DNA from: Malus domestica
Lineage: Eukaryota > Streptophyta > Magnoliopsida > Rosales > Rosaceae
Length of the DNA stretch: 64,000 bases
Direction: 5' to 3'
Assembly: GCF_042453785.1 (NCBI RefSeq)
Contig: NC_091671.1
Coordinates: 37,215,001-37,279,000, forward strand
Numbering within the stretch: the first letter of the stretch is position 1; each line of letters begins with the position of its first letter. Shown here piece by piece: positions 1 through 64,000 of the stretch. The translations under genes were made by a program, and so were the position numbers. Below the pieces are notes generated by a model. That model did no database searches. It worked only from the letters and a program-made list of their open reading frames with translations, and was not told the origin of the DNA.

Positions 1-1460
1 TTTACTAAATGACCTCTATATGTGCATTTAGGTGCATCTGTGGAAGTGATTCCGCTCATGCTAGTTTGAGTGGCTCTCGGGCAATAAAATATCTGTGAGT
101 GGACCCTTTCTTAATTTATATATTTTTATAAAATATTAGCCTAGCATGCACTTCATATTTCATGATTTGAATATGTTTTATAATATGTGTCACGGACTTC
201 TATACTCAAAATTATGTTTATGAACAGTTATGAATTATTGGATTTGCATATATGGATTTCTCTGGTTTTCAATTACGATTTATATTATTGTTTTACGAAC
301 ATGAATTATGGGCTTTGAGTATATGATTTTATATGGCTTTCAAACATGATTTATTTTATGGATTTACGAATATGGTTTATCATGGATTTATGAGACGAGG
401 TTTGAGCTTTTAAGCTCCCGTGTTTTGATATGAAATTCTTGAGGTATGTCTTCAGTACTTATCTAGTGGGTTATCATACAACATATCCACACAACATGGG
501 TATGTAGATCTCTATGGTCATAAGACATAGTTGAGGATATTGATGTTATATATTTCTTTTCCGGCGTAACCCGAAGTCGTACAGTTTCACCTTCGGGTGA
601 TAGGGCCTACCATGTTTCTTCACTGGTGTAACCCAGTGTCGTACAGCTTCACCTTTAGGTGTTGGATAGGAATTGCCTTTGGGCGAATGACGAGTTGATG
701 ATATTGATGATATACCCCTAGCTTCACTAGCTCGGGGCTAGTGTCGGTGTGTGATATTATGCATTTCCTTCTTCGACGTAACCTGGAGTCGTACAGCTTC
801 ACCTTCAGGTGATGGGGCATACCATGTATCTTCACTGGCGTAACCCAGTGTTGTATAGCTTCACGTTCAGGTGATGGACAGGTACTGCCTTCGGGCGACT
901 ATGATACCCCTAATTGAGTATAGCCTGGTTACGATTTACACATGTTTTATGGATTTGCCTTTGGTTGTTGTTACCATTTCTGAGCATTGGTTTTACATAC
1001 ATGTTTTACAAATGTTTACATGGCATGCTAGGGTTTTTATAAAGCCTATATGTAGTATTACATATGTTTTCAAAACAGGGGGTTATTATGTTCAGAAATA
1101 AAATGTTTTCCTATTATTAGTATTATTATTATAAACTTTGGTCCACTCACATTTTTTGTTTTTACGCCCCCTCAAGAGTTAGGATCGAGGCACATGATCC
1201 CGACATCAATGCATTTGGGCATAGGTATCCTTAAGTTTTCTCAGTGTAGGTATCATTCCCTTATTTGGATCTTTTTATAGTAATTCTTCCATATTATTCT
1301 TAGTAGTTGTATGCTCTGAACACGTTCCTAGAATGACCTATTTCATTCTAATTACATATCTTTCAGTTGTATACATGTTTAAAATGGCTTCGTCACCCTC
1401 GGGTGTCGGCCAGCACATACCTATCCTGATATGTGGAGATATCAGGGTTGGGGCATGTCA
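1..1460 (+). mobile_element. LTR-like retrotransposon block (probable Ty3/gypsy LTR or solo LTR)
   Basis: The stretch has no gene. It reads like a long LTR: AT-rich, with an internal array of a roughly 35-base motif (GTAACCC..GTCGTACAGCTTCACCTT type) and a 3' edge GGGGCATGTCA at about 1450-1460, the usual look of a plant gypsy LTR end. The left end is outside or not recognisable, and no gag-pol was found beside it. The class is inferred from style only. Confidence 0.4.
559..900. repeat. Tandem subrepeats in the LTR-like block
   Basis: Four diverged copies of a motif of about 35 bases (consensus GTAACCC..GTCGTACAGCTTCACCTTCGGGTGAT-like) lie at about 563, 627, 777 and 838. They form two higher-order units spaced about 210 bases apart, each also holding a GCCTTTGGGCGA-type segment. 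They are probably part of the LTR rather than an independent satellite. Confidence 0.6.
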
Positions 1461-1559
1461 TTTTCACCTATAAATTATTCATTATAAGCAAAATATAATT
1501 TGAATGATAGAATAAAAAAAAACTAGAAAAATTAATGGTCCTTTAGCATTGCAAACCCG

Positions 1560-1853
1560 TTTCGTCTAATGGAGTCACCAAAGGCTCATCTTAACGACTA
1601 AAGGCAGATGGATTTTATTGAAGTAGTTGCATCTCTAATTGAGACTGTATGACACTGGGTTACGCCTTGTAATCGGTGGCTGTTGTTGAGTTTGATTCAG
1701 TGTGGTATGGTGAGACGACCTAGATAACTGAGGCTGATTCGAACTTTGTCCATGCTACTAAGATGGTCGTGCTTGTGACCTACCCTTTTTAGCTCTCATT
1801 GGAGATGGGGAACTCAATTCCTCCATTGTTTTGCCTCTTCCCCTCTTTGGTGC
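1560..1853 (-). pseudogene. CACTA-type second-ORF (TNPA-like) N-terminal remnant
   Basis: Read on the minus strand from about 1853, this gives a start MAPKRGRGKTMEEL followed by a basic, Ser/Gln-rich stretch interrupted by stops. This style is typical of the small DNA-binding protein (Transposase_24/TNPA-like) of plant CACTA elements. It lies downstream, in minus orientation, of the DUF4216 remnant, which fits CACTA gene order. It is not functional. Confidence 0.4.
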
Positions 1854-2199
1854 CATTTTCTGTTGCACTAAAAAATTAGTATATAAACACGATGGATCAT
1901 CATAAAATATTGATGTACATAATTCATAAGATGTAACCTAATACCTACCAAGTACTTTATCAAATGCTACTCCCTGTGCACGATTATTAATCTAACATAT
2001 ATATATATATAAGCTATTTTAAGAAGACATGCATTGATAAACATAATAATAATTACAATGATAGAAAACAGATAGTCAATTAGAAGTAATAAAGTAACTA
2101 ATATAATCAGAATTTCCAATATAAGTAGAAAACAAATAATGTCACACGATAATAAGGATTTCCAATATAATCAGTAACTAATACACTATATGGCCAATC

Positions 2200-2850
2200 A
2201 TTCTTCCTTCTCGTTTTCAGGAGGATCGTCAACTTCTTCAACATTTGTGTCTACGATTGCTCTATCCACTCCTTCCCTGACCCAACGAACATCTTCATCA
2301 TTCATATATACAATTTCATCCAATTGTTGGGGTGCATAGAGCTCTTAGGCACTATTGTTGGGGTGTGGAAAGAATCATTTGAATGCATATCAAATAGATC
2401 TCTTACAATCATATTAACAAAAACATGCCCATCTAAATCAATTGGACCCTGTATATAACAAACTTGCTTTGCACCTTGTGCTAAAATGAAAGGCTCATCC
2501 CTACAGTATTATCTTTGTATAACAGATGATTAAAATTCACTAATCTGAATCTAAACACATCTTCTTTCATTCCACCAAGTGCATCAACCCAATCGCACAT
2601 GAACAAAAAATTTCAAGGTATTGGTATATCAGATTTCAACCACATCTTTCAACGCACCATAATAGGTGACATCGCCTAAGCAAGGCCTTTTGTCCTTAAC
2701 AGTAGCGTAGTTCATGGTGTCTGCTTGCGATACAACACCAGAATTTTGAGTGGTTCAACTTTTTTTGCTTTCTTTCGTACAAAATTTGGAGCCATGAATG
2801 ATATAACGTTTATATTTTCGTGCAAATTGGTCAGGACCATTAGCCAAAAG
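2200..2850 (-). pseudogene. CACTA transposon DUF4216-domain remnant
   Basis: On the minus strand, two frames joined by a frameshift near 2500 read as the DUF4216 region found in plant CACTA transposases. The pieces are a NSGVVSQADTMNYA segment, then DVTYYGALKDVVEI, then DVFRFRLVNFNHLLYKD, then DEPFILAQGAKQVCYIQGP. The order of the YYG, VNFN..Y and PFILA..A.QVxY motifs is diagnostic of that family. Several stops and at least one frameshift show it is dead. The core transposase is not seen in the window. Confidence 0.65.
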
Positions 2851-2859
2851 TGATAATGT

Positions 2860-3437
2860 CTTTAGAAAATACTTCATTATTAGTTTGTTGTAGTGTATCA
2901 ACCTATATAATATCATTATTATAAAGAAGTCGGAGAGAAGAAAAATTTAATTTGATTGGTCTACATTAAATATATAGATCTAATGATTGTAAGTACTTAC
3001 ATAATTTTTAAACCATATGTGAAATGTCTGAGTGTGAACTCTTCTGATATAATGACTTGTTTTACGAGGCATTTCCAATGCAAGTACTTCAAGGTGTTTG
3101 CTGTGTATATGATACTTAGAGAAAATATATCCAAAATTTCAAGGAGTGTCACAAATAAGAGGTTAATCCAAAGTAAACTTTAGGCAGTACAGAAAAAACA
3201 AGCCTACATCATTCACCTTACCTTGTGCGAGGGCCTTCTCCAAGATTTTCCCAATCTATGGAAAAGCAATGCATGTAAAAGATACACTCTAGTCATTCAC
3301 CATATTTTTAAGGAAGAAGAAGAAGCCAAATATTGTTGCAAATGACAATAAAATTACAAAAAATATGGACAAGATGTCCACGAATAAAAAATAAAGGCAC
3401 ACAGAAAATCAAGAAGCACAATCACCTTAAAAATAAA
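2860..3437. other. No gene; AT-rich transposon interior
   Basis: No coding signal or recognisable repeat boundary was seen here. The sequence is AT-rich and probably belongs to the decayed CACTA element to its left. Confidence 0.4.
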
Positions 3438-3660
3438 GGGCTCGTTTGGATGTGCTTTTAAAATGGCTGAAAACGCTTTTAGAGAAAATGTTTTTGGGTT
3501 CCAAAAACATTTTAAGTGCTTTCTGCATATGTGTTTCTTCCAGTAAGTACTTTAAGTGTTTTTTTTAGGATTTACTTGCATTTTTACAAATGATTGGTTC
3601 CAAAAATATTTTCACTAAAAGCGGTTTCAGTCATTTTAAAAGCACATCCAAACGAACTCA
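3438..3660. mobile_element. Fold-back MITE, family A copy 1
   Basis: The two ends are inverted repeats of about 65 bases. The left arm begins CTCGTTTGGATGTGCTTTTA, and the right arm is its near-perfect reverse complement ending AAACGAACTC. The whole element folds into a hairpin with a short loop. A diverged relative lies at 23216-23447. I found no clear target duplication. Confidence 0.75.
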
Positions 3661-4860
3661 AAGTATCTACGAAGACACCAAATGGTTATCAACAAGCACA
3701 ATCCCCCTAAAAAACAATTACTATTTGTGTTGTAAACATATTAAGAAAACAGGGTTTGTTTTTAACTAGAATTGTCTATTTGTCACATTTAGGTCTTCCA
3801 TCATGGGCCTATTATGAATGTTAAACCCACCAGATTTGACAAGAAAACCAGTTTATATTTTGATTGATTTTAACATTCATAATAGGCCGGTATCAGTACA
3901 CAGAGCTAGGGCTGTATGGATTTGATAGTTGGCTAACTTATCGAAAAAGCATCAAACTCTTCTCATGAAAACCAGTTTATTTAATAACAGAACAACCCCA
4001 TTAACACATCATTTACCACTAAGACTCCAAAAATTACTCCTCATCCCCACTACACATACTGCAGCATTTTCATCCCTTTTCAACAAGTAATCAATGAATT
4101 TTATCTACTAGTCTCTAAATCCAACTCCTTTTCTCTTCACTTTGCCCACCACAAAAGATTTTCATCCATGTTCACGCAACTATCAAGTGCCATATGTTTT
4201 ACTTTTTCAGGGAATTCACTCGACAATCAACTTGAAAGCAGGGGATTTCTTTAACCCCTCAAGTATATAATCAATTCATGTAAACATATTAACACCAATA
4301 CATTCACCAATTAGAAAATAAATCCGAAATTTAAAATAATAATTGGCTTTCAAATTTGACAGAAACCTAGAAATCACTTAGCAAGACTTATGGAATAAAA
4401 AAAAAAGAGAAGATGGAGATGGTTGTAGTGGCTTACAAGAACTCTGATTGTGCTCTGGAATAGCCAATACAACTCCAGAATTTTCGATTGAATCTCTTAT
4501 TAGGGCGAACAGAGCATCATAATTTATTTTTTACAATTGAAAGAGAGGGAAAAGGAAATGGTTGAGGGGGAGAATTAAGGCTACATTGGGAAAAAGAAAA
4601 AAGTGATACTTTGGATGCGGTCCCTAATCCTTAACATTCTTTGACTAAAACCTTAATTATATTCAAAGTTTGATCAAAGTCCCTTGACTTTGTACACCTC
4701 ATTATATTACAATTAATATTTATAGTTTTATAGTTTTGACATTAATTATTTGATATTTTATGAGATTTATATCCTATAAATTTAAAATCCCTCATTATAA
4801 TACTATTAGAAACGGTTACAATAAAAAAAATCAAACATTTTGATTAAATAAATGGATAAA
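3661..4860. other. No gene seen
   Basis: AT-rich sequence without open frames of note, repeats or RNA signatures that I can recognise. Confidence 0.4.
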
Positions 4861-5073
4861 AACTATGTAAAAATAAGAAATAAGAAATGGCAAAAGAATG
4901 TATCCATAGTGTTAAAAAAATTGGTACATTTTACAAAAAAAATGGTACATTTCACATATAATAAAGTGGTACATTAATAAAGAAGAATGAGTACATTGTA
5001 AATAAATTAGGGTACAGATAAAAGATTAAAAAATTATGAGTACAAATGAATTTTTTTAAAATATAGGCGCTAA

Positions 5074-5082
5074 AAGAAATTA
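5074..5082. repeat. Left 9-bp target-site duplication of the MULE
   Basis: AAGAAATTA lies directly before the element end GGGTAAAGTAC. The identical 9 bases follow the right end at 6735-6743. Nine bases is the typical target duplication of Mutator-like elements. Confidence 0.85.
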
Positions 5083-6734
5083 GGGTAAAGTACAAAAAAC
5101 TACCTCAACTATTAGTCTTACGACACTTCCATACCTTATCTTTTTAAAATGACAATGTCATACCTCATCTTACGAATTTGTGCCAATGTCATACCTTTGT
5201 CAGTTTTTCTGTTAGTTTCTCTGTTAAGTGTTGACGTGTCTTGGCTTAAATAGTGACGTGGCTTAAATAAATTAATAAAATATTAAAAAATAATTAAATA
5301 TTAAAAACTAAAAAATTAAAATCATTTAATATATTTTTTACATGGGGACTCACCCCCTTTCCCCCTCCCGTCTTCCCCAAATTCGATCCACCCCCTTTCT
5401 CCCTTCTCTCATTTGCAACCCCACCCACATTTCTCACATCTGCAACTCGCACTCACCCTCCATTCTCTCATCTTCATTGTCGACTCCCATCCACCAACGA
5501 CCATCACCTTCTTCCTCATTCTAATTGACGACATCGAAGTCGCCGATCTTCCGCACACCACCCTCGTCCCTCTCCGGGTACCCACTCATTCCATTGATCT
5601 CCTCTCTTTCCTTACCAAACTACCCATATGGGTTCGAATACTTCTGCGAATCCTTGACAACCTTGTCGCCCCACGATTACCAAGTAATCAACTTCGTCGT
5701 CGGGTTTGCAGAAGTTGAGGACCGCCTCTGCCACCTCTCTTTGCTCCCGCAGCCCAGCACCATCTTCAAGCCCAGCAAAACGCAGCAACGATCTCGCGCC
5801 CACCATCGCTGCCGAGTCTCTTATGAATACAAGTTGGGCTTTTTTTCTGGGAAAAATTGAATGGTTTTGCTTTGTTTGGTTGCTCGGAAAATGTGGGAGA
5901 AAGGAAATGAAATTGGTGGGTGCCTTGTTTTTTATGCATGCTTGTAGGTTAGAAATTGGGAGAACGGCGGAGGAAGAGAAGAGAGGCACCTAGTGGGAAT
6001 GAGAGTGGTTGGTTTGGGGTGGGATCTGGGTTTGGGTTAGGGGAAGACGGCAACCTTGTCGGCCCCAACCTTGACAGCTCTCCCTCTTTCCCTTTCTCCT
6101 TGACAGCTTCGGAGATGGCAACGACGGTGGATCGACGGTGGGCAATGGAGTGGGAGAGATAAGCGGGTCGGAGCTTGCAGGTAGATCCGAGAAAGGAGGG
6201 CGGATGAAAAAATCCAGGAAGGTTTGGGGGGTTCTGGGAACGGCGAGAGAAAAGTGGGGAGGAAGGAGACTACAGTGAAGATGAGAGGGAGATGCGAGAG
6301 AGAGAGAGGGGAGAGAGAGGGTGGATGAGGAAGGTTGGGGGGGACGGGTGGGAAGGGGACGGGGGAGTTGGGTGGGAAGGGGTTTTGGGGATGCAGAGAA
6401 GAGAGAGGCGAGAGAGAGGGGGGAGAGAGAGAGAGAGATATATATATATATATATATATATTTAATATATATATATATATATATATTTTTTTTTTTTTAA
6501 TTTTTAATTTTTAATTATTAAAAAATATATTTAATTATATTTTAATCCAGTTGGATTAGTGAGTGGCTCGTATCTAGCCACATCAGCATTTAACAGAGAA
6601 ACTAACAGAAAAAGTGACGGAGGTATGACAATGACACAAATTCGTAAGATGAGGTATGACATTGTCATTTTAAAAAGATGAGGTACGAAAGTGTCGTGAG
6701 ACCAATAGTTGAGATAGTTTTTTGTACTTTACCC
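5083..6734. mobile_element. Non-autonomous Mutator-like element with long TIRs (possible Pack-MULE)
   Basis: The element is 1652 bases long. It starts GGGTAAAGTACAAAAAACTA and ends with the reverse complement TAGTTTTTTGTACTTTACCC. The terminal inverted repeats run at least 160 bases and, with indels, continue as AT-rich arms to about 5342 and 6437. The 9-bp target duplication AAGAAATTA is perfect. The interior (5342-6430) is much more GC-rich than its surroundings, pyrimidine-rich on the left and purine-rich on the right, with open frames on both strands (for example 5612-5989 minus and 5525-5860 plus). No transposase is visible. The interior could be captured host gene fragments, but I do not recognise the donor. 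Confidence 0.85.
6431..6487. repeat. GA then TA microsatellite inside the MULE
   Basis: A short GA tract passes into an interrupted (TA)n tract and then poly-T at the junction between the GC-rich interior and the right AT-rich arm. Confidence 0.8.
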
Positions 6735-6743
6735 AAGAAATTA
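6735..6743. repeat. Right 9-bp target-site duplication of the MULE
   Basis: AAGAAATTA is identical to 5074-5082 and directly follows CTTTACCC. Confidence 0.85.
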
Positions 6744-7110
6744 ATACATGGGTACAAAATAAAACTAAAAAGAAAATACTACAAATTTAAAAAAATGTTG
6801 CAAATTAAAAGTGGGTACAAACTAAAAATATAAATATATGATACAGTGTTTAGGCATAAAACATAAATATACCATATGTAATTTTTCTATCATTGATTAA
6901 ATATACAATATCACGTGACGGTATACATATGGGTACAAACACAAATAAATTTTTTTAAAATATAGGCAAAAAAAGAAACCAATATATGGGTACAAATTAA
7001 AAATGAAAAAAAAATTGGTACAAATTACAAATAGGTACAAACAAAAAATAAAAATATATGCTAAAAAAATTTAGCCATAAATATAAATATACTAACTGTA
7101 ACATTTTTAA

Positions 7111-7369
7111 CACTAAAGGAATATATTTAAAAATAAAAATATTTTATTATTCAAATAATTAATGATGTTATTAATACCCAAGGACCTTGATTAAAAATTG
7201 AAAATGAATAGGATTTTAATCAATGGAGTAGCAAAAACAAAGATGTGAACCTAATTTCTCCAAGAAAAAAATAGCGCTGGTTTATTTCATCTAAAACACT
7301 AAGCGTCCAATTTGTTTCCGCTCAAACTCTATATGTCGTTGGGGGCGTTGCAAACAAATTGTTTAAGAC
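7111..7369. other. No gene seen
   Basis: AT-rich flank with no feature I can support. Confidence 0.4.
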
Positions 7370-7533
7370 AACATATATAACTATTTGGGACATTATTTGC
7401 AACATTATTTATAGCAGTGTCGCAAATATTTTCACGCTAACAAATGCCACACCAATTTTCCCTTATTTGTGACGGCAGTGTAATTTGACGCAAAAAAAAA
7501 GTGTCACAAAAAGGCATTTTTCTTGTAGTAACT
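7370..7533 (-). mobile_element. CACTA-type element terminus with subterminal repeats
   Basis: The segment ends GCATTTTTCTTGTAGTA, the reverse complement of TACTACAAGAAAAATGC, very close to the CACTACAAGAAAA terminus of plant CACTA elements. Upstream are short variants of a TTTGCGACA/TGTCGCAAA subterminal motif. It may be the 5' end of the same minus-strand element whose coding remnants lie at 1560-2850. That link is inferred. Confidence 0.5.
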
Positions 7534-7645
7534 TTGAATTTTCTTTCAATAATGGTGTCCTGAAGTGCCATAACCAACTTTGATATATATCCGCTTTCCA
7601 ATGGTCTTGAACGAAGATTGAGTGATAGAGTTAAAATGAAGAAAT

Positions 7646-7903
7646 TGTTGTAGGCATAATTTACAGAACAATTATGGAGGCCTTAGAGAGAGAGGGGGTG
7701 CGGCAATAGAGATATGTGTAATTGTGGGTGTGTGTTATCTCACCTCATTGTGCCTTTATTTATAGTAGTAGGAAGGGTAAAACCTTTCCCTTTAGGATTA
7801 CAACATTTAATAGGTAATCTAATCCTAATAGGAATATAAGATACATTCCCATATTTTATAGGATTTACACAATCAAATTCCTATTCTAAATAGGACTGCA
7901 ACA
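7646..7903 (-). repeat. Copia LTR (3' LTR in element orientation)
   Basis: 258 bases, with ends TGTTG..CAACA. By eye it differs from the partner at 14182-14452 by about 15 substitutions plus a 13-base indel, roughly 94 percent identity, so the insertion is not recent. Confidence 0.9.
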
Positions 7904-7916
7904 CTCCCCCTTGAGT
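7904..7916 (-). other. Polypurine tract of the copia element
   Basis: Plus strand CTCCCCCTTGAG, read on minus as CTCAAGGGGGAG, directly adjoins the LTR. Position and composition match the plus-strand primer site of copia elements. Confidence 0.75.
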
Positions 7917-8350
7917 GTGTAAATACTCAAGTAAATGGCGCATCAAGTCTTCATTGATGAAGTACGTACAGTTGATGAAGTCGTCAGCACAATGGGCAAA
8001 TGCGAGTCTCAAATCAACAGAAGAATGCATAAAAAGTAAAACTCACAAAACCTCGCTATGGTAAAACCCAAGATGGGAGAAAAACCCATAGTCTAAGGAG
8101 AAAAGTGAGAAGTTGCATTAAGTCAAAACTATACGTCTTTTGGACGCAAGTATAAGAGCTCTCAAGGGTATGATCAGCCCAGGATAGGTGCCTCGTTAAA
8201 ACCTAGTTAGGTAGCAAAAACCCAGTGGGAAAAATGTTCCTAATCGTAGGGAAAAAGAGTACATTAAGATCAAGTGAGTATACTTCTGGAAACTCCTCCT
8301 GAGTTTGACATAACTTCCAAATGAGAACTACAAGCATTGCATATGAGTAG

Positions 8351-8950
8351 TTAGGCATACCAATTCCTCAGACAAGCTTCTGGAAGGTTGACTTCAGCAG
8401 TGACATCGTGTAGAGGTCGGCAAGGTTGTCTGGGATCGGTTTGTATGACTTCAATCTCCTGATGCTTTGCTGATGTAGATGTAGACGTAATATGTCTTGA
8501 TGTTGACTTCGTTGATGTATCATGGCTTGGTCGGGTTGATACATGTGGCATAATCTTCATGGATCGTCGTTGGGACTCAACGATGGATGAAAATATAGCA
8601 AGTACTTCGAATATGCTCAACAAGAACTCCTAACCATGTCTCACTTGTGGCATAGTGAAGTAAGTTGAGTCTTGGAACGATTCGAAGATTTCGCAACTAG
8701 GGTCCTATCGTGGACCTCCAAGATATTGCGATATCCCTAACGGTAAAGACATAACCATTCGGGGATTTTGCTTTGTGCGGGTTTGATAAGTAACCAACGT
8801 CAGCATAACAAACAAGGCAAGCATCATTTCGAGGATCAAGGGGGTTAGATCAGCTCAAGATGCGTTGGGATTTGCCCACGTAATACCTTCAGGGTACGTC
8901 TTTAATACTAATTCAGTGGTTGCGTGTAGGCGCGATGCTGCATCTTTACC
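8351..8950 (-). pseudogene. Copia RNase H / C-terminal pol remnant
   Basis: On the minus strand, downstream of the RT piece, broken frames end in the usual copia C-terminal context: an open stretch 8623-8351 whose end reads as a decayed form of the LFTK-LPTSTFEK..IGM tail. It is heavily mutated. Confidence 0.55.
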
Positions 8951-8978
8951 AAGATCAACAGCGAATGAGATGTCCTGT

Positions 8979-9392
8979 CTAAACACAATGAGCTAAGTAC
9001 AACGAAGTGCAAAGTTGAACTTTTAGATATGGAATTTCGGATTCCATAGACTCTTCAAGAGTCTCATTTGCATATAACGTATGGACGATCATGGGTATAC
9101 TCAAAGGTGACACATTCCGGGTGTAGTTCAACTCGTAGACCGAAATACCGTCAGAACAATGCTTCAACTTCAGGTCAAGGCATAAATGAGTTTTCCCAAG
9201 ATCCTTCATCTCAAATTCCATCTTCAGGTGCGAGGCTGTTTTCTCAAGCTCTTCCAGAGTCTTAATGAGATTCGTGTTAACGACATAAACTGTAACACTA
9301 GCAATTTGGAATAAGACTTCATAGTTTAACACGCAAGGGCATAATTCATATCCTTGACTGATCAAATAATCACTTAGATGGGTGTACCACAT
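8979..9392 (-). pseudogene. Copia reverse transcriptase remnant
   Basis: A 137-codon minus-strand frame contains MWYTHLSDYLISQGY, a degenerate catalytic box VYVVNTNLI (normally YVDD), EELEKTASHLKMEFEMKDLG and a recognisable LGKT..CL.L segment. These are hallmark motifs of copia RT. The catalytic Asp pair is lost (VN for DD), so the domain is inactive even apart from the frameshifts around it. Confidence 0.85.
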
Positions 9393-10919
9393 CCGTCGAA
9401 TTTTTCAATCCATAAGTGAACTCCTCAAAACGAGTTAAGAGGGTGTTCCGTGGTTTGGAACTATTTGAACCAGTCCATGTAATTCTTCGGGAACTTACAC
9501 GTAAATCTCCGTATTTATATCCCCATGGAGAAATACTAACCACATTTCATAATGCTGCTATCAATCACATGACGTTTTGAGAGAAACCTTGTGCCGTAAA
9601 GCGTGCATCATATCGCATTATTTCATTCATCTCATAACGTTTCCTTTCCCACTTGTAACTCAACAGGGTTACCTTGGGCAATGTAGGAACGACAGGTCCA
9701 ATACACACTTTGGTAAGGAATTTGACCTGGATTGTAACTTTAGTTGTCCAATCAGTTCTACGTTGTCACTTAATCAACGGAACATGGTTCGATCGTTGCA
9801 TTTCATTTATGTCGGTAGCTACCATATAAGTGAAAACATCATCGATGATAATCTCATTTCAATTCCATTTTCTCATCCAAACTAGTATACTGGACCAAGA
9901 ACTTCAAGTCTCGGGAGTAATCCGGATTAATCTCATGAGATGGAAATGATTTGAGACAGCGATTGAGTTTAGATTCATTGTTATGCCGTGTCTTCCTCTT
10001 CCTGGGAAGTGAATCCTACGAACCGAATGATATGTTGTGCTCCAGGCCAAGACATATTGATTGGTTATCCACCGGTGTACCGAACCGTCTAACAGGGGCG
10101 TCCAAACCGTCCAACATGGGCGGCACACCCTCCGGGGATGTTGACTGGACGTCCGTTAAGTACGTCTATCCTTGCAGGCATGTTTGCAGCTGGTATATGA
10201 TATCGTCACTTTAGCTAGATCAGAGGAATGCGTCTGGAGCAACATTCTGAAATCTAGAATTCGTCGCACTTGTTTATCACACTTGTGCGGTATGGGGATC
10301 GAGATGAGACATAGTGGGCAACGTCCATGCAAATTTGTGTTATTCTACAAGAATGTTGACTTTCTTATCTCCCCCTAACGGCTGGAAGACTATCTCATTA
10401 AAGTGACAACCCGTAAATAAGCGGTAAAGAGATTGTGTGCAAGGGCTCGAAGATAGCTAGTGTGAAGGAGAATCATGATCGACAAAAGATACATATCTTT
10501 CTTTGAAGACCCATGGTGGTACGTTGCGATGGCGCAACTTGGCACATGGAATGCGCACCCAAATGCGTAAATACGAAAGTCGTCAGGTTCGTACCCAGTA
10601 ACCAACTATAACGTCATATAGGTTGGGTGGTAATGGGCCTCAAGGCGGACCAACATAGTTGCGTGTAAGATTGCATAGTCCTAGGCAAAGACTGAAAACT
10701 TGGTACGTTTACCAAAATTCAGGCGATCATTTAAATTGCGCTTTATGATCGCTAGGCTAGGCTATTTGGGGTGAACATGGGAATGCGATGTTCAATTAAA
10801 AACCCAAAATGACATGCAATACTTTATCGAAAATCATCGATATAAACTCTCTAGCATTATCCAGTCTTCCAGACCTTAAGGGATAAGTAGGGTGGTAAAC
10901 CCTTAATCGGCCAAGAGGT

Positions 10920-11117
10920 TTAGCAGTAATGTGTGTGGACAAACATGTGACCAGTTTGTCGATTCATCAACCAAAACCATAAATATTTATATGGTCTGCA
11001 TTTTGGTTGGATTAGTCCACATATATTCCCTTGAATCCACTGCAAAAATGGAGTCGTGTCGTATCTTTGCAAGAAATGATATAGAAAATCAATTTCCCTA
11101 ATGAGCAGGATTGGCAA
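10920..11117 (-). pseudogene. Copia integrase core remnant
   Basis: A minus-strand frame contains QGNICGLIQPKCRPYKYLWF, which matches the start of the copia integrase core (QGD/N-ICGPI.PP.GPF.Y..V.ID). The catalytic acidic residue region is decayed. Its place upstream of RT in element orientation supports the copia order. Confidence 0.7.
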
Positions 11118-11199
11118 AGTGTGCTTGTAGGCACAAAATCCTTACTTCAGATAAGGAGATGCGTTGTAGCATCATTGTTCGACCTAAGTGTCCTAAAAA

Positions 11200-13080
11200 G
11201 TCGTGTCAAAGCAAGTAAACTGCTCAATCACCAGGCTATAGGCCGGCCACATGTGGTGTATTCCCAGTTGGGAGACAACCCATTGGCCCCAAATCAAAGC
11301 TTCAGGCTCATTTTTGGAGGTGGTGCAAAGATATTTCACTCTATTTTCTTCAGTGGTTTCATTTATGATCATTGTCATCTCGAATATCCTTAAAAACTCA
11401 ACGTCAGGAAGAATTTAAGGTCATTTAAATGATAATTCAGTATCATTCATACAACGAGGAGCGTGCCAATGCTCTTAATCAGGTTGGATAGACCTGAAGT
11501 CGTTGTTAGAGATGTGATTTAGGTGTAAAGTTAGTGTGCGTAGTACGCATTCATCCAGACAACTAACTTGCCCACATTCCTACCTAATCACGTGTTTAAT
11601 TGAATCGATCACATGTATTAAGAAACATGATTCAATTAACTCATATTCGAGGACAATATCAATAAGATTATCCATAAGTAAAACATACACCAAACTTGAA
11701 TCCAAGAACATGGAAAAATGTTCACAAAGTAAATTTACTAAGGGGATTCGGCCAATAAGGTCATCCATGTCGAAATTTTGCTCTGCCAACGATGTTCGGT
11801 GGAGCAAAATCAATCTCACATATTGACTACTAGAATGGTACTCCTCAACAACATTGGTAGGGGTACGAACAGGTGCATAACCAATGATCTGTTCCATCAA
11901 GATGGGAGTAGATTCTTGCAAGGTTGAGGTTCGAGAATATTATCCCTTATTCTTGAAGTTTTAGGTCTTATGTACCAAGGATCATGTTTCGGGCATGATG
12001 CCACACATTGGCAGGCCCTAATTATACTATATGTTTGTGAACACAAACTCGAAATTGTATTGTGAAAGAATATGTCATTCAGTGTATCCCTGTCGAAGCA
12101 GTGCATCACCATTTGGTTAGGTTTTGACCGAACTGGGTCGAGCCATTCGGTAGACTCTAGCCGAACTGGGTCCATACCTTTCTCTCACGTTTGTGGTAGT
12201 AATCAGATCCGAGAATTTGGTAAATTTCCACTTTCTACATTGTTGCTTCAGAAGCAAGTTAGAAACATGGAATGACGAGAAAAGTATTCTCCAGTCAAGA
12301 TTCAATCAGATTTATAAAATTCAGAATTGTAATCATTCATGGACGTAATCATGGTTTGCTGCGGGCAATTTCTTTCATGATTAGACGGTCTATAGAAGTG
12401 AGCCAAAGAGCCATGGAATCCTCATTCGGGGAGTATTTCCATTTGTAATGCTTTGAGCATAAGTCTTCGAATGAAGATTATGGTGGAGGCTTATTCAGCT
12501 CTTCCTTGCCATTGTTGGCATCAATGGTTTCTCAGCTTCTTGATAGTCAAGTGGAGATTCACGTCTTGTACCCCACCTAAAGTGGTTTCTATTAGAAAAC
12601 GTCCAAATTAGGAAAATCAAACTTGTGACGGTTCGACAATCCACTGAATTTGAGGGAACAAGATTGTGATTGGTGCTATGGGAATGAATCATCCATAAGC
12701 ATCAAAGTTAGAACATTCGAGTTCTAAGACATGGTTTTCATGAAAAACGTCGGGTTTTCATGGGTGTATTGTTTTATGAAATCTTCGGGTTTCAAATGCA
12801 CTAAATTTGAAACTACAGGCTCAATTTAGTTTATGAACATTTAGTTCATAAAAGAGAGGTTCCTGCAAGAAACTCAGAAGGCAATATACTAACTTAGTGT
12901 AGTGCATTTGAGTTGTCTTCAGGAACTCAAGTGTGAAAGCTTCGTTACTACGAAAGTATGTGATAGTTCAAAGAAGAGAAATAAATTATTGAATCGTTAA
13001 TGTCCAAAAGTGATCTTCAGGTCAATAATTTTGGATTCATTATCAGATTAATGGACTGCATGTAACTTTTAATTAATTCA
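11200..13080 (-). pseudogene. Copia gag-protease region, decayed
   Basis: Only short broken frames remain between the integrase and the leader. By position this is gag/protease, but I cannot identify a zinc knuckle or a protease motif with confidence. Confidence 0.35.
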
Positions 13081-13690
13081 ATAGATCGGGACCATTTGGG
13101 GTTGATCGTAAAAGCAAAATAATATTAAAATAATATTATTGGATCCAAAATAGAGCCCCAAAAATAATTGGGCTTAATGCCGGGGGTTAAGAGGCACGGG
13201 TTGGGTGCCTTAAGCATAAGGCGAGGCCCAAATGTTCCTTTGGTGGTGGCTGCAGGCCACGGGTGAGGAATGGGAGACCCTAGCCGCAGCTGGGTCGTGT
13301 TTTGGGCCACAAGGGAGTGCACAGACAGGTCTAGCGCAAGCTGGCCTGTGGGTTATCACGGGGATCCCAGCGAAGGCTAGTTGCGTGAAAACAGCCCCAT
13401 AGTGACTGCAGGTCACGAGCTTGGGTATAGGTGGCGCAGTGACAAGCCCAGCATATGTTGGCTATATGTATGCCGGCCAGAGCAACAAAACCCAGCAACC
13501 AAAAAGGTTGCAGCGTGTGTATGGGAGGACAGCCCAGACAATTGGGCAGGTTGGATGGCTGCGGGCCAAGGCCAGTGTGCATAGGCTCAGGGCTGCAGGC
13601 CCTACCGAGGTAAAATCCAGGCCTAGGCCTGGTGATTATTTGCACAATGATGGTGCGGTGGTGTGTCGCACCATGTCCTGATTCCCCCTT
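13081..13690 (-). other. GC-rich leader segment of the copia element
   Basis: This segment of about 600 bases is strikingly GC-richer than the rest of the element. It carries variants of GGCTGCAGGCC at about 13249, 13405, 13556 and 13590. It lies between the 5' LTR (at 14182) and the decayed gag, and open frames on both strands reflect composition. It may be an acquired segment or a structured leader. Confidence 0.4.
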
Positions 13691-14181
13691 TTTTTTTTTT
13701 CAAATCCTTTAGGGTTTAGGAAAACCCGAAACATGCTTCTAATTTAATTGAATACTTTGACTCACAAATTCCACATAGCAATTATTGCGTAATGTATGAA
13801 ACAAATATATATATTGACCAATATATAAACATATACAATATATATATCGGAAGGTAAATATAAATGTAGGGGGTTCATGCATCATGAGGAATGTTTTCAT
13901 GCTTCATGGGTCGTTTCAAATATCTTCCTTTATTTTAAGCGTGCCTGAGTAGCAAAAAACAACAAAAGCCTTTGAATTTGTAGAGGATCCTTCTTGAAAG
14001 CCGGAATTCTCCAATGCGTTGTATTACGTTCAACACAGAAAAATTAAATTGAATCAATAGCATGTAGATCAATTTAATAAAATAATAAATTAATCATGAA
14101 AAGAATGATTAAAACGTAATACTCTCCAAATTGAAGATCAAACTCTCTTGTTAGCGTAGCGTCAAGAGCGTGTTGATAACG

Positions 14182-14452
14182 TGTTATAGGCATAATTTAC
14201 TGAACAATTATGGAGGCCTTAGAAAGAGAGAGGGGTGCGGCAATAGAAAGAAGAATAGAGAGATGTGTAATTATGGGTGTGTATTATCTCACCCCATTGT
14301 GCCTTTATTTATAGTAGTATGAAGGGTAAAACCTTTCCCTTTAAGATTACAACATTTAATAGGTAATCTAGTCCTAATAGGAATATAAGATACATTCCCA
14401 TATTTCCTAGGATTTACACAATCACATTCTTATTCTAAATAGGACTGCAACA
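14182..14452 (-). repeat. Copia LTR (5' LTR in element orientation)
   Basis: 271 bases with TGTTA..CAACA ends. Inside the element, the minus strand continues CGTTATCAACACGCTC, in the place of a tRNA primer-binding site, though the match to the initiator-tRNA site (TGGTATCAGAGC) is weak. Confidence 0.9.
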
Positions 14453-14457
14453 GAAAT

Positions 14458-15060
14458 GTCAATGTTGTTTAGTTTTTTATGATAATTTTGTCGAATTACT
14501 GAAAACTAAAGTATATTTGTGTCTTCAGCACTAAACTCACTCACTAGAAGCCAATAAGTATTCTAGCAAATCATAGAAAGTCTTAAAAACGTTTGTGGTC
14601 AGATAAAACAGGGCCCTGTTGAGAATTCATGCTCTCCGACGGCCGAGAGGGCACTGAAACCTCACAACAGGAACAAGCATAGCTGCACAACGCATACTGT
14701 CAACCCAAGAGCTCAAAACATTTATGATGCCTAACAAACAAAATAAACAAAAAAATGAAAAATAGAGAGAGGAAAATGTTGTGTGTGCGCTCATTGATCT
14801 TGACCCTCTTGATCAAATCACTGAACGTCCATCTAGGGGAAGGCACAAACATTTTCACAAAGGAAACAGCAACGAAAATAATAATTTTTTTTTTTTTTCC
14901 ATAATTGTACAATCGTACTTTTCATAATGTCATTCATCTTTTTCTGCTTAATTTTAGACCAATAAAATCTTCACCAACCAATTCAACCACATTTTTCAGA
15001 ACCTCTCAACCAATAAACACTTTTAAGCTTTACTCAATTTTTTGCACAAAATAAATCAAC
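14458..15060. other. No gene seen
   Basis: AT-rich intergenic sequence. The minus-strand frame at 14700-14912 is low-complexity and lacks support. Confidence 0.4.
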
Positions 15061-15214
15061 GGGAACTTTAACGAAAATCATCTGGTACTATTCATTTTAA
15101 TGAAAAATCACATTTTTACATTAAAAAGTCAATCATTGGTACTATTCACATTACCCTTTATTTTGTCCTTATCATTAAAACTCAAAATTTTCAAGCCATT
15201 TTCATTAGTTTTCC
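15061..15214 (-). mobile_element. MITE family B copy 1
   Basis: The segment starts GGGAACTTTAACGAAAA and ends TTTTCATTAGTTTTCC, imperfect inverted ends. It matches, in opposite orientation, the copies at 23786-23933 and 36238-36390 over its full length (shared internal blocks such as GACAAAATAAATGGTAAAGTGAA). Confidence 0.75.
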
Positions 15215-16434
15215 TATTTTATAAACCATATAACGTATGATCGAATTATTCTTTAAATATTGATTAATATGTTTATTTTCTATTTGTGACACACAACATT
15301 TTTTGTGGATTTAATCTAAAGGATAATTCTAGGGAGGCCAAAATTGGAGATCAAATTTGCAAACCAAATAATGTTTGCCAATAATAAATAAGCACGTTAA
15401 TCAATACTAAGTAATAATCCAATCATCAACAACCACATCATGCGGTTTACAAAATTTGAATTAAAAATTTAGTCTCTAGCATTACTCTAATCTAAAATAT
15501 TGATTTACCTAGAATTTTCCTAAATTCATCATATATTTTCGGTTCATGATATGTTATTGGTCAACTAAAAACTTATCCTTTTGCTGCCTTGTGACCCTCC
15601 ACTGTCTTAAAGCAAATCAATCAGGCTCTTTAGGCCCTCTGGTCACTACTCCATTAATCCATCTCCTTTGAAGTATCACTACTGCAGCTAGCTATAATCT
15701 ATACAATGCAAAACATCCGGTACCAGTAGGCATCTATAGATGGGGAAAATCTTTGGTGAGATCAAATTTCCTCGTGTGAATGTCTTACTCAAAGCGTAAT
15801 TGTTTTCTCTCTCTCGCATAATATAATCTCACCTTTTTTATCTTTGCCCCCCTCTAACCAATTTTTCTCTTTTTTTAGGTAATTGCTTTATCTCATACAT
15901 ACTACTTTAAGATTTATAAACAGAACCTAATTAATTAGTAAGGCAGATTTGTAAGCAAGATACATGCTAAACTTGCTAATACGTATACCTACAAATTTAA
16001 CATAAGAAAATAGTACCATACGATATTGATGTTCCTGTAATTATCTTCTTCAAAATTTACATCAAAGTACCGACAGTTGTAATTTGAAACTCATAGGATA
16101 AGTGTTCTGAATAGGTGGCTAAAGTGAATTTTTATTTTTATTTTTTTGTGCTTTAATTTGTCATTTTCCACGCTACTTTAGAAAACTTTACGATGCATGG
16201 CAATCTTGATAGCCTATCTCACAACTCAACGTGGGAAAGGAATCGACATCTTTACATTGAGTTGAAAGACGCACAGTATTACTTGACTTTTGAATGAAAT
16301 ATACAGTGCATTTTTAATCATTAATTTTTATGCATTTTGGATCAGCTAGCTTTGCAAATTAAGGAAGAACATATGATGAAGGAAATAAAAGAGTATGGGC
16401 GGGCACTTCTTCGATCGTAAGATGATGCCGCCCC
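15215..16434. other. Intergenic, 3' of the CLE gene
   Basis: No gene was recognised. The 15310-15490 part (GGATAATTCTAGGGAGGCC... ending TAGTCTCTAGCATTACTC) has the look of a diverged MITE with weak inverted ends, which I cannot prove. Confidence 0.35.
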
Positions 16435-16761
16435 TTATGCTGAGGAATTGATAGAATTACTGATAGGATTTGCTCCTGAATGTACTTCATGCAACGCTTT
16501 CCTTTTGACATGATGACTTCCTTCGACAGATGATGAATAGTACAGCTGCTGATGACATGAAATACATCAAGAAATGCATGTGCGAAAGAGAAGAGAAACA
16601 TAATCCTAGTTTGTATGCTGTATGATCGGTCAGTAGTTACCTTGTCCCGAAAATTATTTGATGCTCCTCTTAATTTCTTAGTCTTGGTCTCCATATCTGA
16701 ACAAACACACGTTCATGTCAAGTAGTACTCATCAGAATATGTTTATTTTGTGTATGCGGGC

Positions 16762-16796
<35 letters not shown>

Positions 16797-16884
16797 CTTG
16801 TAGTTTTCTTGTGACCAAACTTGAGTGAGCAAACAGATCATGGGAGACTAGAAGGATTAGGAGAAAAAACAAATTCAAGTTCAT
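16435..16884 (-). CDS. CLE-family secreted signalling peptide precursor, TDIF-like
   Basis: I assembled three exons from clean splice sites: 16884-16797, 16696-16641 and 16548-16435 (GT..AG throughout, 85 residues; the last acceptor could also lie 3 bases further in, removing one Gln). Residues 1-19 form a signal peptide (MNLNLFFLLILLVSHDLFA). The middle is a basic variable region. Residues 68-79 are HEVHSGANPISN, preceded by a basic KRKAL. This closely resembles the TDIF dodecapeptide of CLE41/44 (HEVPSGPNPISN), but with Pro4 changed to His and Pro7 to Ala. A short tail NSINSSA follows. CLE peptides are cleaved from such precursors and bind leucine-rich-repeat receptor kinases; TDIF acts through PXY/TDR in the vascular cambium. 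Introns occur in CLV3/CLE40-type genes, while Arabidopsis TDIF genes are, to my knowledge, intronless. The function of this variant is unknown. Confidence 0.8.
16756..16796. repeat. GA and CAGA microsatellite at the CLE intron 1 donor
   Basis: On the minus strand intron 1 of the CLE gene begins GTCTGTCTGTCTGTCT and runs into (CT)n. The repeat therefore abuts the splice donor. Confidence 0.85.
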
Positions 16885-16939
16885 AGTGTTTCATTAATAA
16901 GTGAAAAATCAGGATAGAATAATGGTGATCAACGATAAG

Positions 16940-16970
16940 AAGAGAGAGAGAGAGAGGGAGAGAGAGAGAT
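16940..16970. repeat. GA-rich microsatellite in the CLE 5' leader
   Basis: An imperfect (GA)n tract lies about 55-85 bases upstream of the CLE start codon, inside the presumed 5' untranslated region (CT-rich on the sense strand). Confidence 0.75.
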
Positions 16971-17011
16971 AGGGTCCAATGCAATGCATAGGGAGATGAT
17001 CAGTTCAGAAA

Positions 17012-17023
17012 GTTTTATATAGA
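17012..17023 (-). promoter_or_regulatory. Probable TATA box of the CLE gene
   Basis: The minus strand reads TCTATATAAAAC about 130 bases upstream of the CLE start codon, followed by the CT-rich leader. This is a good plant TATA match at a plausible distance. No experimental start site is known. Confidence 0.5.
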
Positions 17024-17888
17024 CGAGAAAAGATAGTAGTAGTACGACTACCAGAAGTGCACGCACACGCATGTGTGCATATGAACCTCATCCTTATATA
17101 TCACAGGAGAACTACTTATGTAGCAAGGGTACACTGCCACGTGACCTCTCATGCCAATGAAACGATGGCATATGAACCAAAACTTACACATATTTTTACT
17201 TGGCTCAAGACGTCACCGTGACAGTGTATATGTGCCATATAAGTCCTCCCATTGCAGGCTTCATTCAGGATCGATTCAAGTTTGATTGGTTGTTTCAGCC
17301 TTTGGTCAGGAATGTGAGTAGAGACGAAAAGAGGATGACTAGACCAACGTGTCGCATTTGGAAAATTATGCATGTAACAAGGACAATGCGACTGTGACCA
17401 AATGAAATAGGTGAAACTTGACAAGGAGTGATAAGTTTGGAACACCGCCAACTTAGTGTCTAAATTGCACGTAAGTGTCTTGTGGTTTTGTTTGTAAATG
17501 TCTTCAGCTGATCGTGTTTCTATCAGGACAGGATTTTCAATCAAACGCAACAAAAGCAAGCCAGAAATAGCCGATCAAAAGTGTGGCACACATTCAAGAA
17601 CCAACCAGCAACAAATCATGCATCCATAATCTTCCCACAAGCAAGAAGTCACAATCAAAATCAAAATGGAGCTCCGGAAATCACACGAAACACAATTTAA
17701 AGGTGAGAATCTATAAAACACAGATATGTTAATAGATATGCTTCTCGAATATGACGTTGATTTGAAAACAGCAATTCTTTGTTCTATGTTCTTCCTTATG
17801 ATGATCGGCCAATACCGTAGTTAACGTAGATAAAGGCATAGGACGTAACAACTAATTCGAATATATCCCTTTCAATCTATAGACTAAT
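17024..17888. other. Intergenic: CLE promoter side and AsnRS 3' region
   Basis: No gene is supported. The open frames at 17149-17559 (minus) and 17200-17397 (plus) overlap each other and resemble nothing I know. The part nearest 17889 is the 3' untranslated region of the downstream-ending tRNA synthetase gene. Confidence 0.4.
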
Positions 17889-20676
17889 TCAAAGATCTGC
17901 CCTTCCTGGATATCTAGGGAAAGGAATCACATCTCTAATGTTGTCAATCCCGGTAGCAAACAGAACCATTCGTTCGAATCCTAAACCAAAACCACAATGT
18001 TTGACAGTCCCGAAGCGCCGCAAGTCAAGGTACCACTCATATGGCTCAACAGGCAGACCCATCTCCTCAATCCTGCAATAACAGATTCATCACGCAATAC
18101 ATACATTTGTCGGTTCATTCAAACATTACATAAAACTATCCACTCCGAAGTATGGGGAAAAAAATTGTACAGGAGATGAATCCACTGGAAATAATAAAAT
18201 AATAATAACGGCACTAAAACAGAATAATACCTGCTGATAATAACATCGTAACGCTCTTCCCTTTGGCTTCCCCCAATCAACTCTCCCACCTGAAATATAA
18301 GAAAACCATATATGATAAGTGAAAGACACAATGCTGAAGTATGCAACAGAGCAGTGAAATCAATGATACAAAGTTCAGAGTATAATACCCACCTTTGGTA
18401 CCAAGACATCCATAGCAGCCACTGTTTTCAAATCATCGTTGAGCCTCATGTAGAATGCTTTGATCCCTTTAGGATAGTTGTAAACGATAACAGGCTTTTG
18501 AAATAATACCTCTGTCAGGTATCTGCAAAAATAGGACGAACTGGTAAGCTCAATTTAATCAGTAACCATAATAAGACAAACCAATAGAATAATCCTAAGG
18601 GACTACCTTTCGTGCTCAGATGCCAAATCAATCCCCCACTCTACATGATTCTCAAACTTCTTACCCTTTTTCACAGCATCAATTAGCAGATCCACTGCTT
18701 CTGTATAACTAATCCGTTTAAAGGGTGTTTTAGCAACCATTGCTAGACGATCAATGCAAGTTTTATCAATTTTGTCAGCCATAAATTCCATGTCTTCCCT
18801 ACATTCGTCAAGTAACCACTGACACAGAAATTTCACATATGCCTCTGCACAATTCATATCATCCTACATGAATACACAAACTGTAAGACATCTGCACAAC
18901 AATAGAATTCAAAAATAATAAAAATCACGAACTGAAAGTTAAGAGGCTGCTCCTATGTTCCCACAGAAAACAAACCATTCTCTTCATCTTACAAAGCATT
19001 CAAAAATGAGAGAGAGAATTGAATTCAGACAACCATCTAAACAAAGAGCTTTGAAAATAAAGGACCCTTAACAATACTTCAAACTAAGGATACTAGAAAG
19101 CAGATGTGAATTCTAATAGAGAGAATCCCAAGAGAAGGCCAGATAGTTGTTTTCTTGGACCACTGTAAAGATACATATTGTAGCGAAGTGAACCTAATGC
19201 TGAGGATTTTGATATTAAAATTATTGCATATAAAAGTCATTTTGACATGAAAGTTGCCATCATCTTGCAGATAATTCATCACTAGCAACAGTGATCAGTG
19301 AGTATGAGGGGAATTAAACCAGAACAACAATGAAAAGAGGGCCATATAACCCCTTTATTGGAAGCCTGTTAAGAGAGATTGTTGAAAGGTGGATCAGAGA
19401 CCCGGATTTTCATATAAAAATGTTATTAAGTGAAAGTGACTGAATCATAACACCAGGACATAACATAAAGAGCATATATACAACCTAACATTAAAGTACA
19501 AAATGCATATTTGACCACAATACAGCTTCACATACCTCAAGTTCTGCAAATGCAATTTCTGGCTCCACCATCCAAAACTCTGCCAAATGCCTTGAAGTAT
19601 GGGAGTTCTCAGCTCGAAAAGTAGGCCCAAATGTATAGACACTACTAAGAGCACACGCATAAGATTCAACTTGTAACTGGCCAGAAACAGTCAAAAAGGC
19701 TTGACGGGCGAAGAAATCTTGGGTATAATCAACCTTCCCATCCTTTCGAGGGATACCAGGTTGAAGCTTAGATCGCTCCTCTAGCTTTAAGACATTATCC
19801 TTTGCCTTTTTAAGCTCAACCACAGCAGCATCAATATCCTGCTTACTTGCTTTAGCAGATTTCAGCTGAGCGACATCATCACCTCTCTGCTTGACATTAA
19901 GCTTGGCAGCCTCTATGTTTGCTTCTGATGGAGGAGGGTTCTCAATCAGATCCTTTTCCAACTTTTCAGCTCCACTAATCAAGGTTGTGACTTGAAACAT
20001 CTCACCAGCACCCTCACAGTCACTGGTGGTAATAATTGGAGTTTGCACATAAAGAAATCCATGCTTATGGAAAAATGAGTGGGTTGCAAATGCCAAGGCA
20101 TCTCTGATTCGAGTAACTGCAGAGATCTGAAAGCAGATTCAAGTTAATCAAACATTAATTATTAAAAGTATAAGATGTTCTACAAGCAAGATGAAGGCTA
20201 AGAGGCAACACATTATCATCAACAATAACTGCCCTTTAACATCTCTCCATAAAAAACCAAGGTCATGTTCAATCAACCTTCTTTTAAACAGGGGGAAGAA
20301 AACAAAGGGGCTCCACTAATTTCATACTTCATTATGGTTTTCTATAAGAAACAGAGTTTTATTGATAAAAAATTAATAGGAGCAGACAAGCTATCCAAAA
20401 TCAGCAGTCCATCAGTAAGCAGTAAGCTAAAATGGAAAACAATTCACTTCCTAACACAAGTTGAAAACCAAAACATTAATTAGGCTCCTAAGTAATAGCT
20501 GGTTTCCAATCAGCTAAACAAAAAAGTAATGTTTTATAATGCGAAAAAAATTGAAACACAAACAGAAGGCCAATCTCACTTCATTCATTTACACCTACAT
20601 CCCCTCCCATTGTGATTCTCAAAAATTCTTCTTTTCCTTTCCAACCAAATAAGGTAAAACATCATAAAATAGCAAC

Positions 20677-20708
<32 letters not shown>

Positions 20709-21764
20709 GATGTCATCAAATTTTTTGCTTCTTCCAGCAAAAGCCTTATGCCTTCTAAGACAACAAGGAAAAAACATGCAGCTGGAATTAACCATAGCAC
20801 AATCGTTCTTTTGAGTAAATCCCCTCCCGTTGTGATTCTCAAAAATTCTTCTTTTCCTTTCCAACCAAATAAGGTAAAACATCAAAACAAAACAAAAAAC
20901 TCGATGTCATCAAATTTTTTGCTTCTTCCAGCAAAAGCCTTATGCCATCATTTTTTACATAAAACAAGATGATGACTACTATTTACCCATTAGTGAAAAA
21001 AAATTCAAGATCTTTTCCTTTCCACCACTTATCCCCCAGAATACTCTGATGGATAAGTACATGTTAATCAAGTTTCTAATCAAACAGAACCAACTAAAAC
21101 TACATTGTATATGCATAGTGTATTAATCAGATTGAAAAACAAAATTAGAAAAAGTGAACAGATCAACCATACCCAAGGGCCAAAGCAAAAATCTAAATGT
21201 TTACAGGCACTTAGTATATCTGTGAGTATGCATTTATGAGAGTAAGCATGTTTCAAATTAATGCAAGCAACTTACAGTGTTGGTTCTGGAACGCATATGA
21301 AGACGGTCCCTCAAAAACTCGAGGGTGAGCCTGGTCTTGGGCAACGGGTATTTAGCTGGGTCAACCGGACCCACATGGATCACCTTCTCAACATCAAGCT
21401 CCACCTTCTGCTTTTTCCCATCAGGGGGAAGCTTAAGCATACCATCCACAGACAGGCAAGTACCAGTCTGTACAAGCTGCCCAAGGTCATACTTGTCAGC
21501 TTTTACAATCACCTGAAGGTTGCCTGCGCATGACCCATCGTTCAGCTCCAGGAATGCAAATGCATCCTTGTCTGCCTTCCGACCAGTCTTCACCCACCCA
21601 CCAATCCGGACTGTCTGCCCGGCCAACCTGGACCCTCCATCAGGTCGCGAAATAATGGAACGGATGAGGACTCTGTCAGAAAACTCAGCTTTTAGAACGG
21701 AGGAATCGTCACTTAAGGTTACTTTCGCGAGCTGGGCACTTGAAGGCATGGAATCACCAGCCAT
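17889..21764 (-). CDS. SYNC1: Asparaginyl-tRNA synthetase, cytosolic type
   Basis: Charges tRNA-Asn with asparagine using ATP in the cytosol. Six coding exons with canonical splice sites: 21764-21276, 20126-19536, 18863-18607, 18522-18393, 18289-18231 and 18072-17889, 569 residues, close to the 572 I recall for Arabidopsis SYNC1. An N-terminal OB-fold anticodon-binding domain (about residues 40-155, [14 protein letters not shown]) is followed by the class II catalytic core ([11 protein letters not shown], then [21 protein letters not shown] as motif 2, and GFGLGFERM as motif 3). A charged helical insertion at about residues 213-290 ([17 protein letters not shown] onward) is typical of plant cytosolic AsnRS. 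I chose the start at 21764 (MAGDSMPSS) because it aligns with family N-termini. An upstream in-frame ATG at 21797 would add 11 residues. The C-terminus ends in the family's [11 protein letters not shown]. No transit peptide. Confidence 0.95.
20590..20955. repeat. Direct duplication plus poly-A tract in AsnRS intron 1
   Basis: A segment of about 130-150 bases (CCCTCCCATTGTGATTCTCA through GCAAAAGCCTTATGCC) occurs at about 20599-20753 and again at about 20821-20946. The first copy is expanded by a run of about 27 A at 20679-20705. The duplication lies wholly within the intron. Confidence 0.85.
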
Positions 21765-22510
21765 TTGGAGTTGGAATTCAAACTCCCGCCAAAGCAAATA
21801 GCTTGAGACGGCAGCTGAGTATTGTTACCCAAACAACTGTCTGTAACAGGCAAAGGACAACTGATTATTACAATTCAATCTGCAAAATCAAGTATCCGCG
21901 TGAGTTCTTGAAAGCATCCAGAAAAATAAACTAAAAGAACAACAGAAAAAGGAATGAAGCTAAACATACATATAAAGCTTCATCGAAATTTATCACACAC
22001 ATATGCAAAACCTCCATGGACGAAGCATCAAATTCAACCAGCCAAACCAAAACAATAAATTGTTAAAAATTTCTAAACTTTACCAATTATCTAATATGCC
22101 CATCACACGCACAACCGAAAACATCAATAAAATTTACACTAAACATCAATGAATTTGCACTAAACATCAACGAAATTACCCATAATCCCATTTCTTCCAC
22201 ACCAATTTCTATAATTTCCAAGCACACAAACAATGTAAGGGACGACATTTAAGCTAAAACTGTAAATCCAAATTTCAGACTCCACATTTCTGATACCAAA
22301 TTGTGAAAAGGAAATCTAGTTACCTGACACGGGAAGTGAAGGGTTTTTTTTTTCGTTTCAGTGCAAGACCTTAATCGTGATATTTCGATTTCGAAGTCCC
22401 CCTCTCGGTTTCTTGAAACCCTAGTTGTGAAGACTTGGGGCCTCGGTCGCTCACTGCCGCCGCCCAAGAGAAGGAAGGAAGGAAGGAAGGAAGGAAGGGT
22501 TGTAGGGCGA
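21765..22510 (-). promoter_or_regulatory. AsnRS 5' untranslated region with probable leader intron
   Basis: On the minus strand, a donor CCGTGTCAG|GTAACTAG at about 22322 and an acceptor CTGTTACAG|ACAGTTG at about 21843 would remove an intron from the leader just upstream of the start codon. A (GGAA)n tract at 22470-22498 (CTTCC on the sense strand) lies near the likely transcription start. Confidence 0.5.
22470..22498. repeat. (AAGG)n microsatellite
   Basis: Seven tetranucleotide units in the AsnRS promoter or leader. Confidence 0.9.
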
Positions 22511-23215
22511 AACGAGTGAAACGCCAAAATATAGGAAAGACTATTCCGCGGACTGGGAGAAAAGGCAAGAAATCTTTACACTGTTTAAAATACCGGTATA
22601 AAATTTTGGAAATATTGCCAAATAAGATTTCAATAGAAATAATGGAAATATAAAATGAAATAATGGAAATATTATTCATTGTGAAACTAAGTTTATCTAT
22701 CGTTTGTTAAAAAAAAAACAAGAATTTGGACGAAATATAAAAGTTTCTATAATATTTAACACATATGAAAGTATCGATGATAATGTCAATCTTGAAAGTT
22801 TCTTCATCGATTTTCATATCTTTCTCTGATTTTTTGACATTTGTATCGAAGAAATTTTAGACATTAAATTTTATCCAAAAAGTTGAAAAATAGAATTTTT
22901 GTTTTCCTTTCCTTTTCTGCTTTTAACTTTTTTTATCTTTCCAAATTTTCCGCTTTCGAACTTTAAATGTTACGTTTTGTTTTCATTATTTACCTTGGAG
23001 GGCCAAAAAACTAGGGTTTGATCAAACAAAATTCTTATTAGAGGGGCGAATCGGATTTTGACTCAGATATGATCCAAATTTGATGTAATTAATACGATAT
23101 GAATTGTAACTTTTAATACGATAATTTGAATACAATCCGTATTTGAAGGTTTGACAATGGATGGAGTATTAGTATATACTTTCCTTTTTCTTTTTGAATA
23201 TAAGATGTATTCTAT
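22511..23215. other. No gene seen
   Basis: AT-rich intergenic DNA. Words such as TATCGATGAT recall the hAT-type MITE family, but I could not find element ends. Confidence 0.4.
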
Positions 23216-23447
23216 GAGTTTGTTTGAGGGTACTTTTAAAATTGTTTAAACGTTTTTGACGAAAATGTTTTTGCTTTTGGAACTAACCAATCATTAGTAA
23301 AAACGCAAGTAAATCTTGAAAAAAAAAACTCTTAAAAGTGCTTTTTGGAAAAAACGCATAACTGGTACTTCTTACATAAGCACTTCAAATGCTTTTAACT
23401 CAAAGAAGGTACTTTCAATCATTTTAAAAGCATTTTCTAACGAGTCA
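23216..23447. mobile_element. Fold-back MITE, family A copy 2 (diverged)
   Basis: Starts GAGTTTGTTTGAGGGTACTTTTAAAAT and ends ATTTTAAAAGCATTTTCTAACGAGTC. Interior words match the copy at 3438-3660 (AAAATGTTTTTG, AACGCAAGTAAATC). It is more diverged than copy 1. Confidence 0.6.
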
Positions 23448-23785
23448 TATGTTAATAACAAACTAATTTCCTTCCCATACAACATCAGTATCATATGAAG
23501 TGGCGTCGTATTTTTAACCCTTAGGTTAACTGGTGCGCCAAACCAGAGTCAATAACCTCAAAGAATACATTCGTGAGAGTTTAAACTCGGAATGAGAGTT
23601 CCAAATTTTTACTCCCTTTCCACTAGACCCCTTTTGAGGTTTATAACATATTATTTTATGTTATGCATTAATTATAAATGGATTCAAATATGAATCAAGA
23701 CAAATCCGATTTATTTTTAGGGCTAAAAAAACCACTATCAGTTGACAAAACACAAAGTATAAAAATGATAAAGAAATAAAATAAA

Positions 23786-23933
23786 GGAAAACTAATGAAA
23801 AAGACTTAAAAACTTTAAGTTTTAACGATAAGGACAAAATAAATGGTAAAGTGAATAGTACTATATTTTTTAGTGTAAAAATATGATTTTTCGTTAAAAT
23901 GAACAGTCCCGCAGACTTTTCGTTAAAATTCCC
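23786..23933 (+). mobile_element. MITE family B copy 2
   Basis: Begins GGAAAACTAATGAAAA and ends TTTTCGTTAAAATTCCC. It is co-linear with 36238-36390 and, inverted, with 15061-15214. Confidence 0.75.
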
Positions 23934-24159
23934 ATAAAATAAATGTTGACACCGAGAATTTGTATACGAGTAAAGTAGACAATTAGCTTTTTTCTTCTCT
24001 TCCACAATGTTTGGTCTGAATGCTGTGAGTACTAAATACCGTCCCCACCATATCTGGATGCTCTGAATTTGCTCATATTCGGTTCATATAACCACTGGCT
24101 TCCGGAGAGAATGTATTCCTCCAGAGGAGCATCGCATAGAGTGCGAGTGCTATAGGGCG

Positions 24160-24300
24160 ATTCCATAACGAATACTAAACCGAGGAATCCTTAAAAATGC
24201 GGGATGTGAGAGCGAGAGAATGAGCGAGTGAATGCTCTCTCACGTCATCATTGATGCCCGCATTAGAATTCCTCGTACTAACTTGCTTGTAGGAGTAGCT
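24160..24300. repeat. Imperfect inverted repeat, possible small MITE
   Basis: The left arm has CGAGGAATCCTTAAAAATGCGGG. The right arm carries its approximate reverse complement, CCCGCATTAGAATTCCTCG. They are separated by a CTCTC/GAGAG-rich middle that also pairs. It lies just 3' of the ribokinase gene. Confidence 0.45.
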
Positions 24301-24395
24301 TCTGGGATAAATAATCGACCTTAACTGTTTAGATAAAGGAAAAATCCAACAAGCATGTCGAAATTTATTGTACCTATCTTATGTACAAGCTATCC

Positions 24396-26510
24396 TCAAG
24401 GAGACTGAAGAAGATTCAAAACTGATTTTCTCTCCGGCATGCTAGGAATGGCTCCCTTTACTTGAACACAAAGAGAAGCTGCCGCAGCTGGCAAAATGAG
24501 AAGAGAAAGGAGTCATCAACGAAAGTGTTATAAGGAACGTACTCAAAATAGAATAACGGGTTTTGTTGCCCCTACCTGCAAATCTCAAGCATTCTCGTTT
24601 GGACTTGCCCTCCACAAGAGCCACCGCGAAAGAGGCTGTAAAAGTATCACCAGCTCCGGTAGTATCAAGTACTTTGGCAGCAGGTATGACTGGTTGTTTG
24701 AGTGGTTCTTCACCATCTACAAATAGGGCGGACCCTTTGTCCCCAAGTTTCACCAGGACTTGCTTAACACCCTGAGATTAAACATAAAACAAAATTACGG
24801 CTTGGTAAAGCTAGAATATAAGAGCACCTTCCCAGTGTGGTTAAATGACCTACTATCATCTAAAATCAATACTATCTGACAACATAAGGGCCAATGCAAG
24901 AAAGCTGATGGAAACGGTATCAGAACGTCATGAAAAGATCAGATTTTGATATCAGCAAGATATTTCCCTTTTTGTCCAAGATGATATAACACTGAATACG
25001 AAATTATGCAATGATAATACCAAAAATCTTCAAATCATAGAAAACACAGTCTAGAAGCTTGATTAATCTGTTCAAAGCTATGAAAACTACTCAGTGCAGC
25101 ACAACTTACCATTTTATGGAGTTTCACCACAGCATTACTAATCTGTTCAAAGCTTTCAGTCGGCATTCCTGTCAAACGACCAAGCTCAGTTTCATTTGGA
25201 CTCAAAATATCAACAAAGTTCAATAGTTCTCTAGAGATTGGTGTGTCCATCCCTCCAGCATCCAAAATGACTGGTACACCTGCACTCTTGGCAGCCTAAT
25301 TACAAAATAGTATATCAGTTTATGAATTGTTACGAAGATAACAACGATTAATGGAATCAACATGTTCATAGTCACATCTACTATATAAAGGGACACAAAA
25401 TTGAAATTCAAAGTAAATAAACTTATGTGAGGAATTGAAAGTTGCCTATGAACAGACCTACTGTCATGTACTTTACGTGACTACACGTGGTCTGCTATCG
25501 GATCCACCTTGAGCAAATTACCTTATTCCTGCAGAGATCCTATATGGTGCTATGCTGTTTACAAGACACGGGCTTCAAATCGAGACTCAAGGACCTAAAA
25601 ATCAATAGCACTTCACACCAATTTAATCATTTACAGCTGTGGAATAATTTTCATATAAATTGCCATTAGTAACTCACTTCATTGCCCAGCAGTGGGGAAT
25701 AAACATGGCAGAAAATACACACAGAAATTTAATTGAATCCACGCATATGCTACAAGTAGATAGCAGGATCATTTGATCCTAATCTAGCACAATCGAGCAA
25801 TATCCTAAGCAAAACGGAACTTATAGATTGAAAAAAAAAATACTGAAAGCCCTGACCTTTGCAACCTGAACGTTGACCGAATCCGGAATCTCCCTCTGAA
25901 GCAGAACAATTCCAGCATTTCTCACAACCTCCAAATCCTCATCAGAAATCCTCTCAGGCCAGCACTCCATGTTGGACCCACCAACAATGATGATGGAGTT
26001 CTGCCCATCAGACTGCAACATCACCACCGCATGCCCAGTGGGCGCACCAGAAACCGCACTCAGGCGATCGAGGCAGACCCCGCCGCTCTTCAGAGCCTCG
26101 GTGATCAGCTTCCCATGGGCGTCCTCGCCCACCTGACCGACGAAGTATGTTGGGTAAGAAAGCTTGCCGCCGCAGGCAGCCTGGTTGGCGCCTTTGCCGC
26201 CAGCCAGGGTCTGGCCGCTCTTGGCTGAAATGGTCTCGCCTTCTTTGGGTAGACGGTCGATTTCGACGTAGATGTCGGCATTGGCTGAGCCGACCACCAC
26301 GAGCGGCGGGGTTGTGGCGGTGAGAGGGGTTGCTGGGTTTGGGGATTTTGATGCGTCTACGGAGAAACAGGGAAATGGGTTTCTTCTATTGGATTGAAGA
26401 TTTGGGTTTGCGTTGTTGATTGATCTGTTTGGGTGGGTTGGGAAATGGGTTTGAATTTTTTCGTGCCATTGATTTGACGGTGAGAAAACTGCAGCTCGGA
26501 TAGCACTCAT
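24396..26510 (-). CDS. RBSK: Ribokinase, plastid-targeted (PfkB family)
   Basis: Phosphorylates D-ribose to ribose 5-phosphate with ATP, salvaging ribose from nucleosides; in plants the enzyme is in plastids. Four exons with canonical sites: 26510-25857, 25295-25110, 24771-24576 and 24487-24396, 375 residues (about 379 in Arabidopsis by memory). Residues 1-~65 are Ser/Asn/Pro-rich with few acidic residues, a likely chloroplast transit peptide. The PfkB first signature is GGKGANQAACGG (from residue 104). The second, DTTGAGDTFTASFA, has the catalytic base Asp322 and the anion-hole GAG. VVVGSANADIYVEIDRLP is the characteristic ribokinase N-terminal strand. No odd features; start and stop are clear. 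Confidence 0.95.
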
Positions 26511-27135
26511 TGCTCTCTGTCTCTCTCTCCGACTGAAGTTTCAAGAGCGATGACGCTTTAGACGAGGAAGGTAATCGTCGATTGATACCCGACAAGCTTG
26601 CTGTTTGAGGATGGAGACCCAAAATTTTATGTCAGTTTTACTTTCCCATTTTACCCTTAAATTTTGAAAATATACTTTCTATTGGTATTTTTTTTTTTAT
26701 TTACCCTTAAAATTTTAAATTCGATTATCATTAAAAATAAATTTAAATTACATTATTATTAGATTATTATCACATTATTATTGACTTAGTATGAGGCTAA
26801 ACTTATCCGCTTCCCTTAATGTAGATAATAATATCGTTTGTTAAAAAGAAAAAGAAAAAGAGGTTTTTTTCTTTATTAAAGAAATCTAGACAACAAGAGG
26901 TGAAATTTTTAAAAGTTAAAATTGATCTTGGCCGCACTATTAATTTGAATGATCAAGATTATTTAGTCTGCAAGCTCCACACACAGATATCCAAAGACGA
27001 TCTTAATCCCATTATCCAAGTCCGCAATTCATAAATTAGCATTGTTTATTACTTGGTGTTATTACATATTGAATACATCAATTTGAGCAAGATATAGAGG
27101 AAACGGCAAGAGGGATCTGCTTTGGTGCAAACATA
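26511..27135. other. Ribokinase promoter side; no further gene
   Basis: CT-rich leader sequence lies just upstream of the start codon (26511-26530), followed by AT-rich DNA. No gene is recognised. Confidence 0.4.
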
Positions 27136-27143
27136 CTCAAGAG

Positions 27144-27636
27144 CAAGGTATAAAATATTGATGATATTAGAAATATTGGTAGTTCAAAAACACGAAAATT
27201 TCGATGAAAATATCGGTATATTATCGATATCGATAAAAATTGAATAAAAACCACGGAAATTGTAAGAAAAACTTAGAAATTTTTATTGAAACTTTGCAGG
27301 ATGTTTATTTAGTCAATTATCTATTAGTTTATCACAAAAAATTAGAAGGAAATGCATTGCATGATAGATATAACTGATTTAAGTTGATTATATAGCGAGC
27401 TGACAAACATTGTGAGTGTAGAAAATATGTAGTAATTAATGAAAGAAGTTTAAACACACCATAATCATTTATATATAATAAATTAGTACAATATTTTACA
27501 CTTCATACATTGCATGGTAAGATACATGAGTGACTTAGCAAAGTCTAAAATATCGATGATATCGGAAATATCGGTAGTCCAAAAACACGGAAATTTCGAT
27601 GGAAATATCGGGATATTATGGATATTTTAGACCATG
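27144..27636. mobile_element. hAT-type MITE, 493 bp, copy 1
   Basis: Ends CAAGGTATAAAATAT and ATATTTTAGACCATG form short imperfect terminal inverted repeats (CAnGGTnTAAAATAT). The 8-bp target duplication CTCAAGAG is perfect (27136-27143 and 27637-27644). TATCGATGATATCGGAAATATCGGTAG-like blocks sit at both ends as subterminal repeats. The copy at 36580-37072 has exactly the same length. Short TIRs and an 8-bp duplication point to hAT. Confidence 0.85.
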
Positions 27637-27644
27637 CTCAAGAG

Positions 27645-28311
27645 AGACAATTCCACTAGTGGTAATATGGTACCCATCATTAACAAGACACTCATTTTTG
27701 CTCAATCACCTGAATATTCTCCGGTTAATCGGTCTCTCGGAGTGAAACGAGCCACATCTCAGACGGATTTGCCCAATTGGGCAGTCCTCACTTGGGCACG
27801 CATTCAGAATTTGGACGCTGAAAACTCGACTTCCTGTCCTGAGTAGCTTGGCGTCGGGGAATTGTATCACCGAGATGAAGTTTTTTGAACACGTGACTTA
27901 TGGTACTCATTTGACTCGATTATTGCTGCAATGTGACGAGCATGCGAGATTAATTAACGTTTAGGATAAGAGTAACGTTCTCTTGCTAGATATCTGACAT
28001 GTTATATGTTAGTTAACTTGGAATCATCTCTGCAATTGTAGCATGTATTATCGGAATGTAATTTTTGAATTGTAAATAGTGTAGGATTGCTACGTAAATA
28101 GGGATTACTATAATCCTATAATATATTGTAATATTTTCCACACATTAATATAAAGAGTCATAGTTCTACATAATATCACCCGTCTAGGTTTTTTCTCGGA
28201 TTCCAAGTTTTCTCTTTACGTCCTAGGGTTTATCTTTTTCACTTACCTTGCCGTCCAACCTATACCAAATTAAACAACAACAAAAAAACAACACAACTCA
28301 ACTCCCAAATT
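27645..28311. other. No gene; possible solo LTR at about 28000-28175
   Basis: The plus frame 27634-27846 ends in a Trp/Asn-rich peptide that I do not recognise. The part from about 28000 (TGTTATATGTTAG) to about 28172 (ATAGTTCTACA) looks like a short copia LTR, but no target duplication was found. Confidence 0.3.
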
Positions 28312-28540
28312 GTTTTTGGACCCCGATCACGCCCTCACGGTTTTGTTTCTGGGAACTCAGATGAGAACTTCCCAGTGGATCACCCATCCTGGGATTGCTC
28401 TCATATGAAATCGCTTAACTTCAGAGTTCCGATGGAATCCGAAACCAATGAGCTCTCAAAAGGCCTCGTGCTCGGAAGAGATAGTCATGTAAATATAAGG
28501 CTTAGAGGATCCACTCTCCTGGGCGATGTGGAATGTTACA
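28312..28540 (-). mobile_element. Cassandra-like TRIM LTR fragment carrying a 5S rRNA-like domain
   Basis: Read on the minus strand from 28540, the sequence starts TGTAACATTCCACATCGCCC and runs through a 5S rRNA-like core (TTCCATCGGAACTCTGAAG, TTAAGCG, then CAGGATGGGTGATCCACTGG) to CAAAACCGTGAGGGCGTGATC. This layout, an LTR beginning TGTAAC with an embedded 5S-like segment, is the hallmark of Cassandra. The match breaks off at about 28312, so the LTR is truncated. Confidence 0.85.
28365..28460 (-). pseudogene. 5S rRNA-like segment within the Cassandra fragment
   Basis: The internal control region and the GGATGGGTGA..CTGGGAAGT arm of 5S rRNA are recognisable with many substitutions. It is part of the LTR, not a ribosomal gene. 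Confidence 0.8.
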
Positions 28541-29626
28541 TTGTAGTATTTTTTTTTTTTAGAAAAAAAAAGAGTCGGTGATTTCACCGCCTACCCTTTT
28601 GGGAACCAAAACCCTTTTAGAGGCTGTGACCTTTTTAGAGGCCGAAAAGACTCACAGATGATTTAGAAAGAAATATTACAATAAATATCTTAATCTTTTC
28701 AGCTATCAAATTGATTTGGCTTTTAATCAAGGATGATGTACTATCAAAATGATTTGGTTTTTAATCAAGATTATGTACGGATTTACAACAAAAACATACA
28801 ATTACGTTTATGTTTATGTTAATTTGGACTCAACCGTTTCTCAACTTTACCAAATCCTACCAAATAGTACAAGGCCATATTCTTGAACATACTAGCAGGG
28901 ATTCGCGAATTAATACAAGGCCTAAGTTGCCATTAAAACTATGAAACGGGTTCATTTTTACTTGTAAGTGAGAAAAAAACGTTCTAACTTATTAGATAAC
29001 AAGTTCCATACTCAAAATCACCCCTCCAAATATTATTGTATCCAAAAGAAAGAGAGAGAAAATTGAAGGACGATATTTGTTATACCACATTTATTGTACT
29101 ACTAACCACCTCCTTAATAGACGGCTAAAAGTAGAAAACTCACCTGCTGCGGATTTTTATCTCCCCTTCTTGTTATTTCACCCCTTGCGTGAGGGGTGGG
29201 ATAGAGAGAAATAAAAACTCGGGCCATATAAGTAATGTAGAGGCAAGTTTGTTAAAGAGATTACGAGCAAAGTGATCAGTAAATGTGATTAATTACAGAG
29301 TCTGATTCTTGGTTTCAGGTTGACAATACGGCCATTCGCCATTCGGAATGTGCAAAGCATCACATATGATTAATGTACATATATTTCACAACTGTGTGCA
29401 TCACTGGCATCCAAAGCTCATTGTATCAGAAAAAATGTTGGCCATAAAAGTTCAATCATGCAATTGAAATCTGCTGAGGATTCTACAAAATGGACATTTC
29501 CACTTTGGAGTTATTGACATAACAGAAGACTAATCTACACATAAAATGCACGAATGCAATAATAGACACCCGAAAAAATTGATCTCGCAAGAACGGAATG
29601 GTGTTATCTACGCATCTCTAGCTCAC
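28541..29626. other. Intergenic, 3' side of the SH2-protein gene
   Basis: No gene is recognised. The last 200-300 bases are probably the 3' untranslated region of the neighbouring minus-strand gene. Confidence 0.4.
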
Positions 29627-31062
29627 TTAGCGACTTCTTATTATCCTGCAAAATTTTAAGCAACAAATTTATGAACAATAATATTAGTAAATACAATGCA
29701 CGGTGAAGTAAATTGAACAAATTTCTTGCCTTCCCAATTGAGAGAGTTCGGGCTCCGCAAGAAGCATGTCTTGCAGTGGTTTTGCATTCTTCTCTCTCTC
29801 AGCAGGACTACAAGATAAGGGAGGCAACAGCAGCATCAGTAATTTCAAGAAACAACTAGGTTGCAAACGGAACGTCAAAGCTTTACCGATCGAAGCCAAG
29901 CAACAGAAGTGTAATTTAAAAACAAAGTTTATCAGGAAATGCAAAAGAAGCGAACTACGCACCTAAACATATGATCAAGGGAGATAAGCCTGTGGTGAAT
30001 TGTGTGCTTGCTGCCCACATAAGTCACAACTAAGCTGCCAGCATCCGGGTGGGGCCAGCTCCTTGAAGTAGGAAACCGGAGTACAAACGTTCCAGGTTCC
30101 TGGAAACCCCTTGAACCTTGAAGCGAAGTCTCAGCTTCTTCCTTTGTAATGAACCCTTCTATCCACTTGGGGGACGTTGAACTCCACATTGTATTTATCC
30201 CACCTCTTGATAACGTAAAAGCTACAGGATATAACCAACACCACAACTTTTCAAAGTTCTCTTTGGCGAGATGTTCTCGGCAACCAGCGATTCTCCCCAG
30301 TAGCTCAAAGTCCTGAAAGCATTTCCCAAAGGAAAAGACTAAATTTTTGCAAGCTAATTCTTTTACAAAATTTCTTCTTGGCAATTAAACTTCAGAAAAG
30401 CTGAACGAAATAGAAAAAACAAGATAAACCCCTAAACTTTGTGGAATCACACAAACCAACTGATAATTTGTATCCAAGTTCTGTTAAACAAAGCTCATCG
30501 CAGCAAGCAATGATAACGAAAGTTGAACCAAATAATGACATGGATGCTGTCACTGGAGCTCCACATGAGAAAAGACTTGAAAGAGACAACCATCAAGGTT
30601 GCTAAGAATTTACTATGACTTCGAATTATGCCAATCCTACAGCTTGAGACTCAAAAAATAAAAAACCTGCTATACTCGTAAAGTAGCCCAGGGCGTTTAA
30701 CAGGTGTTTTAAATTTTGAGTTTAGCAAGGCGTTTATATTATCTGATATCTTTTCATTTTCAAGCTGTGATTCAAAGTATACAACATAAAAAAAAACCTA
30801 CTAGACTCGGAATTTAAAATCTTTTCTGAGAAAAGGTTCACAAACTCAGTGGATTGAACACAAAGTTAAAATTTATTGAAAAAAATACGACTGATCTGAA
30901 AGCTTGATCATGTAGTGTTGATTGCTCCACCAAATTCAGTTGTCTGACATACAGCAATCTTTAATAAATAGTTGATTATGCTGTAGGTGTATTATGAGCA
31001 AAAGATACTTGATCCCACAGGAGATTCGAAATGTCTAATCCTTACATATTTCAACCAAGAGT

Positions 31063-31100
<38 letters not shown>

Positions 31101-34100
31101 CTGCTGTGTGAGAGACCGAGAATTACAACAAGCAATCTTCATGAATTGCTCTTCAATTTCAAAAACTGCACTCTCCCATGGAACCTGGCGGTTATTTTGT
31201 GAGATGGAATTCCAAGCTTTAGTTCCTTCTTCTACCAATCTCTTTGCCATTTCTACTTGGTGCCTGGGGGAATAAACAACAAAGAAAAAGGATTCTGATT
31301 ATACAAGGATAAGGAATATCAGTACCGTAAATCACAAATCAAGGATCAGTGGGTAAAAGATGATCAAACTCTTGTCCTTTTTTTTTCTTTAGTGCAAATT
31401 GACACAATATACACAAGGAAGGGGGTTAGTGACTGCATGATCAGTAATCTAATGAGATGAGCCTTTCGGGTCTGTTACTTTCTAGTTTCTTCCTACAATT
31501 ATTTTTTATCGGTCATGAGTCAGTTTTCACAGAAATGTCTAGTTGGAATCTCAAACAAAAAACGGAAGCTAAGTTTGGCCACCAGTGGAGTATTGTGAAT
31601 TTGGGATCCAAGCAACATTCTGTTTTTTCTGTCATAATGAACAAGAACGTGAAATATCAAGCAAGATTGGATATCATCCGATTTCTTAACTCCAACAAGT
31701 ATGATAGGATATCATCATATGTTCTGTTAACTCGAGCGATACAGCCAGTAATATGATTATATTAATAAAAAAAAACTAGTGATTACCTGTGGTGTGAACA
31801 TCCTGAATACAAGGAAACCTGATGGGAAAAACTCAAAATTTCTTCATTGGAAGCAGTGCTGGCAATCTCTTTGAGCAGAAGAGTCTTCTCAGATAAACCT
31901 GCTAGGCAGTATTTGAAAATAGTTGCATCTGAAATTGGATTTGTACTACTTGATGTACTCATAAGATCTGGGTTTCTCGCTTCGGGTCTCTCTGAATCAG
32001 TTCGGGAGTCGTCTATTTCTTCAACACTGTCGGGTCTACCAACCACATTTTTCGCAAGTGCTTCAACCTGATTTTCAATTTTTCTCAATCAGACTCTTGT
32101 CTATATTCACAATAGGTAGACATGACCATATCTCGATGTTACAAAATGTTTTCTAAAGGTTCAAAAGGTAGACATGACGGTCTTCATCTCTCCGGCAAAA
32201 AAATAAAAATAAAATATCATCCATAATAATCATCAAATTATATGCTCAAAGGTAGTAACTACAAATCTTGAAGGATCATGCATACTTCTAATACCGAAAA
32301 TGTAGTATATATCTTTCCTTACAATATTGGTATCCTCAGAAGGAAAAAATAGCAAGTTTGGTTACTCATAAGGACTCCCTTCTATAAGAAGATTTGTGAC
32401 AAAAATACTGAAGAAGACAAGTCTGGTTACGATATTATATTAGCCTCTACGGGTTATCTAATTTGTCATTATATTACTTCCAACAAAATAGGAATCTCAA
32501 ACAAAAGAATCCGCTTGAAATTTTCTTATCATGAAGCACACTTGTGAAAATCAGAGAAAAAGGATGAATACCTGTTTAGCAGTTCTAGCATGAGAGTTGC
32601 ATTCGTCATCGGGTTGCTCCAAGGCGGAAACAGTTGCACGTATTCTATCTTGTCCCAACCTACACCGTTTTGATGATGGACTCGGTTTCTCTTCATTAAC
32701 AGAACTGTGCTGAAGTTCTAAGGTTTCATCACCCAATCCCGACAACTGAGATAAATTAACTGGATCACTGGCAGATGCTGGTCTTTTCCACGCTGTAGTG
32801 GATATTCGAGTAGTGCGGCTCCTTGAGATACAACGAATTGGAGGAGTGAATGCCTTGAGGAAAGGATACTTTTCCAATTTCGGGATGTGAAACATTACGC
32901 GGAACATCCGATTATCACACTTAGATGAAAGCTGAAAGGAGAAAGAAGGATAGTCACTGAAAATTGTAGCAAACATGGAAAAAATTCATCACAGTAAGTA
33001 AATCACCTCTGTGTATTGCACCTCAGAAAAAGGAACATTTCGATTAAAAAATTATGGGATGGTAACATGAGGAAACAAAATGATCTTTTTATTTCATTTC
33101 TAAATTAGAACCTGGGATATCTTGAGCTTAAAAGACGCATGCCCTTTCAATGTTTTACTTGGTCTGTCTGAAAAAGCAAATTCAAACCCATCATGACTTG
33201 CCAAAAGCGGAGCTTCCCCGTCACTTGTCTTCTCCACAGGTTCCCCATTGTCAGCATACACAAGGGAAGCAATAACCTTAAAGAGAACCAATGTCAACTG
33301 TGCATGTTAATATTTATTCAATGTTGCAAAGTGAAATTAACAGTATATAAAGTGTACAAAATGTCAAAACATAAATACAAACCTCCAACTCCTGGTTTGA
33401 AGGATGGGAAAAGGCATCTAACAGTACAACGTCCAGTGAAAAAATCCTGCGACACGAGGCCTGTGATATGGTAAATAAAAGTGGCAATATCAGTTAGAAA
33501 ATATCTCGGTGCAGTAACCCTTAACTTTAGATAGCATCCATTATTGTAACATTGTTAGAGAATGTTTGGGATTATCATGTATATGCATGACAAACTTTTT
33601 TTTGAAAAAGTAATAGACATATCCAATTGAAGAGATAAAAATTTGAATCGATAAAGTTGTGAACCAAACTACTGGATCCTTGACGTCGTTCGTATTTGAG
33701 ATTTGTGCTATAAATGAAATCAATTTTATAAAACGCATCAACCACCACTGTCTACCTCAATCTCAGAAGCAGATGAATTATCAATTTGTGGAAATGAACT
33801 ACTAACCTTGCCGCCAACAATACTCCAAACACCGTCACTGTCTACCTCAATCTCAGAAGCAGATGAATTATCAATGGATAATTTTAGCGGTGGGTCCTGC
33901 GATACAAATATATTTCTTAGTAGAATAGACGTTTACTCTGGTGGATAGGGGGCTAAACGGGCTAGGAGAGTTAGTCAATTGAGATGCAAATTATAATAAA
34001 CCCGTTAAGGAATTACAAGGGTGCAACTACTACGCACCTTAGCATAGTTTTCCAAAATAGATGAAGTTAAAGGCAAAACTTTGTGATTGCAGATGTAACC

Positions 34101-35402
34101 CTGCAAACTATTGTCCTCTCCACCACCAGATACCAAAATGATCTTCGTCAAACCACTTGAAATGGAGTCCTTGTTGAACAAAGACGACATAGATTTATTT
34201 CCCACAGCTTCACCATCAATATGCAGCCGCAAGGTATCAGACAAAACCTAAAACGAAGTCATAAACTCTGAGCATTTGATATATTAAACACAAAAGGTGC
34301 ACACTAATCTCACCACCGACAAGGCCCAATCAAACTGTTTCTAGTATGTAAAATCTAAAAAACAAAACAATAATGCATTGATAAACCTCACCTTAAGCAA
34401 CAAAGAAGTACGCCTTTTATGAGTTTTCAATCAAAATTTATTTACGAAGGCACGGGATCTTAATTAAATTGAATGTTTACTCTCTTATTTCCCCTTTTTC
34501 CCTTTTTCATTTCTTTGGACAAGAAAAATCTTAGTTAACTTCTTCATTTGCATAACTTATCATTAAATAGAATCTGAGTTCTTTTGTTTCCTTGACACCT
34601 ATTTCTTCTTAATTACATTACGGTCCTATATCTACCAATGTATAACAAATTTATTCTCTTTTTAGCACCCAAAAGGTGCATACTAAGAAAATTTTAGCGG
34701 TAGAGACTTTAAGAAAAGACATGGAGTACTCGGAGCTAACAGAAGACTTGACGCAAACCGAATGCAATGGCGTTCTAGGATTCATACAGCCGACACCACT
34801 TAGTGGGATAAAGCTTTTTGTTGTAGTTGATGTTGTTGTTGTTTAGCAAGAACAAATTCTTGGAAACGAGTTTATCTTTAAATAACTAATAAACCATACC
34901 TCACACCCAACATGAATCCATTTCTCCATCGGAAACTCATTCTCCGTAGATACATATGAATCTTCGGACAACGAAGACAAGTCACAAGTTTCAGGAGCTT
35001 CCTTGTGCAAGATTCCCAACGGCAAAAGCACCATTTTCTTCTTCTCGCTCAAAACAAGAAAGGGCGCACTTCCAGTGGCACCCGACTGCCCCTGCATACA
35101 AGAAACGAAAAAAGAAAAAAAAATACATCATCGAACACACTCAAAGAACCAAACACCAAATGTTCCAAACCATAAAAGGAAAATCAAATTCGAACATAAT
35201 CGTTTACAGAAATCGCTCCAAGAACTGAAAACAGAGATCAAACTGGTAAAACATTGAAATTCAGAGAATAACTCCAGAAAAAACCATAAAAAGAACAAAA
35301 ATTGATCACCAAAAAGTCTAAGAAATCATCAGAAACTATCAAGAACACAAAAATGAGAAATGGGCATCCATTGTAATAGCTAAAAACATTAATTAAAAGG
35401 AA

Positions 35403-35440
<38 letters not shown>

Positions 35441-35581
35441 AATGAGCGTGGCAGGAGAGGCAGCGGAGCTCGTGAGGTAGAGCCAAAAGCAAAGAGAAAA
35501 GGCTCCATCTTTCGGTTCAATTTCCGCTCTGAAGTCCTTCAGCAGCGAGTATTCCTCTCTTTCTTTTGCCTCATCCGCCAT
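29627..35581 (-). CDS. SHB: Plant STAT-type linker-SH2 domain protein (SHA/SHB-like)
   Basis: Twelve exons fit canonical sites: 35581-35438, 35091-34900, 34247-34038, 33896-33807, 33460-33383, 33276-33112, 32931-32572, 32067-31787, 31263-31101, 30312-29963 and 29807-29730, then 29645-29627 if a GC-AG intron is used, giving about 709 residues. Without that last splice, translation runs to 29684. The N-terminal half has a concanavalin-like look (residues 1-~240: GAFSLCFWLYL, MEKWIHVGCE, LRLHIDGE). The SH2 domain starts at about residue 611 (WIEGFITKEEAE) and carries TFVLRFP, whose Arg (about 640) is the phosphotyrosine-binding residue. Arabidopsis has two such proteins, SHA and SHB, whose biological role is little known. 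The paralogue assignment is tentative and rests on the neighbouring kinase gene. Confidence 0.9.
31068..31100. repeat. (GA)n microsatellite at the SH2-gene intron 9 donor
   Basis: On the sense strand the intron begins GTACTCTCTCTC and continues as (CT)n directly after exon 9. Confidence 0.9.
33749..33873. repeat. Partial duplication of SH2-gene exon 4 in the adjoining intron
   Basis: About 37 bases (CTGTCTACCTCAATCTCAGA through AATTATCAAT) occur at 33749-33785 inside intron 4 and again at 33837-33873 inside exon 4, 88 bases apart and practically identical. Confidence 0.85.
34706..34845 (+). mobile_element. Truncated RTE-type LINE 3' end in SH2-gene intron 2
   Basis: Matches the last 130 or so bases of the LINE at 44510-45160: AATGGCGTTCTAGGATTCAT, then GCCGACACCACTTAGTGGGA, then a GTT-rich tail. 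It is inserted antisense to the gene. Confidence 0.8.
35406..35437. repeat. (GA)n microsatellite at the SH2-gene intron 1 donor
   Basis: Sense strand GTCTCTCTCTCT... begins directly after exon 1 (ends 35438). Confidence 0.9.
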
Positions 35582-36237
35582 TGTTGTCGAGGTTTTGAGA
35601 ATTCTCGGGGGTTTTGAGAATTCTTGGGGTTTATTTCCGAAAAACCTTAAAACTCTCGCTGTGTCTGGTTTTTGGGAAGAAAAAAACAGCGGTTGTTTTG
35701 AGTGACCGCTGTCAACTAACGGTTGGTACTGTTGCTTCTGTGTGTTCCACTTTGTGCTTTGAGATGGGTGATGATCCACTGCTTTGCGGAGTACTTTCGT
35801 TTCTGAACCCAAACGCGCCGTTTCGGGCTTTTTTTTTATAAAATGCTTAATTGCGCAAAGTTAAGCTGTGTTTGGGTTTTCGCATTACTAAAGAGTTTTA
35901 ATCACAAATCATCCCTTATGTTTGGCTTTTTGTACGACTCTTACGCACTTCTTTTTTTAGTACACTGATATTTTTACATTAAAAGGACGGAGAGTTTGGC
36001 TAAGCCACACAATAGGCAAATTTGGTATCGAATTCGCTATCCACAAGATTTGAACTTAAGACATCTCACTTTTAAGCGAAAAAGAATATCACCATATCGT
36101 AGTACTGAATGGTCACACACTCTTGTTTAATCTTGTTCATTATTTTTGTTTAATTTAGTCAATTCAATGGTTATAAGTAAAGAGTTGTTTGTGAGATGTA
36201 AAAGAAATTAAAAATCATCTCCCTTGATTTTTTTAAA
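35582..36237. other. SH2-gene promoter side
   Basis: Upstream region of the minus-strand gene. No other gene is seen. Confidence 0.4.
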
Positions 36238-36390
36238 GGAAAACTAATGAAAAGCGCTTGAAAACTTTGAGTTTTAACGACAAGGACAAAATAAATGGTA
36301 AAGTGAATAATACCATGATTGACTTTTTAGAATAAAAATGTGATTTTTCGTTAAAGTGAACAATACCGAAAGCTTTTCGTTAAAATTTCC
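36238..36390 (+). mobile_element. MITE family B copy 3
   Basis: Begins GGAAAACTAATGAAAA and ends TTTTCGTTAAAATTTCC. It is co-linear with 23786-23933. Confidence 0.75.
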
Positions 36391-36430
36391 TTCTTTTTTT
36401 TATGCTTTTCTAAGAAGTTATCTTTGCTAA

Positions 36431-37506
36431 GAGCATCTCCATCCGTTTTTGGAGGGCAAGGGCAAGGGAACCATGAACAATATTTGCTTTTGTGCAAGTC
36501 CACCTGTTTGAGAAGAGAAAGGGCAAAGACAATGGCGATTACTATTCACATATATTTTTTATGTCTTATGCCTTGTAAGCAAGGTATAAAATATCGATGA
36601 TATAGGAAATATCGATAGTTTAAAAACACGGAAATTTCGATGGAAATATCGGGATAGTATCGATATCGATAAAAATTGAATAAAAACCACGGAAATTGTA
36701 AGAAAAACTTAGAAATTTTTATTAAAACTTTGCAGGATGTTTATTTAGTCAATTATCTATTAGTTTATCACAAAAAATTGGAAGGAAATGTATTGCATGA
36801 TAGATATAACTGATTTAAGTTGATTATATAGCGAGTTGACAAACATTGTGAGTGTAGAAAATATGTAGTAATTAATGAAAGAAGTTTAAACACACCATAA
36901 TCATTTATATATAATGAATTAGTATAATATTTTACACTTTATACATTGCATGGTAAGATACATGAGTGACTTAGCAAGATCTAAAATATCGATGATATCG
37001 GAAATATCGGTAGTCCAAAAACACGGAAATTTCGATGAAAATATCGTGATATTATGGATATTTTAGACCATGTTTGTAAGTATGTACTTAGTAAATTTGT
37101 TCTTTGAAAATAAAACTCCCTATTTATCTCTTATAATTTAATTTTAAATACAAAGCATAGCATTACAAACAAGCATAATTAATAAAAAAATAAAAGGCAA
37201 ATGAAAAAGATAGTTAAACTTTGTAATTTTGTTAAATGTGTCTATTTTTAAGTGTGTTGTTTTAGAATTGTTTGGTATTTTCAATTTTTTTTAACATTGG
37301 AAATCCAACGGTTCAGATCAGAGGACCGTTTGGAAATCCAATGGTTTGCACTGCTGCAATTGGGCAGCCGAAACGGCACTTGCGAAGGCAATTTTTGCAA
37401 AGGCAGCTGAAAGAGCACAAGCCCTTGCTCTTCCTCCGTTGGACCTGCTCTGTTCGACCAGTTCAACCCAATTGCAAGGGCAATTGGGTGACTGCTGGAG
37501 ATGCTC
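36431..37506. mobile_element. Harbinger/Tourist-like element with nested hAT MITE
   Basis: Starts GAGCATCTCCA and ends TGGAGATGCTC, perfect 11-base terminal inverted repeats. They are flanked by a 3-bp TAA duplication (36428-36430 and 37507-37509), the PIF/Harbinger signature. Removing the nested 493-bp element and its target duplication leaves about 575 bases. The interior near 37370-37490 has repeats of GGGCAATTGG type. No transposase is present. Confidence 0.75.
36580..37072. mobile_element. hAT-type MITE, 493 bp, copy 2 (nested)
   Basis: Same ends and same length as 27144-27636 with only scattered differences. Target duplication CTTGTAAG / TTTGTAAG (36572-36579 and 37073-37080), 7 of 8 bases identical. 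Confidence 0.85.
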
Positions 37507-37509
37507 TAA

Positions 37510-38133
37510 CCAGAGCCAGGGCAGAAAGTGCGATCGGCCTCGGCCCCGTCTAAAGGGAGGGCTCCAAAAACCATTTGCTACATGAGCAAGCAACCAGTTT
37601 CGGGGAACATTCCGGCAACTCTTTGCAAGGGACAAATGGAAGCGATTCTGATGATGCTCTCATCGAGTTTTCCGGCAAGATCCCGGCGAGGTTGGGTTAA
37701 ATGAGAAAAACGCCATACTTTCATTAGCTAATAAATAGAAACTAGCTGCTGTCGAGAGCAACATATGGTGTTAGAAATGTTAAATGGCTTTGTCATTTAA
37801 AACTAGTAGAGGTAGCAAAGTTGGGTTTAAAACTGGATGAACACTCTGAACAGTGAGCACCACAAGAAAAACCCTAATCAATGGACATTAACATAAAGTT
37901 CAGCAGTGAAATCTCTTCCGGTACACAGGATAGGTGACGATTCATACAAAACAAAGCATCACTCTCTCCTGTTTCGACAACACAGGCTTTGAGGCTTTGA
38001 AAGTTGAAATGTAATTTCGTGCTTATATTTTTCTTCTTCTGGAAAAATTAACGTAATAGAAGTCTGGCAGTAATAACTAAGTTGACATCAAGCACAAACC
38101 TTTCCTACTCGCACTCGATCAGAAGACACGAAT
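37510..38133. other. ARP4 3' flank
   Basis: Contains the ARP4 3' untranslated region nearest 38133. No other gene is seen. Confidence 0.4.
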
Positions 38134-41100
38134 TTAAGGGCACTTTCGTTGTATGTAGGAAGCCCCATGCTCCTCGTACCTGTCAATTGCAATCACACGA
38201 AGCAAAATATCAGTAGAGGACTCCAAAACACTCTACATGATTTCTTAATCATCTACAACGTAGATCGTTTGATATGGCTTAAGCAAGACACAGGTGAAAT
38301 CATGAAACTTACTCAGCCTTGGAGAACCACATTTGCTGGAATGAACCGAGAGACGCCAATATACTTCCGCCTATCCAAACACTGCAAAATTAAACACCAA
38401 CATGAAGTCAGGAAAAAGAGAAATTTTGCATGTATGTATATTATGAACATTAAATTTTTAAAAGCGCATAACCTATTACTACACAAAGGTGAAACTTGAA
38501 AGCATTTGAGTGAGTTTCGAAGTTATACGGTTAAACATGCTTCAAGTGTATTCTCTATGAGAGATGTAAAATTTCAAAGTTAAGCGACTGACAAACTGCC
38601 ATCACATGACCCTAGAATAATTTCAGGGTGCTCAGATGAAAAATGTAATCCGAAAATCAAATAACAGTTGCAGAGTTGCAGCCAAATTGCTTTATGTATG
38701 GGATCTTCTGTGCTAGCATGGGCAAAGAAATGAATGAAGGACTTGAAGCAATTTATATTTACCTGAATCGCCTTTCGGTTGAATTCCCGGCCACCAATAC
38801 TTTAACTCTAGCAGCTTGAGGGGACTCCTGCAGGTTGAATAATCGCATTTTGATATTTCATACTAATAAATACACAAATAATACTGTACCAGCTGAAATC
38901 AATTTAACTACTTTGAGTACAAATGATTTTAGTATGCAGAGAGTGAGATAGAGAGTTCAATGACATCGATGTATTAGGCCAATGGCCAATGCTGAAAAGC
39001 ATGTCAGTGCTTTGCTTCCTGAAGATAGTATGAGCTAAGATAAACAATACAAAAGTTATAGAACGAAGGCGATGAGAAACTAGTTCTTCTAAGTTGTAAT
39101 GCCACAAACACATTAAAGAACAAATTTAGTACCCAGATCTTACAGTGAATTTATAAAACATGAAATTGTTACTGCTAGACAATTGAAACAATATACCAAA
39201 TAGAAGCCAAATTCAATAATAAAAACAGTTGGCTGGGATTAATAAAAAGGGAAAAAGAAACATGACTATGGTAGTGCTTCAATTAAAAGCCATACCTCCA
39301 GCATGTCTTTCTCAAGGCGTTCCTTTAACTGTTGCATTGATGCTGTACCACCGGCAAGCTGTATAAAATAACAGAAGGAAAAACCATGTCATATAATTCT
39401 CAAGTTGCACGTCAAGAAATTCCGTGGAAAAATTGGGGTTAATGGATGTGATAAACTAAGGAAATTTTCAGGAATTCTGCATATTCACCATAGAAATTGC
39501 AACACTTACTCAGCAAGTCCTACCAAAACATATCTATTTGCATCCAGAACTAAACTAATTTATGCTATTAATTTTTGTCAATTCTTTGGGAAAAAAAAAA
39601 TAACTGATTCATGCATAAAATAAGTAAATTGATGCTCCAACCAAAAAAAATATAATAAATAAGTGACTGCATCTGCATCATCTTACCAGTATACTACTAA
39701 ACAATTCACGCCGGATGTCCACATCACACTTGTTAATGCTCTCGATAACCTGGAGAGAAGAAACAAGAAAAGTTAACCATGAATTAAAAATGAGGGGAGA
39801 GGGGGGAAGAAAAACAGAGAAGCAACTGCATGGATACACCCACTTATTGTCAAATAAAGCAGGATATTACCATTTGTGGCAGACCACGAACAGTGGGAGC
39901 AATCTCTGCAAAATGCTCCATACCAGGAATTGTCTGACATTTTCATAAAACCAAATATGATAGATATAAGATGCAGGAAAAATATATTATTCAGTACCAA
40001 TTAAAACATACATTTATGCAACCAATCCATCCAGCAACTGCTTCAACCAAAGTTATATCAGGGGTCAAATTTTCTCATGAAGTGCAATTTACAATTGACT
40101 GATAAAATGTGGTCCAACCATATAAAAAATACCCAACCTACATGCTCCACTCAGAAAGCTTCAACATACAAGCTTCAACAAAAGAAAATTCAAAGAACTT
40201 AGCGAAGAAGGCTTTGGTGTATCTAACACAATACGTTGAAATGAAGGAAAGCTTATTTATTGATATCCCCGATAAGCTACAAATATGTACATATACATGA
40301 GTCAAAATAAACACACAAGAGGGAGCCTTCACAAAGGTTGCTTAGGAGAAGTCTCAGCAGTCGGTAGAGCCCCAGAAAGAGAAGGCACCGGAGGGGGATC
40401 ATTTGGAGCCTCAGTACTGGACAGAACCCTAGAAGGAGGAGGCATCAGAGGTTGATCATTTGAAGCTTCATTACGCGGTACAGCCCCAGAAGACGAAGGC
40501 AATAAATGCCTTTGGAACAAACCCACAAATCTCTGATGATCAAGTAAAACCTGACCATCAGTTTCCTTCATCTGGTCAAGCTTCCTCTTCATGTTTGTAG
40601 CATAGTCATGTGCGAGCCGGTGCAACTGTTTATTCTCATGCTTGAGCCTTCTAATCTCCTGTTTGAGACTCATCACTTCAGCCGCCAATGATTCAACTTG
40701 GCGGGTTCGAGCAAATAGGCGTTGGGCCATATTAGACACAGAACCTGCACACTGAACACTGAGAGCCAGCGAATCCTTAACAGCTAACTCATCAGACCGT
40801 TTGGAAAGTAGTCTGTTATCTTTGGGAGTGAGAAGGTTCCTGGCCACCACCGCAGCGGTCATATCATTCTTCATCACGAAATCCCCAACGGTAAGAGGAC
40901 CAGTAGGGGAGACGAAGGATGGGCGCCATATGTTGTCTGGAGAAGGCGGGGCTGCCTCTTCAACAAGGTTCAAGTCAAAACGACGGTCGGAGGGGCCAGA
41001 CATTTTCAAAGGTGTTGAAGAGAGAAGAGGTCGGACAAATCAAGATCTTAGAAGTGCAAGAATGAAGCTTCTACTGGTGGAGATTCAAGTGTGCTTTGGA

Positions 41101-44100
41101 ACTTAATGCCAGCCCCTATAAAAATCTGCACTCGACGGAGCTTCAGAAATCGAAGAGGCGCCTGCTCAGAAATCGAAGAGGCGTTTGCTTTCTCAAAAGC
41201 TGGGCTGCTTAGAGATCACGAGGGTTGATCTCAGAAATCGAAGAGGCGTTTGCTTTCTCAAAAGTTGGGCTGCTCAAAGACCTCGAAGGCTGATCTCAGA
41301 AATCGAAGAGGCGCTCGCTTTCTCAAAAGCTGGGCTCCTCAGAGACCACGAGGGCCGATCTCAGAAATCGAAGAGGCACCTACTTTTCCAGCCTTGTCAG
41401 CACCTGTCACACGCACACTCAGCTTTGCGGAAATTATGGGCATTCTGTCGAAGACTTCTAGGGAAGTAGAAAACACATGAATCTTACTGTTCAATCACCC
41501 ACTTCCCACACGCAACAATAGCTCATGGGTACCACAGAAAACTTTGCCAAAGTTCTCTGCCAAAGTTGAGCACGTGAAGCTTGCAGCTCCCACTACATCG
41601 CTCTGACCAAGAAGGGTAAAAGAATAGCAAAGAAACAGCACTAACAAAGTTTAGACCCATAAATTTTGAAGGTCTAGCTACCATATTATTACCCACAAGG
41701 GTAAAGGAACAGTACCACTGCTGGATAATTGGAAAGTCCCTGTGTGTCAACCTCTGTGCTTTGTGGCAAGGTAGACTAGCAAACATGCCCAACCTTTACT
41801 CATATTCGAGAAAACACTCCCAATAAGATTGCTTGCTCCAAAATCGAAGAGGCACCGTCCTCCTAATCTCGAGAGCCAGACTCCCAACATGACTACTTTC
41901 TTAAAAATCGAAGAGAGGGTAAAGGAACAGTACCATTGCTGGATAATTGGAAAGTCTCTGTGTGTCAACCTCTGTGCTTCGTGGCAAGGTAGACTAGCAA
42001 ACATGCCCAACCTTTACTCACATTCGAGAAAACACTCTCAACAAGATTGCTTGCTCCAAAATCGAAGAGGCACCGCCCTCCGAATCTCGAGAGCCAGACT
42101 CCCAACATGATTACTTTCTCAAAAATCGAAGAGACACTGCTCCCCGAATCTTCGAGAGCCAGACCCCCAGCATGATTGCTTTCTCAAAAATCGATGAGGC
42201 ATCGTTCTCCGAATCAATCGAAGAGGCGCTCGCTTTCTCAAAAGCTGGGCTGCTCAGAGACCACGAGGGCCGATCTCAGAAATCGAAGCGGCACCTACTT
42301 TTCTAGCCTTGTCAGCACCTGTCACACGCACACTCAGCTTTGCAGAAATTATGGGCATTCTGTCGAAGACTTCTGGTGAAGTAGAAAGCACATGAATCTT
42401 ACTGTTCAATCACCCACTTCCCACACGCAACAATAGCTCATGGGTACCACAGATAACTTTGCCAAAGTTCTCTGCCAAAGTTCTCTGCCAAAGTTGAGCA
42501 CGTGAAGCTTGCAGCTCCCACTACATCGCTCTGACCAAGAAAGGTAAAAGAATAGCAAAGAAACAACACTAACAAAGTTTAGACACATAAATTTTGAAGG
42601 TCTAGCTACCATATTATTACCCACAAGGGTAAAGGAACAGTACCACTGCTGGATAATTGGAAAGTCCCTGTTTGTCAACCTCTGTGCTTCGTGGCAAGGT
42701 AGACTAGCAAACATGCCCAACCTTTACTCACATTCGAGAAAACACTCCCAACAAGATTGCTTGCTCCAAAATCGAAGAGGCACCGTCCTCCGAATCTCGA
42801 GAGCCAGACTCCCAACATGACTACTTTCTCAAAATCGAAGAGAGGGTAAAGGAACAGTACCATTGCTGGATAATTGGAAAGTCCCTGTGTGTCAACCTTT
42901 GTGCTTCGTGGCAAGGTAGACTAGCAAACATGCCCAACCTTTACTCACATTCGAGACAACACTCCCAACAAGATTGCTTGCTCCAAAATCGAAGAGGCAC
43001 CGCCCTCCGAATCTCGAGAGCCAGACTCCCAACATGATTACTTCCTCAAAAATCGAAGAGACACTGCTCTCCGAATCTCGAGAGCCAGACCCCCAGCATG
43101 ATTGCTTTCTCAAAAATCGAAGAGGCATCGTTCTCCGAATCTCGAGAGCCAGATACCACAGACCACTTTTTCAAAGTACTCTGACAGAGTTAAAACATGT
43201 GAAACTGGCAGCTCCCACTACCGTGCTATGACCAAGCAGGGTAAAGGAATAGCATTACTACTTGTTAGGGAGACTCCTATATATGTCGACCTCCATCCCC
43301 AACGGACAGGCAGACCTGCAAAAATGCTCAACCCTTCATCATATCTGAGAGGGCACTCCCAACGAAGCCTTTCGAAATATTCAGCTTTCTTTCCCCCCGA
43401 TAATACCTCTGCAAACAAGCTATACTAGAGCAAGAATATCTCATATCATCAGGGTTAAAAGCAAGAGTATCCCATATCATGCTTTTTCCCTGTCTTTTCC
43501 TTTGGCCTTGTTTTTACCTGCAAGACAAGGAGAAAGAGAGCAATCAGTCAGCACTTGGAATCAAGCTTCCAGCCAGGAACTGACTGCCTGGAACCCCTTA
43601 CCTGATTACTTACCTGGCATTGCTCTCGAGTACTCATCTTCAACATCTTATGTTTCCAGGGAAGATTCCGCATCTGCTTGAGGAACAGATAGGGCAAGTG
43701 CGAAGGATACAAGGAAGCATGTGGAGACAAGCGTAACAGCACACGTGCCGATACATCCATTACTCTGTCAAAAGCAAAAGTATCCCATATCAGCAGGGTG
43801 GAACGTACTCTAGATTTGATGGACTTGTTTTGACCCTCAAATTCTTCAGCCGGCCTTATACTCTGGAGGAAACCAGAAAACCCTCCAGCTCAGTTCAAGA
43901 ATAAGCCTGTGGAAAGTTACTTCTTCAAAAGCAAAAGTATCTCATATCATCTCTTCTCATTTTTCTTCTCTTTATCCTTCATGCTGCTGCAAGATGGGGA
44001 GAACGTGAACAATCAGTCGGAGCTCTGATTGCTTACCTTGTCTATCACCTCTTTCAGCAACCCCCTAGCTCGGCGACTTGGAGGACTCCTACTACATGGT

Positions 44101-46680
44101 TTGTATCGCGCTTGACCAAGCCTGAAACTACAAGTAAGCTTCAAGTGAAATTGATACATTACCTTGTGCATCTCCACCAGTTAAAGATACCACCCCTGGA
44201 TGGAGGAATAGTACTTCCAGAGAAGATGCCACATCTACCTATGAGACAGATAAGGCAAGTCAAGACGACACCACACTCCGATACTTAGAAGTTTCGTGAT
44301 TACGAGATCATTCTCTCACAATATTTCCTAATGTCATTTGTACTAAATCATTCACTTGTACTCACTAAAGGAGAGCTTGAACCTATGTACTTGTGTAAAC
44401 CCTTCACAATTAATGAGAACTCTTCTATTCCGTGGACGTAGCCAATCTAGGTGAACCACGTACATCTTGTGTTTGCTTTCCTATCTCTATCCATTTATAT
44501 ACTTATCCACACTAATGACCGGAGCAATCTAGCGAAGATCACAAAAAGCGACCGTTTTCGCTACCTAGGATCTATCTTGCAAGAGAACGGAGAATTAGAT
44601 GGAGATCTCAACCATAGAATACGAGCTGGATGGATGAAGTGTAAGAATGCATCCGGCGTGTTGTGAGACCGTCGTAGGCCACTGAAGCTCAAGGGAAAAT
44701 TTTATAGGACGGCAATAAGGCCAGCGATGTTGTATAGCACAGAATGTTGGGCGGTGAAGCATCAACACGTACACAAAATGGGTGTAGCGGAGATGAGGAT
44801 GCTTCGTGGGTTGTGTGGGCACACGAGAAAGGATAAGATTGGGAATGAGGATATCCGAGGTAAAGTAGGAGTAGCTGAAATTGTAGGAAAGATGAGAGAA
44901 AATCGGCTCCGGTGATTTGGACATGTGCAAAGAAGGCCGAATGACGCTCCGGTTCGAAGATGTGACTACGGGACAGAGGTTCAAGGCCGAAGGGGTAGAG
45001 GAAGACCTAGGAAAACTTTGGAAGAGACTCTAAGAAAAGACTTAGAGTACTTGGATCTAACGGAGGACATGACACAAAACCGAGCGCAATGGCGTTCTAG
45101 GATTCATATAGCCGACCCCACTTAGTGGGAAAAGGCTTTGTTGTTGTTGTTGTTGTTTCATATATCCAAATATTACCCATACAATTAGTAGACATGAAGA
45201 TATTAGTAATCAAGTAATGAACTATTCCACGAATTCCAATTTATTGATCAAACCAAAAACAGCCCACAGAAACAAACTCGAGATATCCTTCGAGTCAGCA
45301 GTTATCTAAGCATAAAGAAATGCTGAAAATGAACAAGGCATATGATAGACTTAGTGTCCATAGTACTTTGTAGATTATCTTTCTTTTTCAATAAAGTTCC
45401 TGTTTTCTTGTCCCATAAAAAAATGCTCAAGATGAAACAGTCATGTCTCACTTTGCACAAGGTTCACATGTTAAGACGAAGTGGGAACTAGGAACCGTTA
45501 GTTGAATGAAATTATTGAACAGATAATAATAAGATCGTGGTGAAATGCAAATGTGTCCCATGAGATTTCAAGGATTCAAGGAAAGTGTTAAAAACTGGCA
45601 TCATATAGTTTAGAACTTTAGAAGACATCCACCTGAGCCAAGGATGGGTTAAAGAGAATATCAGGAATCTTGAATCTATCAGCTCCGATTTCAATTGTCC
45701 TGTATCATGCAGGATCATAAAGTAACTATACATTTATATTAGAAACAAAATTCACAAGTTAATTAAATAGTATACAATATGCGCAAAATTAGATTGTCAT
45801 CATTTAACAAAGTGCACCATGAATTAACAAGATCAAGAACAGATCTAATGAATTCAATAAGGGAAAGTGTAACCCTCGAAACAAATAGAAAAGTTACAAC
45901 AAACCAAGATGCAAAAGAATAGGACTCACTGGCCATCAGGAAGCTCGTATGAGGTCATTGGAATGTTTGAATATGCGATTTCTGGAAGAAAAAAAAATGA
46001 AAATCCTATTAGAATGCTAATTGAACATTTTTTTATCTTTGCTTGAAGAATATAGCAATTAATACAGGAGCTATGAACAATATGAAAACAACTAACAAGG
46101 TTGAATCATAGAAATAAACCATCATCCATTCATCGTGTAAAAGTAAACAATATCCTAAAAACTCCAAGCAATTGAGTTTTCAAAGAGCTAATATGCTCTA
46201 TCCTGCAAAACTCTGAAAACTCCAATAATCAAGCTGTCAAAGAGTTAAGCTATCTCTGTACTCCTTAAGTACTAATTGTATCAACATTTGAATGAATTTC
46301 CAGATCAAAAAACTTTTAAGAGAACATAAGGTCATATATGGACCTTCAAGCAACAATCAAGGATATCATTTGTGAATAAAGAGAATAAATGCAAAATTGC
46401 CCTTCCAAATATCAGGTCTTAAACAAATGAATATGTTTTGAACCCAGTAGCAAAAATAAAACAATAACCAATTGATTTTTTTATTTTTTTATTTTTTTGA
46501 ATCTGCTATCAAGACTAAAATGTAATGTCACTAACAAAGTTTATAGCCTAAAAAACATTAAAACACATGAGAAAGGGATATATAGCAAACCATCATATGG
46601 AGTGTCTGGGGCTCTACACACGCATTCTTTGATGTCACTAGCAATTATCCTCTGCCACGAAGAAACATTCAGCAGAAATG

Positions 46681-46712
<32 letters not shown>

Positions 46713-47494
46713 TATACAACATTGAGAATATCATTAAGCTGGGCATAGAGTCTCTAGCTTTTTGTCAATCACAGACCTGGGCATAGAGTCTGTAGCTTTC
46801 TGTGGTATTTGGAAAATCAACGTCTACTACCTACAACATTGAGAATATCATTAAGCTAAACAAATGCGATATTAAGCTATCAAAAAGGAAAACAAAAATA
46901 TTCATCTATATTACTGATGAAGTCTCACAATTGATAACAAGATAAACGAAGGATGCATAGTCCCAGAGGAACAATTAATAACCCGACAGCAAGTATGCAC
47001 CAACCCACCACTATAATATTCAGACTGGAAGCATATTTTGCTACTCTTAGCATTCCACTATTTTAGAATACATCCACCAGTAAAATCCAAAGGTACCTGA
47101 AACTCTCCAGGTCGTGTTTCCTTTCTCTTAAAAGAATATCTGGGTTTAATCTACAAATAAATAAGAAAAGGATTAAATAAGGTAAAAACAGCAATTTTGG
47201 GCAAATGATTCCCCTCTAAAACGAAATTTAGGTGGTCACTCACTGTCATGCCTTTACTTTCCAAACTTTTTGTCAAACAATCAGTAAGAAACTCTCCCCC
47301 AATAGGAGAAGATGACACAGCCTGTAACAAGTTGACAAATAACAAAATAGGAAAGAAAAAATGGGTGTCAAAATTTGACAGATTGGTTAAATTCTTATAT
47401 ATGGAATCACAGAAACAAGCAATCATAAATTTTCGGTTTATTTCACTTTACAGAAGGTTTCTAAAGGCATTTATAGAGTGCAAGAGGGCATTAT

Positions 47495-47549
<55 letters not shown>

Positions 47550-50500
47550 ATGTATATGTATATGTGGCGCACCTTGAAATGTAATTATATAAAAATAAGC
47601 TATAAATTAACTTGTTATGAATGAAGATCTATCATCTAATTTGACAGGAAAGTGAGAAATACCTTTTGAAGAACATAGCCATCATGAACTGGAGCAACTG
47701 TAGTTGATCCTCCACCACTAGATGAATTTTATAATTTTGCATAATACCGTACATTAGTTTTGCATTCGCAATAATCAGGCAAAATATAAAGGGGGCAATA
47801 AATACACTAGAAATGATGTTAAAAACTCATGTTGTACATTGCATATAAAACAATATCAAATTCATAGATGTAGTATTCATAAAGTTTAAATTCAGTTGAT
47901 ACATTATCGTTTGGTTTATGATTCCTAAAGTTACATTCATAATTTCAGAAATTTCTGCATTTGTCCATTTTTACCTACAGGCCACTGAGATAGATATTCT
48001 TTTGACATTTATTAGAATTTGAACTACTGATTTGTATCCATCAACATTCTCTTTCTTGGGATTAACATAAAACAAAAATCATGTGGATCTATGGTCTGCA
48101 TCAATTGGACAGATTGACTTAAAATAAGCTTATGCATAAGTGTGAAAATGAAAGGATGCGATCATAGAAATGGTAATCCAATTATATACAATTGGTTTAA
48201 AACAAAAGACGATGTGCAAGTACTAAAATTATATACAGCAAGAGTCAAAATGATGTCATCTACCTACCTATCAACTACTAATGAGGTAGCTCGACCTGAT
48301 GCAAACGATGTGAGAACCTGACATAAGAAAAAATATAACAGTTACTCACTAATTACAGACTGAATTTCAAAAGGAAACAAAGAGCAGAGTCTGCAAATAG
48401 TAATTCATGTTCTACAAGTTGGAATCAGGGAGATGGGGTGAACCCATACAGCATTCTTGGCCAAAAATAAGGCAGGAACTTTGTACTTTTCGAACATAAG
48501 CTCTGCCGTCCTGTCAGGTACAACACAAAACTCAATCACTTAACCTAAAAACTAAACAGCATAAAGACACACCAACTAAACCATCAATAATGATGGAACA
48601 AATAATATCATTTCTATAAAACCTTTCATCAATGGGGCCAGCATACTTATTACAAGTTAGACACCTAAAAACAAGAAATCTAGGTATGCAACAACTGTAC
48701 ACAGACACAATGAAGCCATCAGTCTGCAAAGAAAAATACAAAAGTTCGTACAGCTGAGCTTTGCAAGGCATAGGGGTCAATGTGAAGTCTAACTTTATCA
48801 CAAAAGAATACATGACCTATTACATAAGTATTTTAGCTCGACTTGAGCTGATGAGAAAATTTAATAATTACCATATTACCTTTCTCTTTGTTGTTGAGTG
48901 TTTGAAGATGGCTCTGCAAGTAGCATTGGATGCTCTTTGGGATCAACCAATAGACATTCCCTGAAATAATAGCAAGCACTTACTGATATGGTAATACCAA
49001 AATCAAACATCTAACTAAATAATTGGGAAACATATATTGCCAGATGGACAGTTAACAGGGAAAAGGATAACAGCCAAGCCTTCACACTATATAACAGTAT
49101 TGAATATGAGCTGCTACAGTATTACGTACATCTGTTAAGTTCAAACTCGTATTACGCGAATAATGGAATACGGTTGAACAAAAGAACTTCTAACATATGA
49201 TAATCGCTCCCCAAAAACAGATGACATCAGTATTCTTCTGACCAATTAGATCAGTGAGAAAAATTTGTACCAAAGCATTACCGCGGTGAAGATGTATACA
49301 GAAATGAGTACTAGAATCATTATCATTTGTTGATCATTATATCCTAATGTTACTAAAACCGTAAGCGTAATAGAAGAAGCTGACCATTCAGGGCGTTGCA
49401 TTATATGCATGCCTTATCTTTACTTAACCAAATTATTAATCAACAATTAAATGAGAAAACTAATTTAACCCATAGTAGATTACTAATTCATCCATTAGTA
49501 GTTACCTAAAAGCATGGTCCCATATACTCTCCACAGCATCCCAGTCAACAACAACTCCATCCTTTATGGATGACAGCACCTGATACAACAGCAGTAGTTA
49601 ACCAAAATCTAACAGCAAAAGATCGAAACTGTGCTTCAATTACAAAAGCTTTTAATTCGAAACTGACCTCCATATGATCCCGACGGTACCCTAAGGCTTG
49701 AGATCCTACATATAATTTGCGCTTTCCCTTGGCTTTGTCAGAATCAAGAGATTTTGAATTATTCTTTGGTTCTACAGCAGGTCCAGAGTTGTTTTCCATT
49801 TCAGTTGCATCAACTTCCATTTGATCAATTGACCCAACAACCTAAACGAAGAAGAACAGATGCCAAAACCAGGTTACATTTTTAATTCACTTATGAACTA
49901 GTAATGATGAATATCCAATTAACAGACAGACGCACAGTAAACAAATTTTACACCCAATGTGACTAATTTAATAAGTAAGGTCAATCCACTAATATGTTGA
50001 AGTTTGATGCATATAAACTTCATAACTAATAAGTTTAAAAAATTAAAAAAAATAAAATAAAATGAAAAGCTTCATCCACTCTTCAAAAATTCCTTAGTCA
50101 TTTAAGCACAACCATGAGCTTCCCGCCTAAACAAGTGTATCTGACCAGCCTTAACTCCCCCTCTACTGAAGATGTTCCCCCAATAGTCTCACATTATCCA
50201 TCATGGTATAGAAAATAGCGACGAGGGACTCTGGACTCATCATTCTTCTGGGTAAAAAACAACTTACAATTCAAATATCTTTGGGACGGTCGAAACGCCA
50301 AATTTGTACTGAAAAGGATTTATGAAGAACAAAATCTTTAGCTATAATCTTAAAAGTTTTCAAATGGGCAATTGCAAAACACACATTCTGCATTACCACT
50401 AAATCTGGCAAAATGGGTAAACATTTCCCGGATCTATAAAATAAGAATCCTCAGTACTACATTTTCGGTTACACAAACCAACAAAGTTGTGAAATTTTCT

Positions 50501-50827
50501 ACAACAATTAAGGTTTAAAAAGAAAGAGAGAGTAAATGTGACTGCCACTATGAACAATTGAAGTAAAAATTGAGCAGAAAGTAAGCACATACGGAAGGGA
50601 AGACGGCCTTGGGCACATCTTCGCCAGCATAGCCGGCTTTGCAAGTGTGGGAGCCGAGGTCGAGGATGATAGCTGATACCTCATCTGCAACCAAAGAAAC
50701 CAGAAATCCCAAAAAAAAAAAAAAAAAATCACCAAAAAATAAGAAAAAAAAATTAAGAAAAAGAATGAGAAATCTTGTGGCATGCGAGTGCTGTTAGGTT
50801 TTTGATGAACTCACCGCCTCCGTACAT
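38134..50827 (-). CDS. ARP4: Actin-related protein 4 (nuclear ARP)
   Basis: Nuclear actin-related subunit shared by SWR1/INO80-type chromatin remodellers and the NuA4 acetyltransferase. I could place 20 exons with consistent phase: 50827-50815, 50684-50593, 49841-49668, 49579-49506, 48960-48880, 48510-48450, 48317-48268, 47717-47663, 47321-47244, 47150-47097, 46830-46777, 46651-46591, 45981-45930, 45699-45633, 39933-39871, 39749-39687, 39358-39296, 38827-38763, 38381-38313 and 38179-38134. This gives 444 residues (441 in Arabidopsis by memory). Actin-fold motifs: [17 protein letters not shown] (phosphate loop 1), VVDSGGGSTT (phosphate loop 2, residue 182 Ser where Arabidopsis has Cys), LLAEP and [18 protein letters not shown]. 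The acidic, Lys-rich insertion at residues ~40-75 is typical of ARP4. The C-terminus is QRKCP. The intron between 45633 and 39933 is 5.7 kb because of inserted repeats, yet the reading frame is intact. Confidence 0.96.
40329..41003 (-). CDS. Repeat-borne coiled-coil protein of unknown function
   Basis: A 224-codon uninterrupted frame on the same strand as ARP4, inside its largest intron. The N-terminus [18 protein letters not shown] contains a DLNL tetrapeptide. The middle ([20 protein letters not shown] onward, about residues 104-150) predicts a coiled coil. The C-terminus is Pro/Ser-rich with three related repeats of a [12 protein letters not shown] / [11 protein letters not shown] / [11 protein letters not shown] type. 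It is followed upstream by the tandem-repeat array at 41110-43160, so it is most likely a product of a non-autonomous transposon rather than a host gene. I recognise no transposase, gag or enzyme domain. Confidence 0.55.
   Translation of the reverse strand: MSGPSDRRFDLNLVEEAAPPSPDNIWRPSFVSPTGPLTVGDFVMKNDMTAAVVARNLLTPKDNRLLSKRSDELAVKDSLALSVQCAGSVSNMAQRLFARTRQVESLAAEVMSLKQEIRRLKHENKQLHRLAHDYATNMKRKLDQMKETDGQVLLDHQRFVGLFQRHLLPSSSGAVPRNEASNDQPLMPPPSRVLSSTEAPNDPPPVPSLSGALPTAETSPKQPL
41110..43160. repeat. Complex tandem repeat array in ARP4 intron 14
   Basis: Three levels are visible. Units of about 65 bases (CAGAAATCGAAGAGGCG..TTTCTCAAAAGCTGGGCTG) repeat four to five times at 41110-41390. A unit of about 220 bases (GGGTAAAGGAACAGTACCA, then TGGATAATTGG, then GCAAACATGCCCAACC) occurs at about 41699, 41918, 42628 and 42844. 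A macro-unit of about 915 bases starts at 41361 and again at 42276. A further 60-base unit with CGAATCTCGAGAGCCAGAC occurs many times at 41838-43155. Confidence 0.85.
43430..44500. mobile_element. Rest of the unclassified element in ARP4 intron 14
   Basis: Holds four copies of AAAGCAA(G/A)AGTATCCCATATCA-like words (about 43430, 43459, 43770, 43930). It has an LTR-like 3' part (44330-44510) with a run ending GAACTCTTCTATTCCGTGGA and GTGAACCACGTACATCTTGT, as in the R/U5 part of plant LTRs. A matching second LTR was not found, so the class is open. Confidence 0.45.
44510..45160 (+). mobile_element. 5'-truncated RTE-type LINE
   Basis: The plus strand reads the C-terminal end of a non-LTR reverse transcriptase: [89 protein letters not shown]. 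It ends ...RIHIADPT and a (GTT)n tail. At least two stops break the frame. It lies antisense within the ARP4 intron. Confidence 0.85.
46718..46860. repeat. Partial duplication around ARP4 exon 11
   Basis: GGGCATAGAGTCTCTAGCTT at about 46741 repeats the end of exon 11 (GGGCATAGAGTCTGTAGCTT at 46779). ACAACATTGAGAATATCATT at about 46718 repeats the sequence just upstream of the exon (46833). A short local duplication thus copied both exon edges into the intron. Confidence 0.75.
47499..47564. repeat. (TA)n(TG)n microsatellite in an ARP4 intron
   Basis: About 15 TA units are followed by about 10 TG units and interrupted GTATAT motifs. A second (TA)n lies at 46695-46716. Confidence 0.9.
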
Positions 50828-50850
50828 AATTGAAGTTTTCTGAGAGACAA

Positions 50851-50916
50851 GAATTTGCTCTGCGAGTGCGGGAGGAGGAGGAGAATTTGCTCTGTGAGTG
50901 CGGGAGGAGAAGGAAC
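50851..50916. repeat. Tandem duplication in the ARP4 5' region
   Basis: A unit of about 33 bases (GAATTTGCTCTGCGAGTGCG plus GGAGGAG) occurs twice directly upstream of the ARP4 start codon, probably in the 5' leader. Confidence 0.8.
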
Positions 50917-51365
50917 GAGCGAGGGAGAAGGGTTTAACGAAGTTTGGATTTGGGGGGTTTGGACTTTTGGAGTGGAGACTTCAGCAACGACTAGCTCGGT
51001 GCTTTTATTTTCATTATTTATTTATTTCTCTCTAATTACACAACTACCCCATGACTTTTTGTATTTGATTCACCCAATTCCTAAATGTTTTTTTGTTACA
51101 AATTGGTCCCTTACCTTTTCAAATTTTGTTGGTAAATAGTGACACAAGTTACAAAAGCTGACAGCAATAGCGGTATGTGCAATTCAATTCGATTGTTTTT
51201 TTTAGTTTAAACGGTGTCAACCATGTTAACAAAGAAATTTTTTGAATGATGCCTAATAGTTATGGTTTTTGAAGATTCGTGAGAGGCATAAGAGGTAGGG
51301 TAGTTGTGCACCCGATGCTTATTTCTATGAAGGATCTTGGGCCCTTACATTATTTCTATTAACCA
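50917..51365. other. ARP4 promoter side; no gene
   Basis: No coding signal beyond the ARP4 upstream region. Confidence 0.4.
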
Positions 51366-51618
51366 TGTAAATGCCAAGTGGCACAATCTTAGTTAAACAT
51401 GTGCTTTGATTGACCATTGGATTCTAGCTAGATTGGAAGATTGGTGACCGTTGGATATTAGTTAGTTAGAAGTTACTTAGTTATTAAGTTTCATATCTTC
51501 CATAAATAGTGAGTGGGTTCGCTTTACAATGTAATGAAGGTTTTATCTTTGTAATACAAAAGCATCTTTAAATTCTCTCTCTAAAACTCTATGTGTCATT
51601 TTTTTGCTTCCTGTAACA
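51366..51618 (+). repeat. Copia 5' LTR (family A)
   Basis: Starts TGTAAATGCC and ends CTGTAACA. A TATA-like and CT-rich R region precede the end. About 10 bases downstream lies TGGTATCGAGTCGG (51629), a good variant of the initiator-tRNA primer site (TGGTATCAGAGC). No second copy of this LTR was found in the window. Confidence 0.65.
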
Positions 51619-52266
51619 ACTGTTATGATGGTATCGAGTCGGTTCATTCTTTTTGGGGGGCACGGTGCTAATTGGAGCAAGTCAGTGCTGGTTCAAATCA
51701 GATTTCCTCTCGATTGCTGGTTCTTTTTCTCGAAGTTTCAACAATGGCGGTGCTATTTGGATCTTGACGATACTTGTGAAATCAAGTTCTTTCTTTTTTA
51801 TTCTCAGGTTGATTGATTGTTCTTGAGACTAAAATTGAGGCACGAAGCAATTCTGGTTTATGTAATTGTTGGAAAATGTTGAATTTCTTGGAAAATCGTT
51901 GAGGCACGAAGCCATATATGTTTTTTGGATATTGAATCTGATTCTGATATTGTTGTAGCACGAAACTTACTATTCTCAAAATCTTGAATTGTTGAAAAGG
52001 ATTATAGCATGAAGCTCCCATTTCTTTCCAGAAAACACAAATTAGGGCACGAAGCTCTCTGATGTGTATGAATTTGGTCTTATTGAAACGAAGTATGTTA
52101 TTTGATGGGTAAAAGATATTTGTTTGCATAATATTGTTGATTGATATATAGTTTGGAGATAAAATGTGATTATAGTTGATATAAGGTGATTGAAATTGGT
52201 ATTTCTGAAGAATTAAGTTCTCTGTGGAGTTGTTTGTTTGGCTAATTGTAGTTCTTCTATAGCAAC

Positions 52267-53125
52267 ATGAGTTCTTCACCACTCAAGATTAAAGGTTTGT
52301 TGGGAATGCTTACAATTCGGTTACAAGATGATAATTTTGCTAAGTGGTCTTTTCAATTTCAATCTGTCTTGGAAGGATATGATTTTTTTACTACTTTGAT
52401 GGTACCAATATTTGTCCTTCTAAGTATGTAATGTCTTTGGAGAGTGGAGTGACAAAGGAAATAACTGCAGTGTATCGTGAGTGGATAAAGACCGATAAGG
52501 CATTACTTAGTCTTCTGATTGCAACACTTGGCGATGAGGCAATTGAATATGTAGACAGCTTGGACACAACTTACTGATAGGTATGTTTTTGTGTCAATGG
52601 CAAGGATAAATCATCTCAAGACTAAGCTACACATAATCAAGAAAGAAACTGATTCAATAGAGAAAATATTTGCTAAGGCTTAAACATTTGAAGGATCAAT
52701 TACAAGCTGCAGGAGAACATATTTCAAAGAATGATCTGATTGTTGCTGCCTTAGTTGGCTTACCATCTGAGTATAACATGATAAGACCTGTGATTGTGGC
52801 AAGAGAGTTGCCTATAACTTTAAAGGAATTTCATGCACAACTACTAAGTGCAGAAAAGATAGCTGAAGAATATCAAACTACAATGCAGTTTCCAATGACA
52901 AGCATGCTTTCTCAGGGTGAATCTTTTGCCGGTGGAGCTCAAAAACAATTTTACCAAGGGGAGTCTTCTGTAACAGGTGCTAACAAGTCGTTTTATCAAG
53001 GAGAGGGTTCATATGGTTCTAGTTCCAATTCTCAAAATTATAATGGTGTTGGATTTGTGGGGCAATATCAAAGGAACTCTAGCAATGGCAATGGTGGAAA
53101 TGGATCTAATGGGGAGAACCACTTT
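52267..53125 (+). pseudogene. Copia gag remnant
   Basis: Reads MSSSPLKIKGLLGMLTIRL, NFAKWSFQFQSVLEGYD, then after a frameshift KALLSLLIATLGDEAIEYV, then LKHLKDQLQAAG and LIVAALVGLPSEYNMIRP. This is the usual gag of plant copia elements (gag-polypeptide/UBN2 type). It ends in a Gly/Ser/Asn-rich segment where the zinc knuckle would start, and then stops abruptly at the junction with RNase H sequence. Confidence 0.8.
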
Positions 53126-53806
53126 CATATGGTACTGACTTCCGGAGTCTCATATAGGCTATGCAATATTATTATTTTTTCACTAGGTCTGACAATGCTT
53201 TCGCACTTAACCAAGTTTGTCAGTTCATGCATTCTCCTACAAGTGCTCATTGGGCTGCGGTAAAGAGAATACTAGGTTACTTAAAAGCCACTCACGATCA
53301 CGGCTTTGTGTATAAGCCAAGTCCTCTTACCATTAGTGTGTGTGTCAACGCAAATTAAGCTGGTGATCCTGATGACTGGAACTCCACTGGTGGTTACTGC
53401 ATCTTTCTTGGAGATAATTTAATCTCATGGAGCTCCAAGAAACAGTGGGTGTGTCTCGAAGCGGAATATCGTCAACTTGCATATACTTTTTTTCTTTTCT
53501 TTTTCTTCCAACTTGCATATACTTCAATTGCTTCTCTTGGTTTCAAAACCTTTTCCGAGATCTACACCTCTCTCTTGATCCTCCACTTTTGTGCTATGAT
53601 AATATCAGTGCTCTTGCTTTTGCTTCTAATCCTGTCTATCAAGCACGCACGCGCCATGTCGAAGTGGATTATCATTACATTAATGTCACTCGCAAGAAGA
53701 TTGTTGTTGACTGTGTTGCTTCAGCTAATCAGCTTGTTGATCTTTTGACCAAAGGTTTATCCTCTTCACCATTTACCAACCCGGTTTCCAAGCTTTCCGT
53801 TCTCTA
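53118..53806 (+). pseudogene. Copia RT-end and RNase H remnant
   Basis: Reads YGTDFRSLI, NQVCQFMHSPTSAHWAAVKR, ILGYLKATHDHGFVYKPS, GDPDDWNSTGGYCIFLGDN, LISWSSKK, LSLDPPLLCYDNISALAFAS and ARTRHVEVDYHYI: the end of RT and the RNase H domain of a copia element. Stops interrupt it. A pyrimidine tract flanked by a duplicated CAACTTGCATATAC (about 53471 and 53507) interrupts the domain. Confidence 0.85.
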
Positions 53807-53830
53807 ACGATCACTCAGCTCGCAGGGCCG

Positions 53831-54084
53831 TGATAAGCCAACTGATAAGTCAAAACCGAACCAGTTTGAATTTCCTTCTTCTCGCTCTTCTTCACAAGCG
53901 AACACATCGATTCATCTCAAAACTCTCCAGCAGATAGAGACTTCTAGTTAATATTATCTTCTATCATATCACATGTAATTATTTGATATTTGAGATGACT
54001 CTCACTTGTAACATAATCATCTAATGTGACAGTATATAATGAACATGCAGGCTCACTCATTATTCGTCGAGTTGAGTTTATTCA
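53831..54084 (+). repeat. Copia 3' LTR (family B, approximate)
   Basis: TGATAAGCCAACTGATAAGT... to ...GAGTTTATTCA follows the RNase H remnant. It is unlike the LTR at 51366-51618. Borders are approximate. Confidence 0.5.
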
Positions 54085-55159
54085 TTCAAAAATGGGTATC
54101 CACTTAAAAGTTAAATCAAATAGTGAAGTTTTTATGTAAAATTTGATTTAAATGACGAAACAATAACAAAGTGTGTAGAAAAATATAAAAAACAATACTT
54201 CATTTCCAGATGAAAACAAGCAACAAACTTAAGTCTTGTAATCTGAAGTTCAATCAGCAATCCTATTAAATGTTGGTCTATAGGGGGTTGGATGTAATAA
54301 GTGCTTGTATTAATTTGGGTTAGAAATTGACTTAGGTTGGGTTGGGCATGAGAGGGAAAAACAACTCAATAAACAATCGAGTTGAAGTCGAATTGATTCG
54401 GGTGAATTTTAACCATGAAATAACCTGCGGGATCATGTTTAAAGTTGTGTTGGATATGGGCGAATTCAAAAACGCAAGTCGCATTTTTAATTTGAAGAGC
54501 AAGTTGTTAACATTTTCAATTTGCTAATTATGTTGCTACTTTCATTAAAGATGGTTCCTACAATGCATTCATCGAATTAGTAAACAATTTTTTTGACGTG
54601 ACAGTCACACTACCTCAAATTTATGACTCCTCACTTTTAAAGAAAAATTTCAGTCAGTCGAGAACATGATCCGGTACATCAAATATTATGATACAATTGG
54701 TTAAAAACTTAAGAAAAACAAAATTCCCAACTAATTATAAGATGTTTTTCTAGTGAACCGTTCTTTATTTTCGTCACACTAAAAGTATGTCCTACCCTTG
54801 AGATATGAGTTCATGACCATGCATGATGAAATCAATCGAGCTAATGACCTTCACAGGTCACACTTCACAGCTGTGTTTATTTTCCCAAAAAGGGTTGTAC
54901 TGTGTTAGTCCTGTGAATTTTGAACACCGACGTAAATGGCAAAGGACAGGTGGAGTGGAATAATTTGTCACATCAGCTTGAATTTCACATGATGCATGCA
55001 CACACTACCTGACATTCAGCTGCACCTTTCTCATGGGTTTTTGGTTGCTGGTGACTTTGCTGTCATGCCACCCTTTTTATGTCCTCATCTACTTCAATTT
55101 AATTGATTTATGTCTAAGTAATCACTCTACTTTTGCCATAGGTTAAGTCAATCATGATT
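54085..55159. other. No gene seen
   Basis: AT-rich intergenic sequence upstream of the kinase gene. Confidence 0.4.
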
Positions 55160-55520
55160 GTCATGCATTTTAACTTTCTCATGTAACAATATATGATTAA
55201 TTTGAGATACCGTTATAACAGCATTTTAGTTGTACGAAAGTTCTACTATTGATTCAAGATGGCCATGCATTTTAATTTTCTCACATAATAGTGTATGATT
55301 AATTTGAGATTCGTCACAGTGACATTTCAGTTGTACGGAAGTTCTACTCTTGATGCAGAATCTCAAACTAGTAAAATGTGAATACAAAGTGCCCTTGCGC
55401 ACATTATTAACAGTATTACCAGTGCATGATTAACGTAAAGTATCATCAAAATGACATCCTGTTAGAGGAAAATTCTTCTGTTTACTCGCAGCCCCAAACT
55501 AGTAAAGTGTGAATGCATTA
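55160..55520. repeat. Imperfect tandem repeats upstream of the kinase gene
   Basis: Two copies of a 102-base unit (CATGCATTTTAACTTTCTCA ... TTGTACGAAAGTTCTACT) start at about 55161 and 55263. A shorter word CAAACTAGTAAAATGTGAAT occurs at about 55365 and 55495. Confidence 0.75.
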
Positions 55521-55706
55521 GAGAGACGAAAAGCACTTTGGTCGCTTTCCCTAATAAAAACACTTGTTGTGTCAAAATTTCAATGATCCAACAGCACTTT
55601 GTTTCTGTGAACAGTTTCTCAGATAAAGCCAACTTCTACTTAACCATTACTTCAAATTATTTCCTTGGTGTAGTTCTTTGTGAATCAAATTCGCAGAGAA
55701 CAAAAT

Positions 55707-57263
55707 ATGGGAAAGGCTTTGGTTTTAGCGTTCTACATAACCATATGCTGTGTTGCTTTTATTATATCAAAGATTGTTATTTCAGTCCTCATCTATAAGC
55801 GCTGGAAGAAGAAGCACTTGGTCCATGAAGATGGCTTCTCTGGTATGCTCGAAAACTCCATGAAAACACTCGGTTTTACGCGTCTTAGAGGGTATCTTTT
55901 ATGACACCCTCATCCACGATGCTCAAAATGACGCATTTTCCGTGTAATCTTCGATGAAATTCGTAGCAATAAACTATATATCCTGATTGATGTATTGTAA
56001 TGTGCATGTATACAGGTGGGAGAATGGTTTTGTTCAGGGCACCAACAATGAAACCTCTGAAAACGGATGTGTTCTTGAAGAAGACACTGAAGTTGAGCAA
56101 CAAGGACATCATTGGTTCCGGAGGCTACGGGACGGTTTATAAGCTGACAGTAAATGACTCCACAGCCTTTGCTGTGAAAAGATTGAGCAGAGGAAGTCCA
56201 GAGAGAGATCGAGGCTTCGAGAGAGAGCTCGAAGCAATGGGGGACATAAAACACCGCAACATCGTCACCCTTCATGGATATTACACTGCTCCAAACTATA
56301 ATCTTCTCATATATGAACTGGTGCCTAATGGAAGTTTGGATGCAGTCCTGCATGGTATGCACATATGCACTCAAATTTTACAAAAATGCAAAATTTCCAT
56401 TTGTCTATGGTGATCATCTGGTAAATTACGATGCAGGAAGATCAACGGACAAGATGCTTTTGGATTGGCCTACCAGATACAAAATAGCACTAGGTGCAGC
56501 AAGAGGAATATCGTACCTTCATCACGATTGCATCCCTCACATAATCCACAGAGATATCAAATCAAGCAACATCTTGTTGGATCAAAACATGGAGGCTCGA
56601 GTGTCTGATTTCGGATTGGCCACCTTGATGGAACCGGATAAGACTCATGTTTCGACACTTGTAGCTGGAACTTTCGGATACTTAGCTCCTGGTACAGTTG
56701 AAGTTCACCCTTGAATTTACAATAATATTGTCAGTAGCATACTGCTCAGTTACTTTCTTGTGTATTGATGTAAGACAGACCATTTTTCTGCAGAATATTT
56801 TGATACGGGAAGAGCAACAGTGAAAGGCGATGTTTACAGTTTTGGAGTGGTTTTACTAGAGCTTCTAACCGGAAAGAAACCTACGGATGAAGCATTCATT
56901 GAGGAGGGAACAAAGCTTGTGACATGGGTAAGTTATGAACTCAACACTTCAATAAGCAATAGCAACCCTTATTTTACTGAATCCTCCATGTTCTTACTTG
57001 AATTGCCATAAAATTACTGCCATTGTTGATCAGTGACTAAACCTACCTGCAAATCAATCGGTTAATGATGTTCGCAGGTGAAGGCAGTTGTTCAAGACAG
57101 AAGGGAGGAGTATGTACTTGACAGTAACTTAGGCTGCTGTTCGATCGATGAGATTAACACTGTTTTTAGTATTGCATTAATCTGCCTCGAACCGGAGCCT
57201 TCAAAGAGGCCTACCATGGATGAGGTTGTCAAGATGCTTGAGCAGATCAAAAATAAAAAATAA
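55707..57263 (+). CDS. Receptor-like Ser/Thr kinase without ectodomain (At1g78530-like)
   Basis: Five exons with canonical sites: 55707-55842, 56016-56354, 56437-56691, 56794-56927 and 57078-57263, 349 residues. A membrane span at about residues 10-30 ([17 protein letters not shown]) is followed by a basic KRWKKKH stop-transfer. There is only a nine-residue extracytosolic N-terminus, so the protein has no leucine-rich repeats. The kinase domain is complete: GSGGYGTV glycine loop, AVKRL with the ATP-binding Lys, HRDIKSSN catalytic loop, DFGLA, an activation segment ending [10 protein letters not shown], and [21 protein letters not shown]. All catalytic residues are present, so it should be active. 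The closest match I recall is Arabidopsis At1g78530 (355 residues), whose substrate is not known to me. Confidence 0.93.
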
Positions 57264-57429
57264 CAAACTTGTAAAAGACACATAAATTTGTACACCTGTT
57301 TATACCTAAAATGTTCGTACCTAGAGCTTTCTTATGAAAACAAAAATTAAATTAAATTCCTATAAGGTTTGAAAATCATTTTAAACGCTTTCTGTAAGCA
57401 CATATACATTTAATTCCCTTCCAGTTTCA

Positions 57430-57835
57430 ATGGCGACTCCTCTTAATTCTTCTTCAACATCGTCAACCCACTACTCCTGCTGCTGCTTATCTGTGAAGCG
57501 TCGTCCTATTTTTGATCTGCTCCGAATATACACTATCTTATGCCTATGAAGCTGGAGGGCACCAACTATATTATCTAGAGGTATCTGTTTGTCCCCATAC
57601 TGAGAGTTTACGATCTTACTGGCTACATCGATGGCTCACTCAGATGTCCAGACACATTCATCGTCCAAGATTCAACGACAGCAGAGCTGGTTAATCTGGG
57701 CTATGAGCTATGGTGCAGGAAGGATCAAGCAGTGGTGGCGGTGATGAATGCTAAACTCTCACCTTCAGCACTCAGAAAAGTCTTCCATTGCTCTACAGCC
57801 AAAGAACTATGGCTTGCTTGCAGCTTTTCAACCCT
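57430..57835 (+). pseudogene. Copia gag fragment
   Basis: Starts MATPLNSSSTSSTHY and, with frameshifts, reads DSTTAELVNLGYELWCRKDQ then AVVAVMNAKLSPSALRKVFH and CSTAKELWL, typical of copia gag N-termini. It separates the kinase gene from its duplicated last exon. Confidence 0.7.
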
Positions 57836-58546
57836 ACCGTATGATTATTTTGAAGTGTACTATATATTTTCTTAATTATTAGTTACTACATATTTTAGTG
57901 GTTAGGATTCATGATTATAATAACCATTATCAGTGATATATATATATATATATCTTCTAGCTGAACTTTCTGTTTGTATTTACGACCACTCGCTATCAGT
58001 TCCAAATTCATGGCTATCGATGCCTATGTTGAAGAGGGAGGCCCTGATCACTAGGACAATCTACCACTTGCTATTCAAAATCGGTATTATTTTCACTAGT
58101 TTCGTTAAATGGGGCTCAAACTTTCCTTCTCATCATAATCAACTAATGGTTTTATTTGGTTTGAACCTTTGTTACGGAATATACATTGATAGTTACACTA
58201 CTGCAATCACAATGACCTACAATGGTTTCTCAATAGCTTTGCAATCTGATAATCGGGAAGGCATGCCTTGCCCCGCCACCTATGGTTTGAAGGCTAGCAG
58301 CTTCTTGTTTGATTATGTTGCCTACCTAGACGGTGTTTTAGGCCTAAAATCAGCATTCGTTAATCTATACTAGAATTCAACACTGAGCAGGTCTATCAAC
58401 TAGTTAGAGACTAGAATTAGATACATGGTTTGATGATTGGCAAGAAAGTTTGTTTCAGCCAATCAAATGTGCATAGTGCATAAGGTAATTTCAGGGGAAG
58501 AATGAACATTAATACAAGAAGAAGAACATTAAACAAAACAGAACTT
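57836..58546 (+). other. Unidentified insert with one open frame
   Basis: A 146-codon plus frame (57933-58373) starts inside a (TA)n tract, so only the part from about 57960 is non-trivial. It contains MPCPATYGLKASSFLFDY and similar words that I do not recognise. It may be chance or a captured fragment. Confidence 0.3.
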
Positions 58547-58770
58547 GCAAATCAATTGGTTAATGATGTTGCGGGTGAAGGCGGTTGTTCAGGACAGAAG
58601 GGAGGAGTATGTACTTGATACTAACTTAGGTTGTTGTTCAGTCGGCAAGATTAGCATCGTTCTTAGTATTGCACTAGTTTTCCTTGAACCCAGGCCTTCA
58701 AAGAGGCCTACCATGGTGAAGTTGTTAAGATGCTTGAGAAGATAAAAAAATAATAAACTTGTAAAAGACA
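58547..58770 (+). pseudogene. Duplicated last exon of the receptor-like kinase
   Basis: Nearly repeats 57047-57283: TTAATGATGTT, then GTGAAGGCGGTTGTTCAGGA, AGAAGGGAGGAGTATGTACT, GCCTTCAAAGAGGCCTACCA, to the stop and 3' UTR words AATAAACTTGTAAAAGACAC. The acceptor is damaged (GCGG for GCAGG), a small deletion turns MDEVVKML into a frameshifted MVKLLRCL, and no other kinase exons accompany it. Confidence 0.9.
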
Positions 58771-59096
58771 CTTAAACTCGTACACCTGTTTATATCTGAA
58801 ATGTCCATACCTGGATCTTTCTTCCGCCATTTCTCTCATATATACACAAATGATGAGCAATTCAAGTAGACATCTGTTATGGCTTACTGTTCTGTAAACA
58901 TTATTTTATTTGTGTTGTAGATTGTATTCTAACCGGAGAGTAATCGGCAAGATAGCCACCATAAGATGGTTAAGAAATATATTTTCTTTCAATTTATACC
59001 ACTTCCTGGTCCAATTCAAGGTACACAAATAGATACATAAACAAAAGGCAGGCTCAAGTGGCTAATAGAGAAAATGAAAAAGCTTACTCGTAGCAT
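58771..59096. other. Intergenic, convergent 3' ends
   Basis: 3' flank of the FAP gene. No other feature is seen. Confidence 0.4.
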
Positions 59097-61353
59097 CTAC
59101 TTGAGGATTGATTCCAGTCCTTTCACAACTGAAGCTTTCAAGGAGAAAGAAACAGGAGTATCTCCAACGAATACATCAAAAAGAGCAAAAGCCACATTTT
59201 CTGATTTAATTTCAGCATCCACTCCAGACGGAAGCCCATCAGACGAGATAGAGACCTAAATATCACAATAAATCTCATTTGATAAGATTGCATGGACAGA
59301 AAAAATTCACATTGAAGAAGCATAACATAACTATGTTGGTTTAGATTTGCAAACACAAACTAGCATCAGAATGCGTGTTAGAGGAAGTCCGAGAGAAATA
59401 ATTCAGGGAAACATAGAACTCCCAAAAGCCTGCCCTAGTTAGCTTGCATAAGAAACCAGTAAATTCGAACTTACAAGCATTTTGGAAGGGTCTGGCCAAG
59501 TCAAAAATATGAAAGTTCCTTTCTTAAGAGGTTGCCCTTGAAAGATGCTACGGAATGTGGACAGTGCGGATTCATCAACAGGGGTTGGTGATTTGATTCT
59601 TGGAGAGATGGCATCATTCAAGGCGTCCCAAAAAGTTTTCCCATCAACATCTCTAACCAGAACAATCTGTATCGATTTCTCCGAAGGAGCTGCAATTAGG
59701 AAAAGTAACGTTAGCATCCTCTTTATGTGCGAGTGTGTGTGGCAAGGAAGATGCATAATTTTTATGATTATTACATAGAAAAATAGAGTTGAACAAGGAT
59801 GAATCCTCTTGAATCTCAGCAGCTGATCTTCCTTTCCAAGCATTCAAACTATTTAAGACGGACTGGTTCACATATAGTCCTGCAGCATAGACTTCTACGC
59901 CAATAATTGCAAAGACCTTTTCCCTGTATCCTATAACCATTGCCAACATTAAGGTTATTTGCTACATGCATCATGCAATTATTTGTATCAAAACTCAAAA
60001 GGAAACACAGAGAAATCTTTATATTCTTAGAGTGAATGCACTTTGCTATATGTGATTTGAAGCAACTGACCAGTTCCAAGCAACGTCAATGAACTCGAAC
60101 AGCCCGGTAAACTCAAAGATGTTTGAAATTTCTCTTTGGTGGCAGGTTCCTCTATAATTCTGCATTTCCAACTGCAGCTTTGTTTATATAGAAAAGTACA
60201 TCAGGTTTTGTTATGAATGCAATCAAAGGAGAATATAATGAGTGATTGAAATGGAACAGCATAGTAAATCTTGAACACAAAAACTGAATGCATTCTCGTG
60301 ATTACGATACCACTGATAACAGATTTTATATTGAACCAGCTAGATCTGTTTCATGGTGATGATGAAAATTGTGTTCTATCTTCTCAGTCTTCAACGAAAA
60401 ACGATAACACATCAGATTAATCACCCTGATGATGAAAACTGTGTTCTATGTTCTATACCCCAACATAAGACCTGGCCATTAGGAATTTCAGAAAGTGAAA
60501 CCGCTCTCAAGTCTAGTAGCATTCTTTCACATTCTTACAACTGGAGTTCAATGTTTCTTTAAGGTTCAATCTTTATCAGATTGTCTCCATGTTTTCAAAC
60601 TTCTGAGACCAGTATCAAATTCTACAACTTCACCAAGTATTTTTGTTTCATTTTAAGCAATACAACCACATAATTGACTAAAGTCACCGACTTTTGGAAA
60701 TATACTCACTCTCTGACCAGAAATTTGATTGCTTTCTTCTCCTCCACCTCAATTCAACAACATTAATCATATCAAAAAACTCGACCACATACATTTGCAA
60801 GATTTTACCAGAGCTTGCTTTCTGCAGTCGCACCATTCGCCTGATGAACAATTCTAGATACATTTCTTGTTCTAAGTTACTGCTGGGGTAACACCCCAAA
60901 GCCCAATTGGGATTTTAACAGAAAGAAAGTAAATTTCTCCGCAGATAATTTACCATGGCAACTGAAATTTCAAATGAACATTAACATAGCAAAACTTTTT
61001 TCACTTCACTCAGAAGAAATTAAAATTAAATCCTGCAGATAATTGAAACAAGAAATGAGGAAGCTAAGTGGGAATTATTCACCTGAAGTTGAGGAAGCAT
61101 TTACTGCAAAAGGGGTCTGAGATTTGATGTTCTTGTGAGGGGGGAAGTGAATGGGGTTTTGGCAAATGAGAACATTTGGGTTTGAAATTCCAGTCGGGAA
61201 TCCAATTCTGGGTTTGGGAATGCAGTTCCTGGTGGGAGTGGGAAATTGGAGCCATTTGGGACTGCAAATTGCTTGAGCTTCAAACATGCTTTCAATTTTT
61301 GGTTTCTGGAAAACCTGTTTTCCATCCAAACTGTAGATATGGAACAAATTCAT
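59097..61353 (-). CDS. FAP3: Chalcone-isomerase-like fatty-acid-binding protein, plastid (FAP3-like), frameshifted
   Basis: A non-catalytic chalcone-isomerase-fold protein of plastids that binds fatty acids. Exons: 61353-61083, 60171-60071, 59930-59775, 59689-59475 and 59255-59097. Exons 3-5 read cleanly ([72 protein letters not shown]). Exon 1 in its main frame gives a transit-peptide-like N-terminus ending FAVNASSTS. Joined to exon 2 it reads VGNAEL and then a stop, because exon 2 is one base short between GCAGAATT and ATAGAGGAACC (about 60149-60161). A different frame of exon 1, from ATG 61267, is open into exon 2 ([12 protein letters not shown]) and would give 271 residues with a less typical N-terminus. 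It is therefore a recent frameshift, a sequencing error or an alternative N-terminus. Confidence 0.85.
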
Positions 61354-62185
61354 AGTCACGTGAGGTCTCGATCTAATAATATAATGTCATACGTTAGAAA
61401 CTTACATATATCATTGTTTTATTAGAATTAGAGATCATGATGAACGTCGAGCCTTAATTTATTGGTTACACAACTAACAAAACAAATTAAATCTTAATTT
61501 TTGTATTTTTAAATAAAAATTTAACGATTAAAATATCTGAAGTACTCGATACACTAAAGCTGCCAAGAAAGTCACTGTAACTCAAAAGTTAGGATTGTAA
61601 ATTTGACCAATTAACATGGATTTCACTTCAATCCTACAAACATAACCGATATAGGTTAGAGAAACTCCCCCATTAATAGTATTAAAATAAGAGTGCATTT
61701 TTGCTTATCATCATTTAGTATGGTATATGCTTACCATCTTATTTATCACCGATTTGTACTTATTTATTACACGAATCTCGAAATTCAAATTCATCTAATA
61801 ATGATAAATAGGATGATGAACATATATCACGTTAAATGATGATGAACAAAAATGTTTCCTTAAAAAAAATATGAATCATCGGAATGTGAAGCGAGCAGTC
61901 AGTTGGGCACTGACTCCGATAACTAGAAGTTGAATCGGAGGTGGCTGATGATGTAAGGGAGACGCAAAGTCAGTCAGGCTCCCTCCCTCCACGTGGATGT
62001 TGTTCTCAAAAGCTCCAATCTTTCCAACTTTCCAATAGAATTCTCAAACGGCTCACTTAATATAGCCGTTACACTTTGCCCCTTTCTCCCACTTTAAAAA
62101 TCCTACCATTCTCTCTCTAATTCCATTCCACCCTCAGCAGACAAAATATTTCAACTTTCTTCTTTCTTCTCTCTGACAGCTCTCA
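61354..62185. promoter_or_regulatory. Divergent intergenic region between FAP3 and the X8 gene
   Basis: The only space between two divergent genes. On the X8 side, TTAATATAGCC (about 62058-62067) is a possible TATA box about 120 bases before the start codon. It is flanked by AACGG (62046) and CCGTT (62066) words, the core of mitosis-specific activator sites. A CT-rich leader (62110-62180) follows. Confidence 0.4.
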
Positions 62186-63048
62186 ATGGCTAAAGCAGCT
62201 CTCTCTGTTCTGCTCCTGCTCCTGCTCTTGTCCTTCACTTCAGGTACTTCTTGTGAAAAACTGAGTTAGATTTCGTTAAAGATACAATAACTAGGATGTA
62301 GCAGCGAAAACTTTATGTACTTTGGAGTTTAGAGCGCTATATTTTTTATCATTTTGGGTTTTCTTGCACTTGGATTATAGCATTGTGCTAAATTTCATGC
62401 GAGTTATTGCTTAATTAACACTTTACAACTGACATTTTAAGTTGTGATGTCCTTTTTTTTTTTGGACAAATAAGTTATACTGACTGGCATTAACTTATAT
62501 GCACTGTACTTATCTCAGTTCTGAACCTCTAATTTCAAATTTACTGTTGTCTTTGCAGAAACTTTGCTCATGGTAAATGGACAGGTAATTAATATATCAA
62601 AAGTTACTAAAAAAATGAAACATGTAACTTCAAATACAAACCTACAACAACGCACTTTAAACTGATACTTTTCTCGTTCTGTTACTCAAATGCAGAAAAC
62701 TTGGTGTGTGGCCAGACCTTCGTCCGACCAAGCAACGCTCTTATCGAATCTGAATTACGCGTGCGCGCACGTAGATTGCCAGATTCTTCGAAAGGGATGC
62801 CCGTGCTCGTCGCCGGATAATCTCATGAACCGTGCCTCCATAGCCATGAACATGTATTACCAATCCAAGGGAAAGAACCAGTGGAATTGTGACTTTAGAG
62901 GCTCTGCTCTCATTGTCGTGACTGATCCAAGTAAGTAACATTTTTTTTCATGAAGAAAGTCACTCATTTAATTTGTGTGGTATTTTATTTATTTATTTAT
63001 TTATTTTTGTATTGATTTGCAGGTTATGGTGACTGCATCTATGCATAG
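62186..63048 (+). CDS. Small secreted X8/CBM43-domain protein
   Basis: Four exons with canonical sites: 62186-62243, 62559-62584, 62696-62930 and 63023-63048, 114 residues. Residues 1-~20 form a signal peptide (MAKAALSVLLLLLLLSFTS), so the product is secreted. The rest is a single X8 domain: TWCVARPSSD, LNYACAHVDCQIL, GCPCSSPDNLMNRASIAMN, NQWNCDF and a final GDCIYA. The conserved Cys pattern is intact. X8 (CBM43) domains bind beta-1,3-glucan, as in Ole e 10-type proteins and plasmodesmal callose-binding proteins. No GPI-anchor signal follows the domain, unlike PDCB proteins, so this is a soluble Ole e 10-like form. Phases are consistent and the stop is clear. Confidence 0.93.
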
Positions 63049-63340
63049 TCCTCAGTAAAAGAAAGTGCATGGGATCGTTAGAATTTTAGCTTTTAATGTG
63101 CTACCGGGGATGTCAAATTTTCACATTACCTCAAATGGATAGATTTTTAATAAGACTTTAGATTTGTAGTTAAGTAATTGTTGCGATTCAAGAACAAATA
63201 TATGGATTAAACTCAATTTATATGACAAATTAGTACATGAATGAGGATGTGAAAATAAATTGGAATTGTACGTATGTGAAACACCTTATAAGCGTCTCAA
63301 ACGTGCTAGTTCCTGTGAAGAAACTTGCATGTTATATCTT
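63049..63340. other. X8-gene 3' flank
   Basis: 3' untranslated region and AT-rich flank. No feature beyond that. Confidence 0.4.
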
Positions 63341-63751
63341 GAGAAAATTGTAACAATAGTTCATTGACTTTAATTCAATTGGAGCACTGATCTCTCGACT
63401 AAAAAATCATGACCATTTGTCCCTTAACTCATCAAAACATGCAACTATGGTCATTTTTATCAAATCCGTTAGAACTTTAGTCAAAATGAGTGACGTGCCA
63501 CACATGCGAGGATAAATCAAGGGCAAACAAGGAAAACCAAATGAGAAACTTTAAGTCAATTGGAGTAATAGCAGCCCTCAACTTTAATCCAATTGTAGTA
63601 ATGATTCTTCCAACACGATTCATTTTGACGGAAGTTCTGAAAAAAGTTGACTTAAAAGACCATAACTACACGTTTTGATAAGTTAAGAGATTAACGAGGG
63701 ATTATTGCTTCAATTAGATTAAAGTTGAAAGACAATTTCTACAATTTTCTC
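63341..63751. mobile_element. Small Mutator-like fold-back element
   Basis: The left end GAGAAAATTGTAACAAT... and the right end ...CTACAATTTTCTC are inverted repeats. Pairing continues inward for over 100 bases (left CATTGACTTTAATTCAATTG against right CAATTAGATTAAAGTTGAAA, left CTTAACTCATCAAAACATGC against right TTTTGATAAGTTAAGAGA). Flanking TTATATCTT (63332-63340) and TATTATCTT (63752-63760) may be a diverged 9-bp target duplication. No coding capacity. Confidence 0.65.
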
Positions 63752-63760
63752 TATTATCTT

Positions 63761-64000
63761 TGTATTACAACAATTAGTAAACAAATGTCTCGCAAAATTT
63801 CAAATTTACATATGCAAGATGCCAGCGGAATGATCGGCCCAATAGAGGCTGGGGTTGGTTCCTTCCCATCGCGTCCTTCCTTGTGTCAATATATAAAACA
63901 AGTGCATCAAAACAAGAAACGAGAACTAGGTCGATCTATTCTATGCAAAGCATAACTGCACAGATGAAAGTGAAACTTCTATATAAATACTGTAGGAATA
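63761..64000. other. No gene seen at the right edge
   Basis: The open frame 63725-63955 begins inside the fold-back element and has no recognisable domain. Confidence 0.4.

Follow-up and report, generated by a model that had tools for sequence, protein, structure and literature searches.

A predicted three-exon H-type CLE gene of apple encoding a TDIF-like dodecapeptide with His4 and Ala7

The 64,000 nt stretch of apple (Malus domestica) DNA analysed here (the window, C11:37215001-37279000) is predicted to harbour a genuine gene of three exons whose product is a CLE prepropeptide of the H type (His1). Its dodecapeptide, HEVHSGANPISN, has His4 and Ala7 in place of the two hydroxylated prolines of TDIF and shares the other ten residues with this wood-controlling hormone. 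We consider it an evenly balanced proposition that this real three-exon gene encodes a PXY-class agonist independent of prolyl hydroxylation; the further proposal that HEVHSGANPISN is a natural hydroxylation-free TDIF and PXY-class ligand, which both copies have retained since the segment was duplicated, is more tentative. If true, such a ligand would escape prolyl hydroxylases and arabinosyltransferases, vascular signalling would gain a modification-independent branch, and a hydroxylation-free cambium regulator would be of practical interest in a woody plant. Besides TDIF and CLE46, the gene may also point to a further H-type CLE lineage, one with introns, which Arabidopsis may lack.

Structure of the predicted gene and its precursor

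The three-exon gene and 85-residue precursor proposed in the first-pass annotation were borne out, on the minus strand and with two GT..AG introns (Table 1). The 85 codons read, in order, MNLNLFFLLILLVSHDLFAHSS..., a basic KRKAL stretch, HEVHSGANPISN, SINSSA and the stop codon, and display the layout of a CLE prepropeptide, with a leader (by hydropathy and a cleavage rule), a variable domain and the CLE motif near the C-terminus. The leader, previously annotated as a signal peptide, is indeed signal-peptide-like: its hydrophobic core averages 3.25 in hydropathy, and a simple rule (not SignalP) places a cleavage site with small residues after residue 21. The two splice donors match 7/9 and 8/9 positions of what we take to be the donor consensus, with the intron-1 donor being the weaker one. 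The T content of exon 2 (0.20) and exon 3 (0.27) is below that of the introns (0.36 and 0.37), that of exon 1 (0.38) is not, and the A+T content of intron 1 is not above that of the exons. CT-type microsatellites are located on both sides of exon 1, at 16760-16798 (intron 1, from the donor) and 16941-16969 (5′ leader), and both are longer on contig C3, which carries a duplicate of the gene; at the position of the TATA-like box, the C3 copy reads CTATCTCAAAC.

Table 1. Features of the predicted CLE gene (window coordinates)
Feature	Position	Strand	Description
Whole gene	16884-16435	minus	3 exons, predicted 85-aa precursor
Exon 1 (88 nt)	16797..16884	minus	Start codon, then RKLQ preceded by a signal-peptide-like leader (up to about residue 21)
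Intron 1 (100 nt, phase 1, GT..AG)	16697..16796	minus	Starts within a (GTCT)n/(CT)n microsatellite
Exon 2 (56 nt)	16641..16696	minus	Part of the variable domain
Intron 2 (92 nt, phase 0, GT..AG)	16549..16640	minus	Acceptor is CAGCAG
Exon 3, including stop	16435..16548	minus	QLYYSSSVEGSHHVKRKAL, CLE motif, SINSSA and stop
CLE dodecapeptide HEVHSGANPISN	16456..16491	minus	C3 counterpart is HEVHSGANPVSN
His4 codon CAT (TDIF Pro4/Hyp4)	16480..16482	minus	One base off a Pro codon; CAT also in C3
Ala7 codon GCA (TDIF Pro7/Hyp7)	16471..16473	minus	One base off a Pro codon; GCA also in C3
C-terminal extension SINSSA	16438..16455	minus	SINSSA also in the C3 copy
TATA-like box TATATAAAAC	17012..17021	minus	137 nt upstream of the ATG; consensus match only

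The match of HEVHSGANPISN to TDIF (score 51, 10/12 residues identical) is far above chance, as the next-best word scored 27 among the 65,317 stop-free twelve-residue words in the six frames of the window, and the best score and identity in 40 Markov-shuffled windows were 40 and 7/12, respectively. The TDIF-like dodecapeptide of the first-pass annotation, with His4, Ala7 and ten TDIF residues, is upheld. Taken alone, the gene model is moderately supported. Loose splice rules allowed for 178 models from two ATGs, and strict rules left the model described here and a CAGCAG-acceptor variant that is one residue shorter; when the upstream DNA was shuffled with the last exon fixed, some strict model was obtained in 10/100 shuffles, and a strict model whose leader averaged ≥3.0 in hydropathy (3.25 in the window gene) in 3/100.

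Two other reading frames were rejected. An alternative 5′ exon, with an ATG at 17072 and a leader just as hydrophobic, is in frame when the loose rules are applied, but its C3 frame stops after MRVNALLHVHPQLQ. A 117-aa frame at 16362-16712, corresponding to exon 2 read into intron 2, was set aside because it lacks a CLE motif; its C3 counterpart is also open over a long stretch, with the stop coming earlier.

Searches with Pfam gave a malarial ETRAMP family as sole match to the precursor (E 0.11, below the cut-off), comparison of the precursor with PDB sequences gave nothing informative, none of the pattern matches in bacterial (135) and viral (35) contigs was confirmed, and Rfam gave no matches to the window at the gathering score. 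Neither HEVHSGANPISN nor near variants of it, for example HEVHSGPNPISN, occurred in 5.39 million open-access texts (supplements, images and subscription papers being outside this scope), and further motif variants were absent as well, with one paper matching via the motif of AtCLE46 itself; no Rosaceae CLE survey was among the open-access matches listed. Elsewhere in the window, copia-type retrotransposon-like fragments are present at 8982-9404 and 52661-53260, with matches to RVT_2 (below the family cut-off) and Retrotran_gag_2. Open frames at 41122-43228 repeat the same phrases at a higher G+C content, which suggests a tandem repeat, and a 150-aa open frame at 29935-30384 matches the SH2 domain, which is rare in plants, weakly and below the cut-off.

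Duplicate and H-type relatives in the apple genome

A search for a duplicate across the 651-Mb genome (19 contigs) matched the precursor to C3:33718154-33718631, in a gene reading ...KRKALHEVHSGANPVSNSINSSA... with the exon layout and all splice sites of the window gene. The motif of this copy has Val at position 10, and specifies His4 and Ala7 by codons identical to those of the window gene, so the loss of both prolines would most simply predate the duplication. The flanks are collinear, with 85% identity over a 2.5-kb alignment reaching into an asparaginyl-tRNA synthetase gene, and collinearity extends to a pfkB-type kinase gene. The exons of the two copies differ by two indels, one of 6 nt (exon 1, in frame) and one of 3 nt, and those in the introns measure 34, 7, 6 and 1 nt (intron 1) and 11, 7 and 4 nt (intron 2). 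With shared exons and splice sites, exon indels that are multiples of three and intron indels that mostly are not, the C3 copy is stronger evidence for the gene model than the splice-rule tests.

Divergence between the copies was 5.6% for exon 3 and 8.0% for exon 1, compared with 15-16% for the introns, 19.6% for exon 2 and 28% for the downstream DNA. Exon 2, which lies in the variable domain and is 56 nt long in both copies, is thus conserved no better than the introns. The window stop codon is missing in C3 through a 22-nt length difference, which is possible in either direction, and the C3 precursor (C3:33718082-33718631) continues for 23 residues past SINSSA, with a hydrophobic stretch, MTLIFFIIYVSFFAY, at its end; the C3 copy may be impaired. 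A repeat some 155 nt long is dispersed over three places in the window, at 15061-15215, 23780-23934 and 36236-36390, and occurs once in the C3 stretch, with the window copies being 84-89% identical to the C3 copy.

By Nei-Gojobori counts, dN/dS between the two copies was 0.59 (85 codons) or 0.67 (84 codons) for the whole precursor, the latter being indistinguishable from neutral (P 0.43). A Ka/Ks comparison of the CLE motif, as proposed in the first-pass annotation, gave a synonymous excess that was not significant for the motif stretch alone (P 0.13), and it was exon 3 as a whole that showed a dN/dS of 0.13 (2 nonsynonymous and 4 synonymous changes, binomial P 0.026), versus 1.45 for the preceding part (15 nonsynonymous and 3 synonymous changes; Fisher P 0.038, on small counts and with a split picked after viewing the data). 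As a yardstick, two duplicate pairs of canonical TDIF genes had whole-precursor dN/dS values of 1.03 and 0.69, which indicates that a loose precursor is normal.

At least ten H-type loci were found in the genome, comprising four TDIF genes, the window/C3 pair and four CLE46-type loci. The TDIF genes, located on C5 and C10, all have HEVPSGPNPISN as their exact motif, within one open frame that ends at Asn12 or one residue beyond, and all four are intronless, in line with what the first-pass annotation stated for Arabidopsis. The CLE46-type loci carry HKHPSGPNPIGN (C1), HKIPSRPKPIGN (C7), HKTPSGPNPVGN (C3:8356608) and HKTPSRPNPVGN (C11:9630762), with a whole model for the C1 gene and the last exon only for the other three. 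As modelled, the C1 gene has three exons of similar size to those of the window gene, intron phases 1 and 0, and an 86-aa product with a C-terminal extension. Two of the four CLE46-type loci have Arg at Gly6, namely C7:27528574 (which also has Lys8 and has lost Asn8) and C11:9630762, and keep Pro4 and Pro7; the window pair displays the reverse pattern, with Pro4 and Pro7 lost, and Gly6 and Asn8 kept. Another sequence, C17:12209882 (KHNGPSGPNPFGSQ, E 1.13), was left out of the count as too poor a match, and assignment of the window gene as CLE46 orthologue was dropped upon finding the closer CLE46 match on C1. Since the TDIF genes are separate and intronless, and the CLE46-type loci are also separate, the window gene is, on these comparisons, best classed as a third kind of H-type CLE, which is intron-bearing.

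Receptor recognition without Pro4 and Pro7

We infer the expression, processing, receptor and effect of HEVHSGANPISN as follows: the precursor would be secreted and cleaved before His1, SINSSA would be trimmed (or tolerated) to release HEVHSGANPISN, and this TDIF analogue, not hydroxylatable at positions 4 and 7, would bind a receptor kinase of the PXY/TDR class, acting as an agonist independent of prolyl hydroxylation. The TDIF receptor-contact residues His1, Glu2, Val3, Gly6, Asn8, Ile10 and Asn12 are all kept in HEVHSGANPISN, which makes PXY/TDR-class binding the most likely.

The passages cited here differ on the importance of the two positions. The crystal structure of TDR with TDIF shows Hyp4 exposed to solvent and the hydroxyl of Hyp7 unrecognised, with the rest of Hyp7 making van der Waals contacts (PMC4979064). 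Calorimetry showed no significant effect on TDR binding of Ala at Hyp4, Ser5 or Hyp7, while His1, Val3, Gly6, Asn8, Ile10 and Asn12 were needed and Glu2 weakly so (PMC5383425), and a quoted alanine scan has positions 2, 5, 7, 10 and 11 as neutral (PMC8496505). Conversely, position 4 is listed among the sites where a change reduces or abolishes function (PMC7552357), and a 2025 review calls Hyp4 and Hyp7 essential, with Hyp7 to Ala disrupting binding (PMC12489290). The substitutions in these passages are single Ala changes at 4 and 7, with His4 or a double change absent from them. With the literature at odds on Hyp4/Hyp7 in receptor recognition (PMC4979064 and PMC5383425 versus PMC12489290), a natural peptide without both would be a ready-made test. 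The probability that two random changes both fall within the tolerated set is 0.09-0.15, and 0.015 for exactly positions 4 and 7, a pair chosen after the fact; the pair falls only within the calorimetry sets, as the quoted bioassay set lacks position 4. With regard to the C-terminal extension, a Selaginella H-type peptide extended with SLPG is described as active in Arabidopsis, and both this peptide and TDIF as without effect in Selaginella itself (PMC4659896, in the passage cited).

Against agonist activity stand the literature naming position 4 or 7 as important, the C3 copy with its lack of the window stop, hydrophobic tail and Val10, and the near-neutral dN/dS of the whole precursor. Next after a PXY-class ligand we rank a functional H-type peptide that is read by a different receptor (a kinase of the PXL or BAM type) or has a role of its own, with His4 and Ala7 shifting specificity off PXY, which is possible but rather doubtful. 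The gene layout is that of the CLE46-type gene, AtCLE46 does not bind TDR (PMC4979064, PMC5383425) and GmCLE13 is not regarded as a true TDIF (PMC4526924), but the failure of AtCLE46 is put down to E2K, V3H, I10T and S11G (PMC5383425), and at all four positions the window peptide has the TDIF residue. An antagonist, occupying the receptor and failing to recruit the co-receptor, was suggested in the first-pass annotation and would fit the retention of the anchor residues around an altered central stretch, and a switchgrass TDIF-like peptide with antagonist-like effect is on record (PMC8496505). We consider this improbable, because Ala at 4 or 7 had no significant effect on TDR binding and the switchgrass peptide has His12 where the window peptide has Asn12; the cited passages are also without antagonism from changes at 4 or 7.

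The suggestion of a decaying paralogue, with an inactive peptide, could build on the loss of two conserved prolines, the missing stop in C3, the dN/dS values (near 0.6 overall and 1.45 before exon 3) and the weaker, microsatellite-embedded donor of intron 1. For the window copy it is nevertheless unlikely, as frame, splice sites and motif are intact in both copies with His4 and Ala7 shared, exon 3 diverged by 5.6% versus 15-16% in the introns, and the exon indels are of 6 and 3 nt; among neutral draws carrying the same number of changes, 61% would contain a stop, and two of the four CLE46-type copies display the opposite pattern of residue loss. That there is no gene and the frames are open by chance is by far the least probable reading: strict-rule models do arise in one of ten shuffles and the base compositions of exon 1 and intron 1 do not differ in the direction expected, but the 10/12 motif and a collinear duplicate with exon indels in multiples of three both speak against it. 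An agonist for a PXY-class receptor is therefore the reading that we prefer.

Relation to known CLE systems

The first-pass annotation likened the two introns to those of CLV3/CLE40, and the number of introns stands, whereas the closest layout tested is that of the CLE46-type C1 gene, with phases 1 and 0. The CLV3/CLE40 motif, which we take to be defined by Arg1 and His11, differs from that of the window peptide, with His1 and Ser11. CLE45 (RRVRRGSDPIHN, the first 11 residues from the literature and the last one assumed) is an R-type peptide that has neither Pro4 nor Pro7, like the window peptide, and hence the absence of both is not unique among CLEs. Its receptors are BAM3 and SKM1/2.

Two introns are also described for CLV3/CLE40 (PMC5570945), and the same source, as far as cited, counts four His1 peptides in Arabidopsis, the three TDIFs and CLE46. 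The window gene resembles the TDIF genes (CLE41/CLE44; CLE42) in its His1 dodecapeptide, 10/12 identity and hydrophobic leader, and differs from them by P4H and P7A relative to HEVPSGPNPISN, by two introns and by a C-terminal extension; TDIF genes of soybean and bean are likewise described as intronless (PMC4526924). With the CLE46-type genes it shares three exons, phases 1 and 0 and a C-terminal extension, with the C1 product of 86 aa being of similar length, but its dodecapeptide is just 6/12 identical to that of AtCLE46, and has Glu2, Val3 and Ser11 where the CLE46 motif (HKHPSGPNPTGN-like) has Lys2 and Gly11.

The nearest published description is that of soybean GmCLE13 and its bean orthologue PvCLE13, as compared by description only, with residues 4 and 7 outside the comparison. 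GmCLE13 has 86 aa, His1, a predicted intron and a C-terminal extension (PMC4526924), all of which fit the window gene, and the cited passages place both legume genes in the TDIF group with a divergent CLE domain and no synteny with TDIF genes, judging them not to be true TDIFs (PMC4526924). Group III CLEs are described as having Ser11 (PMC4526924), which AtCLE46 lacks, and GmCLE13 would share it with the window peptide if the group III rule applies to it; a three-species tree pairs AtCLE46 with CLE1 and not with CLE13 (PMC4526924), and both points count for grouping the window gene with GmCLE13. Against this grouping count the high similarity of the GmCLE13 CLE domain to that of AtCLE46 (PMC4526924) and its description as putative CLE46 orthologue, with no Medicago or Lotus counterpart (PMC5570945), and we treat the link as a lead. 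Finally, switchgrass PvTDIFL4 (HQVPSGANPDSN, PMC8496505) has an H-type motif with a natural Ala7, like the window peptide, and differs from it in keeping Pro4 and in having Gln2 and Asp10.
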